Shown: piece by piece, positions 1 through 64,000 of the stretch | Layout of the letters: each line of letters opens with the position of its first letter | How positions within the stretch are numbered: the stretch's first letter is position 1 | Source of the DNA: Verrucomicrobiota bacterium | GTDB lineage: Bacteria > Verrucomicrobiota > Verrucomicrobiia > Opitutales > Opitutaceae | Length of the DNA stretch: 64,000 bases | Direction of reading: 5' to 3' | Assembly: GCA_016235555.1 (NCBI GenBank) | Contig: JACRKC010000014.1 | Location: 1 to 64,000, forward strand | The notes under the pieces: model-generated | What the model was told of the DNA's origin: nothing | Databases searched by the model: none | The model's input: the letters and a program-made list of their open reading frames with translations, nothing else | Position numbers and translations under genes: made by a program

Positions 1-1
1 C

Positions 2-88
2 GTGAATCCTGAAAAGCGCGTTGGGGTCAACGCGCTCCACCGCAAGGTCACGAATAAACGCGAGTTCAACTACACGGTTCCGGCTTAG
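2..88 (+). CDS. C-terminal end of an unidentified gene (partial at window edge)
   Basis: An open frame runs from the window edge to a TAG at 86-88, giving 28 residues that end in REFNYTVPA. The residue mix (charged and aromatic residues, no low-complexity arginine/proline runs) looks like a real C-terminus and not the usual high-GC shadow frame. The rest of the gene is outside the window, so the family cannot be named. Confidence is low because only 28 codons are visible. Confidence 0.35.
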   Translation: MNPEKRVGVNALHRKVTNKREFNYTVPA

Positions 89-412
89 CCAACGTTGCAG
101 GAGAAGTTCGCGAAACGTGGTAGCCGCCGGGGTAACGAGGCGGGTTGACGCGACTCACCTTGCTCCAGCCTCCTCACTGCCTGCCCTGAGCTGGCCGAAG
201 GGTCGGCTGCTACCGCTGAGTGCCGGCCTCCGGTCCTGCCCATCAAGCGCAAAACCGGGGAGCGGCGGTTTCCAACCGCCGGATGCAGGGCTGCGGCGCT
301 TGCAAAGCGCCGCTCCTGTTTTCAGCGGAGAAAAACCGAGAGGCACTCCGGGCCGGAATTTTTCACGGAGCGGGCTTGTCTGCGGCTGCTCGGGCGCCAG
401 CCTCGCGGGACC
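89..412. other. Gene-free stretch filled with palindromic elements
   Basis: I see no convincing gene here. Around 131-225 there is an imperfect inverted repeat starting GTAGCCGCCGGGGTAACGAG and closing with CGGCTGCTAC (family PE-H, also found at 17068-17143). From about 252 to 345 there are short hairpins such as GAGCGGCGG/CCGCCGG and GGCGCTTGCAAAGCGCC, the same units as the composite PE-F element at 7964-8045 and 13069-13240. Confidence 0.6.
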
Positions 413-1534
413 ATGTGTGCCGCCCGTCCCGAACTCGTCCGCCTGCGTCTTGCGCGCCTGCCCTTGCTGGCGCTCGGGCTTGCCTCGCTCGGCGCCGGCG
501 TGTGGGGCGGGTTGTTGCGGCTGCCGGTTGCCGTGCCAACCCCCGGTCTGGCGGGCGGGTGGTTGCTGTGGCACGGACCGCTGATGGTGTGCTGTTTTCT
601 CGGCACGGTGATCGGGCTCGAGCGCGCCGTGGGGTTGCAGATGTGGTGGCCGTATGGCGCGCCCATCCTGACGGCGGCGGGAGCGCTGGGCTTGATCGGC
701 GGAGCGCCGGGTCCGGCGCCGGTGGTGCTGCTGACTTTGGGGAGCGCCTGGTATGCGGCGGTCGCGTGGCGGATCGTGGGCATTCAGGCCGAGAAGTTCA
801 CCATCATCATGGCCGTCGGCGCGACGGCGTGGACCGCGAGCAATCTGCTCTGGCTCGGCGGGCGGGCGGTTTTCGAACTCGTGCCGTGGTGGGTGGCGTT
901 TCTGGGACTCACGATCATCGGCGAGCGTCTCGATCTGGGACGTTTTCAGAAACGGCCGGCGTGGGCGGTGCCGGTCCTGCTGGTCATCCTCGGCGTGATG
1001 GCCGCGGGCGTGGGCGTGACGCTGGTGCGCCCGGCGGCGGGCGAACGCCTGCTCGGAGCTGGATTGGTCCTGGCGGCGGTCTGGCTGGCGCGCTTCGACA
1101 TCGCGCGCACCACGGTGCGGCACCCCGGGCAGCCGCGGTTCATGGCGGTGTGCCTGCTCGCCGGCTACGTCTGGATGGCGGCGGCGGGCGCGATGCTGGT
1201 CGCGTTTGCGCCGTTGCAGGCGGGCCTCCGCTACGACGCGGCGCTCCACTCGTTCTTCCTCGGCTTCGTGTTTTCCATGATTTTCGGGCACGCCCCGGTG
1301 ATCTTTCCGGCGGTGCTGGTGTTGCCGCCGTTCTTCACGCCGGCCTTTTACGGACACGTGGTGGTGTTGCACGCCGGGCTCGCGCTGCGCGTCGTCGGTG
1401 ACCTTGCCGGTTGGGTGCCCGCCCGCCAGTGGGGTGGGGCGATCGGGGGCGTGGCGCTGGCGCTTTTTCTCGCCAATACGGTGCGCGCGGTCGTGCGCGC
1501 GCTGACCGCGCCGAAGCCCACCGCCAGGAAGTGA
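413..1534 (+). CDS. Polytopic membrane protein, possibly NnrS-like
   Basis: The 373-residue product is almost entirely hydrophobic, with about ten to twelve predicted membrane segments and arginine-rich short loops. Histidines sit inside or next to membrane segments (WHGPLMV near residue 54, HSFFLGFVFSMIFGHAPVIF near 280-299, HVVVLHAGLAL near 312-322), a pattern seen in haem- or metal-binding membrane proteins such as the NnrS family. That assignment is an inference from topology and histidine placement only. The start is the ATG at 413; the frame ends with a TGA before a short GC-rich gap and gmd. Function is unknown; a role in respiration or nitric oxide response would fit NnrS but is not shown. 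Confidence 0.6.
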   Translation: MCAARPELVRLRLARLPLLALGLASLGAGVWGGLLRLPVAVPTPGLAGGWLLWHGPLMVCCFLGTVIGLERAVGLQMWWPYGAPILTAAGALGLIGGAPGPAPVVLLTLGSAWYAAVAWRIVGIQAEKFTIIMAVGATAWTASNLLWLGGRAVFELVPWWVAFLGLTIIGERLDLGRFQKRPAWAVPVLLVILGVMAAGVGVTLVRPAAGERLLGAGLVLAAVWLARFDIARTTVRHPGQPRFMAVCLLAGYVWMAAAGAMLVAFAPLQAGLRYDAALHSFFLGFVFSMIFGHAPVIFPAVLVLPPFFTPAFYGHVVVLHAGLALRVVGDLAGWVPARQWGGAIGGVALALFLANTVRAVVRALTAPKPTARK

Positions 1535-1645
1535 TGGCCGCGCGGCCGCGGTCGAGAATCTCCAAGCCCGGCCGACTTTTTCCAGCCTGCGGACTTGCGC
1601 CGCGTGGAGGCCGACGCGTAACTTGCCCCCTCTCGCCACACCCGT

Positions 1646-2680
1646 ATGAAGAAAGCGCTCATCACCGGCATCACGGGCCAGGACGGCTCGTATCTCGCCG
1701 AGTTCCTGCTCGACCAAGGCTACGAAGTGCATGGCGTCATCCGCCGCGCCTCGACCTTCAACACGAGCCGGATCGACCACCTCTACCGCGACCCGCACGT
1801 GAATGGCGTGCGCCTCTTCCTGCACTACGGCGACCTCGCCGACTCGGTGCAGATGGTGAAGCTGCTTTACAGCCTCCAACCCGACGAAATCTACAACCTC
1901 GCCGCGCAATCGCACGTGCGCGTGTCGTTCGACATCCCGGAATACACCGGCGACGTCGTGGGCGTCGGCGCCGTGCGCATCCTCGAGGCGATCCGCGAAG
2001 CGGGCCTCGTGAAAAAATGTCGCTACTATCAGGCGTCGTCCTCGGAGATGTTCGGCAAGGTGCAGGCCGTGCCGCAGGTGGAGACCACGCCGTTCTGGCC
2101 GCGCTCACCCTACGGTTGCGCCAAGATGTATGCGCACTGGCTCACGGTGAACTACCGCGAGAGCTACAACCTCCACGCGTCGTCCGGCATCCTGTTCAAT
2201 CACGAGAGCCCGCGGCGCGGCGAGACGTTCGTCACGCGCAAGATCACCCGCGCCGCCACGCGCATCAAACTCGGCCTGCAGGACGCGCTCTACATGGGCA
2301 ACCTCGACGCGAAGCGCGACTGGGGCTACGCCAAGGAATACGTCGAGATGATGTGGATGATGCTCCAGCAGGACAAACCCGACGACTACGTGGTCGCGAC
2401 CAACGAGACGCACACGGTCAAGGAATTCATCCAGGAGACCTTCGCGCTGCTCGATCTCGACTGGGAGAAATTCGTGAAATACGACGCCCGCTACGAACGC
2501 CCCGCCGAAGTCGACCTGCTCATCGGCAATCCCGCGAAGGCGAAGCGCCAGCTCGGCTGGGAACCGAAAGTCCGCTTCAGGGAGCTCGTGAAGATCATGA
2601 CCGAGGCCGACCTCGAACTCGCCAAGCGCGAAGCGCAGATCGCGAAACTGCCCGCGCCGTCGAAGGCACCGTTTGCTTGA
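1646..2680 (+). CDS. gmd: GDP-mannose 4,6-dehydratase
   Basis: Converts GDP-D-mannose to GDP-4-keto-6-deoxy-D-mannose, the first step to GDP-L-fucose. The 344-residue protein opens with the Rossmann NADP-binding motif [10 protein letters not shown], followed by the family signature [14 protein letters not shown]. It has the catalytic serine region ASSSEMFGK near 131-139, the Tyr/Lys pair in [12 protein letters not shown], and [16 protein letters not shown] near 188-203, all diagnostic of Gmd within the extended SDR superfamily. It is a little shorter than the E. coli enzyme (373). The fcl gene follows in the same direction after an 88-base gap, so the two probably supply GDP-L-fucose for surface polysaccharide or glycoprotein. 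Confidence 0.96.
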
Positions 2681-2693
2681 ACCACTGAACATT

Positions 2694-2764
2694 CACCACG
2701 AAACACACCAAACCCACGAAAGCGGGAGGTTTTCCTTTCGTGTCGTTCGTGTGGTTCGTGGTTA
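2694..2764. repeat. Palindromic element PE-E between gmd and fcl
   Basis: The gap between gmd and fcl is almost completely an inverted repeat: the left arm reads ACCACGAAACACACC and continues with CCACGAAAG, the right arm reads CTTTCGTG and ends GTGTGGTTCGTGGTTAA. The end of the right arm is the immediate leader of fcl. A related element lies at 16565-16630. Confidence 0.8.
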
Positions 2765-2768
2765 ACCC

Positions 2769-3707
2769 ATGAAACTCTTCATCGCTGGACACCAAGGCAT
2801 GGTCGGCGCCGCGCTCGTGCGGCGGTTTCAGCGCGAACCCGGTGTGGCGCTCGTGCTGCGCTCGCGTCGCGATGGTCTCGACCTCACGAATCAGGCGGCC
2901 GTGGCGGACTTCTACGCCACCGAGAAGCCCGACGTTGCGATCATCGCCGCGGCGAAGGTCGGCGGCATCCACGCCAACAACACCTACCCCGCGGAGTTCA
3001 TCTACGAGAATCTCGTCATCGCCGCGAACTGCATCCACGGAGCCTACGCCGCCGGTGTGAAACGCCTCCTCTTCCTTGGCAGCTCGTGCATCTACCCCAA
3101 GCTCGCGCCGCAGCCGATGCCCGAGGAGTGTCTCCTCACGAGTGCTCTCGAGCCCACCAACGAAGCCTACGCCATCGCGAAGATCGCCGGCCTGAAGCTC
3201 GCGCAATTCTACCGGAAGCAATACGGTGTGTGCTACCACTCCGCCATGCCGACGAACCTCTACGGCCCCGGCGACAACTACCACCCGCAGAACTCGCACG
3301 TGCTGCCCGCGCTCCTCCGGCGCTTCGACGAGGCGCGCGAAAAGAATCTCCCCGAAGTCACCGCGTGGGGCACCGGCTCACCGAAGCGCGAATTCCTGCA
3401 CGTCGACGATCTCGCCGACGCCTGCGCCTTCCTGCTCCACCTCACCAACCCGCCCGACCTCATCAACGTCGGCACCGGCACCGACGTGACGATCCGCGAG
3501 CTCACTGAACTCGTCGCGAGCGTCGTCGGCTACCGCGGCAAGATCGCCTGGGATGCCTCGAAACCCGACGGCACCCCGCGCAAACTCATGGACGTCTCCC
3601 GTCTCGCTGCCCTCGGCTGGCGCGCGAAGCTCGCGTTGCGTCAAGGCGTCGAGCAGACCTACGCGTCGTTCCTCGCGGAAAAAGCGGCGGGCGTGTTACG
3701 CGGTTGA
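2769..3707 (+). CDS. fcl: GDP-L-fucose synthase (epimerase/reductase)
   Basis: Performs the 3,5-epimerisation and NADPH reduction of GDP-4-keto-6-deoxymannose to GDP-L-fucose, completing the route begun by gmd. The 312-residue protein matches the family length. It begins with [15 protein letters not shown] (nucleotide binding), carries [18 protein letters not shown] near 59-76, the catalytic LGSSCIYPK near 103-111 and the Tyr/Lys pair in [11 protein letters not shown] near 134-144, followed by [19 protein letters not shown]. It is also known as wcaG. The start is the ATG at 2769, directly after the PE-E palindrome. Confidence 0.96.
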
Positions 3708-3716
3708 TGATGCGTT

Positions 3717-3791
3717 GTAGGGCGGGGTCGCCGAACCCCGCCGTTTCGTTTCCTGCGACGGACTCGGCGGGGTGCGGCGACCCCGCCCTAC
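3717..3791. repeat. Palindromic element PE-G between convergent genes
   Basis: A near-perfect inverted repeat of about 27-base arms: GTAGGGCGGGGTCGCCGAAC on the left and the complement of GTAGGGCGGGGTCGCCGCAC on the right, with one mismatch. It lies between the ends of fcl and the convergent nuclease gene and may act as a bidirectional terminator. The terminal GTAG on the minus strand supplies the TAG stop codon of the nuclease gene at 3790-3788. Confidence 0.85.
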
Positions 3792-4816
3792 AGCAAGTCC
3801 GGTTGCCAGTCGCCGAAGTCCGCGGCGTCTTTGCGCACGGCGTGGCCGTTTTCGAGCAGGGCGTTGTTCAGAAAAACCTCGCCCCCGGCCTGCGCGAGAA
3901 ACACGTCCGCGAGGTAGCGATCGTATTTGTCGGGCTTCGTCGTGTGGATGACGAGCGCGGTCGCGTTTGCGACGAGCCCGTCGACGAACCGCTTCGCCGC
4001 CTTGCCCTCGGGCGTGCCGATTTCCGGGCAATCGAGCCCGCGCAGCCGGAGCTTCTGCTCCAGGAACACCCCGGGCGAGAGCTCGAGCGCGACCGCGAGC
4101 GTGTCGCCATCGACCACGCGCACGAGCTGCGCGGCATAGGTAAAGAGCTCGTCCTTCGTCGCGCCCGCCGCAGCGCGCAGCGATTCGTCACGGGCGATCT
4201 GCACGATGTCGCCCGCCGCAAACCGTTCCGCCTGTTCCGCCTTGAGCGGCCAGTAGTGACGGAAGCCGAGGTCGACCGACCGGCCGACGGTCTTCTCGAC
4301 GATGCGGTGCAGCCCCGGCGTGCCGCGCGCCGGCTCCAGCCGCGCAGGGGTTTCACCGCGTGTGGCGGGGGCGGGCTCGACCGCTCCGGCGGGCGCCAGC
4401 TCGCGAATCCGCGCGACCAGCCGGGCCACGGGCCACCCCTGGCGATTGGCTTCGGTGGCGAGGGCGCGCTGCTGCCTGGTATCCGCGAGAGGCAGGAGTT
4501 CGCGAAAGTGGGCCCAGCTCAATTGTCGCCACGTGGCGACAATCGGGAAGGCGCGAAAAAACTGCACGCAGCGGAGCAGGACGCTCCGGTGGACTTTTAC
4601 ATCGGCCGCCAGCTTCGGGATGGTTTTGGCGCCGTAGTCCGCGCGCTCCTTGAAGAGCAGCACGTGCTCATGGATCAGCCGGCCGGTTTCATGGTAGGTG
4701 CGGACGCGGGCGAGGTCGGCCGCCTGCTGTCCGCGAATGATCGTCCGCTCCACGGCGCGCCGCAGCTCGGCATAGGTGCGCGGAACGTCTGCGAGGGTGG
4801 GGGAACGCTCGGCCAT
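3788..4816 (-). CDS. DUF1016 N-terminal domain fused to a thermonuclease (SNase) domain
   Basis: The 342-residue protein has two recognisable parts. The N-terminal 140 residues resemble the DUF1016/YhcG N-terminal domain (ARVRTYHETGRLIHEH, then WRQLSWAHFRELLPLAD), normally joined to a PD-(D/E)XK nuclease. The C-terminal 109 residues are a staphylococcal-nuclease fold: VVDGDT near 234, RLRGLDCPE near 257-265 and DKYDRYLADVF near 297-307, so the calcium-binding aspartates, the catalytic glutamate and both arginines of the SNase family are all present. No signal peptide is seen, so it probably acts inside the cell on DNA or RNA. I chose the ATG at 4816; an upstream extension of the frame runs through palindromic repeat sequence and is implausible. 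Biological role unknown. Confidence 0.8.
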   Translation of the reverse strand: MAERSPTLADVPRTYAELRRAVERTIIRGQQAADLARVRTYHETGRLIHEHVLLFKERADYGAKTIPKLAADVKVHRSVLLRCVQFFRAFPIVATWRQLSWAHFRELLPLADTRQQRALATEANRQGWPVARLVARIRELAPAGAVEPAPATRGETPARLEPARGTPGLHRIVEKTVGRSVDLGFRHYWPLKAEQAERFAAGDIVQIARDESLRAAAGATKDELFTYAAQLVRVVDGDTLAVALELSPGVFLEQKLRLRGLDCPEIGTPEGKAAKRFVDGLVANATALVIHTTKPDKYDRYLADVFLAQAGGEVFLNNALLENGHAVRKDAADFGDWQPDLL

Positions 4817-5147
4817 GGGCGGCGGGACGCGAACGTTGAAACCGCGAATCAGCCGGTTGTCGCGGAAAAACGCGGGGGCTGACTTCTTCCACGAACAGCC
4901 GACCCACGGGCAGGTTGATCGGGCCGACGACCACGAGCCGACCGCCGTTCTTGCCGTGGAAGAAGCCGGGCGCATCTCACTTTCTGGACACGCCTCAAAC
5001 CCACGGGCTGGAAAGCCCGTGCCACGAGGCATGGGCTTTCCAGCCCATGTCAGGGTGTCCAGAAAAAGTGAGATGGGCCCGCGGCAAGCTCGCTCCTGTT
5101 TTCCCGCTTGCACCGCGCCGCGCACTTTGCGGCTATGACCGTTCACC
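4817..5147. repeat. Intergenic palindromic element PE-F variant between the nuclease gene and prfB
   Basis: No gene seen. From 4971 to 5087 there is an inverted repeat: outer arms GCGCATCTCACTTTCTGGAC and its near-complement GTCCAGAAAAAGTGAGATG enclose two inner hairpins built on GGGCTGGAAAGCCC and GGGCTTTCCAGCCC. The outer arm AAAGTGAGATGCGCCC also ends the elements at 8045 and 13069-13240. Being between divergently transcribed genes, this stretch must also hold both promoters, but I cannot point to clear -35/-10 boxes. Confidence 0.75.
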
Positions 5148-6291
5148 ATGATCGCTCCCGAGACCTTCAATCACATCGAGAACATCAAGAAGCGCGCCGG
5201 CCACTTGTGGAGGTTTCTTTGACTGCGAACAAAAACAGCGCGAGATCGAGGCGATGGAGGCCGAGATGGGCGCGCCCACGTTCTGGGACAACTCGGAGCG
5301 CGCGCAGAAGCACATCGGCAAGCTCAACGGTCTGAAAAAATCCGTCCTGCCGGTCGTCGCGTTTCAGAAGAAGGTCGACGACATCGGCGTGATGGTGGAG
5401 CTCGTCGAGGCGGCCTCGCCGGCCGAGCGCGAGATGTATGCCGCGGAACTGGATTCGACCGTCGCCGCGATGGTCACCGAACTCGACGCGCTTGAGATCG
5501 CGTCCTTCCTCAACGGCCCGTTCGATCGCAACAACGCCATCTTTTCCATCCAGGCCGGCGCGGGCGGCACGGAGTCGAACGACTGGGCGGACATGCTGTT
5601 CCGCATGTATTCGCGCTGGGCGGAGCGGCGCGGCTTCACCTTCGAGCTGCAGGACGTGCAGGCGGGCGATCAGGCGGGCATCAGCAAGGCCACCGTCATC
5701 ATCAAGGGCGAAAACGCCTACGGTTACGCCAAGGCCGAGCGCGGCGTGCATCGTTTGGTGCGCATCTCGCCGTTCGATGCGAACAAGCGCCGCCACACCT
5801 CATTCTGCGCGGTCGACGTGATCGCCGAGGTCAACGACGAGATCGAGGTCGATATTCCGGAGGGAGAAATCCGCGTCGATGTCTACCGCTCTTCAGGCAA
5901 AGGTGGTCAGGGCGTCAACACCACGGACTCCGCCGTGCGCATCACGCACCTGCCGTCGGGCATCGTGGTGGTGTGCCAGAACGAACGTTCGCAAATCAAG
6001 AACCGCGCCAGCGCGATGAGCGTGCTCAAGGCGCGCCTCTACGAAAAGAAGCAGGACGAGCAGCGCGCCGAGATGGACAAGTTCTACGGCGAGAAGGGCG
6101 AGATCGGGTGGGGGAGCCAGATTCGCAGCTACGTGCTCCAGCCCTACCAGATGGTGAAGGACCTGCGCACCGGCATCTCCACGAGCGACACGCAGGGCGT
6201 GCTCGACGGCGACCTCGACCGCTTCGTCAACGCCTGGTTGCGCGCCGGCTCGCCGCGGCATCGCAACAAGGAGATCCAGATGGAGGAGTAG
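5148..6291 (+). CDS. prfB: Peptide chain release factor 2, made by programmed +1 frameshift
   Basis: Recognises UGA and UAA and releases the nascent peptide. The short first frame starts at ATG 5148 and stops at TGA 5220-5222 after 24 codons; the reading frame resumes at 5221 and runs to 6291, giving 380 residues in all. The shift site TGGAGGTTTCTTTGAC has the Shine-Dalgarno-like AGG upstream of CTT TGA C, the classic arrangement by which low RF2 levels promote the shift (autoregulation known from the family). The protein carries SPF in RISPFDAN (RF2 stop-codon specificity) and the catalytic GGQ in [14 protein letters not shown]. The frame ends with TAG. Confidence 0.95.
5211..5223 (+). promoter_or_regulatory. 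prfB programmed +1 frameshift site
   Basis: AGG TTT CTT TGA C: the ribosome slips from CTT onto TTT, skipping T at 5220, and continues with GAC TGC. The TGA is the codon read by RF2 itself. The sequence is the well-known bacterial prfB slippery site with a near Shine-Dalgarno AGG three bases before CTT. Confidence 0.93.
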
Positions 6292-6296
6292 CAGGG

Positions 6297-6381
6297 AAAG
6301 GCCGAAAAACTGAACGACTGCAGGGCTGGATTTTCGCTGCGTTGCTTGCTTCAGCTCTTCAGTCGTTCAGCCTTTCAGCCC
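6297..6381. repeat. Palindromic element PE-K between prfB and the ATP-grasp-like gene
   Basis: Left arm AAGGCCGAAAAACTGAACGA continuing CTG, right arm CAGTCGTTCAGCCTTTCAG. The arms pair with a short asymmetry (AAAA inserted on the left). It fills nearly the whole gap and ends ten bases before the ATG at 6391. Confidence 0.75.
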
Positions 6382-6390
6382 TTGCCCGCC

Positions 6391-7863
6391 ATGCCTGAAC
6401 TCTCCTTCGAACGCATCAAGTCTGTCTTGGCGGGCCAGCCGCTCTTCGAAGACAAGACGTGGCAGCTCTCGCCCGACGCGTGGCCGCTGACGCCCGAACA
6501 GGTCGCGCAACTGGAGGCCATCGGCACCGCTTGCCTCGAATTTCACCAGGCGCTGGAGACGCTCTACCTGCGTTCCGCCGCGGGTAAAAACCTCCTCCGC
6601 AACAAACCGCTGCTGGCCCCGTGGGTCGCCGACTACCTCGACCGCGGCAAGCCGCCCGCGCTCATCGCCCACGCGCGCGAGGCGAAAAACCGCGGCGCGT
6701 TTCCGACGGTGTTGCGGCCGGACCTCCTGCTCACCGACGAAGGTTTCGTGCTCACGGAACTCGATTCGGTGCCGGGCGGCATCGGCCTCACGGCGTTTTT
6801 GAACCGGCTGTATGCCGGGGGCGCGACCGCCCCCGGTCGCAACTCGCCGGAAGCGACCGAGGGCGGTCGCGCTCCGAGCGACGTGCTCGGCGCGGGCGAC
6901 GCGATGGTCCGGAATTTCCACGCCTCGCTCGCGTCGCTCCGCCCGGGCGCGCGCAACCCGCTCATCGCGCTCGTCGTGAGCGACGAGGCCGCGACCTACC
7001 GGCCCGAGATGCAGTGGCTCGCGCTGCAACTCCAGATGCAGGGCAAGCGGGTGTTCTGCCTCCGCCCCGAGGACATCTTTCCCCTCGAGAACGCGCTGTT
7101 CTTCGACGTCGAGGGCAACCCGGAGAAAATCGATGTGCTTTACCGTTTCTTCGAGCTGTTCGATCTCGAGAACATCCGCACCCAGCGATTCATCTTCGAA
7201 TCGTGGGCCGCGGGTGAGGTCGCGATCGCGCCGCCGATGCGGCCGTTCCAGGAGGAGAAGCTCACGCTCGCGCTCTTCCATCACCACCTGTTGCAGGATT
7301 TCTGGGCCGAGGCGCTGAGCGGAAAGTCCCTGAAACTCCTCCGCGCGCTCATTCCGCCCTCGTGGATCATGGACCCCGCGCCACTGCCGCCGGGCGCCGT
7401 GCTCGACGGTCCGCGAGCCGCCGGCCGCGCCCTCAACGACTGGCGCGACCTCGTCGGCGCGTCGCAGAAAGAACGCGACCTGATCATCAAGATCAGCGGC
7501 TACCACGAGACGGCGTGGGGCGCGCGCAGCGTGGTGCTCGGCAGCGATTGCTCGCGCGAGGAGTGGCAGGCGGGCGTCGAGCGCGCGATCGGGCTCGCGG
7601 CGACGAATCTGCACGTGCTGCAGGCCTACCGGAAACCGCGGCGCGTCCGCCACGTGGTCTACGACCGGAATCCGTCGCCGATGCCGCGGGAGGTCGACGG
7701 CCGGTTGCGGTTGTGTCCGTATTATTTCACCCTCGACGGCCGGGCGCGGCTCTCGGGCGCGCTCGCGACGTTCTGCCCGCCCGACAAAAAAATCATCCAC
7801 GGCATGGAGGACGCCGCCTTGCTTCCGTGTGTGGTGAAGGGGGACGAGGGAACGAGGGAATGA
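6391..7863 (+). CDS. ATP-grasp-like protein, uncharacterised
   Basis: The 490-residue protein has features of the glutathionylspermidine-synthase-like / circularly permuted ATP-grasp proteins: RPDLLLTDEGFVLTELDSVP near 109-128 (acidic metal-binding strand), a central domain with LIALVVSDEAATYRPE, then KISGYHETAWGARSVVLGS near 366-384 and a C-terminal RLRLCPYYF segment. The family call is an inference from motif style; substrate unknown, presumably cytoplasmic peptide or amide ligation. I chose ATG 6391 because upstream codons lie in the PE-K repeat. A 58-bp palindrome (6818-6875) lies in frame, encoding about residues 143-162. The last codons and TGA lie in the arm of another repeat (GAGGGAATGAGGGAA), so the native C-terminus may have been altered. 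Confidence 0.6.
   Translation: MPELSFERIKSVLAGQPLFEDKTWQLSPDAWPLTPEQVAQLEAIGTACLEFHQALETLYLRSAAGKNLLRNKPLLAPWVADYLDRGKPPALIAHAREAKNRGAFPTVLRPDLLLTDEGFVLTELDSVPGGIGLTAFLNRLYAGGATAPGRNSPEATEGGRAPSDVLGAGDAMVRNFHASLASLRPGARNPLIALVVSDEAATYRPEMQWLALQLQMQGKRVFCLRPEDIFPLENALFFDVEGNPEKIDVLYRFFELFDLENIRTQRFIFESWAAGEVAIAPPMRPFQEEKLTLALFHHHLLQDFWAEALSGKSLKLLRALIPPSWIMDPAPLPPGAVLDGPRAAGRALNDWRDLVGASQKERDLIIKISGYHETAWGARSVVLGSDCSREEWQAGVERAIGLAATNLHVLQAYRKPRRVRHVVYDRNPSPMPREVDGRLRLCPYYFTLDGRARLSGALATFCPPDKKIIHGMEDAALLPCVVKGDEGTRE
6818..6875. repeat. Palindromic element PE-J inside the ATP-grasp-like coding sequence
   Basis: Arms of 23 bases (6818-6840 and 6853-6875) pair with two mismatches around a 12-base loop. 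The frame stays open through it and adds a glycine/alanine/proline-rich segment (AGGATAPGRNSPEATEGGRA) between the LNRLY helix and SDVLGAGDAMV. Confidence 0.85.
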
Positions 7864-8080
7864 GGGAAAAGGGCGGCCGAAGATCGGGAACGCGCGCGGT
7901 TTTTCCAGCGCCCGCCCCGCACTCCCGCACTCGGGCGCAGATCAGTTTCTGGCAGTCCGGAGAGAGCGAAGGAGCGGTGGTTTTCAGCCGCCGGACTTGG
8001 GCGCTGGGAGACGCGCCCCTCCGCAGTGCAAGAAAGTGAGATGCGCCCGCCGCACTCCCTTCATCCCTTACTCCCTTGCT
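7844..8080. repeat. Nested palindromic elements downstream of the ATP-grasp-like gene
   Basis: An outer pair GAGGGAACGAGGGAATGAGG (7848-7867) and ACTCCCTTCATCCCTTACTC (8053-8072) encloses a PE-F composite at 7964-8045 that contains GCGGTGGTTTTCAGCCGCC, GGGCGCTGGGAGACGCGCCC and the tail AAGTGAGATGCGCCC. No gene is seen between 7864 and 8112. The left outer arm overlaps the end and stop codon of the preceding gene. Confidence 0.75.
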
Positions 8081-8112
8081 CCGCGTGAGCCTTTTGTCCT
8101 TAAACGAAACCC

Positions 8113-11100
8113 GTGCGTAATATCGCCGCGACTCACCGCGAATTTTTCCTGAAGCCGCGCCAGCGTGCGCTTCTCTCCGCTGCGCTGGTCGCGCTGGGCA
8201 CGCCGGTTTTGCCGGGGCAACCGCCGGTGCAGTTCGAACTCGCGACCGCGCAGGCGCGGGCGGCGCAGGGCGACCCCGAGGCCCTCAACGCCCTCGGCAA
8301 CGCCTACACCAACGGCCAGGGCGTGCCGCCGGACATGGCGCAGGCGGTCCGGCATTACCAGCTGGCCGCCGACAAGGGCTTCGCTCCCGCGTTGTTCAAC
8401 CTCGGGATGCTGCACGAACTCGGCCGCGGCGTGGCGGCCGATCCGGCGAAGGCGTTCGGTTTTTATCTGAAGGCGGCCCAGCAGGGCTTCGCGCCGGCGC
8501 AGTTCAACGTCGGCAACATGTATGCCAACGGCATCGGCACGAAGGCCGATGTGTTCGAGGCGGCGTTGTGGTTCCGCCAGGCGGCGGAGAAGAACATTCC
8601 CGAAGCCCAATACAATCTGGCGCTCGCCTACGAACTGGGCCGCGGCGTGGGGAAGGATGAGTCCGCCGCGCAGAAGTGGTATCGGGCTGCCTCCACCCAG
8701 GGTTACGCCCGGGCGCGCTACAACCTCGCGCTCATGCTCGAGGAGGGTCGTGGCGCCGCCGTCGACCCCGCCGGGGCCGTCGAACTCTACCGTGCCGCCG
8801 CGCTGCAGAATTTCGCCCCGGCGCAGAACAACCTCGGCATCCTGCTCGCCGAGGGCCGCGGGATGCCCGCCGACCTCGTGCAGGCCTACGCGTGGCTTTC
8901 GCTCGCCGTCGACAACGGCGCGAAACCCACCGGACGCGACATCGTCGCCCAGCAGTTTTCGCCCGCCCAGCGTCTGGAGGCCGACGCCGCTACGGGCAAG
9001 CTCCGCGCGCAACTGGGTGTGACCCCGGCCGTCGCCGCCACGCCGGCCCAGCCGCCGCCGGCCGCAGCGATGCCGGCCGCGACGGTGCCGGCCGCGTCGG
9101 CGGATCTCGCGGCCCTCAACGCGTCGCTCGCCTCCGCCCGGGCCGATCTGACAAACCTCCGGGCCGAAAACACGCGGCTGGACGAAACCGCCCGGACACT
9201 GGCCCGCGACAAAGCGGCGCTCGAACAGCGCCTCGCCGCGGCGGCCGCCGCCACACCGAAGCCCGAGGAGGCCGCCGCCGCCGCGAATCTGACCCAGCAA
9301 CTCGCCGCGCTGCAGACCGAGTTCAACAAGCTCCGCTCCGAGAACGGCCGGCTCATCGAGTCGCTGCAAAACTCCCAGGTCGATCAGGCCGCCGCGGCGA
9401 AGCGCGCGACCGATGCCACGCAGCAGCTCTTCACCGAGCGTCGCGCGCTCGAGCAGAAACTCGCGGCCGCCGAGGCAGCGGCCAAGGCCCCGGCGGCGCC
9501 GCCCGCGTCGCCGGCCGCGGATGCCGCCGTGGCCACCTTGCGGGCGCAGGTCGACCAGCTCACCCGGGACGCCGGAACGTTGCGCACCGAGAAGGAACAG
9601 GCGGACCGCAAAGCGGCGGATCTTGCCGCCCAGTTACAGGCGGCCAAGAGCGCCGTCGCCGCGGTCACCCCGGGGGCGGGCGCACCGGCCGCCGGCACCG
9701 CCGATGAGCGGGTCAGCCGGCTTACCGCAGAAAACACCCGCCTCAACGACGAGGTGCGCCGCTCCACCATCCGGCTCTCGGAGATGAACCGGCAGCTCGC
9801 TGCGGCGCAGACCAGGGCCGCACCGAAGTCCGGCGACGCCGCCGGCACCGCGGGGAAGGCCGATGAGGCCAGGCTCGGTGAATTGACGCGGCAGGTCGCG
9901 GAACTGCGCGAAACCAATGAAAAACTGGCCGCGGAAAATCGCCGCCTGGCCGCCGCGACGCCGGCGGCACCCGCGGCGGCACCGACGGGCCCGGGTGCGC
10001 GGGAGAAGGAACTCGCCGGCCAGCTTGCCTCCGCCGAGTCGCGGCTCACCCAGCTGCAGCAGACGCTCGTCAACGCCGAGGCGGCGCAAAAAAATCTCAC
10101 GGCGGAAAAAGAGGGGCTGCAGAAACGTGTGACCGATCTGACGGCCGCCGCCGCCGCGGCGAAACCCGATCCGGCGCCACTCGATCAGACGCGGGCCGAA
10201 CTCACCAAGGCGCTCGACGAGGTCGCGGCGTCCCGGCGCGGAAATGACGAACTGAAGCGCCAGCTCGCCGGCGTCGAAGCGGCGCTCGCGGCGGCCCGGA
10301 GCACGGCGCCGGCGACCGCGGCGGCCAGAGCCGCCGACCAGCAGCGGATGGCCGAGCTGCAAACCGCGCTCGCGGCGGCCGACCGCAAGGTCACCGACGG
10401 CGAGGCGGCCGTGCGGGATGCCGCCCGGCGCGCGGATGCGCTCGCCAGTGAACTGACCGCCGCCAAGCGCCTGGCGGAGGACGCCACGGGCCGCGCCCAG
10501 AAGGCCGCGGCCGACCTCCAGGCCGAGCGGGAACAGGCGGCGCGTCGTTCGACCGACGCCACCGGTTCGCAGCAGGTGCAGGCCGCCGAACTCGTCCGGG
10601 CGCAGCAGGCGCTGGCGGCGTCGACGGCGACGGCCAGCCGGCTTGAGCAGGAGGCCGGCGCGCTCCGGCAGAAAAACGCGGAGCTGGCCGCCAGCGCGGC
10701 CAAGGCCGACGCCGCGGTCGCCGCCGCCGAGCGGGGCCGGACGGATGAACGCGACGCGGCGGAAAAACTCCGCGCGCAACTCGATGAGGCCAACCGCTCG
10801 CTGGCGCAACGGGGACCGGCCGACGGGGAGCTCGGCGCGTTGCGGGCGCAGGTGGCGGACGCCCAGACCAAGCTTTCGCAACAGACGCGCGAGGCCGACG
10901 GGCTGTTTCAGAAACTGGCGGACACCACCGCTCGCGCCGCGGAGGTGACTGCGGAGCGGGACCGGCTCGCCGCGACCGCCCAGGCTCAAGCGGCCGAGCG
11001 CGCCGCCGCCGGGAAGCTCAAGACCCAGGTCGAGGAATCGGCGCGCGCGGTGGCCGATCTCACGGCGAAGAATGACAGCCTCATCAAGGATCTCGAAGTC

Positions 11101-13026
11101 GCCAGGCAGAGCGCCGCCGCGGCGCTGGCCGCCCAGGCGACGATGGCCAAATCCGCGCCGGACGCCGCCGCCCTGCGGCTGGAGATGCAGACGTTGCAGG
11201 AGCAAGTCCGCCGGCTGGAGTCGACCATCGAGGAGGAGCGCGCCGGCGCCGCGAAGGAGACCGCCGGACTGGCGGGGCAACTGCAGAAGGCGCGCGAGGC
11301 CAACAAAGCCCTGACCGACGCGAACCGTTCGTTCCTGGAAACCCGCGGCTCCGAGGATGCCGCCGTGCGCGGGGAGCTCGACCAGCTCAGCGCGAAAATC
11401 CGCGACCTGACCGCCGCCAACGAGAAGGCGCGCGGCGAACAGCAGCGGCTGACGGCGGAGGTGGGGCGGCTGACGCTCGAAAAGGATTCCGCGGAGCGGG
11501 TCGCGGCGGACGCCCGCAAACTCGCCGCCGGGCCCACGCAGGAGCGCGATGCGCTCCGCACGCAGATGGAGGACATGTTTGCCAAGCTCTCCACGGCCGA
11601 GCGCAGCGTCACGCAGTTGAAGGACGCCGTCGCCGCGGCGCGCGGCGAAACCGAGAAAGTGCGCGCCGACCACGCCGCGCTGCAGACCCGTTACGCGGAG
11701 GCGGCCCGGGCCGTCGAAACCCAGGGCGGCAGCGTGGCCGAGCTCACCGGGGCCAACGAGCGGCTGCAAACGCAGGTCCGGCAGCTCAACGAGCAACTCG
11801 CCGCGCAGAAAACCGTCGGCGACACCGCGGCAGCGCTGCGCGCGGAGCTGACCGGGCTGAAGGCGCGGTTCACCGAACTCTCCGGCGTCAACGAGCGCGT
11901 GGGCGGCGAAAAGGCGAAGCTCGCGCAGCAGCTCACGCAGCTGGGCCGGGAATCGGAGCTGAACCGCACCGAACTGGCCGACCTCAAGTCACGCTTCGGG
12001 GCGACCTCGACGCTGGCCCAGCAGCAACTCGCCTCGATCAACGAGCTCGGCGCGGCCAACGAAAAATTGCAGGCCCAGGTCAGGACGCTCACCGAGCAAC
12101 TCGCCGTGCAACGCGTGGCGGGCGACGCCGCGAGCACGCTGCGCAGCGAACTCGCGGAGGTGAAGACGCGTTTCGCCGACGCGCAGAAATCCGCGGAGGC
12201 GCAGGCCGCGAGCGTGGCCGAACTGACGGGGCTCAATGAAAAGTTGAGCGGCTCCGCGCGCGACCTCCAGGCGCAGATCACGACGCTGCGCGCCGACAAC
12301 ACGCGGCTGGGCGGGGCGAGTGAAGCGGCCGAGGGGCTGCGCGCGGAATTGACCGATTTGCGCGGGAAGCTGGCGGAGGCCCAGAAAGCCGCGGGCCAGC
12401 AGGGCGCGAGCGTCACGGAATTGACGGGGGCCAACGAAAAGCTGGGCGCGGAACTGAAGACCCTGCAGGGGCAGCTGGCGGCGTTGCAGGCGGACAGCGC
12501 GAAGCTCGGGCAGGCCGAGGACGCCCGCAAGCAGGCCGAGCAGCGCGCCGCGAGTCTCGCCGCCGCCGCCACCGATCTGACGGCGGCGCAGCGCGAGCTC
12601 TCCGCGGCCCGCGCGGAAAATATCCGGCTGGGCGAACAGGTGCAGGCCCTCGACCGTGATCGCACGACGCGAATCGCCGCGCTGCAGCAGGAGAACCTCG
12701 CGCTCAACGCCCGGCTGCGCCAAGCGCAGGGCACGCTCGACTCGATCGCCGCGGCGGCCCGCCTGCTCACCGGCGGCGCGGCGAACGTGCCGGTCTCGAC
12801 GCTGCCCGCCGTGGCTTCCGCGCCCGCGCCGTCGTCACCCGTGGCGGCCGCCCCGGTGCCGGCGCCCGCGCGCGTGCACACGGTGCAGGAAGGCGACTCG
12901 CTCACGCGCATCAGCGTGCGTTACTACGGCACGAGCAGCCGCTGGCAGGAAATCTACGATGCGAACCGCGAAGTCCTCCGCGGCGAAAACGCGCTGCGCC
13001 CCGGCCAGCGGTTGAAGATTCCGTGA
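8113..13026 (+). CDS. Giant Sel1-repeat / coiled-coil / LysM protein
   Basis: The 1637-residue protein starts at GTG 8113. An N-terminal basic stretch and short hydrophobic run (residues 18-33) suggest a signal peptide or anchor. Residues 45-285 hold about six Sel1-like repeats (ALNALGNAYTNGQGVP, ALFNLGMLHELGRGV, and so on). Residues 330-1540 are an almost unbroken alanine/glutamate/leucine-rich coiled coil with long internal repeats built on SVAELTGANERL and RAELTDLRGKL. The last 53 residues are a LysM domain (VHTVQEGDSLTRISVRYYG, ending ALRPGQRLKIP), which binds peptidoglycan. The likely role is a long rod anchored to the cell wall in the periplasm, perhaps for envelope structure or division; this is inference from domain order. 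Confidence 0.85.
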   Translation: MRNIAATHREFFLKPRQRALLSAALVALGTPVLPGQPPVQFELATAQARAAQGDPEALNALGNAYTNGQGVPPDMAQAVRHYQLAADKGFAPALFNLGMLHELGRGVAADPAKAFGFYLKAAQQGFAPAQFNVGNMYANGIGTKADVFEAALWFRQAAEKNIPEAQYNLALAYELGRGVGKDESAAQKWYRAASTQGYARARYNLALMLEEGRGAAVDPAGAVELYRAAALQNFAPAQNNLGILLAEGRGMPADLVQAYAWLSLAVDNGAKPTGRDIVAQQFSPAQRLEADAATGKLRAQLGVTPAVAATPAQPPPAAAMPAATVPAASADLAALNASLASARADLTNLRAENTRLDETARTLARDKAALEQRLAAAAAATPKPEEAAAAANLTQQLAALQTEFNKLRSENGRLIESLQNSQVDQAAAAKRATDATQQLFTERRALEQKLAAAEAAAKAPAAPPASPAADAAVATLRAQVDQLTRDAGTLRTEKEQADRKAADLAAQLQAAKSAVAAVTPGAGAPAAGTADERVSRLTAENTRLNDEVRRSTIRLSEMNRQLAAAQTRAAPKSGDAAGTAGKADEARLGELTRQVAELRETNEKLAAENRRLAAATPAAPAAAPTGPGAREKELAGQLASAESRLTQLQQTLVNAEAAQKNLTAEKEGLQKRVTDLTAAAAAAKPDPAPLDQTRAELTKALDEVAASRRGNDELKRQLAGVEAALAAARSTAPATAAARAADQQRMAELQTALAAADRKVTDGEAAVRDAARRADALASELTAAKRLAEDATGRAQKAAADLQAEREQAARRSTDATGSQQVQAAELVRAQQALAASTATASRLEQEAGALRQKNAELAASAAKADAAVAAAERGRTDERDAAEKLRAQLDEANRSLAQRGPADGELGALRAQVADAQTKLSQQTREADGLFQKLADTTARAAEVTAERDRLAATAQAQAAERAAAGKLKTQVEESARAVADLTAKNDSLIKDLEVARQSAAAALAAQATMAKSAPDAAALRLEMQTLQEQVRRLESTIEEERAGAAKETAGLAGQLQKAREANKALTDANRSFLETRGSEDAAVRGELDQLSAKIRDLTAANEKARGEQQRLTAEVGRLTLEKDSAERVAADARKLAAGPTQERDALRTQMEDMFAKLSTAERSVTQLKDAVAAARGETEKVRADHAALQTRYAEAARAVETQGGSVAELTGANERLQTQVRQLNEQLAAQKTVGDTAAALRAELTGLKARFTELSGVNERVGGEKAKLAQQLTQLGRESELNRTELADLKSRFGATSTLAQQQLASINELGAANEKLQAQVRTLTEQLAVQRVAGDAASTLRSELAEVKTRFADAQKSAEAQAASVAELTGLNEKLSGSARDLQAQITTLRADNTRLGGASEAAEGLRAELTDLRGKLAEAQKAAGQQGASVTELTGANEKLGAELKTLQGQLAALQADSAKLGQAEDARKQAEQRAASLAAAATDLTAAQRELSAARAENIRLGEQVQALDRDRTTRIAALQQENLALNARLRQAQGTLDSIAAAARLLTGGAANVPVSTLPAVASAPAPSSPVAAAPVPAPARVHTVQEGDSLTRISVRYYGTSSRWQEIYDANREVLRGENALRPGQRLKIP

Positions 13027-13068
13027 CCGGACGGGCGGGCGTCGCGCGCCCGCACCGGCGTGGTCACA

Positions 13069-13240
13069 CCGGGGCGCATCGCACTTTTCTGCCAGAAAAC
13101 TGAGATCCGCCCGTGGCACCGGGGCGCATCTCACTTTCGTGCACTGCGGAGGGGCGCTTTTCCAAGCGCCCAAGCCCGGCGGTTGAAAACCGCCGCTCCG
13201 TCGCGCTCACCGGGCTGCAAGAAACTGAGATGCGCCGTCG
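13069..13240. repeat. Composite palindromic element PE-F
   Basis: The gap before the TPR membrane gene holds GGGGCGCATCTCACTTTC, then GGCGCTTTTCCAAGCGCC and GGCGGTTGAAAACCGCC hairpins, closing with AAACTGAGATGCGCC. The order is the reverse complement of the copy at 7964-8045, so the same composite occurs in both orientations. Confidence 0.8.
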
Positions 13241-13300
13241 CACCGCGGACCGCATCTCCGCGCTTGCCTCTCTGCGCAGGTTCCGGTTTTGGCCGGGGGC

Positions 13301-15247
13301 GTGTCGACCACCAACAGCGCTTCTTCCGCCCGGGCCGGCTTGTTTCCGGCCCGCGAGCCTCCGGCCTGGCTGTTCGCCGCGTTCGTGATCGTCGCGCTGG
13401 TGGTGGTCTATCTGCCGGTGCGCCAGGCCGGGTTCATCTGGGACGACGACGCGCACCTCACCGGCCACCGCTGCATCGTCGGTCCGCTCGGATTTCCGGA
13501 GATTTGGACGACGGCCGAGGCCAACTATTTCCCCCTCGTGCTGACGCATCTGTGGGTCTTGCACGCGATCTTCGGGCTGGAGCCGCTGCCGTATCATGTG
13601 GTCAACGTGCTGCTGCACGCGGCCAATGCGTTGCTGCTCTGGCAGGTGCTGCGGCGGCTCTCGGTGCGCGGGGCGTGGCTGGGGGCGGCGCTGTGGGCGT
13701 TGCATCCGGTGCAGGTCGAGTCCGTCGCGTGGATCTCCGAGCTGAAAAACACGCAGTCCGGGGTCTTCTTTCTGCTCTCGATCTGGTTTTTTATTTCGTG
13801 GCTGAAGCCGGCGGACACCGGCCGCGGCGCGCGGATCCACTACGGGCTGGCCGTGGCGTGCGGCGTGCTCGCGATCCTGAGCAAACCCTCGACGGTGATG
13901 CTGCCCGTCGCCCTCGGGCTGGTCGTGTGGTGGGTGCGCGGCGAAATCCGCTGGCGCGATCTCACGCCAGTGGCGCCATTCCTGTTGCTGGCGGTGGTGG
14001 CGAGCGGATGGACGATCTGGGAGCAGAAAGTCCACCAAAGGGCCAGCGGCACCGAATGGAGTCTGACGTTGCCGGAGCGGGCGGTGATCGCGGGCAAGGC
14101 GATCTGGTTCTACCTCGGCAAACTGCTGTGGCCGCAGTCGCTGTGCTTCATCTACCCGCGCTGGTCGGTCGACGTCGCGCGGTGGTGGTCATGGGCGCCG
14201 TTGCTCGGAGCGGTCGCGGTGCCGCTGGCGCTGGCGCGGACGCCGGGCCGATGGGCGCGCGCCGGTCTGCTGGCCGTGCTGTATTTCGGGGCGCTCCTTT
14301 TTCCGGTGCTGGGATTTTTCGATGTCTACTTCTTCCGGTTCTCCTACGTCGCGGATCATTTCCAGTATCTCGCGAGCATGGCGGCCTGCGCGCTCGCGGG
14401 CGCGGCGGGCGTCACGCTCGCGGCGAGGATGCCGCCGGCGGCCGGCCGCATCTCCGGCGCAGTCGTGGTCACGGTGGTCGCCGGCTGCCTCGCGCTGGTT
14501 TCACGGCGGGAAGTCCACGTTTACCGGGATGACCTCACGCTGTGGGGGACGACCAGGGGGCGGAACCCGACCGCGTGGCTCGCGTGCAACAATCTCGCCC
14601 TCGAATACGACCGCGTGGGGCGAAGCGCGGAGGCGCGGACCCACTACGAAAGCGCCTTGGCGCTCTTTCCGGACGATGCCGAGCTCCGCACCAACTACGG
14701 CAACTCGCTGTTGCGCGAAGGCCGGCGCGACGACGCGGTGCGGCAGTATCAAGCCGCGTTGCGGGTGCGGCCGGACCTGCCGGATGCGCTCAACGCCCTG
14801 TGCGTGATTGAAAACCAGGCCGGCCGGCTGGACGACGCGATCGGCTTCGGCGAACGGGCCGTCCGCGCCCGGCCCGACGCGCCGGCCGCGCACTTCAATC
14901 TGGCCAACGCCCTCGGGCGCGCCGGCCGCCGCGCCGAATCCGAGGCCGCCTACCGGCGGGCCGTGGCCCTGGCACCGGGCCTCGTCGAGGCCTGGGCGAA
15001 TCTGGGCTACATGCTGCTGACGGCGGACGAGTTTGACCGCGCGATCGCGCCGTTGGAGGCCGCCGCGCGACTGCAGGCCGGCCACGCCGTCCTCCGGCAT
15101 GACCTCGGGCTGGCGTGCTGGCGGGCCGGCCGCCGGGACGAGGCGATCGGTCACCTCGACGCCGCGCTGCAACTGGATCCCGCCAACGCCGCGTGGCGCG
15201 GCGAACTCGAAGCGTGGCGGAAACAAATGTCGCCCGCGGCGCGGTAA
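13301..15247 (+). CDS. TPR membrane protein with GT-C (PMT-like) N-terminal region
   Basis: The 648-residue product starts at GTG 13301 (a TTG at 13289 in the same frame is the alternative). About the first 400 residues form multiple membrane segments with a GFIWDDDAHLTGH loop after the first one, typical of the acidic motif of GT-C glycosyltransferases of the PMT/TMTC type, and ALHPVQVESVAWISELKN further on. Residues 425-640 hold about six tetratricopeptide repeats (AWLACNNLALEYDRVGRSAEA, DALNALCVIENQAGRLDDAI). The architecture matches a widespread bacterial family of unproven function, plausibly transferring sugars from a lipid carrier to exported proteins. The flanking gap contains PE-F repeats. 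Confidence 0.75.
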   Translation: MSTTNSASSARAGLFPAREPPAWLFAAFVIVALVVVYLPVRQAGFIWDDDAHLTGHRCIVGPLGFPEIWTTAEANYFPLVLTHLWVLHAIFGLEPLPYHVVNVLLHAANALLLWQVLRRLSVRGAWLGAALWALHPVQVESVAWISELKNTQSGVFFLLSIWFFISWLKPADTGRGARIHYGLAVACGVLAILSKPSTVMLPVALGLVVWWVRGEIRWRDLTPVAPFLLLAVVASGWTIWEQKVHQRASGTEWSLTLPERAVIAGKAIWFYLGKLLWPQSLCFIYPRWSVDVARWWSWAPLLGAVAVPLALARTPGRWARAGLLAVLYFGALLFPVLGFFDVYFFRFSYVADHFQYLASMAACALAGAAGVTLAARMPPAAGRISGAVVVTVVAGCLALVSRREVHVYRDDLTLWGTTRGRNPTAWLACNNLALEYDRVGRSAEARTHYESALALFPDDAELRTNYGNSLLREGRRDDAVRQYQAALRVRPDLPDALNALCVIENQAGRLDDAIGFGERAVRARPDAPAAHFNLANALGRAGRRAESEAAYRRAVALAPGLVEAWANLGYMLLTADEFDRAIAPLEAAARLQAGHAVLRHDLGLACWRAGRRDEAIGHLDAALQLDPANAAWRGELEAWRKQMSPAAR

Positions 15248-15271
15248 TCGTTTTCAGTCACGCCTCGCCCC

Positions 15272-16555
15272 ATGCGCATCGCCGAAATGCACGTCACGCC
15301 GATCGTCCTCGGCGATCCTCCGCTCCTCAACGCCGCCGGGCTGCACGCGCCGTGGTGCCTGCGCACCGTCGTCGAACTCGTGGCGGACAACGGCCTCACC
15401 GGCCTCGCCGAGGTGCCCGGCAGCGCGGCGATCAACGCCAGGCTCGACGCGGCCCGCGCCGTGGCCGTCGGCCGCGATCCGCTCAACTGGCACGCGTTGC
15501 GCGCCGCCGTGCGCGCGCACTTCGGCACCGAGGCCTCGGCCGCGCGCGGCGACAAGCCGTGGGATCAACGCGCGCTTGTGCAGGTGGAGAGCGCGCTCGA
15601 CGTGGCGTGCCTCGACCTCGCGGGCAGACATTTCGGCGTCCCCGTGGCCACGCTGCTCGGCGGCATCGTGCGGGAACGCGTGCCGTATTCCGCCTACCTC
15701 TTCTACAAATACGAGGGTGCCGGCGGCGATCTCGCCTTCGGCACCGATCCGCGCGCGACCGGCTGGGATGCCGCGCGCCAGGCCGCGGCGCTCGACCCCG
15801 AGGGCATCGTGGCGCAGGCGCGCGCGATGATCGCCGAGTTCGGCTTCGAATCGATCAAGCTGAAAGGGGGCTGCTTCCCGCCCGGGCAGGAGGTCGCGGC
15901 GATGAAGGCGCTGCACAAGGCGTTTCCCGGCTACCCGCTGCGCCTCGATCCGAATGCGCTGTGGACGGTCGAGACCTCGATCAAGGCCGGCCACGAGCTG
16001 GAGGGCGTGCTCGAATACTACGAGGATCCGTGCCGCACCCAGGAGGGCATGGCGGCGGTGCGGCGCTCCCTGAATCTCCCGCTCGCGACCAACATGTGCA
16101 CGACGTCCTTCGACGATCTGCCCGGCAGCGTGCGCACCGGCAGCGAGGACATCATTCTCACCGATCATCATTTCTGGGGCGGGCTGCGGGCGTCGATGGA
16201 ACTGGCCACATGGTGCCGCATCCACGGCCGCGGCGTCTCGATGCACTCCAACAACCACGGCGGCATCTCGCTCGCGGCGATGACGCACCTCGGTGCCGCG
16301 ATGCCGAACCTCACCTACGCCCTCGACACGCACTATCCGTGGCAATGGGAGGAGATCATCGTGGGCGGGCGCGTGAAATTTGACCGCGGCTGCGTCGTGT
16401 TGCCAAAGGGGCCGGGCCTCGGCGTCGAACTCGACCGCGCGGCGCTGGCGCGGGCGCACGCGAATTTCCAGCGCGCCGGCCTGAAGGAGCGCAACGACGA
16501 GATCGAGATGCAGAAGAAAGTGCCCGGGTGGAAATTCGCGCAGACGCGATGGTGA
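15272..16555 (+). CDS. Glucarate-dehydratase-like enolase superfamily enzyme
   Basis: The 427-residue protein aligns by eye along its whole length with D-glucarate dehydratase (GudD, about 446 residues). It has the KLKGG lysine motif near 199-203, metal ligands in LDPNA and EYYEDP, TNMCTT, and the catalytic histidine region SMHSNNHGGISLA near 323-335, followed by DTHYPWQ and PGLGVELD. The family dehydrates acid sugars to 2-keto-3-deoxy acids; the exact substrate may not be glucarate. It is followed at once by a DUF4450 protein and an SDR dehydrogenase, so the three probably work in breakdown of a plant or algal sugar acid or deoxy sugar. ATG 15272 fits the family N-terminus. Confidence 0.85.
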   Translation: MRIAEMHVTPIVLGDPPLLNAAGLHAPWCLRTVVELVADNGLTGLAEVPGSAAINARLDAARAVAVGRDPLNWHALRAAVRAHFGTEASAARGDKPWDQRALVQVESALDVACLDLAGRHFGVPVATLLGGIVRERVPYSAYLFYKYEGAGGDLAFGTDPRATGWDAARQAAALDPEGIVAQARAMIAEFGFESIKLKGGCFPPGQEVAAMKALHKAFPGYPLRLDPNALWTVETSIKAGHELEGVLEYYEDPCRTQEGMAAVRRSLNLPLATNMCTTSFDDLPGSVRTGSEDIILTDHHFWGGLRASMELATWCRIHGRGVSMHSNNHGGISLAAMTHLGAAMPNLTYALDTHYPWQWEEIIVGGRVKFDRGCVVLPKGPGLGVELDRAALARAHANFQRAGLKERNDEIEMQKKVPGWKFAQTRW

Positions 16556-16564
16556 GTTTGGAGA

Positions 16565-16630
16565 GCCACGAATGAACACGAACAAACACGAATTCATCTG
16601 TCTTCGTGTTCATTGGTGTGCATTCGTGGT
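16565..16630. repeat. Palindromic element PE-E supplying the start of the DUF4450 gene
   Basis: Left arm CCACGAATGAACACGAACAA with CACGAATTC; right arm TTCGTGTTCATTGGTGTGC with ATTCGTGG. The ATG at 16572 lies inside the left arm, and the first roughly 20 codons of the downstream gene are element sequence. Confidence 0.8.
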
Positions 16631-19600
16631 TGCTTTGATCAGTGGTTGGCCAAGCCGCAGCCACGCCCAGGCCCCGGGTGCGTTGCGGGTCACGCCGAAC
16701 CTCGAAAGCAACATCGACCGCCCGCTGCGCTACCGGCCGGACGGGACGGACTTCGTCATCGCGAATGGCGCGGAGACCTTCAATCGCCCGCTCTACGGCG
16801 GCAACACGGCGTTTCGCGTCGATGGTGGCGACAAGCCCGAGTTCGTGCTCTACCTGCCGGGCCGCGGCGGCAACCTGCGGCTCGGCATGCACCGCGCGGC
16901 CGGCACGAAGTGGCTGCACGCTGCCGCGAAGATCGAGACGCGCTACCGGCCCGGCGAGTTGCTCTACGAAATCCGTGATCCGCTGCTCGGCGCGGATGGC
17001 GTGCTGCGGCTCGCGGTGCTGGCGTATCACCAGACCGAAGGCGTCATCGTGCGCGTGGAGCTGGGCGGTAGCGGCCGAGGTGACGAGGCCGGGCCTGAGA
17101 GGAGCACCAGGGCCGGCGCCAGCCTCGTTACCTCGGCTGCTACACTCGAACTCGTCTTTGCCTACGGCGGCATCAACGGCCAGCGCGGCGCACGCGATGG
17201 CGACATCGGCACCGAGCGCGTGCCGATCAGCGAGTGGTTCCAGCTCAAGCCGGAGTTCTGCCGCGACAATGCGATCGAACTCCGCGACGGTGACTTCACG
17301 CTCACCGCCAGGGCCGCGACGATCGTCGGGCTCGCGCCCGCCGGCACGCGGTTGCGCGTCGCCGATGCCGCGCAGTGGAGCGATCCGGCGGCGCTGCTCA
17401 CGGCGCAGTATTTCGCGGCGCCGCAGCTGCCCGTGGTCGTCGGCCGCGCACCGCTCGTGAGCGGACACCCGGCTTTTCTGTCCCTGCAACGCGTGACCGC
17501 GACCACGGCCGCGGCCGAGGAACTCGACACCTACAAGGCCGTGACCGCCGATCGTCCGGGCGTGAACCGCCCGGCCCCGCGCTTCAAACTCGCGCCGGCG
17601 TTCGCGACCGCGGACTTGCCGCGGTTGTTCGACGAGACGGAAACGCACTTCGCCGCGCTGCGCTCGCGGGTGAGCGTCGACACACCGGACCCGTTTCTCA
17701 ACGCGGCCGTGGGCGCGCTGAACGTCGCCGCCGACGCCGTGTGGGACGAGCCGCAGGAAGCGATCATGCACGGCGCGATCGCGTGGCGCTCGAAGCTGCT
17801 CGGCTGGCGCGGACCCTACGCGCTCGACGCGCTCGGCTGGCACGAGCGAGCGCGGAAGCACTTCGAGTATTGGGCGACGCGCCAGAACCAGGATCCGATT
17901 CCGGAGAAGCTCCCGCCGCCCGACGAAAACACCAACCTCGCGCGCAGCGAGAAGGCGCTGCACTCGAACGGCGACATGTCGAACAGCCACTACGACATGA
18001 ACCTCGTCTACATCGACGCGCTCTTCCGCCACCTGCGTTGGACGGGCGACGTCGAGTTCGCGAAAAAAATGTGGCCGGTGATCGAGCGGCATCTCGCGTG
18101 GGAGCGCCGGATGTTCCGGCGCGAGTTCACGGTCGGCGCGGAAAAGCTGCCGCTCTACGAAGCCTACGCCGCGATCTGGGCGAGCGACGATCTGCAATAC
18201 AGCGGCGGCGGCACCGCGCACGCGAGCGCCTACAATTTTTTTCACAACCAGGAGACCGCGCGCCTCGCCCCGCTGGTCGGCGCCGACCCCACGTCGTATG
18301 CGCGCGAAGCGGAATTGATCGCCCGGGCGATGCGCGAGTTGCTGTGGGTGCGCGGAGAGGGTAGGTCGGGGTTTACGCCCGACATGTCGGGCGTAAACCC
18401 CGACCTACAGGCTGGCTGGTTCGCCGAGTGCAAGGACTGGCTCGGCCTGCAACGCGTGCATCCGGCCGCGGCGGTGTGGAGTTTTTATCACACGATGGAT
18501 TCCGGTCTGCCGACGCCGCAGGAGGCGTGGCAGATGACGCGGCAGATCGACACGCAGGTTCCTCACATTCCGGTGCGCGGGCCGGGCGTGCCGGAAGGTC
18601 TGCACACCGTGGCGTCGAGCAACTGGCTGCCCTACTCGTGGTCGATCAACAACGTCGTGATGGGCGAGGCGCTGCACACGGCGCTCGGTTTCTGGCAGGC
18701 TGGCCGCGCGGACGAGGCGTGGCGGATCGCGAAGGGCTCGCTGACGGCGGCGATGTTCATGGGCATCTCGCCGGGCAACGTCGGTTCGATGAGCTACCTT
18801 GATGTCTACCGGCGCGAGTCGCAGCGGGATTTCGCGGATGGCTCCGGCGTCACGTCGCGCGCGATTGTGGAAGGATTGTTCGGGGTGAAACCGGATGCAC
18901 TCGCGGGTGAACTGCGGGTCGAGCCGGGCTGGCCGTGGCAATGGACACACGCACGGCTGGGGCATCCCGACATCGATTTCAGCTTCCGGCGCGATGCCAC
19001 GACGCTGCGCTACATCGTGACTCCACGGTTGGCGCGGCCTGTGGCGTTGCGGCTGCGCGTGCCGGTTTTCGGTGCGACGGCGCGCGTGACCATCAACGGG
19101 AGGGAAGTGTCGCCGCGGCTGCGTCGGGGAACCGAGCGGCGGCTGGAGATCGAGAGTGCACCGGCGGAACGCCACGACATCGTGGTCGTCTGGCAGGGAA
19201 CGCCGTCCGGCGATGCGGTGCCGGGCGAACCGCGCGTGACGTGGCCACCGGCGAAGGCGGCGGCATCCGGGGCGCGGCGCGTGGCGGTCGCGGCCTCGGA
19301 GACGATCGATCTTGCGGGCCGCTTCAACGACCGCGTGACCCAGATCTTCAAGAACGAGTATCGGGCGCCACGCTCGCCGTTTGTGTCACTCGCGTTGCCG
19401 AAGCAGGGGATCGGCGCGTGGGCGGGGCATGTGAACGAGACGGCGGAGATCGACGACACCGGATTGCGCGCGCTCGCGACGAAGGGTGGTGGCAAATTCG
19501 CGCTCCCGAACGGCACCGAGTTTGCGACGCCGGGTGAGACGGGAGCAAAAAACGTGATTTTCGTTTCGCAGTGGGACAACTATCCGCGCGAGGCGACGGT

Positions 19601-20012
19601 GGCGCTCGCGGGAAGGGCCGGCGGCGTGGCGCTGCTCATGGCCGGTTCGACGCATCACATGCAGAGCCGATTCGACAACGGCGAGGTGATCGTGGCCTAC
19701 GCCGATGGCACGATCGCGCGACTCGCCTTGCGCAACCCCGAGACCTGGTGGCCGATCGAACAGGACTACTTCATCGACGATTTTCAGTTTCGCACCGAGG
19801 GATCGCTGCCGGTGCGGGTGGATTTGAAGACGGGCGACGTGCGCGTGCTCGAGCGCGAGACGTTCAAGGGCAGGGGCGGAAAAATTCCGGGCGGCGCGGC
19901 CACGGTGCTGGAGTTGTCGCTCGATCCGACAAGGGAGCTGAAGTCGCTTACCGTGCGCGCACTCGCCAACGACGTGGTGATCGGGTTGATGGCGGCGACG
20001 CTGGCGCGGTAG
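16572..20012 (+). CDS. DUF4450 domain protein, probable exported glycoside-active enzyme
   Basis: The 1146-residue protein has the DUF4450 hallmark near residues 50-110 (FVIANGAETFNRPLYGGNTA, then FVLYLPGRGGNLRLGM) and a central alpha-rich part resembling six-hairpin glycosidases (GAIAWRSKLLGWRGPYALD, SNSHYDMNLVYIDALFRHLR), so a role in oligosaccharide cleavage is likely. A signal peptide is predicted at residues 15-33, ending RSHAQA; the preceding codons come from a PE-E repeat. Two more palindromes lie in frame: PE-H at 17068-17143 (residues about 166-191) and a perfect 48-bp PE-A at 18361-18408 (residues about 597-612). The stop TAG at 20010-20012 coincides with the GTAG end of a further palindrome. 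Neighbours suggest sugar catabolism. Confidence 0.78.
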   Translation: MNTNKHEFICLRVHWCAFVVALISGWPSRSHAQAPGALRVTPNLESNIDRPLRYRPDGTDFVIANGAETFNRPLYGGNTAFRVDGGDKPEFVLYLPGRGGNLRLGMHRAAGTKWLHAAAKIETRYRPGELLYEIRDPLLGADGVLRLAVLAYHQTEGVIVRVELGGSGRGDEAGPERSTRAGASLVTSAATLELVFAYGGINGQRGARDGDIGTERVPISEWFQLKPEFCRDNAIELRDGDFTLTARAATIVGLAPAGTRLRVADAAQWSDPAALLTAQYFAAPQLPVVVGRAPLVSGHPAFLSLQRVTATTAAAEELDTYKAVTADRPGVNRPAPRFKLAPAFATADLPRLFDETETHFAALRSRVSVDTPDPFLNAAVGALNVAADAVWDEPQEAIMHGAIAWRSKLLGWRGPYALDALGWHERARKHFEYWATRQNQDPIPEKLPPPDENTNLARSEKALHSNGDMSNSHYDMNLVYIDALFRHLRWTGDVEFAKKMWPVIERHLAWERRMFRREFTVGAEKLPLYEAYAAIWASDDLQYSGGGTAHASAYNFFHNQETARLAPLVGADPTSYAREAELIARAMRELLWVRGEGRSGFTPDMSGVNPDLQAGWFAECKDWLGLQRVHPAAAVWSFYHTMDSGLPTPQEAWQMTRQIDTQVPHIPVRGPGVPEGLHTVASSNWLPYSWSINNVVMGEALHTALGFWQAGRADEAWRIAKGSLTAAMFMGISPGNVGSMSYLDVYRRESQRDFADGSGVTSRAIVEGLFGVKPDALAGELRVEPGWPWQWTHARLGHPDIDFSFRRDATTLRYIVTPRLARPVALRLRVPVFGATARVTINGREVSPRLRRGTERRLEIESAPAERHDIVVVWQGTPSGDAVPGEPRVTWPPAKAAASGARRVAVAASETIDLAGRFNDRVTQIFKNEYRAPRSPFVSLALPKQGIGAWAGHVNETAEIDDTGLRALATKGGGKFALPNGTEFATPGETGAKNVIFVSQWDNYPREATVALAGRAGGVALLMAGSTHHMQSRFDNGEVIVAYADGTIARLALRNPETWWPIEQDYFIDDFQFRTEGSLPVRVDLKTGDVRVLERETFKGRGGKIPGGAATVLELSLDPTRELKSLTVRALANDVVIGLMAATLAR
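17068..17143. repeat. Palindromic element PE-H inside the DUF4450 coding sequence
   Basis: Left arm GTAGCGGCCGAGGTGACGAG with GC, right arm GCCTCGTTACCTCGGCTGC with TAC; two mismatches over 22 pairs. The frame remains open and encodes a hydrophilic stretch including GRGDEAGPERSTRAGASLV between LGG and TLELVFAYGG. A diverged relative starts at 131. Confidence 0.85.
18361..18408. repeat. Perfect 48-bp palindrome (short PE-A) inside the DUF4450 coding sequence
   Basis: GTAGGTCGGGGTTTACGCCC continues to GACATGTC at the centre and then its exact reverse complement, ending CCCCGACCTAC. It is read in frame as 16 codons (GRSGFTPDMSGVNPDL). The full-length copies at 21043, 39214 and 60372 are 67 bp; this copy lacks 19 central bases. 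Confidence 0.95.
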
Positions 20013-20068
20013 GGCGGTGCTTCGGCCCGCACTTTGGCATTGAGCGCGGGCTGAAGCACCGCGCTACT
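20009..20068. repeat. Palindromic element after the DUF4450 gene
   Basis: GTAGGGCGGTGCTTCGGCCC pairs with GCGGGCTGAAGCACCGCGC ending TAC. Its first bases GTAG contain the stop codon of the DUF4450 gene, and it fills the gap to the SDR gene. Confidence 0.85.
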
Positions 20069-20075
20069 TTTCAGC

Positions 20076-20849
20076 ATGACAACGCTTCCCCAACGTTTCG
20101 CCGGCAAACACGCGCTCGTCACCGGGGCGGGCTCGGGCATCGGCCGCGCGATCGCGGTGCGGCTGGCGGCGGAGGGGGCGGGCGTGGCGATCCTCGAACT
20201 GCGGGCCGAGGCGGGCGCGGACACGCTGGCGGAGATTCGCGCCGCGGGCGGCACCGCGCGCGTGATTGCGGCGGATGTCGGCAACACGGACTCGATGCGC
20301 GCGGCGTTTGCCTCGCTGGAGCGGCTCGACGTGCTCGTGAACAACGCGGGCGTTGCGCACATCGGCAATGTCGTCACGACGGCGCCGGAGGACCTGGATC
20401 GCATCTACGGCGTGAACGTAAAGGGCGTTTACCACGGGCTGCATTTCGGCGTGCCAAAGCTGCTCGCGAGCGGTGGCGGGGCGATCGTGAACATCGCATC
20501 GACGCTCTCGAAGATCGCGGTGCCGGACCGGTTTGCCTACGGGATGAGCAAGGGCGCGGTGTTCGCGATGACGCTCTCGGTCGCGCGCGATTTCGTGGAC
20601 AAGAAGATCCGCTGCAACTGCGTGTGCCCGGCGCGCGTGCATACGCCGTTCGTCGACGGCTATCTCGCGAAGAATTATCCGGGGCAGGAAAAGGAGATGT
20701 TCGCGAAGCTCTCCGCGGCGCAGCCGATCGGGCGGATGGGCGAGCCGCGCGAGATCGCCGCGCTGGTGGCGTTTCTGGCTTCGGACGAGGCCGGCTTCAT
20801 CACGGGCTCGGCCTACGATATCGACGGAGGGACGATCCTGTTGCGGTGA
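20076..20849 (+). CDS. SDR-family dehydrogenase, L-fucose / 2-keto-3-deoxy-L-fuconate dehydrogenase-like
   Basis: Classical short-chain dehydrogenase of 257 residues: TGAGSGIGRA near 17-26 for NAD(P) binding, NNAGVAH near 88-94, catalytic serine in VNIASTLS and the Tyr/Lys pair in RFAYGMSKGAV near 152-162. The segment CPARVHTPFVDGYLAKNYPG resembles SDRs of L-fucose and L-rhamnose pathways; the exact substrate is an inference. It follows the enolase-superfamily enzyme and DUF4450 gene on the same strand with only a palindromic element between, so it probably oxidises an intermediate of the same sugar pathway. ATG 20076 gives the normal family start. Confidence 0.88.
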   Translation: MTTLPQRFAGKHALVTGAGSGIGRAIAVRLAAEGAGVAILELRAEAGADTLAEIRAAGGTARVIAADVGNTDSMRAAFASLERLDVLVNNAGVAHIGNVVTTAPEDLDRIYGVNVKGVYHGLHFGVPKLLASGGGAIVNIASTLSKIAVPDRFAYGMSKGAVFAMTLSVARDFVDKKIRCNCVCPARVHTPFVDGYLAKNYPGQEKEMFAKLSAAQPIGRMGEPREIAALVAFLASDEAGFITGSAYDIDGGTILLR

Positions 20850-21138
20850 GGCGCGTGGCGCGTTGGGCAGCGAGTGCCGCCCTTTCAGGGCTTTGTTTCT
20901 TGTTGATCAAAAACCCAGCGCGTTGCGCTGGGCTATCGACTGCCGCCCCGTTGGGGCTGAAGCGGTCAGACGGACAACGGCCCGCCCGCAACTCGCGTCT
21001 TATCCCAACGACTGTTGAAGAATGGACTATTGGGTCCCGTGGGTAGGTCGGGGTTTATCCCCGACATCCGCCGTCGGCGGACAAGTGTCGGGCGTAAAGC
21101 CCGACCTACGATCATCCAAATCTCAACAGCCGTTGGGC
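20850..21138. repeat. Intergenic stretch with two palindromic elements
   Basis: No gene seen. From 20880 to 20968 there are short hairpins built on CCCAGCGCGTTGCGCTGGG and GCCGCCCCGTTGGGGCTG. From 21043 to 21109 lies a 67-bp PE-A copy (GTAGGTCGGGGTTTATCCCC to GCCCGACCTAC), itself enclosed by outer arms CCCAACGACTGTTGAAG (from 21004) and CAACAGCCGTTGGG (to 21137). The outer arm ends right at the stop codon of the PEP-CTERM gene. Confidence 0.85.
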
Positions 21139-22785
21139 TCACCGCTTGCGGCGGTGCGCGACGAGGGCGAGCGCACCGAGGCCGCACGCGAGCAGCGCGT
21201 AGGTGGAGGGCTCGGGGATCGGCACGAAGTTGGAGAGGACGACGCTGTTGCCCGCGTAGTTGACGAGGAAGGAGCCGTCGCCGGCGGTGGTGGTCAGGCG
21301 CGTGCCGTTGGCGGCGTTGGAAAACGCCCCGGTGAGCGTGCCGGCGGTGAGGACCGTGAATTGGGTGCCCGCCGGCAGGTTGTAGAGCGGGAAGCTCTGC
21401 GCGAGGGAGAGATTCAGGTTGCCGCCGACGGTGGCGGTGCCGCTCACGCTGAGGTGGTCAAAGGTCGAACCCTGGCCGGTGCCAGCCAGATCGATCAGCA
21501 GGGTGGAGGTGGCGAGCAGCGTGAGGTTGCCCTGGATGGTGAGCGTGCCGATCGTGTCGCCCGGGGACACCAGCGCCTGGCTGCCGGTGGCGGCGCCCAC
21601 GGTGACGTTGCCCTGGACGGTGCCGCCGCCGATCAGGGTCGCGCCGGGGTTGACGGTGAGGCCGAGGTCAAGCTGGGTGGTGGCACCGGTGGCGACATTG
21701 ATCACGCCGCCGTTCAGCGCGAAGGTCGTGTCGAAATGGAGGTTGCCCGCACTGACGATGACGGTGCCCGTGTTGGTGAAGGGGATCTCGACTTTCGTCT
21801 CGCCGGCACCGGTTTTCTGATACACGCCGGCGTTGGTGAAGGTGAAATTGCCGGTGAAGCCGCTCGCCGTCATCCGCGTGGCGGTGGTGGTGCCGGTGGA
21901 GGAGGCGTCGATGAACTTCGCGCCGCTGGCGTTGAGGATGGCGCCGCCGCCGCCCGAGCGGAGGTTGCCGGCCCCGGTCCAGACGAAGCTGCCCTGGTTG
22001 GCGAGGGTCTGGCCGTTGAAATCGTGGCTGGCCGTGCCGCTGGCGGCGAACTGCGCGCCGCTGGAATTGATGAGCTGGCCGGCGCCGGTGATGACGCCGC
22101 CGGTCCACGCCGAGCTGGCGTCCTTCAGGGTGACGGTGCCGAGGTTGTTCAGGGTGCCGCCGGCCAGCACCAGACTCTGGAGCGTGACGGAGATGCCGCT
22201 GGAAATCGTGGCGGTGCCGCTGTTGATCTGGGCGGCAATGATCGCGGCGCCCGTGGCGTTGGGCACGCCGTTGGGCGTCCAGTTGGCCGCCGTATTCCAG
22301 TCGCCGTTGCCGCTGCCGTCGCCGACCCAGGTGAACAAACCGGTCGGGGCGACGACCGATACGGTCGGGCCAGCGGTCGTCGTCGCGGTGTTGGAGTTTA
22401 CGGTTTCGCGCGTGACGCTCGTCGTCGAGAGCGGTTGGAGACCGGTCAGGGAGCCCGGGTAGCTGACATCGAACGTGAACGACGCCGGGCTGCCCGGGGT
22501 GGGCGGAGTATAGAACCAGTTGAGCGTGCCCGAGGTGTTCGCCGGCGGCGCGTTGAGCGAGGAGGGGCCGCTGGTCGAAAGATATGTCCAGCCGGAGGGC
22601 AGGGTGGTGGTGAAAGCCAGCACGGCGGGCGGCGTGGCGTAGCTGAGCGTGGCGGTGAACGTCAGCGTGCCGCCGGCCGGATTGAGCACGGGGGTGTTCG
22701 GCGTGAGCACCACCGTTTGCGCATGCAAGCCGCCGGCGAGCGCACAAAGCGCACCTAGTAGGACGAAAATCGGCTGACGCCACAT
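21139..22785 (-). CDS. PEP-CTERM sorted exported protein with autotransporter-like strand repeats
   Basis: The 548-residue protein starts at ATG 22785 with a signal peptide (residues 4-23, cleavage after LHAQ). Residues 25-130 are a beta-rich module with LPSGWTYLST and FTFDVSYPG, shared with the two neighbouring exported proteins. The middle is glycine/threonine/asparagine-rich beta-helix repeat of the kind seen in pectin-lyase-like passenger domains (TLNNLGTVTLKDASSAW, NGGVINVATGATTQLDLG). The C-terminus is a textbook PEP-CTERM tail: PEPSTYALL, a membrane segment and RRKR, processed by an exosortase that is not in this window. It is transcribed away from the giant gene at 23068. Confidence 0.88.
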   Translation of the reverse strand: MWRQPIFVLLGALCALAGGLHAQTVVLTPNTPVLNPAGGTLTFTATLSYATPPAVLAFTTTLPSGWTYLSTSGPSSLNAPPANTSGTLNWFYTPPTPGSPASFTFDVSYPGSLTGLQPLSTTSVTRETVNSNTATTTAGPTVSVVAPTGLFTWVGDGSGNGDWNTAANWTPNGVPNATGAAIIAAQINSGTATISSGISVTLQSLVLAGGTLNNLGTVTLKDASSAWTGGVITGAGQLINSSGAQFAASGTASHDFNGQTLANQGSFVWTGAGNLRSGGGGAILNASGAKFIDASSTGTTTATRMTASGFTGNFTFTNAGVYQKTGAGETKVEIPFTNTGTVIVSAGNLHFDTTFALNGGVINVATGATTQLDLGLTVNPGATLIGGGTVQGNVTVGAATGSQALVSPGDTIGTLTIQGNLTLLATSTLLIDLAGTGQGSTFDHLSVSGTATVGGNLNLSLAQSFPLYNLPAGTQFTVLTAGTLTGAFSNAANGTRLTTTAGDGSFLVNYAGNSVVLSNFVPIPEPSTYALLACGLGALALVAHRRKR

Positions 22786-23067
22786 GACGGTTTCGAGTCG
22801 AAGCACGCGAGGAGTTGCGGCGAGGAGCCGCGATGCAGGTGATTAGCACGAATCGTCTTTGTCACAAGACTGGAATTGGCGTGAAGCTACGCACCCCGCC
22901 CCGGAGTTTTCGGGCTCGCAAGGTCTTCCGCGCTGTGGCTAATTACTTTCAATACTATCCCCGGCTGTCCCGCTCAGCGAACGACTCCCGCTGCCTTGGC
23001 TGAGGCAATCGGCTGGGAGTTGGATCGGTGGAGCGAGCCGCCCTTCAAATTTCCTCCTTTTTTCGCC
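22786..23067. promoter_or_regulatory. Divergent intergenic region between the PEP-CTERM gene and the giant exported protein gene
   Basis: This 282-base gap must contain both promoters. The most AT-rich part is 22935-22965 (GGCTAATTACTTTCAATAC), a likely promoter zone, but I cannot assign -35/-10 boxes with confidence and found no GG-N10-GC sigma-54 site. Confidence 0.35.
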
Positions 23068-26000
23068 ATGCGCTCCTTTGCATTTCCGGCTGCACTTGGT
23101 CGTTTGTTTCGTGGTTTCGATTTCGCGCGTGGAGGTCCCGGCAGGCCTCCGGCCTGGTCGGCCGCCGTGGTGCTGGCGCTGGCGGCGTCTGCGCTGAACG
23201 CGGCCCCGCTGGCGTGGAACCCGGCCCCGGCCCTCTCGGTCACCGCCGGCAATCCCAACGGTCCGTGGAGCTACGGCTACGCCGACACCGGGTTCACGAC
23301 GTTCACGCCCTTTACCTCGAGCCGCACCACCGGGACCGGATTTCTCCAATGGTATGGCTGGGCCGCTGATTTCACGCCCTGCGTCGCCTACAACGGCCAG
23401 ACTACAGCCGTGAACGGCGTGCCGCCCGGCTACTTGTTGCTCCATCCCGGCGACGGCAACCAGCCGGCGGTCCTGCGCTGGACGGCGCCCGTCGGCGGCG
23501 CGGTGCGCGTGGCCGGCCACTTTCACGCTGGCGACGGTGGCGTGATGCAGGTGGCGGTGCGGCGCAACTCCACGGTGCTGTGGAGTGCGACGGACGCCGG
23601 CGCTTTCGATCTCGTAACGACGATCGCGGTTGGCGACCGAATTGATTTTGCCGTCTACGGTGCCTATTTCAGTGGCTCGACCGGGTTGCTGGCGACGATC
23701 ACGAGCGAGGTCGTGTCCGTGCCGCTGACGACGGCCAGCACCAACAAACTCAGTCTCGGCGCGTTTGCCGGTGGCGCGGTCGTGCAGATCGACGCGAGCG
23801 GCTCGGGTGAAATCGCGCCGGGGCAGTGGGCCACGAAGCCGGACGGTTCCCTCGTTTCCGCCGCGAGCAGCCCCTTCACCTACAACAACCCGGGCGCGAC
23901 CTACACCAGCGTCGCGACGTTCCCGAGCGGCGACGGCGTCAACCGCTTTCCAGGTGGCGGCTCGAACTACGACTACAACGGCACCGGCTGGGTGTTTGCC
24001 GGCAAACAGACCACCGACACGACCGACCCGGCGGCGATCCGTTTCGGCGCCCTCGTCGGCACCTTTGCGGCGACGCCGGGCCGCAACGATTGGTTCTACA
24101 TCGGCTACGGCGGGCTCTTCACCGTTCCCGCCGGCGGTGCCACACTCTATATAGCGGTCAACGAATCCACCAATGCTTCCGCCAACAACACCGGCGCTTA
24201 CGCGGTCACGGCCAGGGTCGTCACCCCCGGCACCCTCGCGCTGCCGTTGACGACCGACGCCGCCGGCAAGATCGCGCTCGGCCCGTTCCCGGGCGGCGCG
24301 GTGGTGCGCCTCGCCGCCACCGGCTCCGGCGATCTGGTGAACTCCACCTACCAGACGTATCCGGACGGCTCGCTCGCCGCGACCGCGAGTGGCAGCTACA
24401 CGTTTGCCAATGCCGGGGCCACGTTCCCTGCCGTCGCGGGCGGTGACGGGCTCAATCACTTCGTCGGCGGCGGCTCCAACTATGATCACAGCGGCAGCGC
24501 CTATGGCTTTGCCGGCACGCAGACGACGGATACGACGAATGCGGGTGCGATCCGTGCGGGTGCGGTGGTCGGCACCTTTGCGGCGAGTCCGGGCCGGGCC
24601 GATTGGTTTCTCGTGGGGAAGGGCGGCGCGTTCACCGTGCCGGCGGGCGGTGCGACGGTTTACCTCGCCGTCAACGACAGCTTCAGCTCCGACAACCACG
24701 GCAGCTACGCGCTGACCTACGCCGTGACGTTGCCCGGCGGTTTCTCGCTCCCGCTGGCCACCAACGCGCCCAAGAAAATCAGCGCCGGCACCTTTGCGGG
24801 CGGCGCCCTCGTGCGGGTGACCGCGGCGGGCACGGGCGACCTGGTCGATTCGCGTCTCCAAACGAACCCCGACGGCTCGCTCGCCGCCGCCGCCGGATCG
24901 CCCTGGACCTATGCCAACGCCAACGCGTCGTATCCGGGCGTGTCCGGCTTCCCGGCGGGCGACGGCACCAACCATTTCGCGGGTGGCGGCCTGAACTACG
25001 ACGGCACCAACTGGGGTTTTGCCGGCACCCAGACCACCGATACGGCCGATGCGACCGCGATCCGCATGGGCGCCGTGGTCGGCACGTTCTCGGCGAGCCC
25101 CGCACGCGCGGACTGGTTCCTCGTCGGCTACGGGCGCACCGTCACCGTGCCCACGGGCGGCGCGACCCTGTATCTTGCCGTCAACGAATCGGTCGTCAGC
25201 AACTCCGGCGACGACAACCACGGCGCCTACACCGTCACCACCGCCGAAGTCGCCGCGGCCAACGACCTCTTCGGCGACGCCGCGACCCTCGCCGGCGCCA
25301 GCGCGTCCGCGACCGCCGTGAGTGCCGATGCGACGAAAGAGGCCGGCGAGCCCAACCATGCGGGCAACGCCGGCGGCAAATCGCTCTGGTGGAAATGGAC
25401 CGCGCCCAAGACCGGCGTCGTCGCGCTCAGCACGATCGGCAGCACGTTCGACACGCTGCTGGCCGTCTACACCGGCACCGCGGTCGGCTCGCTCACCGTG
25501 GTCGCCAGCGACGACAACTCCGGCCCGGCCAATACCAGCAAGCTCACGTTCAACGCCACCGCCGGCACGACCTACCGCATCGCGGTCGATGGCTCGTCCG
25601 GCGCGTCCGGCAGCGTGCAGCTCAATCTCGATTACGCGTTTTACTTCCACACCCTCGCCGGCGCCGCGGGTGTGAGCGGCACCACGGATGCCACTGGCGC
25701 CGCGGCGCGGTTCAACCACCCCATAACCCTCGCCCTCGACGGCTCGGGCAACCTCGTCGCCGGCGACTACAACAACGGCACGATTCGCAAGATCGCGCCA
25801 ACCACGGCGGTCACCACCTTTGCCTCGGGCCTGGGCGAGCCCGATGGCGTGGCCTTCGACACCTCCGGCAACCTCTTCGTCGCCGGTCATGGCACGAATG
25901 TGCTCTACAAGATCACCGCGGGTGGCACGGTGAGCACGTTCGCGACGGGCTTCAACTTCCCCAATGGCCTCGCGATCGATGCGTCGAACGTTCTTTTCGT

Positions 26001-29000
26001 CGCCGATGCCGGGAGTGGCAAGGTGAAGAAAGTTTCGCCGGCGGGCGCGGTCAGTGATTTTGCCAGCGGCTTCGTCGTTCCGACGGGCGTCGCGCTCGAC
26101 GCTGTCGGCAACGTCTTTGTCGTGGACGAAAACAACCACGTCATCCGCAAGGTCACCCCCGACGGTGCGACGACCACCGTGTTCGCCGGCCAGGTTGGTG
26201 TGGCCGGGAGTGCCGATGGCCTCGGTGGCGCCGCGCGTTTCAACTTTCCGTCGCGCGCGCGGTTCGATTCCGCCGGCAATCTCATCGTGACCGACCGCGA
26301 CAACCACACCGTTCGCAAGATCACGCCCGGCGGCCTCGTCACGACCATCGGCGGCCTCGCGGCGACCCAGGGCACGGCCGATGGCACGGGCGGCGCCGCC
26401 CGGTTCTTCGCGCCGCACGGCCTCGCTCTTGATGCGTCCGGCGCACTCTATGTCGCCGATTTCGGCAACCACACGATCCGCAAAGCCGTCCCCGCCTACG
26501 CGCCCGAAGTCACCTCGGTTTCGCCCGCGAGCGTCGCGGTGGGCGGCACGGTCACCCTCGCGGGGGCGTATTTCGCCGGCGCGACGGAGGTGCGCTTCAA
26601 CGGCGTCGCCGCCACGTCGTTCACCGTCGTCAGCCCGACCTCCCTCAACGCCGTCTTTCCTGCTGGCGCGACCGCCGGTCCGGTCACCGTCGTCGGGCCG
26701 GGTGGCACGAGCGCCGCCACGGTGAATGTGTCTCCGGTGAATCCGCCGACGGTCGCACTGACGAGCGAGAGCGGCACCGGCTACTCGGCCGCGGCCGGCA
26801 CCGCGTCGATCCGCGTCCGCATCACCTACACGGGACAGACGCCGAGCGCGATCGGCGTCACGCTTCAGCTCCCCGCCGGCTGGACCTTCGCGAGCTACAC
26901 CGGGCCGAACGCGCTCACCGCGCCCAGCGTCGGCGACAACTTCCTCGAGTGGGCCTTCTCCAGTTTCCCGGCCAACGAGCTGACCTTTGTGCTGACGGCG
27001 GACTACCCGGCCGGTCAGTCGGGCAACAAGGCCGTCACCGGCGCCGTCAACTACCGCCCGGGCAACCTCAACCTCACGCTCCCGACCCTGGCCTTCGGCC
27101 TCACCCCGGTCGTCGCGAGTTTGAGCGCGACGAACCTTTTCTCCGGAGCATCGGTGACGCTCACCGGCACGGGCTTCACCGGCGCGTCCGCGGTCCGGTT
27201 CAACAACGTCGACGCCGCGAGCTTCACCGTCGTCAACGACACGACCATCACCGCCGTGGCCCCCGCGGCGTTGACCTCCGGCGCCGTGACCGTCGTCGGC
27301 GCGGGCGGCACGAGCAACGCCACCGTCGTCTATTCCGCGGTTCAGCCCGCGCCGAGCGCGCTCGATGGATTCGATCCCCGCGCCGGGGGCGGCAATGCCA
27401 ATGTCACCCCGGTCCTCGCCGCCGTGGTGCAGCCCGACGGAAAGATCGTGATCGGCGGCAAGTTCACGACGCTGCAACCCGCCGGCACCGCCGCGGCCGT
27501 GACGGCGAACCGCATCGCGCGCTTGAATCGTGACGGGACGATCGATGCCGGCTTCACCGCTTCGGCTTCGTCCGACGTGAACGCGTTGGCGCGGCAGGCC
27601 GATGGGAAGATTCTCGTGGGTGCCGGCGGCACCCTCAGCGGCTCCAGCACCACCGGCCTGGCGCGGCTCAATGCCGACGGCACACGGGACGGCACGTTCA
27701 CGTTCGGCAGTTCCGGCACTGTTTACCGGATCGTCGTTTTGTCCGACGGAAAGATCCTCGCCGTCGGCGCGTTCATCAGCGGCTCGACGCGCTACCCGAT
27801 CCTGCGCCTCCTCGCCGATGGATCGCTCGATCCGTCCTTCACGCTGGTGCCGGTCACGGGCGTCCTGAGCGCGACCCTCACCTGGGCGTATGATGTGGCG
27901 GTGTTGGGCGACGGGCGCCTGCTGCTCGGGGGGTATTTTTGGACCATTGGCGGGCAGGGCATCCACCTGCTCGCGCGGCTCAACGCCGACGGCACACTCG
28001 ATGCCACCTTCGATGCCGGTCTCACGCACAACAACGGCCCGCAGGTCAATCGCGTCCTCGTCCAGCCCGATGGAAAGATCCTGATCGCCGGGCGGTTTAC
28101 CAGTGTGGCCGGCCAGAGCTGGGCCCACTTCGCCCGGCTCAACGCCAACGGCACGCTCGATCCCACCTTCGCCGCTTTGTCCGGCTCGGGCGGCATGAGC
28201 GACTTCGTGCTGCAGCCGGACGGCCGGATCGTCGTCTGCGGCGGTTTTAGCACGCTCAATGGCCAGCCGCGCAACAGCCTCGCCCGGCTGTGGCCCGACG
28301 GCAGTGTCGATGCTTCGTTTGTCACCGGCGTCGCCGATCCCATCAACGAAGGCATCAGCGTTTTGGTCGGCCAGCCGGATGGCGGTGTGCTCGTCGGTGG
28401 CGGTTTCAGCACGCTCGGCGGCCTGTCGCGCGGGCGCATCGCCCGCTTGCAACCGGATGGCGCGGTGGAGCGTGCGCTGATCGCCGATACGGACGGCACC
28501 ATCGAGGTCGCCGTCCGCCAGCCCGACGGCAAGACCCTCATCGGCGGCGCCTTCGGGACGGTGGGCGGCGTGGTGCGCACCAACCTCGCGCGCCTGAATG
28601 CCGACAACACCGTCGACACCACGTTCGCCAACGTCGCCCCGCTCGGGGTGGTCCGCGCCATCGTCGTGCAGCCGGACGGCCGGATCGTGATCGGCGGCGG
28701 CTTTTCCACACTGACCGGCTTGAGCGTCAACCGCATCGGCGTCGCGCGGCTCACGGCGGCGGGCGCGATCGACGCCGGCTTCGCCGCCGACCTCAACTTC
28801 GGCGCGAGCGTCAATGCGCTCCTCCTCCAGCCCGACGGCAAACTGGTCGTCGGCGGCGCGTTCACCGCGGCCGGCACCAGTGCGCGGAGCAACGTCCTCC
28901 GCCTCAACGCCGATGGCTCGCTCGACGCCGGCTTCAACCCCGGCGCCAACAACAGCGTGACCGCGCTCGCCCTCCAGGCCGACGGCGCCGTGGTGCTCGG

Positions 29001-32000
29001 CGGCACCTTCACCAATGCCGGCGGCGCCTCCCGCGGCCGCCTCGCGCGGGTGGATGCCAGCGGCACGCTCGACTCCGGCTTCAATCCCGGGGCCAACGGC
29101 ACGCCGCGCGCGATCGTGGTGCAGGCCGACGGACGCATTTTGGTGGGCGGGTCGTTCACCGCCATCGCCAACAATGCCGCCAACAACGTGGCGCGGTTGA
29201 ATTCCGCGGGCGGCTTCGACGGCGGTTTCGCGGCGACCACCAACCAGCCTGTCAACACCCTCGCGCTCGCCGCGAATGGCCGCCTCGTGATCGGCGGCGC
29301 GTTCACGACCGTCACGAATCTCACCGACACGCCGCGCGATTACGTCGCGCTGGTGGATTCGACGGGCGGCACCGTCGACCCGCTGTTCAACGTCTATGCC
29401 AACGGGGCGGTCAACACGGCGTCCTTCGGCCCGGATGGCAAACTCGCGCTCGGCGGCGGCTTCACCTCGCTCGGCGGCGAGGCGCGAGCCCGCCTCGCGC
29501 GGCTCGTCGCGCTCACGCCGACGGAAACGAAGCTCACCGCCACGGCCACGACCGTGACGCTCGTTCGCACCGGACCCGTGCCCGAGCTGGCGTGGGTGAC
29601 CGTCGAAAAATCCAACGACGGCGCCACCTGGACCGCGTTGGGCAACGCGGCGCGCGTCGCGGGCACCGCCAACTGGCAGCTCACGGGCCAGGCGATCCCG
29701 GACAACACGTTGCTCTATTTGCGCGCCCGCGCCGCCGCGCCCGTCGCCGGCTACGGCTCCTCGTCGCTGGTCGAACACGTCCAGCAGATCTTCCTCGGTG
29801 TCGCGCCGGTGGTGGCCTCGGTCACGCCGGCCACCGTCGCGCCCGGCATGGGCGTCACGATCACCGGCGCCAACTTCACGGGCGCCACCGCGGTCACCTT
29901 CGGCGGCGTGCCGGCCCCGCAGTTCCAGGTGCTTTCCGCCACCCAGATCCGCGCCGTCGTGCCGGCCGGGGCGCTGGCCGGCGCGGTGGTCGTCACCACC
30001 GGCGGCGGCGCGAGCGCCGGCGGCGTGACGGCGAACGTCCCGGTGCACCGCTACGCGTTCAACGGCTCCACGGTCACCGACTCCGCCGGCTCCGATCACG
30101 GCACGCTCCTGGGCGGCGCCACGCTGTCCGGCGGCCGGCTCGTGCTCGACGGGGTGGACGACAGCGTGGAGTTTGCGACGAAGCTCGTGCCGGCCGGCGG
30201 TCCGTTCACCGTCGCGTTGTTCGCGCAGCAGCAGTCCGCGCAGGCGACGATCGTCGAGCTGATCTCGCAGGGCCAGACGGGGACCACCGGGTTCTACCTG
30301 GGACACGACGCCGCGCGTGGCATCCGCGCCGGTGATTCCTGGGCGGTCACGGGCGTGCCGTTTCCGAGCGACGGCGCATTGCACCACTACGCGCTGGTGA
30401 ATGAGACGAACAACGCCCGCCTCTACATCGACGGGGTGCTCGTGGCCTCGAAGGGCTCGCCGCTGGCGCTGGCCACGACGGGTGACGTCACGCGGCTCGG
30501 CCGCCAGTTCTCGCCCGCCAACGAGTATTTCCACGGCTCGCTCGACGAACTGTGGATCTTCAACGGTGCCCTGGCCGCCGGCGAGATCGCGCAGCTCGCG
30601 GTCGCGGTGCCGCAGCGCCTCACGATCAAGAGCGACGCCACCACGCTCGCGAGCGCGACCGACGACTTCAGCCGCCTCGACTCCGGCAACGCCGCCGGCC
30701 TCACGTTTGGCGCGGCCACGGTCGGCGCCCTCGGCACCGGCTCGCCGGTGCCGCCCGGCGCGCCGTCCGGCACCAGCGTGCTCAACGTCACCGCCGGCGG
30801 CGGCGCGAGCGGCTTGTTCAAGGCGACGTTTGCGCTTCCCGCCGTGTTCTCCGCTCCGGCCATCGCCGGTGCGGCCAACATGGACGACACCGGCCGCGCG
30901 TTCCTCAACGGCAATCCCCTGAGCCCCGGAATCAGCAGCGGCCAGGCCGGCGTCATTTCGCATTCGGGCAACGCCACCTTCGCCGCCGCGAACGCTGCGT
31001 GGTTCGTTCCCGGCGTGAACGAATTTCTCGTCAGCGACCTGAACAGCGGCGGCGGACCGAGCGGCGGCTCGTTCTTTGCGCAGGTCGATTATCTCGCGCC
31101 CAATGCGCCGCCGATCATCAGCGATTTTGCCACCGGCGCGTCCGGCTGGACCGTGGCCAGCCTCTCCGCACTCACCTCCAACAACTACAGCGTCGTCGGC
31201 ACCTACGCGCCGACCTACACCGCGACCGGGGGCAACCCCGGCGGCTTCATTTCGAGCACGGATCCGGACGGCGGCGACTTCATGTTCTCCGCGCCCGCGG
31301 CGTTTCTCGGCAACAAGTCCGCCTACGTCGGCGGCACGCTCTCCTACGATCTCAACCATCCGGTCGGCGCGGTCGATTATCAGGCCACGGATGTCGTGCT
31401 GGCCGGCAACGGGACGCGCCTCATCTGGCAGGCCAGCCCGGCGATCGTGCCGCCGGCCTCCGGCTGGATGACCGTCACCGTGCCGCTCGCCCCGTCCGCG
31501 CAGTGGCGCCTCGGCACGAACGACGGACCGCTCGCGACCGCGTCCGATTTCCAGACCGTGCTCGGCAATCTCACCGCGGTCTACCTCCGCGGCGAATACA
31601 CCTTTGGGGCCGAGACGACCGGCCTCGACAACGTCATCCTCGCCTCGCCGGTGACGCCACCGGCGATTCTGACGCACCCCGTCCCGGCGACGGTCGTGGC
31701 CGGAGCCTCGACCGCGTTTTCAGTCTCGGCCACCGGCGTCAATCTGACCTATCAGTGGACGAAGAACGGCACGCCGATCGTTGGCGCGACGAATGCATCG
31801 TTGTCCGTCGCCAACGCCGCGCTGGCCTCCATCGGCGACTACGCGGCCACGGTGAGCAACGCCGCCGGCTCCGTCACCTCGCGCCTCGCCGGCCTGTTTG
31901 TCACCGGCCTCACCGACCCGACGGCCAGCCTCGTGGTCAACGGTCCGGCGCTCTATGCCGCCGCCGGCGGGAGCGTTTCCTTCACCGCGACGATCTTCCA

Positions 32001-34263
32001 CCCGACGGCGCCCACGGCGCTGGGCTTCACGGTCGTCACCCCGGCCGGCTGGACCTACGCGGGCGGCACCGGCGAGCCCGGCGTCAAGCCCGTCGCGGGC
32101 GACACCGGCGCGCTCGGGTGGGCCTTCTTCAGCGGCTTCGGCGCCGGGTCGAGCACGTTCACGTTTACGCTCAATTATCCGGCCGCGCCCACCGGCGGTG
32201 ACATCGTGGTGCGGGCGAGCGCCGAGTTCCGCACGCCGACGACGGCGCTGGTGGTTCCGTCGGTGACGCTGCTGCGCAGCACCGTCCTCCCGGTTTCGAT
32301 CACCACGCAACCCGCCGCGGTCGCGGTCGATCTCGGCCAGCCGGCGGCGTTTGCCGTCGTCGCCACCGGCGATGCGCCGATCACCTACCAATGGCGCAGG
32401 AACGGCACCGCCCTCCCCGGGGCGACCAACGCGACCTACACGATTGCCTCCACGACGCTCACCGACGCCGGGAGCTTCGACGTCGAGGTGACCAATCCGG
32501 CCGGCACCGTCCGCAGCCAGGCGGCCCAGCTCTCGATCAAGCCCACGCTCATCACGCCGGTGATCGCGGCCCAGGCGGTCCCGATCGGCGGCAGCCTCAC
32601 GCTGTCGGTCAGTGTCAACGCCGTGCCGGCGCCGACGTTCGCGTGGCGGCTCAACGGCGTGCCCATCGCCGGCGCCACCAACCCGACTTACAGCCTTTCC
32701 GGCGCCACTGCGGCGCAGGCGGGCGACTATACGGTGGTCATCACGAACGCCGGGGGCACCCTCACCGCCGGTCCGCTGCACCTCGACGTGCTCACCCGCG
32801 ATCTCCTCGCAGCCAGCACCCGCACCCTCGTGCCGGCCGGCGGTTCGGTGGCGAGCGGTTTCACAATCGAAGGCACGGTGCCGAAAACGATCCTGCTCCG
32901 CGGTCTCGGCCCGACGCTGGCCGGCTTGGGCGAGAGCAACCCGCTCGCCGACCCGAAACTCACGCTGCTCGACGGCAGCTACGCCGTGATCGCGACCAAC
33001 GACGACTGGGGCACGAATGCCAACGCCGCCGCGATCACGAGCGCGGGTGCGGCGGTCACGGCCTTTGCGCTGCCGGCCGGCAGCAAGGACGCCGCCCTCC
33101 TGCTCACCCTCGGCCCCGGCACCTACACCGCCGTGCTCGAAAGCGTCGATGGCGCGGGTGGCACCGGCCTGGTCGAGATTTACGACGCCGACACGGGCAA
33201 CCAGCTGCGCATCGTGATGCTCACCGCGCGCGGTCCGGTGGGCGCCGGCGCGGCCGTGCATGTCACCGGATTCGTCGTGGGTGGCGCGGGGCAGAAGAAA
33301 TTCCTGTTCCGCGCGCTCGGCGAATCGCTCGGGGAATCGAACGGCCTGCTGGTCGATCCGGTGCTGGCGGTCTATCAGGGCACGACCCAGCTGGGTGAGG
33401 ACGACGACTGGGATTCCACCACCGAAATCAACACGGCGGTCGGCGCGGCGGGCCTGCGCGCCTTGGGCCCCACGCTCGACTCCACGCTGCTCCTTTCGCT
33501 CGCTCCCGGCACCTACACGGCCTCGATCCGGGGGTTCGGCAACTCGATCGGCGAGACCTTCCTCGAACTCGCGCAAATCGACGCCGGGCGGCCGGCGACG
33601 ATCGCGCCGGCCATCACCTACCTCGTGGCCAACCAGCAGGCCATCGTGGGAACCACGGCGTTTTTCGGCGTCAACGTCCTCGCCAAACCCGCGCCCACCT
33701 ACCAGTGGCGCCGGAACGGCACGCCGTTGGCCGATGGCGGGCGCATTGCCGGCGCCACCAGTCCGGTGCTGCGCATCTCCGCCGCCGAGGCCGCCGACGC
33801 GGCGAGCTACGATGTGATCATCACGCCCGGCACCGTGACCACCGGCACCGCGGGCGCGCCGCCGGTCGCCGCGGTGGCGGTTCCCGGCCTCACGAGCCCG
33901 GCCCGCACGCTGACGATCCTGCCGGAGTTTCATGCCGCGGACGTGAACAAGGATCGCGCCATCGACCTGCTGGAGATCACGCGTGTGCTCCAGCTCTTCG
34001 CCTACACGGCGGGCGGCGTGCGCACGGGTGAGTATCACACCCAGGCTGGCACCGAGGACGGCTATGCGGCCGGCCCGGGCGCCATCGCCTCCTATCATTC
34101 GGCCGATGCGAATCGCGACGGCCGCCTGAGTGTCACCGAACTTTCACGCGTGATCCTCCTCTATAATTACGTCAACAGCGGCGTGCGCACGGGCCAGTAT
34201 CACGCCGCGGTGGGCACCGAGGATGGATTCGCGCCGGGGCCGGTGGTGCGGAATGACGACTAA
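23068..34263 (+). CDS. Giant multidomain exported protein (NHL, IPT/TIG, delta-60, LamG, Ig-like, dockerin-like)
   Basis: I chose ATG 23068 (3731 residues) because it precedes the signal peptide ending ALNAAP; an upstream TTG is unlikely. Module order by DNA position: three about 170-residue repeats (23721-25250), a PPC-like domain (25257-25630), NHL repeats (25640-26490), IPT/TIG domains (26500-26730 and 27100-27330) around a PAGW module, 14 delta-60 repeats (27361-29510), another IPT (29800-30040), a LamG-like domain (30045-30600), Ig-like domains (31660-31900, 32290-32790, 33620-33900), a second PAGW module (31920-32270), two LLRGLGP modules (32800-33590) and a C-terminal pair of EF-hand/dockerin-like loops (DVNKDRAIDLLEI, DANRDGRLSVTEL). 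It is probably a cell-surface or secreted calcium-binding adhesin or carbohydrate-binding protein; ligand unknown. Confidence 0.88.
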   Translation: MRSFAFPAALGRLFRGFDFARGGPGRPPAWSAAVVLALAASALNAAPLAWNPAPALSVTAGNPNGPWSYGYADTGFTTFTPFTSSRTTGTGFLQWYGWAADFTPCVAYNGQTTAVNGVPPGYLLLHPGDGNQPAVLRWTAPVGGAVRVAGHFHAGDGGVMQVAVRRNSTVLWSATDAGAFDLVTTIAVGDRIDFAVYGAYFSGSTGLLATITSEVVSVPLTTASTNKLSLGAFAGGAVVQIDASGSGEIAPGQWATKPDGSLVSAASSPFTYNNPGATYTSVATFPSGDGVNRFPGGGSNYDYNGTGWVFAGKQTTDTTDPAAIRFGALVGTFAATPGRNDWFYIGYGGLFTVPAGGATLYIAVNESTNASANNTGAYAVTARVVTPGTLALPLTTDAAGKIALGPFPGGAVVRLAATGSGDLVNSTYQTYPDGSLAATASGSYTFANAGATFPAVAGGDGLNHFVGGGSNYDHSGSAYGFAGTQTTDTTNAGAIRAGAVVGTFAASPGRADWFLVGKGGAFTVPAGGATVYLAVNDSFSSDNHGSYALTYAVTLPGGFSLPLATNAPKKISAGTFAGGALVRVTAAGTGDLVDSRLQTNPDGSLAAAAGSPWTYANANASYPGVSGFPAGDGTNHFAGGGLNYDGTNWGFAGTQTTDTADATAIRMGAVVGTFSASPARADWFLVGYGRTVTVPTGGATLYLAVNESVVSNSGDDNHGAYTVTTAEVAAANDLFGDAATLAGASASATAVSADATKEAGEPNHAGNAGGKSLWWKWTAPKTGVVALSTIGSTFDTLLAVYTGTAVGSLTVVASDDNSGPANTSKLTFNATAGTTYRIAVDGSSGASGSVQLNLDYAFYFHTLAGAAGVSGTTDATGAAARFNHPITLALDGSGNLVAGDYNNGTIRKIAPTTAVTTFASGLGEPDGVAFDTSGNLFVAGHGTNVLYKITAGGTVSTFATGFNFPNGLAIDASNVLFVADAGSGKVKKVSPAGAVSDFASGFVVPTGVALDAVGNVFVVDENNHVIRKVTPDGATTTVFAGQVGVAGSADGLGGAARFNFPSRARFDSAGNLIVTDRDNHTVRKITPGGLVTTIGGLAATQGTADGTGGAARFFAPHGLALDASGALYVADFGNHTIRKAVPAYAPEVTSVSPASVAVGGTVTLAGAYFAGATEVRFNGVAATSFTVVSPTSLNAVFPAGATAGPVTVVGPGGTSAATVNVSPVNPPTVALTSESGTGYSAAAGTASIRVRITYTGQTPSAIGVTLQLPAGWTFASYTGPNALTAPSVGDNFLEWAFSSFPANELTFVLTADYPAGQSGNKAVTGAVNYRPGNLNLTLPTLAFGLTPVVASLSATNLFSGASVTLTGTGFTGASAVRFNNVDAASFTVVNDTTITAVAPAALTSGAVTVVGAGGTSNATVVYSAVQPAPSALDGFDPRAGGGNANVTPVLAAVVQPDGKIVIGGKFTTLQPAGTAAAVTANRIARLNRDGTIDAGFTASASSDVNALARQADGKILVGAGGTLSGSSTTGLARLNADGTRDGTFTFGSSGTVYRIVVLSDGKILAVGAFISGSTRYPILRLLADGSLDPSFTLVPVTGVLSATLTWAYDVAVLGDGRLLLGGYFWTIGGQGIHLLARLNADGTLDATFDAGLTHNNGPQVNRVLVQPDGKILIAGRFTSVAGQSWAHFARLNANGTLDPTFAALSGSGGMSDFVLQPDGRIVVCGGFSTLNGQPRNSLARLWPDGSVDASFVTGVADPINEGISVLVGQPDGGVLVGGGFSTLGGLSRGRIARLQPDGAVERALIADTDGTIEVAVRQPDGKTLIGGAFGTVGGVVRTNLARLNADNTVDTTFANVAPLGVVRAIVVQPDGRIVIGGGFSTLTGLSVNRIGVARLTAAGAIDAGFAADLNFGASVNALLLQPDGKLVVGGAFTAAGTSARSNVLRLNADGSLDAGFNPGANNSVTALALQADGAVVLGGTFTNAGGASRGRLARVDASGTLDSGFNPGANGTPRAIVVQADGRILVGGSFTAIANNAANNVARLNSAGGFDGGFAATTNQPVNTLALAANGRLVIGGAFTTVTNLTDTPRDYVALVDSTGGTVDPLFNVYANGAVNTASFGPDGKLALGGGFTSLGGEARARLARLVALTPTETKLTATATTVTLVRTGPVPELAWVTVEKSNDGATWTALGNAARVAGTANWQLTGQAIPDNTLLYLRARAAAPVAGYGSSSLVEHVQQIFLGVAPVVASVTPATVAPGMGVTITGANFTGATAVTFGGVPAPQFQVLSATQIRAVVPAGALAGAVVVTTGGGASAGGVTANVPVHRYAFNGSTVTDSAGSDHGTLLGGATLSGGRLVLDGVDDSVEFATKLVPAGGPFTVALFAQQQSAQATIVELISQGQTGTTGFYLGHDAARGIRAGDSWAVTGVPFPSDGALHHYALVNETNNARLYIDGVLVASKGSPLALATTGDVTRLGRQFSPANEYFHGSLDELWIFNGALAAGEIAQLAVAVPQRLTIKSDATTLASATDDFSRLDSGNAAGLTFGAATVGALGTGSPVPPGAPSGTSVLNVTAGGGASGLFKATFALPAVFSAPAIAGAANMDDTGRAFLNGNPLSPGISSGQAGVISHSGNATFAAANAAWFVPGVNEFLVSDLNSGGGPSGGSFFAQVDYLAPNAPPIISDFATGASGWTVASLSALTSNNYSVVGTYAPTYTATGGNPGGFISSTDPDGGDFMFSAPAAFLGNKSAYVGGTLSYDLNHPVGAVDYQATDVVLAGNGTRLIWQASPAIVPPASGWMTVTVPLAPSAQWRLGTNDGPLATASDFQTVLGNLTAVYLRGEYTFGAETTGLDNVILASPVTPPAILTHPVPATVVAGASTAFSVSATGVNLTYQWTKNGTPIVGATNASLSVANAALASIGDYAATVSNAAGSVTSRLAGLFVTGLTDPTASLVVNGPALYAAAGGSVSFTATIFHPTAPTALGFTVVTPAGWTYAGGTGEPGVKPVAGDTGALGWAFFSGFGAGSSTFTFTLNYPAAPTGGDIVVRASAEFRTPTTALVVPSVTLLRSTVLPVSITTQPAAVAVDLGQPAAFAVVATGDAPITYQWRRNGTALPGATNATYTIASTTLTDAGSFDVEVTNPAGTVRSQAAQLSIKPTLITPVIAAQAVPIGGSLTLSVSVNAVPAPTFAWRLNGVPIAGATNPTYSLSGATAAQAGDYTVVITNAGGTLTAGPLHLDVLTRDLLAASTRTLVPAGGSVASGFTIEGTVPKTILLRGLGPTLAGLGESNPLADPKLTLLDGSYAVIATNDDWGTNANAAAITSAGAAVTAFALPAGSKDAALLLTLGPGTYTAVLESVDGAGGTGLVEIYDADTGNQLRIVMLTARGPVGAGAAVHVTGFVVGGAGQKKFLFRALGESLGESNGLLVDPVLAVYQGTTQLGEDDDWDSTTEINTAVGAAGLRALGPTLDSTLLLSLAPGTYTASIRGFGNSIGETFLELAQIDAGRPATIAPAITYLVANQQAIVGTTAFFGVNVLAKPAPTYQWRRNGTPLADGGRIAGATSPVLRISAAEAADAASYDVIITPGTVTTGTAGAPPVAAVAVPGLTSPARTLTILPEFHAADVNKDRAIDLLEITRVLQLFAYTAGGVRTGEYHTQAGTEDGYAAGPGAIASYHSADANRDGRLSVTELSRVILLYNYVNSGVRTGQYHAAVGTEDGFAPGPVVRNDD
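27361..29510 (+). repeat. Fourteen delta-60 repeats within the giant protein gene
   Basis: The core QPDGKIVIGGKF recurs 14 times with variants such as QADGRILVGGSF, LGDGRLLLGGYF and GPDGKLALGGGF, each followed by LARLNADGTLD-type strands, about 50 residues apart. Fourteen is twice seven, which would fit two seven-bladed beta-propellers. Confidence 0.85.
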
Positions 34264-34362
34264 CACCAGTTACGAGGCGGGTCTGGACTTGGCCGGGCCG
34301 CCGCCCGGCGGCCCGGAGGTTCTTCGCAATCGGTATCACCTGGTATCACCCCCGGCCTGCTG

Positions 34363-37300
34363 ATGACGCGACTCGCGTGGCTCGTGCTCCTCGCGTGGCG
34401 GATCGCCGTCACGCCCCTGGCGGGCCAGACCGCCACGCTCTCGGCTGCTCCCACCGCCCTCAATCCGGCTGGCGGCCAGGCCACGTTCACCCTTGCGTGC
34501 AGTTTCCCGGGCGCCCCCGCGATCTTCACCCTCGAGGTCGCGCTGCCGCCGGGCTGGATCTACCTCGGCGGGAGCGGCGAGCCTGGCGTGAAGCCGGCCG
34601 CCAACACCCAGGCCGCACCCGGCAGCCCGCTCGCCTGGACCAGCATCGCGGTGCTCGCGAGCCCGGTGCGGTTCAGCTTTCAGGCATCGTATCCCGCCGG
34701 CCTGAGCACCGCCACGGTCACGTCCGCCGTGTCGTTGCGCCAGACCGTGCAGGTCACCGTCACCGACAAGAACGGCGTCCAGACGGTCGAGAATCGCGAG
34801 GTGCGCACCGACTTGCGGCCCGCCAATGTGCTCTTGGGCAACCCGCCTTCGATCACCCTGCAACCGCAGGGCGCGACCGTCGCCCCCGGCGGCAGCGCGA
34901 CCTTCCGCGTCACCGCGACCGGCAGCGCGCCGCTGGCCTACCAATGGTTCAAGAACGGGGTGGCGGTGACCGGTGCGACGGCGGACACGCTCCAGTTCAA
35001 CAACGCCCAGACGGCCGATGCCGGCAGCTACTCGGTCGTGATCACCAACGCGCTCGGAACCGCGACGAGTTCCGCCGTGGCCTTCACCGTCACGACCTCG
35101 ACCGGTGGTGGCTCCGGCGGGGGCGGGGGAGGGGGCGCCGGCGGTGGCGGTGGTGGCGGCGCCATCGGTGGGGGCGGGATTTCCGGTGGTGGCGGCACCG
35201 CCGCCACGGCGCCGACGATCACGACGGCGCCCGCCAATGTCCTGGTGGTGCCCGGCGGCTCGGCGACCTTGTCCGTGGTCGCCGCCGGCACGGCGCCGCT
35301 CGCCTATCAATGGTTGAAGAACGGCGCCGCGATCGCCGGCGCGACCGGCGCTTCGCTGGCGCTCGGCAATATCCAGAATGCCGATGCCGGCGCTTACGCC
35401 GTCGCCGTGACCAACGCCGCGGGCTCCGTCGTCAGCGCCGCCGCGGTGCTGGCCGTCTCCGCGCCTCCGGCCGCCCCGCCCGAGCCTCCCGCGATCGCGG
35501 CCCAGTCGTCGGGGATGACGGTGAGCGAGGGCGGCAACGCGAGTTTCGCGGTTTCCGCCACGGGCACGGCGCCGCTGACCTACCAGTGGCGCCGCAACGG
35601 CGAAGTGCTGGCCGGCGCGACGGGACCGACGCTGGCGCTCACCGGAGTGCGCGCGACCGAGGCCGGCAGCTACCGCGCGGTCGTGACGAACCGCGTGGGC
35701 TCCGTGTCCTCCGCGGCGATGATGCTGACCGTCACGCCGGCCGCCACCCGGCCGGTGATCACCGCGCCGCCGCCCAGCCTGTCGGCGCTTGCGGGCGCGA
35801 GCGTGAGCCTGTCCGTCGGCGCCGGCGGCACGCCTCCGTTTACCTACCAATGGTTGAAAGATGGCGGCCCGATCGCCGGCGCGACCTCGGCCACGCTCGG
35901 CCTCTCCAATCTTCAAGCCGCCCAGGCGGGCGCCTATTCCGTGGTGGTGAGCAATGCGCACGGCTCCGCCACCAGCGCCGCCGCCACGGTCAGCCTCGCC
36001 GCCGCGGCGGTCGCGCCCGCGATTGTGACGCAGCCGGCCGGTCAGGCGGTCGCGCCCGGCGCGGAAGCGACGTTTGCCGTCGCGGTCGGGGGCACCGCGC
36101 CGTTCACCTACCAATGGCGGCGCAACGGGGCCCTGCTCCCCGGAGCGACGGGGGCTTCACTGGCGCTGACCGATCTTCGGCTCTCCGACGGCGGCAGCTA
36201 TTCCGTCGCCGTCACCAACAGCGCCGGCACCACCACCAGCGGCACGGCGACGCTCACCGTGGTGCCGCCGGCGGGCGCCCCCTCGATTCTGGCCGGGCCG
36301 GCCGATGTCACCATCGGCGCGGGCGCGCGGGTCACGCTCCGCGCCACCGCCACCGGCCCGGCGCCGCTCAGCTACGAATGGCGTCGCAACGGCGCCACCG
36401 TCGCCACCTCCGCCTCGCTCACGCTGCCGGCCGTCCAGGCCGCGGATGCGGGCGTTTACACGCTCGTGGTGTCGAATGCCCTCGGCTCCGTCACGAGCCG
36501 CGCCGCCACGCTCACGATCCGCGGTCGGAGCTACGTCGGCAGCTATTTCGGTTCCCTCGGCGACGGCGGGTCCTTCGCCCTCACGGTGCGGGATGACAAC
36601 ACCGGCGTGTTCCTGGGCTACGCCGCCGGGTCGCGCACCGCGTTTGTCAGCCGCGACGTCCTGGTGCGCGAAGACGGTCGCTTCAGTTTCGTGTCGGTGG
36701 CGGCGGCGCCGCCGCTTGTTTCCCGGATCGCCGCGGCCGCCACCGAATTCACGATCTCCGGCACCATCGACCCGGACGGCCGCCTCGCCGGCTCCGTCGC
36801 CGCCGCCGGCGCCGCGGCCACACCCATCGCCGCCGCTCGTGCGGCCTCGACCGGCGCGTCCCAGGCCGTCGCCGGTTTTTATCAGGCGGGGGCGGCCGGT
36901 TCCGCGGTGACCACCTACACCATCGTCGGCGCGGCCGGCCAGGCCTTCGTGCTCACCGTCACTCCGACGGCCGTCGACGCCGGCACGGGCGCGGTCGATG
37001 CGGCGGGCCGCGTGGCGGTCACCACCGCCAACCAGGCGACCGTGTCGGGCACCCTGTCCGCCGCGAGTGCCACACTGTCCGCCAGCGTCGTCACCGCCGC
37101 GGGCGTGCGCTTCGAAGTCGCGGGGGCGAGCGACTCCCGGGATACGGCCGAAAAGCTCGTCAACATCGCCACGCGCGGTTCGGTGGGCGGCGAGGCGGGG
37201 GCGCTGATCGCCGGCTTCGTTGTCACGGGGGCGACGCCCAAGCCGGTGCTGGTGCGCGCGGTCGGGCCGACGCTGGCCGCGTTTGGCGTGGGCGGGGCGC

Positions 37301-37968
37301 TGTCGGCCGCGCGGCTCGAGTTGTTCAGCGGCCCGTCGTCGATCGCGACCAACACGGCGTGGGGCGCCTCCTCCAATGCCGCTGAGATCGAAGCGGCCCG
37401 CCGCCGCGCGGGGGCGTTTGAACTGCCGGCGACGAGCCAGGACGCCGTGCTGCTCGTGACGTTGGAGCCGGGCGCCTACACGGCCGTGGTGTCGGGCGTT
37501 GGCGGCGCCGCCGGCGTGGCGCTGGTGGAAGTCTACGACGTTTCCGAAGACGCCGCGCCGGCCCAGAAAGTGGTCAACATCGCCTCGCGCGCTTTCGCCG
37601 GCGGCGGCGACCAGACGCTCACGGCCGGCTTCGTCATCAGCGGCGTCGTGCCCAAACGCGTGCTCGTGCGCGGCGTCGGCCCCGCGCTCGCGGCCTTCGG
37701 GGTGGGCGGCGCGCTCGCCGATCCGCAGTTGCGCCTTGTCGACCAGGCCACCGGCGCGACCGTCGCCACCAACGACAACTGGGGCGCCGCGCCGGACGCG
37801 GCTGCGATCGCCGGCGCCGCGGGCAGCGTCGGCGCCTTTGCCCTCGACGCCGGCAGCAAGGATGCGGCGCTCTGCCTCAACCTCGCGCCGGGTGCCTACA
37901 CGGTCCAGCTCAGCGGCGCCGGCGCCGCGACGGGCACGGCGCTGATCGAAGTCTACGAGATGCCATAG
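34363..37968 (+). CDS. Exported Ig-like repeat protein with C-terminal LVRGVGP modules
   Basis: The 1201-residue protein begins with a signal peptide (residues 3-20, ending PLAGQT). Residues 25-155 form the LPPGWIYLGG...SYPAG module found also in the two upstream exported proteins. Six Ig-like domains follow (each with YQWFKNG or YQWRRNG and ADAGSYSVVITN-type endings), the first separated from the rest by a pure glycine linker near 248-280. The final 270 residues contain two modules with PKPVLVRAVGPTLAAFGVG and PKRVLVRGVGPALAAFGVG, each ending ALVEVYD or ALIEVYE. It lacks a PEP-CTERM tail. It follows the giant gene by 99 bases and is probably co-expressed; likely a surface or secreted binding protein. 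Confidence 0.85.
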   Translation: MTRLAWLVLLAWRIAVTPLAGQTATLSAAPTALNPAGGQATFTLACSFPGAPAIFTLEVALPPGWIYLGGSGEPGVKPAANTQAAPGSPLAWTSIAVLASPVRFSFQASYPAGLSTATVTSAVSLRQTVQVTVTDKNGVQTVENREVRTDLRPANVLLGNPPSITLQPQGATVAPGGSATFRVTATGSAPLAYQWFKNGVAVTGATADTLQFNNAQTADAGSYSVVITNALGTATSSAVAFTVTTSTGGGSGGGGGGGAGGGGGGGAIGGGGISGGGGTAATAPTITTAPANVLVVPGGSATLSVVAAGTAPLAYQWLKNGAAIAGATGASLALGNIQNADAGAYAVAVTNAAGSVVSAAAVLAVSAPPAAPPEPPAIAAQSSGMTVSEGGNASFAVSATGTAPLTYQWRRNGEVLAGATGPTLALTGVRATEAGSYRAVVTNRVGSVSSAAMMLTVTPAATRPVITAPPPSLSALAGASVSLSVGAGGTPPFTYQWLKDGGPIAGATSATLGLSNLQAAQAGAYSVVVSNAHGSATSAAATVSLAAAAVAPAIVTQPAGQAVAPGAEATFAVAVGGTAPFTYQWRRNGALLPGATGASLALTDLRLSDGGSYSVAVTNSAGTTTSGTATLTVVPPAGAPSILAGPADVTIGAGARVTLRATATGPAPLSYEWRRNGATVATSASLTLPAVQAADAGVYTLVVSNALGSVTSRAATLTIRGRSYVGSYFGSLGDGGSFALTVRDDNTGVFLGYAAGSRTAFVSRDVLVREDGRFSFVSVAAAPPLVSRIAAAATEFTISGTIDPDGRLAGSVAAAGAAATPIAAARAASTGASQAVAGFYQAGAAGSAVTTYTIVGAAGQAFVLTVTPTAVDAGTGAVDAAGRVAVTTANQATVSGTLSAASATLSASVVTAAGVRFEVAGASDSRDTAEKLVNIATRGSVGGEAGALIAGFVVTGATPKPVLVRAVGPTLAAFGVGGALSAARLELFSGPSSIATNTAWGASSNAAEIEAARRRAGAFELPATSQDAVLLVTLEPGAYTAVVSGVGGAAGVALVEVYDVSEDAAPAQKVVNIASRAFAGGGDQTLTAGFVISGVVPKRVLVRGVGPALAAFGVGGALADPQLRLVDQATGATVATNDNWGAAPDAAAIAGAAGSVGAFALDAGSKDAALCLNLAPGAYTVQLSGAGAATGTALIEVYEMP

Positions 37969-38205
37969 GCGGAGTGTGACTCAAACCAACGCCGGCGAAC
38001 CGCGTGGATCGGCTGGCGCGCCGCGCCTTCCCCGCCGCTGCCACGGACGGAAACAAACCCGCTGGCGCGAAGCCACGGCGGAGGAGTTTGTAATACCGGG
38101 GCTGTTGGTATTTGGACGATCGTAGATCAGATATTAAACATTAAAACCTGACCCCTTCGGCCCTTCCCAACACAAAGCGCATAACCGCGCCCGTCGCCGC
38201 GGCTT
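37969..38205. other. Intergenic stretch with a PE-A flank remnant
   Basis: No gene seen. At 38107-38128 the sequence GGTATTTGGACGATCGTAG resembles the sequence beside the PE-A copies at 21110 (reverse complement) and 60355, suggesting a truncated element. The following bases (GATATTAAACATTAAAACC) are unusually AT-rich for this window. Confidence 0.4.
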
Positions 38206-38619
38206 TCACTCGTTCCCGGGCTTGTTCAACCCGCGTCCCGCTGCGCGCTCCGGCGCAGCAGAACGCTCAGAGTTCGGCACTTTCTTTCCCTGGGATAACC
38301 GCCAAAGGTCGGTGATGCTTAAGCGAAGGAACAGTGAAGTGGCAAAAATCAGGTGAAGTGCGCTGGCGACACAAAGCAGAAGCCCGGCCATTAAGGACTC
38401 GAAACTCACTCGCTCCAGATGCGCCTGAAAGCGCCTGAATCCCTCCTCAAGGTCTTTCTTCTTTTGGGCGTCGCCAGCTACAGATGACGCCAAAACCTTC
38501 TCCTCCCACATACCGTATACCGGCTCACCAAAATGCCCACCGACCGTGACAACGCGAACGCCCTGCCACCCGAAGAGAAGGCCAGTAATTGCGAAGTAAA
38601 TGGCGGCGGCGTAGCGCAT
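38206..38619 (-). CDS. Small membrane protein, cassette-like gene 2
   Basis: The 137-residue product has two predicted membrane segments (residues 5-25 and about 73-97) with a charged helix KKKDLEEGFRRFQAHLERV between them and a basic C-terminal tail. I do not recognise the family. The ATG at 38619 lies five bases after the attC-like site on the minus strand (GTTCGGCAAAGATG). Base composition is less GC-rich than the surroundings, which fits recent acquisition. Function unknown. Confidence 0.65.
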   Translation of the reverse strand: MRYAAAIYFAITGLLFGWQGVRVVTVGGHFGEPVYGMWEEKVLASSVAGDAQKKKDLEEGFRRFQAHLERVSFESLMAGLLLCVASALHLIFATSLFLRLSITDLWRLSQGKKVPNSERSAAPERAAGRGLNKPGNE

Positions 38620-38623
38620 CTTT

Positions 38624-38722
38624 GCCGAACGTTAAAGATGAGCCACGACGCTGGCTGGCGCGAGCCGTGCGCAAGCACGGATCGTGACAGACAGCGGCGT
38701 TGGCTCTGGCGTCTGGTTCGGC
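38624..38722 (-). other. attC-like recombination site between two small cassette-like genes
   Basis: A 99-bp imperfect palindrome bounded by GCCGAAC and GTTCGGC. The inner arms GAGCCACGACGCTG and the complement of CAGCGGCGTTGGCTC pair with one unpaired adenine, and the centre folds as CCGTGC-GCAA-GCACGG. Complementary outer boxes, inner boxes with an extrahelical base and a variable central stem are hallmarks of integron attC sites. The outer boxes differ from the usual RYYYAAC/GTTRRRY by a G for T (and its complement). No integrase gene is in the window. Confidence 0.55.
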
Positions 38723-38759
38723 CTTTTTTCGCTCCGCAGTCGCATGGTCACTTCGGAGT

Positions 38760-38993
38760 TCATCGGCGTGCAGAATCGCTGCCACCGCTCTTCTTCTTCG
38801 TGAACGATACGACCAGCCAAATCGGCCACAGCAGCGCGATGAAGAAAAGCAGACCGGCTCCAGGTGCCGTGCCATCGATCAACGGATCAAGCGCCATCGC
38901 TCTTTTCCTTTTTTGGCCGGCCGCCATCGCAACCGACATAAGAAGAAGTCCGACGATCAGATAGAGCGTAAACAAGGTTGCCTGCGTGCTCAT
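38760..38993 (-). CDS. Small two-helix membrane protein, cassette-like gene 1
   Basis: The 77-residue product has two hydrophobic segments (about residues 6-25 and 47-64) and a basic tail TKKKSGG. No family recognised. The ATG at 38993 follows GTTCGGCAAAAAAG, the same junction sequence found before the 137-residue gene, and the attC-like site lies 37 bases after its stop. The arrangement gene plus downstream palindrome is that of an integron gene cassette. Function unknown. Confidence 0.6.
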   Translation of the reverse strand: MSTQATLFTLYLIVGLLLMSVAMAAGQKRKRAMALDPLIDGTAPGAGLLFFIALLWPIWLVVSFTKKKSGGSDSARR

Positions 38994-39564
38994 CTTTTTT
39001 GCCGAACAGTGTTATTCGGCCTTACTCGATGGCCTTAGCGGGAGAGGGTTCATGGTGGGGACTGAGTGACGGAAATCACGCAAAGGCAACGGCCAAGTCG
39101 GGAGGGTAAGTTTTCGGAGGTGGCTGGAGGCGTCGGCGGAAGGCCTTACTGGCGGGAGTGAAAGCCTTACCTTATACCAAGCCTGCGGCAGAATGGACTA
39201 TTGGGGCCCGTGGGTAGGTCGGGGTTCATCCCCGACATCCGCCGTAGGCGGACACGTGTCGGGCGTAAAGCCCGACCTACGACCATAAGCCAGCCGAGGA
39301 GGGTCAAAGGCCAGCCGAGAGAGGCCAGCCGAGAGGGTCAGAAGAGCCGAGAGGGTCAGGTCTTGACTCTTGACAGACGCCGTCGTCGCCGGAGGGGACG
39401 CGTCTCGGGGCGGGCGGTCCGCTCGCTGGCGCTTGCGGCTGCCTGGCGCCAGGCCTCCGGGTCGCGACTCTGCGCTGCGCCTGCTGGCGTTCAACCGGGC
39501 GGACCGCCGGCTCGCGCGCGCCGCGACGAGGCTGCGCCGCGTCGCGTTTCCTTCGGGGGCCGTC
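38994..39564. repeat. Intergenic repeats upstream of the cassette-like genes and downstream of cheD
   Basis: No gene seen. GCCGAACAGTGTTATTCGGC at 39001-39020 is a short hairpin that may be a truncated attC-like site. A 67-bp PE-A copy lies at 39214-39280, preceded by GAATGGACTATTGGGGCCCG, which nearly repeats 21020-21039. From 39291 to 39372 a degenerate tandem of about four units of GCCAGCCGAGAGGGTCA follows. The remainder to 39564 is very GC-rich with small inverted repeats. Confidence 0.7.
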
Positions 39565-40092
39565 CTACGCCGCGAGCGAGTATTCCCCGTTCATCCCGGG
39601 GGTCTTCAGCTTGATCGCGCCCGTGGCGATATCGAGGTGCACGGTGCGGTTGATCGTGCCGCCGACGTCAGAGCGCGACACGCCATAGCCGTTTTGATTC
39701 AGGTAGCTGGCCGTGGCGCGGATGTTGCGCTCGCCGATCTTGAAATTGTCGGTGCCGCTGCCGAGGACGTTGGCGCCGCCGGCGACGAACAGGCGCAGGC
39801 GGCTGCGTTCCGCGCGCAGACCGAGCAGCGCCCGGAAGAGCAGCGGCAGGCCCGTGTCGGCAAACATCGCGGGCTGCGCCGCGGCCTTTTCCGGCGCGAG
39901 GGACGACTCCGGCAGCATCAGGTGCAGGAGGCCGCCCACGCGCGCCACCGGATCGTAGGCCACGACGCCCACGCACGAACCGAGGGCGTAGGTGCTGAGC
40001 GTGATCGCGGTGTTGTTGGAGACGCTCATGTCCCCGACGCCGATCACGACGCGTTGCGCGAACAGACCGGCGATGGTGGGTGAACCGGCCAT
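39565..40092 (-). CDS. cheD: Chemoreceptor glutamine deamidase CheD
   Basis: CheD deamidates glutamines of methyl-accepting chemoreceptors and modulates CheC/CheA signalling. The 175-residue protein contains the catalytic cysteine motif YALGSCVGVVAYD near 36-48 and the histidine of LLHLMLPES near 55-63, followed by FVAGGANVLG and IGERNI, all typical of CheD. It is on the same strand as the response-regulator, cheB and cheR genes but separated from them by about 750 bases of repeat-rich DNA, so it may have its own promoter. The start is the ATG at 40092. Confidence 0.92.
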   Translation of the reverse strand: MAGSPTIAGLFAQRVVIGVGDMSVSNNTAITLSTYALGSCVGVVAYDPVARVGGLLHLMLPESSLAPEKAAAQPAMFADTGLPLLFRALLGLRAERSRLRLFVAGGANVLGSGTDNFKIGERNIRATASYLNQNGYGVSRSDVGGTINRTVHLDIATGAIKLKTPGMNGEYSLAA

Positions 40093-40846
40093 GGGTTAGA
40101 GGCCGACGGCGGAGCCGTCGCGGTTGGGATGGACGAGGAGAATCATGCGTGCGCGCCGGTCTCGGGCCGGGGCGACACCGTGTGATTCGGTTCCGGGGCG
40201 GCGAAGTTGAGGTGATTCGGGGCGGGGCCGGTGGATTTTGCGGGGTCGCGCGCCGAGTGCAGCACGGTGGCGGTGCGCGTGGCCCCCGACGCGCTGGGAT
40301 GGTGGCGGGCGTAAATCCCGACGACGTGCCGGCCGCGGCTGCACTTCAACCGATGGCGCACGAGTGTCGCGACACCGGGATTTCGTGGGGTGTAGCCGCG
40401 AGCGTGAGCGAGTGGCTTCCGGGCGAGCCACTCGCAGCTACCCGGCGTTGCGTGTCACGTTTCTTCCGGGGCGCTGCGCTGGTGTCGCGACACAAAAGAA
40501 CCGCGACGTTGCAAGGCCTGGTAGCTGCGAGCGCCAGCGAGTGGCTGGCACAAGCGGTCCACTCGCTGGCGCTCGCGGCTACCTGTCACGAGATCTCCGG
40601 GCCGCGACACTAGCGGCCTTGACCGGGCAAAGTTTGACGACGGAAGGCAAGGTCTTGAACCGCTGATCCGCGCTGATTTTGGGCAGCGATGGCGACACCT
40701 CCGTGCGTGCTCCGCCTGATCGGCGGAGCGCGGCGGGACGTGGGCGTGGGCGGGGATTTCATCAGCGAAGATCAGCGAGGATCAGCGGTTACTGGTTTGG
40801 GGTTGACCGCTTGACCCACGTCTCGTCGGGCTGGGGCGGAGCCCCG
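40093..40846. repeat. Gene-poor stretch with two PE-B elements and a PE-I element
   Basis: I find no convincing gene; a short frame ending MILLVHPNRDGSAVGL just upstream of cheD on the minus strand could be a gene remnant. PE-B copies lie at 40392-40441 (GTAGCCGCGAGCGTGAGCGA; right arm shortened) and 40521-40582 (GTAGCTGCGAGCGCCAGCGA with its complement). PE-I lies at 40659-40790: AACCGCTGATCCGCGCTGAT pairs with repeated ATCAGCG units ending GATCAGCGGTT. Confidence 0.75.
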
Positions 40847-42136
40847 TCAGGAATACACGAGCAGCCGCTGGCTGATCGGGGTGACCTGGTTGTGGCTGCG
40901 GATTTTGGAAATCGTGCCGGGGCTCAACGCCTGGCCTTCGCCGATGAGGAGCAAGCCGTGCGGACTGTAGATGCCGTTGGCGAGGACCATGCCGGGCTCG
41001 AGTTCGTGCAGCATGATTTCGCGCACCTGCTTCGGCAGCTGCACCAGGTTGCTGATCTTGAGGAAGAGGCGCACGGCCTCCGGGTCGTAGACGGTGCCGG
41101 ATTTGGCCAGCAGCGCGTCGATGGCGGCGCTCTTGGAGAGGCCGGATTCGAGGAAGCCGACCGCCACGGCCAGGCAGCGGGCGGGCCAGGGGATGGCATC
41201 GCCGGCGAGGCCGTCGGGGAAGCCGCGGCCGTCGTAGCGCTCGTGATGGGCGCGCACGACCTCGCCGACATCGCTGCGATTGTCGACCAGCGCGGCGAGC
41301 GTCTGGCTGTAGATCGGATGGTTGTGCAGCATCGCGGTCTCCCGCTCGGTGAGCTGCTCGGTCTTGGAGCGGAAGGCGCGGAGCATCTCGCGCGGCACGC
41401 CGATGAGGCCGAGGTCGCACAGCCACGCGGCGGAGCGCAGCGCGTGGCGTTCGGCGTCGGTGAACTTGTCGGTCCCGGCCATCTGGGTGGCGAATTCCAC
41501 CAGCGCCTTCGCCTGCCCGCCGAGGATCGGGTCGTAGGTGGTGAGGATGCGGCGGCAGAGTTCGATGGAGTTCTCGTAGCTGCACGCGAGGTCGCGGTTG
41601 GCGGCGTCGAGCCGCTGGCGCTGCAGTTCGAGGTCGCGGACCTTCGCTTCGAGCGCGGCGTTGGCTTCGCGGAGCCGGCGGTTCAGCTGCTGCGTCTCGG
41701 CCTGGAGCGCCTCGTTGTGGGTGACGAGGTCGTGGCGCTGGACGGCGTTGCGGACGGTGGCGACGAGTTCTTCGCGCAGCCAGGGTTTCGCGACGAAGCG
41801 GAAGATTTCGCCCTTGTTGATCGCGTCGACGATGGTCGGCAGCGCCAGCACGGCGGTGATCAGGATGCGCGAGGCGGTGGGGCGCAGCCGGCGGCTTTCG
41901 ATCAGGAAGTCGAGGCCGAGCATCTCGGGCATGCGCTGGTCGGAGATGATGACGGCGAAGTCGCGTTCCTCCAGCATGGCCAGCGCCTTGAGGGGGCTGG
42001 AGCAGGCGGCGATGTGAAAGCCCTCGCGTTCGAGCGTGAACTTCAAGGCGGTGAGCACGACCGGTTCATCATCGACGATGAGGATGGTCGGGGTGTTCGG
42101 CCCGGCGGGCGGGGGGGCGAGGTCGGAGACGCTCAT
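40847..42136 (-). CDS. Response regulator with degenerate HD-GYP domain
   Basis: The 429-residue protein starts at ATG 42136, overlapping the stop of cheB by ATGA. Residues 17-135 are a receiver domain with VDDE and phospho-acceptor D66 in IISDQRMPE. A coiled coil (about 150-192) leads to an HD-GYP-type domain, which in active enzymes degrades cyclic di-GMP. The GYP part is kept as HHERYDGRGFPDGLAGDAIP and HNHP is present, but the HD pair itself is changed to LCDLGLIGVP (Cys-Asp) and the first metal-binding histidine of the domain is not obvious. It may therefore be a signalling or binding protein without phosphodiesterase activity. Its position makes it part of a chemotaxis/motility operon. 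Confidence 0.85.
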   Translation of the reverse strand: MSVSDLAPPPAGPNTPTILIVDDEPVVLTALKFTLEREGFHIAACSSPLKALAMLEERDFAVIISDQRMPEMLGLDFLIESRRLRPTASRILITAVLALPTIVDAINKGEIFRFVAKPWLREELVATVRNAVQRHDLVTHNEALQAETQQLNRRLREANAALEAKVRDLELQRQRLDAANRDLACSYENSIELCRRILTTYDPILGGQAKALVEFATQMAGTDKFTDAERHALRSAAWLCDLGLIGVPREMLRAFRSKTEQLTERETAMLHNHPIYSQTLAALVDNRSDVGEVVRAHHERYDGRGFPDGLAGDAIPWPARCLAVAVGFLESGLSKSAAIDALLAKSGTVYDPEAVRLFLKISNLVQLPKQVREIMLHELEPGMVLANGIYSPHGLLLIGEGQALSPGTISKIRSHNQVTPISQRLLVYS

Positions 42137-43290
42137 GCGTGGGCGGCCGCGGGCACAGGCGCGGCGTTCGGGGTTTCGATGTGGCGGACAATATACTCGG
42201 CCGCGCGCTCGAGGGGAACTTGATGCTGGGCGGCGCCGTTTTCCCAAGCGGCGCGGGGCATGCCGTAGACCACGCTGGTGGCCTCGTCCTGGGCAAAGGT
42301 GCGGGCGCCGAGCTGGCGGAGCCGGAGCAGGCCGTCCGCGCCGTCGCGCCCCATGCCGGTGAAGACGCCGGCGGTCGCGTGCGGGGCGGCCCCGCAGTCG
42401 GCGGCGGATTTGAACAGGAGGTCGACGGCCGGGCGTTGGTGCCACACCGGGGGGCCGCCGACCACGCGGGCGCGATAACCGTCGCCGCTCCACTGGAGCA
42501 GCAGGTGAAAATTGCCCGGCGCGATCAAGGCGAGGCCGGGCAGCAGCTTGTCGCCGTCGACCGCCTCCCGCACCTCGAAGGCGCAGAGTTGGTTGAGCCG
42601 GTCGGCGAAATTCTTCGAGAAGACCGGCGGGATGTGTTGCACGACCGCGATTGGAGGCAGGCCGTCCGGCAGGCGCGTGAGCACCTCGCGCAGCGCTTCC
42701 GTGCCGCCGGTCGAGGCCCCGAGGAGGATGAGCCCGCGCGGGTGGCGGGTCGCCGGGCTGGAGGCGCGGACGAGCGGGGCGGGGCGGCTGAAGTCAGGCG
42801 CGGCGACCCGGCCCGGCGGTGCGGCGGCTGGCGGTGGCACGTGGGCCGCGGCCTTCCGGACCGGGGAATCCGCCCGCGGCCCGCGGATTCTGGCACCCGC
42901 GCAGGCCTTGATCCGCGCGATGAGCTGGGGGCCGAGGTCGCCGAACGAGTAGGGGCCGCCGGGTTTGGCGAGCACATCCACCGCGCCGAGGCGCAGCGCT
43001 TCGAGCGCATAGTCGGAGCCGCGCTGGGTGAGCGAACTCATGATGATCACCGGCAGCGGCCGCTGCTCCATGATGATCTTGAGAAACGTGAGCCCGTCCA
43101 TGCGCGGCATCTCGAGATCGAGCGTGAGCACGTCGGGCTGGAGCTGCTGGATCTTGTCGCGGGCGGCGTAGGGATCGATGGCGGTGCCGACGACCTCGAT
43201 GTCGGGGTCGGTCTTCAGCGCGTCGGTGACGAGCTTCCGCACGACGGCGGAGTCGTCGACGACAAGCACGCGGATGGGGCGGGCGCACAT
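42133..43290 (-). CDS. cheB: Chemotaxis protein-glutamate methylesterase CheB
   Basis: Removes methyl groups from chemoreceptor glutamates when phosphorylated by CheA. The 385-residue protein has an N-terminal receiver domain (VVDDSAVVRK, D58 in LTLDLEMPRMDG), a proline/alanine-rich linker near 140-185, and a C-terminal methylesterase domain with catalytic Ser in GASTGGTEAL, His in VVQHIPP and Asp in GMGRDGADGL. It lies six bases after cheR and overlaps the next gene by four bases (ATGA), so the three are clearly one transcript. Confidence 0.95.
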   Translation of the reverse strand: MCARPIRVLVVDDSAVVRKLVTDALKTDPDIEVVGTAIDPYAARDKIQQLQPDVLTLDLEMPRMDGLTFLKIIMEQRPLPVIIMSSLTQRGSDYALEALRLGAVDVLAKPGGPYSFGDLGPQLIARIKACAGARIRGPRADSPVRKAAAHVPPPAAAPPGRVAAPDFSRPAPLVRASSPATRHPRGLILLGASTGGTEALREVLTRLPDGLPPIAVVQHIPPVFSKNFADRLNQLCAFEVREAVDGDKLLPGLALIAPGNFHLLLQWSGDGYRARVVGGPPVWHQRPAVDLLFKSAADCGAAPHATAGVFTGMGRDGADGLLRLRQLGARTFAQDEATSVVYGMPRAAWENGAAQHQVPLERAAEYIVRHIETPNAAPVPAAAHA

Positions 43291-43296
43291 GGCAGA

Positions 43297-44139
43297 TCAG
43301 GAACCGGGCGGTTTTTGGTAGATGGCGGGGCGCACCATGCGGAGCCCGTGACGGATGTGAGTCAGACTTTCGGAGTGTCCGACCAGCAGGTAACCGCCGG
43401 GCACGAGGCGGCGGGCGAGGCGCTGGACGAGTTCCTCCTGCGTCGGGCGGTCAAAATAGATCATGACGTTGCGGCAGAAGATCACCTGAAACGGTTCGGT
43501 GAAGCGCGGCTCGCCCTCGAGGAGATTGAGGTGATGGAAATCCACCCGGTCCCGCAGGGCGGGCTTGATGCGATAGAACCCCTCCTGCGGGCCATAGCCG
43601 CGCTGGAAGTGGGCCTTCACCACCTCGGCCGGGAGCCGGGCGACCGGTTCCTCCGGATAGATGGCGGCGGTGGCGCGCGCGAGGATGCGGCGCGAGATGT
43701 CCGTGGCCTCGATGTGCCACGGCCAGGTGGGCAGGGCGCCGGCCAGCGTCATCGCGATGGAGTAGGGCTCTTCGCCGGAGGAACACGCGGCGCTCCACAC
43801 GTGGAAACGCGGCCAGCGTTCGATCCGGGCGCGGGCCGACATCTCGGGCAGGATGGTCTGGCGCAGGAAGTCGAAGTGCGCCTGTTCGCGGAAGAAGAAC
43901 GTGTGGTTGGTCGAGATCGCGTCGATGAGGTTGCCCAGTTCCTCCTCGGCGCCCGGCGACTGGAGCAGCTCGCAATACGCGCCGAGGCTCGGCGCATTCG
44001 TGGCGCGCAGGCGCTTGCCCAGCCGCGCCGAGACGAGCTCGCGCTTGTCAGGCCCGAGGCTGATGCGGCTGCGTTCGTAGACGAGGCCGCGGATAAACTC
44101 GAACTCGCTGTCCCTCATGAGTGTTTTGGCGGACTCCAT
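43297..44139 (-). CDS. cheR: Chemotaxis protein methyltransferase CheR
   Basis: Uses S-adenosylmethionine to methylate chemoreceptor glutamates. I chose ATG 44139 (280 residues); ATG 44118 and an upstream start at 44184 are alternatives. The protein has the N-terminal helical domain (SEFEFIRGLVYERSRI), the signature TNHTFFFREQAHFDFL near 91-106, the SAM site VWSAACSSGEEPYSIAM near 128-144, EATDIS, and FCRNVMIYFD near 233-242, ending in GYLLVGHSESL. It reads away from flgB, with the divergent gap carrying the flgB promoter. Confidence 0.94.
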   Translation of the reverse strand: MESAKTLMRDSEFEFIRGLVYERSRISLGPDKRELVSARLGKRLRATNAPSLGAYCELLQSPGAEEELGNLIDAISTNHTFFFREQAHFDFLRQTILPEMSARARIERWPRFHVWSAACSSGEEPYSIAMTLAGALPTWPWHIEATDISRRILARATAAIYPEEPVARLPAEVVKAHFQRGYGPQEGFYRIKPALRDRVDFHHLNLLEGEPRFTEPFQVIFCRNVMIYFDRPTQEELVQRLARRLVPGGYLLVGHSESLTHIRHGLRMVRPAIYQKPPGS

Positions 44140-44389
44140 CGGCACGGTTCGGCGGAAATGAAGCGGCGGAGCGGCGGAAAACACGCAGGCCGTTTCCCGG
44201 CGGGCGCAAAAAATCCCGGTCCGCCGGCGCTGTGGTCATCGGTTGCGGCCGGGCCCGGTTGAGTGCTTTCGGCGGTGGCCGGCAAAAAATTCCGCCTCGT
44301 CGTCGCGCCGGTTGACCGGACGTGCGGCGTCGGGCGGAAGAAACTCTATTTATTTGTCCGGCAATATATTGCGTCTGCCTGAAAAAGCG

Positions 44390-44405
44390 TGGCACCGGCT
44401 TTGCT
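44390..44405 (+). promoter_or_regulatory. Sigma-54 promoter of flgB
   Basis: TGGCACCGGCTTTGCT matches the -24/-12 consensus with the invariant GG-N10-GC. It is preceded by an AT-rich tract (TCTATTTATTTG, CAATATATTG) and followed by flgB. The expected transcription start near 44416 is only about three bases before the GTG start at 44419. Confidence 0.88.
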
Positions 44406-44418
44406 AAATCAGGGCAAC

Positions 44419-44808
44419 GTGCTCGATCCCATCTTCCAGACCGACAACTACCAGCTTTCGCGGAAACTCCTCGACGCTGCGGCGCTGCGGCACGAGGCGA
44501 TCGCCACGAATATCGCCAATGCTGAGACGCCGGGCTTTCGCCGGCTCGATCTCGCCCCCGACTTCTCCGTGCAACTGAAGGCCCGCATGGCCGCCGGGGA
44601 TTTCGCCCGGACCTCCGACCGCCTCCGTCCGGTGCTCGCCGAGGACCAGACCGCCCGCAGCATCCGCCCGGACGGCACCACCGTGGAAATCGAGCGCGAG
44701 CTGCTCGCGATGAACCGCAACGCGGTCGAATTCGATTACCTCTCCGAGGTGGTCTCCAACAACCTCAAGCAACTGCGGATCGCCATCACCGGCCGCAATG
44801 TGGGCTGA
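44419..44808 (+). CDS. flgB: Flagellar basal-body rod protein FlgB
   Basis: Proximal rod component, exported by the flagellar type III system. The 129-residue protein has the conserved N-terminal rod/hook motif ATNIANAETPGFRR near 32-45 and the C-terminal helix VEFDYLSEVVSNNLKQLRIAI. I chose GTG 44419 because the alternative GTG at 44389 lies inside the sigma-54 promoter; this start gives the normal family N-terminus. It is the first gene of the plus-strand flagellar operon, with flgC 19 bases downstream. The 5' leader would be nearly absent, so translation may begin on an almost leaderless mRNA. Confidence 0.95.
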   Translation: MLDPIFQTDNYQLSRKLLDAAALRHEAIATNIANAETPGFRRLDLAPDFSVQLKARMAAGDFARTSDRLRPVLAEDQTARSIRPDGTTVEIERELLAMNRNAVEFDYLSEVVSNNLKQLRIAITGRNVG

Positions 44809-44827
44809 CCCCGGGAATCCCCTCCGC

Positions 44828-45247
44828 ATGAATCTCATCTCCGGCATCGATGTCACCGCAGGGGCGCTCAACGCCAACAAGACCCGGCTCGACATCGTCG
44901 CCCAGAACATCGCCAACGCCCAGACCACGCGCACGCTCAACGGCGGCGCGTATCAGCGGCAGATCGTCTCCTTCGAGACCGAACTCATCCGGCGCGTCGC
45001 CGGCGGCGGGCCGTCGCTCCAGAGCGTGAAGATCGGCGCGATCTCCAACGACCGCACCCCCGGCCAGCAGGTCTACAACCCGCAGCATCCCGACGCCACG
45101 CCGGACGGCCTCGTCACGATGCCCAACGTGAATCTCTCCTACGAAATGGTCGACCTCATCACCGCCTCGCGCGCCTACGAGGCCAATCTCTCGGTCGTGA
45201 AAAGCGCCCGCGAGATGGCCATGAAGGCCCTCGCGATCGGGCGCTAG
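44828..45247 (+). CDS. flgC: Flagellar basal-body rod protein FlgC
   Basis: Second proximal rod protein, 139 residues from ATG 44828. It shows LDIVAQNIANAQTTRT near 22-37 (the rod N-terminal motif) and the C-terminal SYEMVDLITASRAYEANLSVV near 105-125, the signature shared by rod, hook and hook-filament proteins. It sits between flgB and fliE, the canonical order. Its stop is followed by the PE-D palindrome. Confidence 0.95.
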   Translation: MNLISGIDVTAGALNANKTRLDIVAQNIANAQTTRTLNGGAYQRQIVSFETELIRRVAGGGPSLQSVKIGAISNDRTPGQQVYNPQHPDATPDGLVTMPNVNLSYEMVDLITASRAYEANLSVVKSAREMAMKALAIGR

Positions 45248-45250
45248 TTC

Positions 45251-45350
45251 ATAGCTGAGAGTTGAGAGCTGAGCCGCGAACCAACCAACCACCAACCTAC
45301 CCAAACCCGCGTTGACTTCCGCTCAACTCTCAACCCTCCGCTCTCAACTT
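45251..45350. repeat. Palindromic element PE-D between flgC and fliE
   Basis: Left part AGCTGAGAGTTGAGAGCTGA, right part CTCAACTCTCAACC and CTCTCAACTTTAACC, enclosing a short CAACCAACCACCAACC tract. The related element at 55611-55699 lies between flgE and fliL. Confidence 0.75.
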
Positions 45351-45356
45351 TAACCC

Positions 45357-45689
45357 ATGACACCCGTCGGCTCCGTCCACCCCCTCCAGTCAGGCGCCCT
45401 CCAGCGCATCGACGCGCCGCTGCCGAAGATCAGCCTGCCGTCCGCCCTGCCCCAGACCGGCGCGCCCACGCAGGGCTTCGGCGCCATGCTCGACGGTCTG
45501 GTCGCCACCGTGAGCGACAAGCAGCAGGTGGCCACCACCATGACGCGCCAGGTCCTGCTCGGCGATACCGACCAGCTCCACCAGAGCGTGATCGCGATGC
45601 AGGAGGCCGGCGTCGCGTTCTCCATGATGGTCGAGGTGCGCAACAAGCTCGTCGAGTCCTACCAGGAACTCATGCGCATGCAGGTCTGA
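45357..45689 (+). CDS. fliE: Flagellar hook-basal body protein FliE
   Basis: Links the MS ring to the rod. The 110-residue protein has the family C-terminal helices: GFGAMLDGLVATVSDKQQ, HQSVIAMQEAGVAFSMMVEV and RNKLVESYQELMRMQV. The variable first 35 residues are proline-rich. ATG 45357 follows directly after the PE-D palindrome. Confidence 0.94.
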   Translation: MTPVGSVHPLQSGALQRIDAPLPKISLPSALPQTGAPTQGFGAMLDGLVATVSDKQQVATTMTRQVLLGDTDQLHQSVIAMQEAGVAFSMMVEVRNKLVESYQELMRMQV

Positions 45690-45757
45690 GCCCGCCTCCT
45701 CTCACTCTTTCCTCTTTCTCTTAATCTTTCTCTCCGCCCGCTCCCGCGCTCCGTCCC

Positions 45758-47377
45758 GTGAAGATTTTCGCCAATTCCCTCCTCGAACTCTGGAAACAGC
45801 TCGGCCTCAACCAGCGCGTTTCGCTGGTCGTCGCCGCCCTCGCCGTCGTGGGCGGCCTGATCGGCGTCGTGCTGTGGTCGCAGCGGCCGGATATGCAGCT
45901 CCTCTACGCCCGCCTGAGCGAGAAGGACACCGCGGCCATCGTCAGTCATCTCCAGACCCTCAACATCCCGCATCAGGTCGGCGCCGGCGGCACCTCCGTG
46001 ATGGTGCCGTCCAACATGGTCTACAAACTCCGCATGGACCTCGCCTCGAAAGGCGTGCCGAGCGGCGACGGCGTGGGCTTCGAGATTTTCGACAAGAGCC
46101 AGTTCGGCCTCAGCGACTTCATGCAGCGCACGAACTACCTGCGCGCCGTCCAGGGCGAACTCGCCCGCACCATCACCCAGTTGCAGGGCGTCAAGGCTGC
46201 GCGCGTCATGATCGTGCAGCCCGAGAGCCGCCTCCTGCTCACCGAGCAGGGCGTCAAGTCCACCGCCTCCGTCTTCGTCGACGTTGGCGGCGGCCGGCTG
46301 GAGATCGATCAGGTCAACGCCATCCGCCACCTCGTCGCCAACGCCGTCCAGGGCCTCGCGCCCGACCAGGTCGCCGTGGTCGACAACCGCGGCCGCACGC
46401 TCTCCGAGGAATTGAAACAGGATCCCACGCTCGGCTCCGCCTCGTCGCAGATGCGCTACCGCCAGCAGATCGAGGACTACCTCTCCAAAAAGGTGGAGAC
46501 GATGCTCTCCGCCGTCATCGGCGCCGGCAACGCCGTCGTGCGCGTCTCCGCCGAGATCGACACCGAGGCCGTCACGCAGACCGCCGAGAAATTCGACCCC
46601 GAGAGCCAGGTCGTCCGCCAGCAGACCCAGACCGACGACACCACCAACTCGCAGGAATCGCGCGCCGCCGGCGGCGCCACCGGCGTGAGCGCCAACGTCC
46701 CCGAGAAAACCCAGGGCGTCGCGGCCGAGGCCCGGCCGGTCAACATCTCCGAGCAGAATCGCAAGAACAAGACCATCACCTACGAGATCAACAAGGTCGT
46801 CACCAACACCACGCGCAGCCCCGGCACCGTGAAGAACCTCACGGCCGCCGTCTTTGTCGCCCCCCGGCTGGTCACGCCCGCGCCCGGCCCCGATGGCAAG
46901 GTCGGCGAGCCGCAGGCGCAGAAACGCTCGCAGCAGGAACTCGACGCGCTCCGCCAGCTCGTCGTCAACGCCCTCGGCCTCAAGGTCGCCGCCGGCCAGC
47001 CGCTCGACTCGCTCGTCTCGCTTCAGGAGATGCCGTTCCAAAACGCCGAGCGCCTGCCCGCCGCCCTCGTCGCGGCCACGGCCGGCGAGACCAAGCTCCA
47101 GGGCTGGTTCGAACTCGCCAGCCGCTGGGTCGCCGTGGCGGGCGCCGCCATCGTGCTCCTCATCTTCCTCCGGATGCTGTCGCATCAGAAACCGGAACCG
47201 GTGCCCGTGGAGGTGCTCTCCCTGCCGCCCGATGCCCAGCAGCGCGCGCTCAACTCGCCGAACTCCATCACGCCCGAGCTGCTCAACGAACTCATCCGCC
47301 AGAAGCCGGCCAACGTCGGCGTCGCCCTCCGCGACTGGGTCGCCGCCGGCTCGACCGCCACCGCGAGCAAGAATTGA
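45758..47377 (+). CDS. fliF: Flagellar MS-ring protein FliF
   Basis: Forms the membrane ring on which the motor and export apparatus assemble. The 539-residue protein starts at GTG 45758. It has a first membrane segment near 22-43 (VSLVVAALAVVGGLIGVVLW), the YscJ/FliF ring domain (LYARLSEKDTAAIVSHL, RAVQGELARTITQLQGVKAARV), a low-complexity loop near 300-340, and a second membrane segment near 451-470 before the short C-terminal FliG-binding tail. fliG begins eight bases after the stop. Confidence 0.95.
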   Translation: MKIFANSLLELWKQLGLNQRVSLVVAALAVVGGLIGVVLWSQRPDMQLLYARLSEKDTAAIVSHLQTLNIPHQVGAGGTSVMVPSNMVYKLRMDLASKGVPSGDGVGFEIFDKSQFGLSDFMQRTNYLRAVQGELARTITQLQGVKAARVMIVQPESRLLLTEQGVKSTASVFVDVGGGRLEIDQVNAIRHLVANAVQGLAPDQVAVVDNRGRTLSEELKQDPTLGSASSQMRYRQQIEDYLSKKVETMLSAVIGAGNAVVRVSAEIDTEAVTQTAEKFDPESQVVRQQTQTDDTTNSQESRAAGGATGVSANVPEKTQGVAAEARPVNISEQNRKNKTITYEINKVVTNTTRSPGTVKNLTAAVFVAPRLVTPAPGPDGKVGEPQAQKRSQQELDALRQLVVNALGLKVAAGQPLDSLVSLQEMPFQNAERLPAALVAATAGETKLQGWFELASRWVAVAGAAIVLLIFLRMLSHQKPEPVPVEVLSLPPDAQQRALNSPNSITPELLNELIRQKPANVGVALRDWVAAGSTATASKN

Positions 47378-47385
47378 CGCCCGCC

Positions 47386-48408
47386 ATGTCCGCCGACCTC
47401 GATTACCCGAAACTCAACCGCCAGCAGAAACTGGCGGTGTTTCTCATTGTGCTCGGCCCCGAGGCCGCCGCCGAGGTGCTCCGCCAGTTCGACGATCCGG
47501 AGATCGAGATGCTGTGCCGCGAGATGTCCACCTTCACGATCATCCCGGCGCCGGTGCAGAAGCAGGCCGTCGAGGAGTTTTCGTCGCTCGTCGCGCAAAG
47601 TGCCGGCTCCGCCCTCGGCGGCCTCGGCTATGCCCAGCGCACGCTCGAGATCGCCAAGGGCGACTACAAGGCCTCCGCCATCGTCGGCCGCATCGGCCCG
47701 GTCGGCACCTCGATCGATGTGATCAAGGACATCTCCGAGATGGAGGGCCGCCAGATTTTCAACCTGATCAAGCACGAGCAGCCGCAGACCATTTCGTTTC
47801 TCCTCTCCTATCTCGATAGCGCGAAATCCGCGGAAGTCTTCGCCCTCCTCAGCCCCGACTTGCGCGAGGAAGTCGTCGAACGCCTCGGCACCATCGAGAG
47901 CACCTCGCTCGAGCTCGTCGGCAAAATCGCGAAATCCCTCGGCAAACACTACGACACCAAGGTCCGCCCCGCCTTCCACCGCAGCGGCGGCGTCCGCGCG
48001 GTCGCCGATCTGCTCAACCAGCTCGACAAGGAAACCTCGAAGAACCTCCTCGCCCGCCTCGAAGAGCGCAACGCCACCCTTTCCTCCGCGATCCGCAAGA
48101 AGCTCTTCAGCTTCGAGGACCTCAACCGCCTGCAACCGGCCGACCTGCAGCGCGTGCTGCGCGAAGTCGACTCGTCGAACCTCGCGATCTCGATGAAGTC
48201 CGCCAGCGAGACCCTGCGCGGCAAGATCTACGCCTCGATTTCCAAGCGCGCCGCCGAGAGCCTCAAGGAGGAACTCGAGCTGCTCGGCCCCGTCCGCCTC
48301 AAGGACGTCGAGGCCGCGCAGGACGCGATCATCCAGGTCGTCCGCCGCCTCGAGGAGGAGGGCCAGATCAGCCTCGAATCCGAAGGCGCCGAAAGCGTCG
48401 TCGCCTGA
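47386..48408 (+). CDS. fliG: Flagellar motor switch protein FliG
   Basis: Rotor protein that binds FliF and interacts with the stator to generate and switch torque. From ATG 47386 it is 340 residues, the normal length. Visible are KLAVFLIVLGPEAAAEVL near 16-33, the middle-domain motif KHEQPQTISFLLSYL and the C-terminal torque helix region FSFEDLNRLQPADLQRVLREV. Note that an open frame on the same strand extends far upstream through fliF; it is not coding. A PE-C palindrome separates it from fliH. Confidence 0.95.
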   Translation: MSADLDYPKLNRQQKLAVFLIVLGPEAAAEVLRQFDDPEIEMLCREMSTFTIIPAPVQKQAVEEFSSLVAQSAGSALGGLGYAQRTLEIAKGDYKASAIVGRIGPVGTSIDVIKDISEMEGRQIFNLIKHEQPQTISFLLSYLDSAKSAEVFALLSPDLREEVVERLGTIESTSLELVGKIAKSLGKHYDTKVRPAFHRSGGVRAVADLLNQLDKETSKNLLARLEERNATLSSAIRKKLFSFEDLNRLQPADLQRVLREVDSSNLAISMKSASETLRGKIYASISKRAAESLKEELELLGPVRLKDVEAAQDAIIQVVRRLEEEGQISLESEGAESVVA

Positions 48409-48418
48409 CCGAATGAAA

Positions 48419-48521
48419 ACCAAGGACCAAGGACCAAGGACCAGAGACCGCCGCCAGACCGCTGGCGCGCGCGGCCGGCCGGCCCTTCGATCTTTTGTCC
48501 CTGGTCCTTGGTCCTTGGTCC
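48419..48521. repeat. Palindromic element PE-C between fliG and fliH
   Basis: Tandem GGACCAA units on the left (ACCAAGGACCAAGGACCA...GAGACC) pair with GGTCCTTGGTCCTTGGTCC on the right. Related copies lie at 56328-56420 (fliL/fliM) and 59325-59428 (fliQ/fliR), so three gaps of this one operon hold the same family. Confidence 0.85.
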
Positions 48522-48528
48522 ATTAGCC

Positions 48529-49110
48529 ATGGCCTACGCGAAACTCATCCCCTTCGACCGTCCACTCGCCGGTGCCGTGCTGCCGGGGCAGAAAGGCCGG
48601 TTCTATAACGAGACTGAACTCGCCGCGCGCGATGCGCAGGCGTATGGCCGCGGGGTCGATGCCGCCCGGGCCAAGGTCGATCAGCAGATCGTCGAACTGC
48701 GCGCGGATATGCAGCACCTCGGCGAGGGCGTGCTCCAGAAGCTGAGCCAGGTCGAGCCGGCGCTGGTCGCCCAGCTGCGCGACGCCCTGCCGGCGCTGGC
48801 CCACGAGATCGCCCGCCGGCTGCTGGCCGGCTACGAGCCGTCGCCCGAAATCGTCGGCCGCCTTTGCGAGGAAGCCCTCAACGAACTTTTCCCCGAGCGC
48901 GAAAACCTCGAATTGGTGGTCTCCGCGCGCGACGCCGCGCTCCTCGAAAAACTGAATCCCGCCTGGCTCGCGCGCTACCCGGGCCTGCGCATCCGGTCCG
49001 AGCCCGCGCTCGCGCCCGGCGACTGCCAGGTGCGCAGCCGTTTCGGCCTCACCGACGCCCGCCTCCAGACCAAGCTCACCGCCCTGGAGCACAATCTCCT
49101 CCACGCATGA
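48529..49110 (+). CDS. fliH: Flagellar assembly protein FliH
   Basis: Binds and regulates the FliI ATPase at the export gate. From ATG 48529 the product is 193 residues, with an N-terminal PFDRPLAGAVLP segment, an alanine-rich coiled coil (about 35-85) and a C-terminal domain with LEKLNPAWLARYPGLRI and SRFGLTDARLQTKLTALEH typical of FliH/YscL. The first seven codons of a longer possible frame belong to the PE-C palindrome and are excluded. It is divergent at sequence level but position is decisive. Confidence 0.85.
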   Translation: MAYAKLIPFDRPLAGAVLPGQKGRFYNETELAARDAQAYGRGVDAARAKVDQQIVELRADMQHLGEGVLQKLSQVEPALVAQLRDALPALAHEIARRLLAGYEPSPEIVGRLCEEALNELFPERENLELVVSARDAALLEKLNPAWLARYPGLRIRSEPALAPGDCQVRSRFGLTDARLQTKLTALEHNLLHA

Positions 49111-49361
49111 CCTCCGCCCCCGCCAATCCAGTTTGTAAGGTGATACGTTACAAACGTCCGCCCCGGGCCCGGGGCCGCTCCCCGCTGCTCCGGCTCGAAG
49201 GCTCGCTCGCCGCCGTCGCGACCCTCGCCCCGGTCATCCCGATTTTTCCGGCCCTCGCGCTCGCCGCCGAACACCGCGCCACGTCCGCGCTCCCGCACCG
49301 ATGCCACCTGTTGGGTGACATGCAGCCCGGGCGCCGCGTCGGCGAACTGCCAGCCGGCTGA
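49107..49361 (+). CDS. Doubtful small open frame between fliH and fliI
   Basis: An ATG overlapping the fliH stop (ATGA) opens an 84-codon frame, ending 31 bases before fliI. It contains one hydrophobic stretch (AAVATLAPVIPIFPALALAA) but otherwise arginine/proline-rich composition like a shadow frame, and it reads through the GTTTGTAA/TTACAAAC palindrome. I would not treat it as a real gene without expression evidence; the alternative is a plain intergenic spacer. Confidence 0.2.
   Translation: MTSAPANPVCKVIRYKRPPRARGRSPLLRLEGSLAAVATLAPVIPIFPALALAAEHRATSALPHRCHLLGDMQPGRRVGELPAG
49131..49155. repeat. 25-bp inverted repeat GTTTGTAA-N9-TTACAAAC
   Basis: Perfect 8-bp arms at 49131-49138 and 49148-49155 around GGTGATACG, conspicuously AT-rich in a GC-rich operon and lying between fliH and fliI. 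It could be an operator, an RNA hairpin or another dispersed palindrome. Confidence 0.7.
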
Positions 49362-49392
49362 ACCCACCGCCCTCCCCAACCGTCGCTCCACC

Positions 49393-50712
49393 ATGTCCGC
49401 CGTCGCCCCCCTCGTCGAAACGCTCCGCACGCAGATCCGCCATCTGCCGCCGGTGCAGCGCGTCGGCACGGTCACGGGCGTCGCCGGCCTCATCATCGAG
49501 TCGGACGGCCCCAATGTGGGACTCGGCGAACTCTGCCTCGTCCGTTCGCTGCGGGATGATTTCACGGTGCGCGCCGAGGTCGTCGGCTTCCGCGAGCACC
49601 GCGTGCTCCTCATGCCGCTCGGCGACACCATGGGTCTCCACGTCGGCTGCGAAGTCGCCGCGACCGACCGCCCGCCGCTGCCGCGCACGGGGCCCGAGAT
49701 GCTCGGCCGCGTGCTCGATGCCCTCGGCCGCCCCTTTGACGATCTCGGACTCCTGCCGGTCGATCGCCTGGCCAAGCAGCACTCGCTGCCGCCGCACCCG
49801 CTGCGCCGCCAGCGCATCAAGCACGCCTTCGTCACCGGCGTGCGCGCCATCGATGCGTTCATCCCGTTTGGCCGCGGCCAGCGGCTCGGCCTCTTCGCCG
49901 GTTCCGGCGTCGGCAAGTCCACCCTCATGGGCATGATCGCCCGCGCCTCCGAGGCCGACGTGGTGGTCATCGCGCTCGTCGGCGAGCGCGGTCGCGAGGT
50001 CCGCGAGTTCATCGAAAAAGACCTCGGCCCGGAAGGGATGAAACGCGCCGTGGTGGTGGTCGCGACGTCGGACACTCCCGCGCCGCTGCGCCTGCGCGCG
50101 GCGTTTACCGCGACGTCGATCGCCGAGGCCTGGCGCGATGCGGGCAAGAACGTGCTCTTCATGATGGACTCGGTCACGCGCTTCGCGATGGCCCAGCGCG
50201 AAATCGGCCTCGCCATCGGCGAGCCGCCGGCCACGCGCGGTTACACCCCGTCCGTCTTCGCCTTGCTGCCGCGCCTCCTCGAACGCGCCGGAGCCGGGGA
50301 GCAGGGCGCCATCACCGCCCTCTACACGGTGCTCGTCGAGGGCGACGACATGAACGAGCCCGTGGCCGACGCCGTGCGCGGCATCCTCGACGGCCACATC
50401 GTCCTTTCCCGCCAGCTGGCGCACTTCAATCACTACCCGGCCATCGACGTGCTCGAGAGCGTGTCGCGGCTGACCCGCGACGTATGCACCCCCGACGAAG
50501 TGACGGTGGCCGGCCGGGCGCGCGAGCATCTCGCCCTTTATCGCAAGAACGAGGATCTGATCACGATCGGGGCGCACCAGAAAGGCGTGAACGCCGCCCT
50601 GGATCAGGCGATCGCCCTCCATGAACCGCTCCGCAGCTTTCTCCGGCAAGCCGTGCACGAGCACTCCGCCCGTGCGCTGACCTTCGCCCAACTCAAGAAA
50701 ATCGTCGCATGA
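49393..50712 (+). CDS. fliI: Flagellum-specific ATPase FliI
   Basis: ATPase that energises type III flagellar export, related to F1-beta. From ATG 49393 it has 439 residues, the normal size. The Walker A motif GLFAGSGVGKSTLMGM lies near 170-185, VALVGERGREV near 197-208, Walker B VLFMMDSVTRFAMAQREIGLA near 253-273 and EPPATRGYTPSVF near 276-288. It overlaps fliJ by four bases (ATGA), showing translational coupling. Confidence 0.96.
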   Translation: MSAVAPLVETLRTQIRHLPPVQRVGTVTGVAGLIIESDGPNVGLGELCLVRSLRDDFTVRAEVVGFREHRVLLMPLGDTMGLHVGCEVAATDRPPLPRTGPEMLGRVLDALGRPFDDLGLLPVDRLAKQHSLPPHPLRRQRIKHAFVTGVRAIDAFIPFGRGQRLGLFAGSGVGKSTLMGMIARASEADVVVIALVGERGREVREFIEKDLGPEGMKRAVVVVATSDTPAPLRLRAAFTATSIAEAWRDAGKNVLFMMDSVTRFAMAQREIGLAIGEPPATRGYTPSVFALLPRLLERAGAGEQGAITALYTVLVEGDDMNEPVADAVRGILDGHIVLSRQLAHFNHYPAIDVLESVSRLTRDVCTPDEVTVAGRAREHLALYRKNEDLITIGAHQKGVNAALDQAIALHEPLRSFLRQAVHEHSARALTFAQLKKIVA

Positions 50713-51191
50713 AACGCTTCCGCTTCCCCCTCCGTCCGGTGGCCGTTGTGCGCGCCCACCGCGAATCCCGCGCCCGCGAAGCCTTCGCCGTCGCCGTCCA
50801 CGCCTACGTCGAGTCCGAGGAAAACCTGGCCGCCTCCCGCGCCCGTGTGGCGCATTTCGAGGCCGCGCTCTGCTCCGGCCGGCGCGACAGCTTCAACGCC
50901 GCGGAAGAGACCCACCATCTCCAGGGCTACCGCCGCGAGGCCGCGGCCGAACTCGCCGCCGAACGCGCGATGATCGCGGCCCGTTCCGCCATGCAGCAGA
51001 AACGCGCCGATTATCTCGAGGCCCACCGCCAGCTCGAAGTCGTGCGCCGCCTCGAGACCAAGGCGCGCTCGGCCCACCGCCATGAGACCAATCGCGAGGA
51101 GCAGGCCGAGTTCGACGATTTCGCGACCCGCCGCGCCGGCCGCGAGGCGGTCAAACCGGCCGCCCGCCGCGAGCCGCTCTTCTCGTCATGA
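50709..51191 (+). CDS. fliJ: Flagellar export protein FliJ
   Basis: Chaperone-escort that couples FliI to FlhA. The 160-residue protein begins KRFRFPLRPVAVVRAHRE and is almost wholly alpha-helical coiled coil rich in Ala, Arg and Glu, the FliJ pattern, with a short RREPLFSS tail. Sequence identity in this family is always low, so the call leans on position between fliI and the motE-like gene, with four-base overlaps on both sides. Confidence 0.85.
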   Translation: MKRFRFPLRPVAVVRAHRESRAREAFAVAVHAYVESEENLAASRARVAHFEAALCSGRRDSFNAAEETHHLQGYRREAAAELAAERAMIAARSAMQQKRADYLEAHRQLEVVRRLETKARSAHRHETNREEQAEFDDFATRRAGREAVKPAARREPLFSS

Positions 51192-51808
51192 TCGCCAAAC
51201 TGCTCAACCCTGTGTTCGCCGCGGTCGGCGGCATCCTGCTCAGTGTCGGCATGGGTGTCTTCGTCAGCGTCCGGACGCTCATGCCACTGCTCGAAAAAAC
51301 CCTGATCGTCCCGGAAAAAAAGGCGCCCGAGGAACTCAAGCAGCGCGGCTGGGATTTCTGGACCATCGAAATCGACAACCTGTCGAACGAACTCAACGAG
51401 GAGCGCGCCCGGCTGCGCAAGCAGACCGAACTGCTCGAACAGCGGGCCGCCCGGGTGGGCGCGGAGGAGAAGGAACTCGCCAAGGTCCGCGCCGACGTCG
51501 AGCGCCTGCGCAAGGAGATCGCGGAAAAGGTGGTCGAGATCGCGGCCGACGAATCGAAGAACCTCCGCACGCTCTCGCAGACGTATTCCGCGCTCACGCC
51601 GAAAGCCGCCGTCGCGATCTTCAAGGAACTCGATGACGCCACGGCCGTGAAAATCCTCTCGCTGATGAAGGCCGAGATCGTCGGCCCGATCTTCGAGGAG
51701 ATGGCCCGGACCGCGACCCCCGACGGCACGCTCGCCCGCCGGGCCGCCATGCTCTCCGAGAAACTCCGCCTCATGCGGGCCGCCAAGACCGCCACCGCCT
51801 CCAACTGA
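51188..51808 (+). CDS. MotE-like / MgtE N-terminal domain flagellar protein
   Basis: The 206-residue protein has a membrane segment near residues 10-31 (AVGGILLSVGMGVFVSVRTL), a charged coiled coil (about 60-125) and a C-terminal MgtE-N-like helical domain (LSQTYSALTPKAAVAIFKEL, AVKILSLMKAEIVGPIFEEM). This is the layout of MotE, a periplasmic chaperone for the MotC motor protein in alpha-proteobacteria, and of similar genes placed between fliJ and fliK in several phyla. Its role here is an inference. The start overlaps fliJ (ATGA). Confidence 0.78.
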   Translation: MIAKLLNPVFAAVGGILLSVGMGVFVSVRTLMPLLEKTLIVPEKKAPEELKQRGWDFWTIEIDNLSNELNEERARLRKQTELLEQRAARVGAEEKELAKVRADVERLRKEIAEKVVEIAADESKNLRTLSQTYSALTPKAAVAIFKELDDATAVKILSLMKAEIVGPIFEEMARTATPDGTLARRAAMLSEKLRLMRAAKTATASN

Positions 51809-51892
51809 TCCGCCATTTTCCACCGCGCCATGGATCGGCGCGGTTTCGCCCGCCCTGACGCGGGTTCGTGACCACGGAGGGTTCACACTCCC

Positions 51893-54232
51893 ATGCAACT
51901 CTCCGCTCCGACCACCTCCCTCGACTCCCTGCTCAATCCGGCCGGCCCCGGCGCCACTGGCGGTGTCCCCGTCCTGACCGCGGGCGCCACCGGTTGCGTC
52001 GATTTCGCCGCGCTGCTTCCTCCCGCCCCGACCGCCCCCGAGGTCGCGGCGATGGTTCCGACGCTGCCAGGCGCGACCGCCCCGGCGCCGTTTTCGCCCG
52101 CGATGCCGATCAGCCCGTCGGCGCCCGTTTCCGCTCCGGCTCCGGTCGGAGGCGCGGCGATCGCGACAGGCCCGACGCCTTCGGCAGAATTGCCGGTCGC
52201 GGCACCAGCCGCGCTGGCGCGCCCGGCCCGGCCCCTGACGCTCGCACCGCGCAGCGCCCGTCACGTGGCGACCACCGCCGGCGGCGACGCGGCGGCGACC
52301 GCACCGGCCGCGTCGGAACTTCCGGCCCCGCGACTGACGCTCGCGCCACGCGGCGCCCGTCACATGGCGGCCACCGTCGGCGGCGACACCGCGGCGACTG
52401 CGCCGGCCGTGTCGACGCGCGCCGGATCCGCCGCGCAAAATCTCCGCCGTGGCGGTCGCGTCCCCTCCGCCGGATCGGCCGCGACCGGGACCAGCCCGGA
52501 GGCCGTCGCGGAAACCCCCGTCGCACCCGCACCGGTCACCCCGTTGGTCAGCGAAGCAGTGGTCGCTGCCTCGATTTTGCTCCCGACGGCCACCCAATGT
52601 GAAAGCACCCCACCGACGCTGCTCGAAGCCGCGGCCTCCGATGAACCGGCTGCCGAACTTTTCGCAGAGCAGGGTGACGAGCCGGAAAGCCACGAGGCCC
52701 CGGCGCCTTTTGAGCCGAATGCGGGAGGCGCCGATCTCGCGGGTAGGCGGATGGATTTGGCCGGTTTCGCCGCCTCCGCCCACCGCGCCACGGTTGCGAC
52801 CGCGCCGTTTTCGCTGGCCGGATTGCCGGCCGTGACTGAACCAGTCCAATCGCCCGGGACGGCGGCCCCGGTCGCTGTCCAATTTAGCGGCGTCGCGAAT
52901 GCGGGATCAGCAACACCCGCCACCGGCGATGGGCGTTTGCCGCCGGCCCCCATCGCGCCGCCGCGCGCCCCGTCCTTCGCTGCGCGTGAGTTCCTGCCAA
53001 TGGCGTCGCACGCCGAGACGTTGGATTTTGCCGGTCCGTCCGGTGAGTGGACCACCCGGCTGCCGGCCGGGCTTGCCGTCTTCGATCAGGCAGTGATCAG
53101 TCCTGGCGTTGAGTCAGGAGCGGTCGTGTCCCCGACGCTCGAGTCAACCTCCCGCGTCCTGCCGGGGCGTGAGCCGTTCATCGCGCGGCTGGTCCCGGAA
53201 ACGAATCACCTTTCGCTCCCGTTGACCTCGGTCGCGGCTGAAGCGGCGCCGTCGCTGGAGGCGGAAATCGCCACCACCGCAACGAGTCGGTCGCTCACCG
53301 CCGAATCGTTCGTTCAGGAGCGGTCACCCGTGTCGGCACCGGCGGAGAATCATCGCCCCGGTGACGCGACGATCACGGAGGTGGAGTCGATCGAACTGTC
53401 GCCGGAGCGGTCGGAAACCGCGCCGTGGCGCCCGCGGACCGTGGCGGCGCGCTCCGCCGCGAGGACGGAGGAAAATTTTGCCGCCGTTTCGCGCGAAGCG
53501 GCGGAGGCGCCGGAATCCGTCCGGTCGATGTCAGATAAAAATTTTCTAAACGCTGATTCGGAGTCGGTTGCAACGCATCGGTCGGAGCTTGGCACCGGCA
53601 TTGCTAAATCCGAGCCGACCATGCCTGATTTTCATTCCACCCAACTGACATCGCCCGAAGCCGTGCACTCGCGCGCCGCTTCGGTGAGCGTCGAACAGGC
53701 GGGCTCCGGGCGGCTCCACGCGGCCGACCTCCCGGCCACGGCTCCGGCTCCGATGCCGGCCACGGCGCATCGCGCCGTCGAGGCCGTGCTCACGGCCGTG
53801 GAGCGTTTCGGCGCCGCCGAGCGCCACGCGGTGAATCTGCAATTTTCCGTGGGGGGCGCGGACCTCGCTGTCCGTGTCGAACTCCGCGCCGACGAGGTTC
53901 GCGCCACCTTCCGGACCGATTCCCCCGAACTGCGTGCGGCACTGGCCCACGAATGGCAGGCGGTGGCGGGCGATGCCGGCGACCGGCCGTTCCGGCTCGC
54001 GCCCGCGGTCATCACCTCGAACCAGACCGACGGCGCCGCGTTGTCCGCCTTTGTGGGCGACGGTTCGCCGCGTCAGCGCGACGGTCAGGCCCGCCGCACC
54101 GCCAACGAGGTCTTCGCTTCGATCGCCTCGCGCTCGCGCGGCTTCGCCTCCCACGCGGCGGCGGAGATCGCCGCGCCGCTCGCGCGCGCCGCGCTGCTGC
54201 CCACGTCGCTTCACCTGCATACGCACGCCTGA
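51893..54232 (+). CDS. fliK: Flagellar hook-length control protein FliK
   Basis: Measures hook length and switches export specificity. The 779-residue product is long for the family. Residues 1-570 are alanine/proline/threonine-rich and poorly ordered, including a tandem 33-residue duplication ([14 protein letters not shown] and [14 protein letters not shown]). Residues about 628-735 are the Flg_hook C-terminal domain ([59 protein letters not shown]). An AT-rich patch and a sigma-54-like site lie inside the gene at 53536-53605, just before ATG 53621, which would yield a 203-residue C-terminal form. flgD follows four bases after the stop. Confidence 0.85.
52235..52432 (+). repeat. 99-bp tandem duplication in fliK
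   Basis: Two adjacent copies of a 99-bp (33-codon) unit begin with CTGACGCTCGC at 52235 and 52334. They keep the frame and differ at scattered third positions and a few residues ([20 protein letters not shown] against [20 protein letters not shown]). Confidence 0.75.
53590..53605 (+). promoter_or_regulatory. Sigma-54-type promoter inside fliK
   Basis: TGGCACCGGCATTGCT, GG-N10-GC, identical to the flgB site except one base, and followed by the same TAAATC. An AT-rich tract (AAAAATTTTCTAAAC) lies about 40 bases upstream. An in-frame ATG at 53621 is 16 bases after the GC dinucleotide, close to the 14 and 17 found at flgB and flhB. It could drive a C-terminal FliK fragment and flgD-flgE onward. 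Confidence 0.75.
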
Positions 54233-54236
54233 ACCC

Positions 54237-54704
54237 ATGGCCTCCGTCGCTTCCATCACGGCCCGCGCGGCCACCACCGCCGCCACCGATTCCACCTCCG
54301 CCGTCTCGCGCACGCCGCAAAAGACGCTCGGACAAAATGATTTTCTCAAGCTCCTGGCCACCCAGTTCAAGACGCAGGATCCGATGAAACCCGTCGAGGA
54401 CACGGCGTTCATCGCCCAGATGGCCCAGTTCACCGCCCTCGAGCAGTCCGGCACCATGGCGAAGGAGATGGCGCAGCTCCGCGCCGATCAGCAGCGCGTC
54501 ACCGCCAATTCCTATCTCGGTCACCGCGTCACCGTCGACGACGGCAACGGCGGCACCGCCTCGGGCGACGTGTCCGCCGTGGATGCCTCCGGCACCGAGC
54601 CGCTGCTCGTCATCAATGGCCAGACCTACTCCCTTTCCGCCGTGCTTCGCGTGGAGCCCGGCGTTGTCACCGCTCCACTGCCTGCCCCCACCGGCGGCGT
54701 CTAA
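54237..54704 (+). CDS. flgD: Flagellar hook capping / assembly protein FlgD
   Basis: Scaffold that caps the growing hook. From ATG 54237 it is 155 residues. It carries the core motif [20 protein letters not shown] near 38-57 and [17 protein letters not shown] near 65-81, with a shortened C-terminal beta domain ([20 protein letters not shown]). The protein is at the short end of the family, lacking much of the FlgD tudor/Fn3-like tail. It lies four bases after fliK and 24 before flgE. Confidence 0.92.
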
Positions 54705-54728
54705 ACCTCAACTCCACTCAGGATCACC

Positions 54729-55601
54729 ATGTCACTCATCGGCACAATGGGCAGCGGCGTCAGCGCGCTGCGAACGTTCATGAAAGGCCTCGAAGTCATC
54801 GGCGACAACATCGCCAACGTCAACACGACCGGCTACAAGGCCTCCGAAGCCAAATACGCCGACAGCTTCAGCAACATCCTGCAGCGTTCGTCGCCGTCCA
54901 ACAGCAACGCCGGCAACACGTCCGCCATCGGCGTCGGCACCGGCGTGCAGCTCACGGGCATCAACACCAATTTCAACCAGGGCTCGCTCGCCTCCACCGG
55001 CAAGGTCACCGACCTCGGCATCTCGGGCAACGGCTTCTTCCACGTGAAGAACCCGATCGACGGCACCGAATACGCGACGCGCGCCGGCGATTTCCGCTGG
55101 GATGACCAGGGCTATCTCGTCACCGCCCAGGGCTTCCGCGTCCAGGGCGCCACCGGCTCCAGCCTCGGCACCGTCGACGACATCAAGCTCGGCACGCCGC
55201 CCACCGGCGCGCAGCGCCAGTCCGTCTCGATCGACAAGCTCGGCAACGTGATCGAGTTCTATTCCGACGGCACCTCCGCCACGACCAACCAGCTGCTGCT
55301 CCAGAATTTCACCGACCCGACCGCGCTCGTGCGCGAGGGCAACAACCTCTACTCGGGCCTCCTGGCCGCCGGCCCCGTCGGCGCCGCCAGCGGCGGCTTC
55401 GCCCTCGACGCCACGAAGAACACCCCGGGCGCCAACGGCCTCGGCTCGATCCAGTCCGGCACGCTCGAACTCTCGAACGTCGATCTCACCGACCAGTTCG
55501 CCAATCTCATCACCACCCAGCGCAGCTTCCAGGCCGGCTCCCGCCTCGTGACCGTCTCCGACACCGTGCTCGAAGACATCGTCAACCTGAAGCGCAGCTA
55601 A
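54729..55601 (+). CDS. flgE: Flagellar hook protein FlgE (short form)
   Basis: By position after flgD this is the hook subunit. The 290-residue protein has the N-terminal motif GLEVIGDNIANVNTTGYKAS near 20-39, the LGISGNGFFHVKN strand motif, YATRAGDFRWDDQGYLVTAQG and the C-terminal NVDLTDQFANLITTQRSFQA near 250-269. Most FlgE proteins are about 400 residues or more; the outer D2/D3 domains seem absent, so it resembles FlgF/FlgG in size. It might be one of these rod proteins instead, but the location with fliK and flgD favours hook. A Shine-Dalgarno-like AGGA precedes ATG 54729. Confidence 0.85.
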   Translation: MSLIGTMGSGVSALRTFMKGLEVIGDNIANVNTTGYKASEAKYADSFSNILQRSSPSNSNAGNTSAIGVGTGVQLTGINTNFNQGSLASTGKVTDLGISGNGFFHVKNPIDGTEYATRAGDFRWDDQGYLVTAQGFRVQGATGSSLGTVDDIKLGTPPTGAQRQSVSIDKLGNVIEFYSDGTSATTNQLLLQNFTDPTALVREGNNLYSGLLAAGPVGAASGGFALDATKNTPGANGLGSIQSGTLELSNVDLTDQFANLITTQRSFQAGSRLVTVSDTVLEDIVNLKRS

Positions 55602-55610
55602 ACCACTCCT

Positions 55611-55699
55611 AGTTGAGAGTTGAACGCTGAGAGTTGAAAACCCGCGCCAGCGGGCCGCCCTCTGCCAACTCGCCACATCGGCTCCCTCGACTCTCAACC
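55611..55699. repeat. Palindromic element PE-D between flgE and fliL
   Basis: Left part AGTTGAGAGTTGAACGCTGA with GAGTTGAA, right part TCGACTCTCAACCAG. Similar to the copy at 45251-45350 between flgC and fliE. Confidence 0.75.
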
Positions 55700-55717
55700 A
55701 GATTTTCCGCCCCCGCC

Positions 55718-56320
55718 ATGGCCGCCAAAGACGCCCCCGCCGCCCCCGCCAAAGACGCCGCCGCTGCCCCGGCTGCTCCCGCCCCCGCCGCTTCCGGCGG
55801 CGGCGCCAAGGCGTGGATCCCCGTCATCGCCGCGCTCCTCCTCGCCCCCGCCGCGACTTGGGCGACCGTGGAGTTCGTCATGCTCCCGCGCCTGCAAAAG
55901 AAGATCGCGGCCCTGCCCCCGGCCGAGCACAGCGCCGCACCCGCGGCTGAGGCCGCCAGCGGCGGCCACGGCGGTGGCAAGGGCGGCAAGGAGAGCAAGG
56001 GCGAAAAGGGCGGCGCCCCCGGCGCCTACGAGTTCCAGAACGTCGTCGTCAACCTCGCCGGCACGATGGGCACGCGCTACCTCAAGACCACGTTCCTCGT
56101 CACCGGCGCGCCCGGCACCGACGTGAAAGGGCTCTTCGAAGGGGCCAAGCCCCGCCTCACCGACGTCACGCTCAACGTCCTTTCGTCGCTGACGCTCGCC
56201 GACCTCGAGGAGCCCGGCGCGAAGAACATCATCCGGGAAAAACTCGTCGGCGCCTACAACCAGGCCCTCGGCAAGAAGGTCGCCGATCAGGTCTATTTCT
56301 CCGACTTCGTGATCCAATGA
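55718..56320 (+). CDS. fliL: Flagellar basal-body-associated protein FliL
   Basis: Membrane protein that associates with the stator and supports torque. From ATG 55718 it has 200 residues: an alanine/proline-rich cytoplasmic N-terminus, a membrane segment near 36-57 (VIAALLLAPAATWATVEFVML), a glycine/lysine-rich linker (HGGGKGGKESKGEKGG) and the periplasmic FliL domain (FQNVVVNLAGTMGTRYLKTT, ending VADQVYFSDFVIQ). The long low-complexity N-terminus and linker are unusual. A PE-C palindrome follows. Confidence 0.88.
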   Translation: MAAKDAPAAPAKDAAAAPAAPAPAASGGGAKAWIPVIAALLLAPAATWATVEFVMLPRLQKKIAALPPAEHSAAPAAEAASGGHGGGKGGKESKGEKGGAPGAYEFQNVVVNLAGTMGTRYLKTTFLVTGAPGTDVKGLFEGAKPRLTDVTLNVLSSLTLADLEEPGAKNIIREKLVGAYNQALGKKVADQVYFSDFVIQ

Positions 56321-56327
56321 ACCACGA

Positions 56328-56420
56328 AGGACCAGCGACCAAGGACCAAGGACCAGAGACCTCGAAGTCTCGCGGCCTGGTCGTGGGTCCCTGGTCCGTT
56401 GTCCCTGGTCCTTGGTCCCT
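56328..56420. repeat. Palindromic element PE-C between fliL and fliM
   Basis: GGACCAGCGACCAAGGACCA with AGGACCAGAGACC pairs with GGTCCCTGGTCC and GTCCCTGGTCCTTGGTCCC. It ends five bases before the fliM ATG, so it forms the entire fliM leader. Confidence 0.85.
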
Positions 56421-56425
56421 CTGAC

Positions 56426-57475
56426 ATGGCCGACGATCCCCAAAAAGCCACGAGCGATTTTCTCGATCAATCCGAGATCGACAAACTCATCGCGCAGACC
56501 GTCGAAACCCAGGCGCCCAAGACCGCCGTGCTCGGGGTCGCGGGCGATCTCGGCGCCGCGACCAAGATCGAGGCCTACGATTTTCGCAACCCGGCGTTTC
56601 TCTCCGAGGCCGAGTTGCGCCGCCTCCGCCTGCTGCACGAGGATTTCATCCGCTACCTCAGCGCCCGCCTCTCGCTCTTCCTGCGCATGGAGTTCGGCCT
56701 CAAGATGGCCAAGCTCACGACCGTCACCTACTCGAAATTCTGCGAGTCGCTGCCGAACCCCACCCACCTGTCCCTTTTCAAGGTCGAGCCGCTCACCGGC
56801 GTCGGCATCCTCGACATCAACCCCCGGCTGGCGCTCACCATCGCCGACCGCCTGCTGGGCGGCCGCGGTCACTCCGTCAAGGCCGAGCGGTATCTCACGG
56901 AGATCGAGATCGCGCTGATCGAGGACGTGATCGTCGTGTTGCTCGAGGAGTGGTGCGCCCAGTGGAAAACCGAGCAGGAACTTCGTCCGCTCATCATCGG
57001 GCACGAAAACAACGGCCGCTTCCTGCAAACCTCGCCCAAGGACGCCATCGTGCTCGCCCTCACGCTGGAGTGCAATTTCGGCGATTGCTCCGAGCAGCTC
57101 CAGATCGGCGTGCCCTATTACACGATCGAGCCGGTGGTGAAAAAAATGCAGGCCCGCCGGCAGAAGGACACCGCCGTGACCCCGGTCGCCCGGCGCGCCG
57201 AGTGGCAGGCCGCCTACGATCGCATCACCATCCCGGTGCGCGCCGAGTGGCAGGCGGTCGAACTCAGCGTGCGCGAAATCGCGAGCCTGCGCGTCGGCGA
57301 TGTGATCGAAATGCCCGCCGCGTTGTGCCACGACACACGCGTGCTGCTCAGCGGCACCGCGAAATTTGTCGGCACCGTGGGCCTCGATACGGACCACGTC
57401 GCCATCCAGCTCACCCGCAAACTCCCCGCGGAGGAATTTTCCCATGCCAAATCTGACGGAAGAAAAGTCTCTTGA
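56426..57475 (+). CDS. fliM: Flagellar motor switch protein FliM
   Basis: Receives phospho-CheY and controls rotation direction. The 349-residue protein starts at ATG 56426. It has the N-terminal CheY-binding helix FLDQSEIDKLIAQ near 11-23, the middle domain (LSARLSLFLRMEFGLKMAKL, SLFKVEPLTGVGILDINPRLA, DRLLGGRG) and a C-terminal SpoA domain (AEWQAVELSVREIASLRVGD). Its 3' end overlaps fliN by 32 bases in a different frame. Confidence 0.95.
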   Translation: MADDPQKATSDFLDQSEIDKLIAQTVETQAPKTAVLGVAGDLGAATKIEAYDFRNPAFLSEAELRRLRLLHEDFIRYLSARLSLFLRMEFGLKMAKLTTVTYSKFCESLPNPTHLSLFKVEPLTGVGILDINPRLALTIADRLLGGRGHSVKAERYLTEIEIALIEDVIVVLLEEWCAQWKTEQELRPLIIGHENNGRFLQTSPKDAIVLALTLECNFGDCSEQLQIGVPYYTIEPVVKKMQARRQKDTAVTPVARRAEWQAAYDRITIPVRAEWQAVELSVREIASLRVGDVIEMPAALCHDTRVLLSGTAKFVGTVGLDTDHVAIQLTRKLPAEEFSHAKSDGRKVS

Positions 57476-57707
57476 TATCGTCCTCGACGTAAAGCTGAAG
57501 GTCACCGTTCAGCTCGGTTCGGTCCATCTGCCCATGCGCGATGTGCTCGAGCTCTCGCCCGGTTCGATCGTGCAGCTTCAGCAGCACGCCAGCGACCCCG
57601 TCGGCCTCTTCGTCAACGACAAGCTCGTCGCCTACGGCGAAGTCGTCGTCGTCGAGGATAACTTCGGCATCAAGATCACCGAACTCGTCGGCAGCGCGAA
57701 GCCATGA
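57444..57707 (+). CDS. fliN: Flagellar motor switch protein FliN
   Basis: C-ring component, here a minimal 87-residue protein made of one SpoA domain (LDIVLDVKLKVTVQLGSVHL, VLELSPGSIVQLQQHASDPV, FVNDKLVAYGEVVVVEDNFG, IKITELV). The start ATG 57444 has GAGGAA twelve bases upstream inside fliM. It overlaps fliM by 32 bases and fliO by four (ATGA). Confidence 0.95.
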   Translation: MPNLTEEKSLDIVLDVKLKVTVQLGSVHLPMRDVLELSPGSIVQLQQHASDPVGLFVNDKLVAYGEVVVVEDNFGIKITELVGSAKP

Positions 57708-58138
57708 ACCTGCTGTCTGGTAGCCGCGAGCGTGAGCGAGTGGGTTTGGGGCGAATCGTCCACTCGCTCACGCTCGCGGCTACGGTTTTTCTGAGCCTTG
57801 GCTTCGCGTCGCTCACGCATGCCGCCGACGACAACAAGATTCTCTACCCCTCCAACTCCGCGCCCGCCAGCGCCCCGGCGACCGGCGGTCTCGGCCACGT
57901 CACCCTCGTCGTGGGCCTGGTGCTCGCCGCGGCCGGCGGCTGGTTCGTCTGGCGCGGCCGCACCAACCCGGCCCGCGCCGCCGATGGCCGCGTGCTCGCC
58001 ATTGAAGAGACCCGCTCGCTCGGCAACCGGCAGTTCCTCGTCGTCGCCTCCTATCAGGAAAAAAAGTTTCTCCTCGGCGTGTGCCAGGGTCGCATCGACC
58101 TGCTCGCGCCGCTGCACGACGAGAAGCCGCGGACATGA
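57704..58138 (+). CDS. fliO: Flagellar biosynthesis protein FliO
   Basis: Small export-apparatus membrane protein that stabilises FliP. The 144-residue protein has a signal-like hydrophobic stretch (residues 20-40, ending THAADD), a membrane segment near 65-82 (HVTLVVGLVLAAAGGWFVW) and a FliO C-terminal domain (RSLGNRQFLVVASYQEKKFL, LLAPL). A 64-bp PE-B element with perfect 24-bp arms (57720-57783) covers codons 6 to 27, so much of the signal peptide is repeat-derived. The ATG overlaps the fliN stop (ATGA), and the stop overlaps the fliP start in the same way. Confidence 0.85.
   Translation: MNLLSGSRERERVGLGRIVHSLTLAATVFLSLGFASLTHAADDNKILYPSNSAPASAPATGGLGHVTLVVGLVLAAAGGWFVWRGRTNPARAADGRVLAIEETRSLGNRQFLVVASYQEKKFLLGVCQGRIDLLAPLHDEKPRT
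57720..57783. repeat. Perfect palindromic element PE-B inside fliO
   Basis: Arms 57720-57743 and 57760-57783 are exact 24-bp complements (GTAGCCGCGAGCGTGAGCGA...), with a 16-base loop. It encodes GSRERERVGLGRIVHSLTLA near the fliO N-terminus. Relatives lie at 40392-40441 and 40521-40582 in non-coding DNA. Confidence 0.95.
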
Positions 58139-59028
58139 CGCCCGGAGGTCCAACTCCCGCGCCGGTGGCGGCGGTCACCGACCGCCGAAGCTTCGGGCGG
58201 CGGTCGCCGACCGCCGCCGCACTCGTCATCGCCGCGCTGATCCTGTTTTTCGTGCCGCTCTCGGCGCCGGCCCAGACGGCCACACCCGTTCTCCCGGGCA
58301 GTTCCCCGATCACCGCGCCGACCGCGGCTCCTGCGACCACGCCTGCGTCCACCTCCGCGCCGTTCCGCCTCAACATCGGTCTGGAAGGGCAGGGGCAGGC
58401 CGGCGAAGTGAGCGTGGCGGTGCAGATCGTCATCATCATGACGCTCCTGTCCGTGGCTCCGTCGATCGTGCTGCTGATGACGAGCTTCACCCGCATCGTG
58501 ATCGTGCTGGGTTTCGTGCGCACGGCGCTCGGCACTCCGTCAGCTCCGTCGAACCAGATTGTCGTCGGCCTGTCGCTCTTCCTGACGTTCTTCCTCATGG
58601 GCCCGGTTGTCGACCGGGTGCACAACGAGGCGCTCCGGCCCTATCTCGACGGCAAGATCACCTCGATCGAGGCGCTGGACAAGGCGACGGTGCCGTTGAA
58701 GGCCTTCATGCTGAAGCAGACCCGCACGCGCGACATCGAGTATTTTCTTGAGTTGGGCGGCTTCCCGCCGACAGCCGTCAAGGATCTGCCGATGCGCATC
58801 GTGATTCCGGCGTTCGTCGTCAGCGAACTGCAGACCGCGTTTCAAATGGGTTTCCTCCTCTTCCTGCCGTTCCTCGTCATCGACTTCCTGGTTTCCAGCG
58901 TGCTGATGGCGCTCGGCATGATGATGATGCCGCCGATGACGGTCGCCCTCCCGCTCAAACTGCTGCTCTTCGTCCTCGTCGACGGCTGGCAGCTCGTCGT
59001 CCGCTCCCTCGTCCAGAGCTTCGCCTAG
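58135..59028 (+). CDS. fliP: Flagellar biosynthetic protein FliP
   Basis: Core subunit of the type III export gate. From ATG 58135 the product is 297 residues, with an N-terminal signal sequence (residues 29-45) and conserved segments ALGTPSAPSNQIVVGLSLFL near 134-153, FFLMGPVVDRVHNEAL and LLFLPFLVIDFLVSSVLMAL followed by GMMMMPPMTVALPLKLLLF. The segment before the signal helix (residues 11-28) is encoded by a palindromic element at 58167-58218, giving an unusually long basic n-region. It overlaps fliO by four bases. Confidence 0.95.
   Translation: MTPGGPTPAPVAAVTDRRSFGRRSPTAAALVIAALILFFVPLSAPAQTATPVLPGSSPITAPTAAPATTPASTSAPFRLNIGLEGQGQAGEVSVAVQIVIIMTLLSVAPSIVLLMTSFTRIVIVLGFVRTALGTPSAPSNQIVVGLSLFLTFFLMGPVVDRVHNEALRPYLDGKITSIEALDKATVPLKAFMLKQTRTRDIEYFLELGGFPPTAVKDLPMRIVIPAFVVSELQTAFQMGFLLFLPFLVIDFLVSSVLMALGMMMMPPMTVALPLKLLLFVLVDGWQLVVRSLVQSFA
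58167..58218. repeat. Palindromic element inside the 5' end of fliP
   Basis: GGCGGCGGTCACCGACCGCC pairs with the complement of CGGCGGTCGCCGACCGCCG (21-base arms, two mismatches) around AAGCTTCGGG. It is read in frame as AAVTDRRSFGRRSPTAA ahead of the signal helix. Confidence 0.8.
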
Positions 59029-59049
59029 TTTTTTGCGGAGCAAAAAACT
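59027..59049 (+). promoter_or_regulatory. Hairpin over the fliQ ribosome binding site
   Basis: AGTTTTTTGC (59027-59036) and GCAAAAAACT (59040-59049) are perfect complements around GGA. The stop codon of fliP is in the left arm, and the only Shine-Dalgarno-like sequence of fliQ, GGAG, is in the loop and stem closing base, ten bases before ATG 59051. It could limit fliQ translation or be opened by ribosomes finishing fliP. Confidence 0.7.
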
Positions 59050-59050
59050 C

Positions 59051-59320
59051 ATGAATCCCGACCTCGCCATCGATCTCTTCAAATCCACCGTGATGTTCGC
59101 GCTCTACGTCGTGGCGCCGTTTTTGGGGGTCACGCTCGTCGTCGGTCTGCTGGCGAGCGTGATCCAGTCCGTCACCTCGATGCAGGAACAGACGCTCACC
59201 TTCGTGCCGAAACTCATCGCGCTGGCCGGACTCGCCCTGGTGCTGACGCCGTGGCTGCTGCGCACGCTGTCCGAGTTCACGATCACCATCCTGACGCGCA
59301 TGGGCACGCTGGGGCACTGA
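59051..59320 (+). CDS. fliQ: Flagellar biosynthetic protein FliQ
   Basis: Export-gate subunit of 89 residues with two membrane hairpin helices. ATG 59051 yields the typical start NPDLAIDLFKSTVMFAL; conserved VTLVVGLLASVIQSVTSMQE near 27-46, LTFVPKLIALAGLALVLTPW near 49-68. Its ribosome binding site is held in a hairpin shared with the fliP stop codon. Confidence 0.95.
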   Translation: MNPDLAIDLFKSTVMFALYVVAPFLGVTLVVGLLASVIQSVTSMQEQTLTFVPKLIALAGLALVLTPWLLRTLSEFTITILTRMGTLGH

Positions 59321-59324
59321 TGAA

Positions 59325-59428
59325 GACCAAGGACAAAGGACCAAAGACCAGAGACCCCCGGCCACCGGTTGGTGCGCCTCGGCCTTTGCTCTGAAGTCGT
59401 TGGTCGCAGGTCCTTGGTCGCTGGTCCG
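59325..59428. repeat. Palindromic element PE-C between fliQ and fliR
   Basis: ACCAAGGACAAAGGACCAAA with GACCAGAGACC on the left and GTCGTTGGTCGCAGGTCCTT with GGTCGCTGGTCC on the right. It ends nine bases before the fliR start; more diverged than the copies at 48419 and 56328. Confidence 0.8.
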
Positions 59429-59436
59429 TTTCAACC

Positions 59437-60189
59437 ATGTCCCTCGACTACCTCATCGCCTGGCTGATGATTTTCCTCCGCTCGATCGGTGTCGTGCTGC
59501 AATTGCCGGTGATCGCCGGCCGGCCGATCCCCATTCCGGTGCGGATCGGGATTTGCACCTGCCTCGCGACCCTGCTGGCGGGGATCGTGCCGGCGGCGCC
59601 CATGCCGCTGGCCTTGTGGCCGCTGGTGACGGCGATGATCAGCGAGGTCGTCGTCGGACTGGCGTTGGGCTTTGTCACCCGGCTGGCGTTTGCGGCCGTG
59701 GAAATGGCGGGGCGCCTGATGGCGTCCGAGATCGGCCTGCTGGCGATGCCCGGCATGGGGGTGCCCGAGCCGGCGAGTGAGCCGCTGGCGGCGCTCATGC
59801 TGGCGTTCTCCGTGGTCTTGTTCTTTTTGTTTGGCGGCCATCATGCGGTGATCGCCGCGCTGGCCCGGAGCTTCCATCACGCCGCCGCCGGCCGGGCCCT
59901 GCTCGATGTCGGGGCGGGCCTGGCGCTGATCAACGGCACGGCCCGCGTGATCGAGCTCGGGTTGCGGATCGCGGCGCCGTTCATCGCGATGAACTTTCTC
60001 GTCACCCTGGCGTTCAGCGCCCTGGCGCGTGCCGTGCCGAAGACGAATGTCTTTATCCTGAGCCTGTCGGCGCGCAGCCTGGTCGGCTTCGGTCTGCTGG
60101 GCAGCGCCGGCGCCCTGATCGCCCGTTACCTTTACACCGAGTTCGGCGACATGCCGCTGAAGATGCTTCAGCTGCTGCCCGGACGCTGA
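59437..60189 (+). CDS. fliR: Flagellar biosynthetic protein FliR
   Basis: Export-gate membrane protein of 250 residues with about six membrane segments. Conserved features include LRSIGVVLQLPVIAGRPIP near 14-32, VVGLALGFVTRLAFAAVEMA near 73-92 and the C-terminal AAPFIAMNFLVTLAFSALAR near 183-202 followed by PKTNVFILS. It comes after fliQ in the classic P-Q-R order and before flhB, from which it is separated by 476 repeat-rich bases. Confidence 0.94.
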   Translation: MSLDYLIAWLMIFLRSIGVVLQLPVIAGRPIPIPVRIGICTCLATLLAGIVPAAPMPLALWPLVTAMISEVVVGLALGFVTRLAFAAVEMAGRLMASEIGLLAMPGMGVPEPASEPLAALMLAFSVVLFFLFGGHHAVIAALARSFHHAAAGRALLDVGAGLALINGTARVIELGLRIAAPFIAMNFLVTLAFSALARAVPKTNVFILSLSARSLVGFGLLGSAGALIARYLYTEFGDMPLKMLQLLPGR

Positions 60190-60665
60190 GCCAACCACGC
60201 AATCGGCCGTAGCGGCCGACCCCTCGGCCAGCCCAGGGCGGGCCGTGAGGAGGCAGGGATCAGATGATGGTCGCACCGCCGCCTCGTGACCGCGGCTGCT
60301 GCTGCGCTTCGGGGATTTCGACTGCACGGTTACGGGCGATGCCAATGGCTTTTGATATTTGGACGTTGGCCGTAGGTCGGACTTTACGCCCGACACTCGT
60401 CCGTCTTTGGCGGATGTCGGGGATAAACCCCGACCTACCCTCGCAACCGTAAGATCCAAGATTCATGTGACGTTGGTATGAGGGCGGTCCCCTGCGATCC
60501 GGCGGGTGGGTCTCGGCAATTTTTGCCGCGCCTTCCTGTCCGTTTTGTGTTCCGCGGTTTTGGGGGGCGGGCAAGCGAGCGTGATAACTTTAATTCGTTG
60601 GCCTGTTTGATTTAGCAAATACACGGCGAGCCTTGGCATCGGCATTGCGATACAGCGCGCGACCC
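60190..60665. repeat. Intergenic region between fliR and flhB with a PE-A copy
   Basis: No gene seen. Near 60207 there is a small hairpin on GCCGTAGCGGC and GGCC/GGGCGGGCC. A 67-bp PE-A copy in opposite orientation to those at 21043 and 39214 lies at 60372-60438 (GTAGGTCGGACTTTACGCCC to CCCCGACCTAC), with the flank GATATTTGGACGTTGGCC upstream. An AT-rich tract (GATAACTTTAATTCG, TGATTTAGCAAATAC) precedes the flhB sigma-54 site. Confidence 0.85.
60634..60649 (+). promoter_or_regulatory. Sigma-54 promoter of flhB
   Basis: TGGCATCGGCATTGCG has GG-N10-GC and differs from the flgB and fliK sites at only a few positions. Expected transcription start is near 60660, about six bases before the flhB ATG at 60666. 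Confidence 0.85.
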
Positions 60666-61772
60666 ATGGCTGATTCGCACGATCAAGACCAAAAAACCGA
60701 ACAACCGACCGAGAAGCGGTTGTCGGAGGCGCACGAGCGCGGTCAGTTTGCGAAGTCGCAGGAGATCACGGTCCTCTTCACGTTTGCCGCGGTGCTGGGC
60801 GTCCTGGGTTTCACGGCCCGCACCGCCGCCCGCGACATCGGCGAATACGCCGTCAGCATTTTCACGCACTTCTCCGTCACGACGATCCAGCGCGATACGA
60901 TCACGGTCCAGCTCGGTCAGATGATGCTCGTGATCGGGCAGGCGCTGGTTCCGATGCTGGTCGCCTGCGTCGTCGCGGTGCTCCTCGCGGGTGGCGTCCA
61001 GAGCGGGTTCCGGCTCACCCCCAAGGCGGCGGCGTTCAAGATCGAGAATCTCGACGTGGTCGCGGGCTTCGGCCGGCTGTTCAACAAGTCCGTCTTCGCG
61101 AAGACCGGCATCGACCTCCTGAAAATCGTCGCCATCGGGTCCGCCCTCTGGCTCGGCGCGCGGGGTTTGATGTTTGACCCGATGTTCAGCGCGCCCGTCG
61201 AGGCCGCCTACCTCGGGCAGTTTCTCAGCCACGCCACGGTCCTCTTCCTCAGCCGCCTCATCGTCGCCCTCGGGGTCGTCGCCGCGATCAGTTACGGCTA
61301 CGAGAAGTTCCGCACCCACCGCCAGATGATGATGTCGCGCGAAGAGGTGAAGGAGGAGCGCAAGCAGGCGGAGGGTGACATGCACACCAAGATGCGCATG
61401 CGCCGCATGGCCCGCCGGCTGATGCAGAAACAGATGCTCTCCGCGGTGCAGACCGCGGATGTCGTCGTCACCAATCCCACGCACTTCGCCGTCGCCCTCA
61501 AATACGAGCGCGGCCAGGACAAGGCGCCCGTCGTCCTCGCCAAGGGCGAGAACGGTTTTGCCAAGCGCATCAAGGCCCTCGCCGCCGAACACGGCGTGCC
61601 GATGGTCGAAAACCGGCCCGTGGCCCGCCTCCTCTTCGCGCTGGGCAAGGTCGGCGAGACGATTCCCGCCGAGCTTTACCAGGCCGTCGCCGAGATCCTC
61701 GCGGTCGTCTACCGCACGCACCGCTACTACTTCCACCGCCTGAAGGCCCGTCGCATGGAGGCCGCCGCATGA
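60666..61772 (+). CDS. flhB: Flagellar biosynthesis protein FlhB
   Basis: Export-gate protein that switches substrate class after self-cleavage. From ATG 60666 it has 368 residues; an upstream TTG in frame lies inside the sigma-54 promoter and is rejected. It begins DQDQKTEQPTEKRLSEAHER, has four membrane segments between about 30 and 210, and carries the autocleavage motif NPTH in VVVTNPTHFAVALKY near 261-275, then NRPVARLLF and the tail VYRTHRYYFHRLKA. It overlaps flhA by four bases (ATGA). Confidence 0.96.
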   Translation: MADSHDQDQKTEQPTEKRLSEAHERGQFAKSQEITVLFTFAAVLGVLGFTARTAARDIGEYAVSIFTHFSVTTIQRDTITVQLGQMMLVIGQALVPMLVACVVAVLLAGGVQSGFRLTPKAAAFKIENLDVVAGFGRLFNKSVFAKTGIDLLKIVAIGSALWLGARGLMFDPMFSAPVEAAYLGQFLSHATVLFLSRLIVALGVVAAISYGYEKFRTHRQMMMSREEVKEERKQAEGDMHTKMRMRRMARRLMQKQMLSAVQTADVVVTNPTHFAVALKYERGQDKAPVVLAKGENGFAKRIKALAAEHGVPMVENRPVARLLFALGKVGETIPAELYQAVAEILAVVYRTHRYYFHRLKARRMEAAA

Positions 61773-63952
61773 GCGCAGCCGCTGCCAGCCCGAGCCCCGT
61801 CAACGCGCTGCTCAAGCGCGCCGACCTCCTCTTCACCGGCGGCCTGTTCGTGATCGTGCTGCTGCTGATCATGCCGATCCCGACGATCCTGCTGGACACG
61901 TTTCTGGCGCTGAATCTCGGGCTCTCGCTGCTCGTCCTCCTCGCGATCATCTACGTGAAGGATCCGCCGGAGTTCTCGGCCTTCCCGACGCTGCTCCTCG
62001 CGCTCACGCTCTTCCGCCTCGCCCTCAACATCAGCTCGACCCGCCAGGTGCTCGTCAACGGCTTCGCGGGCCACGTGATCGACGCCTTCGGCCACTTCGT
62101 GATCCAGGGCAACTACATCGTCGGCGCGGTGGTGTTCCTGATCCTCGTCATCATCAACTTCGTCGTCATCACCAAGGGCGCCGGCCGCATCGCCGAGGTG
62201 AGCGCCCGGTTCACGCTCGATGCGCTGCCCGGCAAACAGATGGCCATCGATGCCGAGCTCAACGCCGGCATCATCGACGAGGTCACCGCCACCGCCCGCC
62301 GCGTGAAGGTGCAGAAGGAAGCCGACTTCTACGGCGCGATGGACGGCGCCTCGAAGTTCGTGCGCGGCGACGCCATCGCCGGCATCATCATCACGCTCAT
62401 CAACGTCGTCGGCGGCTTCGCCATCGGCGTCCTCCAGATGGGCCTCTCGCTCGGCGAGGCGCTCCAGAAATTCACCCTCCTCTCCATCGGTGACGGCCTC
62501 GTCTCGCAGATTCCCGCGCTGATCCTCTCCGTCGGCGCCGGCCTCCTCGTCACGCGCGCCTCCGAGAACAACAACCTCGGCACCCAGCTCGCCACGCAGC
62601 TCTTCCGCTACCCGCGCGCGCTCAAGATTTCCGCCGGCATGCTCGCCAGCTTCGGCCTCATGCCCGGCATGCCCATGCTGCCGTTCTTCGGTCTCGCCGG
62701 TCTCGCCGCGTTCCTCGCGAAAATCATGCAGGAGCAGGAAGACAAGACCGGCCATGCCCATGGCGCCGAGGCGGCGACCGCGGCGGCCAGGGCCGCGGGA
62801 GCCACGAAGGCCGGCGCCAAACCCGACGCTTCGGCGGCCGCGGGCGCGGCCACGACCTCCGGCACCGCCGAGGATGTCCGCAAGCTCATCGACATCGACA
62901 TCTTCGCCATCGAGATCGGCTACGGGCTGCTCTCGCTCGCGGATGCGAAGGCCGGCGGCGAGATGCTCGCCCGCGTCACGGGCGTCCGCAAATCACTCGC
63001 CCGCGAAAAAGGCATCGTGGTCCCGCCGGTCTCCGTGCGCGACAACCTCGAACTCGAGGCCAACGACTACCGTTTCCTCCTCCGCGGCAAGCCCGTCGCC
63101 CGCGGCACGCTCCATCCCGGCCGCTGGCTCGCGATGAACGTCTCCGGCAGCAAGGTCCGCCTCAAGGGCGTCCCGACGCGCGAGCCCGTCTTCAATCTCG
63201 AAGCCACCTGGATCGACGCCGCTGAAAAGAAGACCGCCGAGCTCAACGGGTTCACCGTCGTCGATCCCGCCTCGGTGCTCATCACGCACCTCTCCGAGAC
63301 GCTCAAGGTCAACGCCCACCACCTGCTCGGGCGCCAGGAAGTCCAGCAACTCGTCGATCACCTCAAGCAATCGCAGCCCGCCCTCATCGCCGAACTCCTG
63401 CCCGACCTCGTCACCCTCGGCATCATCCAGCGCGTGCTGCAGAATCTCCTGCGCGAGAACGTCGCGATCGGCAACCAGCCGCTCATCCTCGAAGGCATCG
63501 CGGACTTCGCGCCGCTCTCGAAGAATCCCGACGATCTCAGCGAGCTCATCCGCCGCCGCCTCGGCCTCTACTTTGTGCCGGAATACGAGTGCCGCCCCGG
63601 CGTCATCCGGGCCGTCACGCTCGATCCGCGCCTCGAACAGTGGCTCGCCCAGAAGGTCCATCGCACGCCCACCGACGTTGGCCTCGCCCTCGACCCCGCG
63701 ACCGCCCGCCACCTGCTGGAGGAAATCAGCCGCCGCACCGGCGAACTCGTCGCCGCCGGCCAGCCGCCCGTGCTCGTGGCCTCGACCGAGATCCGCCTGC
63801 CGCTGAAACGCTTCTTCGAATCATCCTTCCCGCGCGTGACGGTGCTCGCCTACCAGGAGCTGCCCTCCGCCACGGAAATCGAAAACGCCGGCATCGTCAC
63901 GCCGCCCGCGCATCTCGCGCGCGCCGAGATGCCGCTCAAAGCCGCCGCCTGA
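61769..63952 (+). CDS. flhA: Flagellar biosynthesis protein FlhA
   Basis: Largest export-gate subunit, 727 residues, forming the cytoplasmic nonameric ring. About eight membrane segments fill the first 330 residues, with the FHIPEP-family signature RFTLDALPGKQMAIDAELNA near 150-169. A low-complexity alanine-rich linker (about 331-368) joins the C-terminal cytoplasmic domain, which has VSVRDNLELEANDYRFLLRG, LITHLSETLKVNAHHLLGRQ and LVTLGIIQRVLQNLLRENV. It ends with TGA at 63950-63952. Confidence 0.96.
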   Translation: MSAAAASPSPVNALLKRADLLFTGGLFVIVLLLIMPIPTILLDTFLALNLGLSLLVLLAIIYVKDPPEFSAFPTLLLALTLFRLALNISSTRQVLVNGFAGHVIDAFGHFVIQGNYIVGAVVFLILVIINFVVITKGAGRIAEVSARFTLDALPGKQMAIDAELNAGIIDEVTATARRVKVQKEADFYGAMDGASKFVRGDAIAGIIITLINVVGGFAIGVLQMGLSLGEALQKFTLLSIGDGLVSQIPALILSVGAGLLVTRASENNNLGTQLATQLFRYPRALKISAGMLASFGLMPGMPMLPFFGLAGLAAFLAKIMQEQEDKTGHAHGAEAATAAARAAGATKAGAKPDASAAAGAATTSGTAEDVRKLIDIDIFAIEIGYGLLSLADAKAGGEMLARVTGVRKSLAREKGIVVPPVSVRDNLELEANDYRFLLRGKPVARGTLHPGRWLAMNVSGSKVRLKGVPTREPVFNLEATWIDAAEKKTAELNGFTVVDPASVLITHLSETLKVNAHHLLGRQEVQQLVDHLKQSQPALIAELLPDLVTLGIIQRVLQNLLRENVAIGNQPLILEGIADFAPLSKNPDDLSELIRRRLGLYFVPEYECRPGVIRAVTLDPRLEQWLAQKVHRTPTDVGLALDPATARHLLEEISRRTGELVAAGQPPVLVASTEIRLPLKRFFESSFPRVTVLAYQELPSATEIENAGIVTPPAHLARAEMPLKAAA

Positions 63953-63953
63953 C

Positions 63954-64000
63954 ATGCGCGAATCACCAACCAGTTTCCGCAGCGTGAAGGTAGGAGCCTG
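63954..64000 (+). CDS. Possible start of the next gene (truncated at window edge)
   Basis: An ATG two bases after the flhA stop opens a frame (RESPTSFRSVKVGA) that runs to the window edge. In many flagellar operons flhF follows flhA, but these 15 codons do not identify it. A GTG at 63984 is another possible start. Too little is visible for a call. Confidence 0.3.
   Translation, partial: MRESPTSFRSVKVGA

Follow-up and report, generated by a model that had tools for sequence, protein, structure and literature searches.

How does a perfect 48-bp palindrome come to lie inside a protein-coding gene without closing its reading frame? The question is raised by a gene of the DUF4450 family in a genome of the Opitutaceae, which lies in the window—the whole stretch of 64,000 nucleotides that was analysed. 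The initial annotation had read this palindrome as a dispersed repeat turned into a coding insertion, had derived it from a 67-bp copy by the loss of 19 bp and had compared it to the palindromic elements known from Rickettsia. The idea of an insertion is right and turns out to be general, whereas the 67-minus-19 history and a rule by which the length has to be a multiple of three do not hold. Our own reading, to which we assign a probability of roughly 0.93, is that a REPIN—probably moved by RAYT transposases—was inserted in frame in a loop of the DUF4450 protein, and that the 16 residues added by it most likely are functionless and tolerated.

The palindrome is a REPIN

In a direct test of the sequence, the palindrome is its own reverse complement across all 48 bp, and the symmetry stops there. 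Both its exactness and its ends, GTAGGTCGG/CCGACCTAC, are as initially annotated. No other perfect even palindrome in the window is as long—the runner-up measures 22 bp—and the chance expectation of a perfect 48-bp palindrome in the window is ~5e-9, as calculated from the base composition. Half-sites of the type GTAGGTCGGGGTTTA are found nine times in the window with at most three mismatches, vs 0.45 expected.

The palindrome is a REPIN, that is, two inverted 23-bp REP units with GTAG heads and a spacer of 2 bp (Table 1). The unit is laid out as GTAG-GTCGGG-GTTTACG-CCCGAC, with GTAG outermost and AT between the two inverted units. In the usual unit types these 23 bp bear a palindromic stem–loop with a 7-bp stem and a 5-nt loop; in the chimeric unit of the window copy the stem is 6 bp by sequence. 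GTAG stands at both ends of the window copy, while for other copies GTAG formed part of the search rule.

Table 1. Positions of the DUF4450 gene, of the REPIN within it and of further REPIN copies in the window
Feature	Position	Strand	Basis or remark
DUF4450 gene, 1146 aa, without stop or frameshift; predicted fold like GH94/GH95-type enzymes	16572..20012	+	ORF scan, profile match, structure model
48-bp REPIN, a perfect palindrome made of two head-to-head GTAG REP units	18361..18408	+	read in frame, DUF4450 residues 597–612
REP unit 1, chimeric (G at position 11, CG at 16–17), GTAG head, stem GTCGGG/CCCGAC	18361..18383	+	sequence and unit typing
Spacer AT, 2 bp	18384..18385	.	sequence
REP unit 2, inverted, identical to unit 1	18386..18408	-	sequence and unit typing
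67-bp REPIN copy, 21-bp spacer, intergenic, longer-repeat flanks	21043..21109	.	
67-bp REPIN copy, intergenic, same longer-repeat flanks as the copy at 21043..21109	39214..39280	.	
67-bp REPIN copy, intergenic	60372..60438	.	

Insertion in the DUF4450 gene

The open reading frame around the palindrome matches DUF4450 (PF14614) with an E value of 1.4e-30. Read on either strand, the palindrome has a stop in two of its phases and is open in the third. The DUF4450 gene reads the open phase, in which the palindrome encodes RSGFTPDMSGVNPDL; residues 597–612 of the protein are GRSGFTPDMSGVNPDL. The 16 in-frame codons without stop that had been annotated are indeed part of a frame that stays open throughout 1146 codons. 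The protein is presumably expressed, and the tryptic peptide spanning the palindrome-coded stretch would be SGFTPDMSGVNPDLQAGWFAECK.

Homologues were compared in two sets that share some genomes. The first consists of 18 homologous rows of relatives, one of which (L048) was read in the wrong frame, and the remaining 17 align across the site without the 16 residues. The closest relative (L032), with 71% protein identity over residues 19–1146, is 16 residues shorter at the site; the net gain is 18 residues vs most other relatives and 13 vs L034. The second set comprises named DUF4450 loci, namely the best 80 of 303, whose nearest members belong to Opitutae and Opitutaceae. Here 79 loci are scorable—L150 is without the anchors—and none of these 79 carries the inserted 16 residues. 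Between the conserved anchors, 71 loci have 6 residues, four have 4, two have 8, one has 12 and one (L071) has 28, while the protein of the window has 24. This alignment of homologues, which the initial annotation had suggested for residues 597–612, supports its view of a palindromic repeat turned coding insertion. With the nearest homologue only 71% identical in protein, the comparison gives no empty site at the DNA level.

A pseudogene—the caveat of the initial annotation—or an assembly artefact might also place a palindrome in a gene, given a draft genome of 140 contigs and the proneness of palindromes to misassembly. However, the 1146 open codons, positive coding scores on both sides of the palindrome, the 71% identity along nearly the entire protein and further copies within genes such as leuS and gatB speak against this, and we consider its probability close to negligible.

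The structure model of the DUF4450 protein, calculated from 33 sequences, reaches a mean pLDDT of 81, and its fold resembles GH94/GH95 enzymes. A search of solved structures with the protein sequence gave one insignificant match (E 0.41). Nine segments of the model have a pLDDT below 50, and one of these is exactly 597–612, located between the predicted strands 592–594 and 615–617. Part of this low confidence is expected, as hardly any sequence of the alignment covers these residues.

In L071 (CAIMFY010000104.1), the same DUF4450 loop holds an unrelated insertion of ~22 residues; a check for a decayed REP found no GTAG palindrome in it. Hence, the loop accepts other DNA too. An imperfect palindrome at window 16565–16635 (CCACGAATGAACACGAA...TTCGTGTTCATT...CATTCGTGG) overlaps the predicted DUF4450 start; its 16-mers occur at most twice each in the sampled genome.

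Copies in the genome, their lengths and flanks

The genome (G000; 8.03 Mb in 140 contigs) contains 225 half-sites GTAGGTCGGGNTTTA, and the unit pattern GTAGGTCGGGNTTTANNCCCGAC matches it at 214 places. Copies were analysed in a sample of 1.51 Mb, in which 120 stretches were added to the window: 100 lie around matches or on the rest of the contig of the window; the other 20, which total 400 kb from six long contigs, were spaced regardless of matches and hold four copies. The sample yields 134 such palindromes. Ten belong to other families and 124 are paired copies of the REPIN family, i.e., head-to-head dimers, though one of them (L157, 58 bp) is probably palindromic by chance. A purpose-made gene model based on codon usage places 90 of the 124 in intergenic DNA, 18 at gene edges and 16 inside genes. 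Forty-five copies are 67 bp long—among them the dispersed ones that had been annotated in the window (Table 1)—29 are 48 bp, 15 are 63 bp and 35 have other lengths. A second GTAG family (GTAGGGCGGGGTCGCC...) is present in the same genome, at window 3717–3791.

Some copies are embedded in longer repeats. Flanks with inverted ends of their own (TACCAACGGCTG ... CAGCCGTTGGTA) surround 15/15 of the 63-bp, 23/45 of the 67-bp and 2/29 of the 48-bp copies, and are met at 3/1000 random places; those 63- and 67-bp copies are therefore the cores of a repeat of ~130–140 bp. A looser second flank signature (GTAGCCGC or GCGGCTACACTT) accompanies 11/45 of the 67-bp and 11/29 of the 48-bp copies, and 184/1000 random places. 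With 2/29 in the first longer repeat and 11/29 bearing the second signature, the notion that 48-bp copies are always without shared flanks was dropped. The window copy has neither signature.

These numbers bear on the history given in the initial annotation, by which the insertion of a 67-bp element was followed by a central deletion of 19 bp that restored the frame. Both forms do contain the same two 23-bp units, and shortening the spacer from 21 to 2 bp accounts for exactly 19 bp. However, 48 bp is a standard form of its own: it is the second commonest length, and 17/29 of its copies are intergenic, so that selection for the frame is needless to explain it. In addition, the window copy lacks the longer-repeat flanks that surround the 63-bp copies and roughly every second 67-bp copy. 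We therefore hold such a deletion to be highly improbable.

A tabulation of lengths inside and outside genes, as proposed in the initial annotation and here covering the 1.51-Mb sample, also shows that length modulo three, to which that annotation had pointed, is not the rule. The 63-bp form is divisible by three and has an open frame, yet 0/15 of its copies lie inside genes; conversely, copies of 50, 52, 56, 61, and 89 bp lie within genes as well. The 48-bp form is distributed as 7 inside to 17 intergenic vs 1 to 57 for 63 and 67 bp together (p 5.8e-4) and 0 to 15 for 63 bp alone (p 0.03 vs 48 bp). Restricted to copies without either flank signature, 48-bp copies are 5 inside, 7 intergenic and 4 at edges, and for the remaining lengths (neither 48, 63 nor 67 bp) the counts are 7 inside, 7 intergenic and 8 at edges. 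This likeness indicates that a length of 16 codons is convenient, not required, and that the contrast in placement between 48 and 63/67 bp mostly reflects the longer repeat.

Sister copies inside genes

Seven 48-bp copies lie inside six genes, all in the same phase—which is nearly enforced by the method, because a gene call must be open. The six copies besides that of the DUF4450 gene, in five genes, code in frame for the same kind of peptide. Over all lengths, the named targets are LeuS, UvrA, PurL, GatB, MetH, xanthine dehydrogenase (two copies) and a CusA-type pump; further targets are an ABC exporter, an NnrE-type protein, a Mur ligase, an HrpA-type helicase, an Ada-type protein and the N-terminal part of NuoC. 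Two cases are weak: the coding signal is poor for the 67-bp copy in L238, and the copy in NuoC lies upstream of the conserved domain.

Relatives of these genes allow the net insertion to be read. For 48-bp copies it amounts to +48 bp in DUF4450 (vs the closest relative), at site 1 of xanthine dehydrogenase (3/3 relatives) and in the ABC exporter (two relatives, the others being longer and variable). LeuS has gained 36 bp vs 25/29 relatives; three more give +30 or +39, and one carries another palindrome. Among copies of other lengths, the net insertion is +51 bp for the 52-bp copy of PurL (5/5 relatives), +69 bp for the 61-bp copy of MetH (7/8), +45 bp for the 61-bp copy of GatB (5/7, the other two being 2 residues longer elsewhere), +48 bp for the 69-bp copy of HrpA (4/7), +78 bp for the 89-bp copy of Ada (5/5), and +42 bp for the 56-bp copy of NnrE (one relative). 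The second GTAG family behaves alike in one gene: its 72-bp copy at L152 11775–11846 lies in frame in a hisC-like aminotransferase gene with a net gain of 69 bp (8/8 relatives). Net gains were read neither for CusA and UvrA, which are too variable, nor for Mur ligase and NuoC, with one relative each and ambiguous loops; site 2 of xanthine dehydrogenase has zero relatives in the set.

Every net insertion that could be measured is divisible by three, also for in-gene copies of odd length. These values imply that the 48-bp form can insert cleanly, and that odd-length copies sit with altered flanks. The +36 bp instead of 48 bp in LeuS in turn means that insertions are not always clean, or that flanks changed later. 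Since the relatives are distant, loop changes unrelated to the insertion are indistinguishable from it. A target site duplication, as in a classical MITE, would find no space in the net +48 bp of two genes, but for a base-by-base view of the empty site the relatives are too distant.

RAYT transposase genes

Genome G000 gives ten Y1-transposase matches, some in doubtful frames. Two RAYT genes—L065 on contig C59 and L070 on contig C69—are bordered on both sides by paired copies of this very REP. Another family of GTAG palindromes borders the RAYT of L068 (C139) on both sides and that of L063 (C56) on one side. Several RAYT/REP pairs hence coexist in this genome.

When 100 genomes of the family were searched with the C59 RAYT protein, 84 gave a match. 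Five genomes (G000, G031, G084, G015, and G079) have RAYTs with 56% or more identity to it, and all five fall among the 15/100 genomes with the REP unit. The chance of this is ~4e-5 as calculated by hand, for a cut of 56% that was chosen after the list was seen, where identities outside G000 drop from 56% to 51%. The remaining 10/15 unit-bearing genomes are without a close RAYT. In G015 and G079, the RAYT gene is located between two REP units, the gene of G079 having one stop. The joint presence of RAYT and REP unit is a correlation; it is consistent with the REPIN being a non-autonomous mobile element that is probably moved as single-stranded DNA by the RAYT (Y1/HuH) transposases of the same genome.

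Other genomes and repeated strikes on one loop

In 80 stretches around unit matches from 11 further genomes of the family, 66 copies were found. Again 48 bp is well represented, here as the commonest length (n = 23), and 7/66 copies, one of them in UvrA of G079, are inside open frames according to the gene model trained on G000.

Two proteins appear to have been struck more than once. The UvrA linker, which is length-variable among relatives, carries a REPIN of the same family in G079 (L424 ~1828–1886, 59 bp) and in G000 (L174, 50 bp), i.e., in two genera. The LeuS hairpin that holds a 48-bp copy in G000 (L189) is occupied in leuS of G001 (L307 2215–2266) by a GTAG palindrome of 52 bp that belongs to a different REP family. 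The LeuS hairpin was hence struck independently by unrelated REPINs in two genera. One LeuS loop with unrelated REPINs in two genera looks new. Genome G003, which we take to be O. terrae, has zero exact matches of the REP unit. A scan of L272, one of its two uvrA genes, by a GTAG-head rule that puts GTGG heads outside the search, gave no GTAG palindrome and did not reproduce the published uvrA dimers of that species.

Perfect arms and position 16

The perfect symmetry of the window copy is uncommon. Of the 122 pairs that were typed, 87 consist of a G-type unit (G at position 11, TC at 16–17) and a C-type unit (C, CG), and because the element is mostly such a junction of the two types, it usually is imperfect; perfect palindromes make up 2/29 of the 48-bp copies. 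The chimeric unit (G, CG) is present within the genome sample only in the window copy, in both arms, and one further chimeric unit was found in G023, where its partner is C-type. A perfect palindrome from two identical chimeric units looks new. Its arms might stem from a template-switch correction of an imperfect palindrome or from the doubling of one chimeric unit; both fit. A general homogenisation of arms is unsupported, as the arms share 2/206 deviations from type vs a mean of 4.6 in shuffles (190 elements of this and other genomes). Homogenisation of the window copy only is possible.

Position 16 is C in 9/15 in-gene G-type units vs 2/77 intergenic ones in G000 (p 2.8e-7, post hoc), two of the nine being both arms of the window copy. 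Together with the RNA of the palindrome, which would fold very stably at −45 kcal/mol (z −10.3, computed), this bias could hint at selection for a function, either of the 16 residues as a binding or regulatory tag or of an mRNA hairpin that slows translation. However, the target proteins are unrelated to each other, the residues sit in a loop of low predicted order, and the bias is unseen in the 66 elements of other genomes (1/7 vs 2/44, p 0.36). A selected function hence appears very improbable to us.

Proposed origin and its implications

We favour the in-frame insertion of a REPIN. One copy would have entered the DUF4450 gene at the length-variable loop between two predicted strands, and a clean insertion in the open phase would have added 16 residues while the gene stayed open. 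Insertions in the other phases would place a stop in the gene and would presumably be lost. As the element is a palindrome, nearly the same peptide (RSGF-PD-SG--PDL) results in either orientation. The added peptide most likely is without function and merely tolerated by the protein.

On a more general level, REPINs might repeatedly supply essential proteins of this lineage with new loop sequence. Free-standing copies—with 48 bp as the commonest single length—would enter genes either way round with nearly the same peptide; REPINs, unrelated ones included, would strike the same tolerant loops repeatedly, as in LeuS and UvrA; and in-gene copies would be reshaped later, here to a perfect palindrome. 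This generalisation is tentative, and we regard it as unlikely in its present form.

The locus offers a countable case of selfish DNA writing new peptide into working proteins, with the element in some twelve identifiable genes of housekeeping or metabolism, the presumed transposases in the same genome and insertion-free relatives for comparison. This makes it testable whether RAYT-moved REPINs insert cleanly, and which share of the loop-length variation among bacterial homologues is due to decayed palindromes. What makes the case interesting is how clean the insertion is (16 codons, a perfect palindrome), how many sister insertions there are, and that the LeuS loop was struck more than once.

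Comparison with known systems

The Rickettsia palindromic elements (RPE) are said to have been described by Ogata et al. in 2000 and 2002. In later papers, RPE are palindromic selfish DNA that is found in frame in many unrelated genes and adds peptide to their products; they bear a CGTC tag (RPE-4, RPE-6) or measure ~150 bp, no dedicated transposase is known for CGTC REPs, and RPE are reported to lose arm identity over time (PMC3733652, PMC6649704, PMC10969869). In contrast, the arms of the window copy are perfect, and the sequences differ as far as the tag goes, which here is GTAG, not CGTC. The parallel to Rickettsia drawn in the initial annotation stands for the mode of action and, as far as the tag, for the unrelated sequence, but RPE-4 and RPE-6 of R. 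conorii are CGTC REPs and hence belong to a sister class of REPs (PMC3733652, text). The window element works like an RPE—by in-frame insertion into unrelated protein genes—without being one.

In the REPINs of Pseudomonas fluorescens SBW25, a REP doublet is an inverted repeat that forms one hairpin and is the proposed replicating unit; nearly all of these REPINs lie outside genes, and frequent spacings are 71 and 110 bp (Bertels and Rainey 2011, PMC3116915). Here, by contrast, the form with a 2-bp spacer is common and copies enter genes. Further background on REPINs and RAYTs is available in the text of PMC8266576.

The unit described here and the double strike on LeuS have no description in the literature searched, which comprised open-licence text without figures or supplements. 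Closest to our case are the GTAG REPs, published as 24 families. As stated in the text of that work, REPs are located inside genes of several species, with O. terrae bearing the most intragenic GTAG repeats; its GTAG-17 forms head-to-head dimers with 1–2 bp between the partners, intragenic repeats often are dimers, some ORFs or genes are struck twice, and two uvrA genes are struck (Di Nocera et al. 2013, PMC3733652). As far as this text goes, the O. terrae dimers share with ours the GTAG-tagged palindromic units, the head-to-head arrangement, spacers of 1–2 bp, the location inside ORFs and uvrA as a target; they may differ in the unit itself, as the window unit is without an exact match in G003, the presumed O. 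terrae genome. Because intragenic GTAG REP dimers were published in 2013, in a presumed relative, the kind of event is already known. The DUF4450 insertion hence opens no new class of element, but is a good fresh example of a described event.
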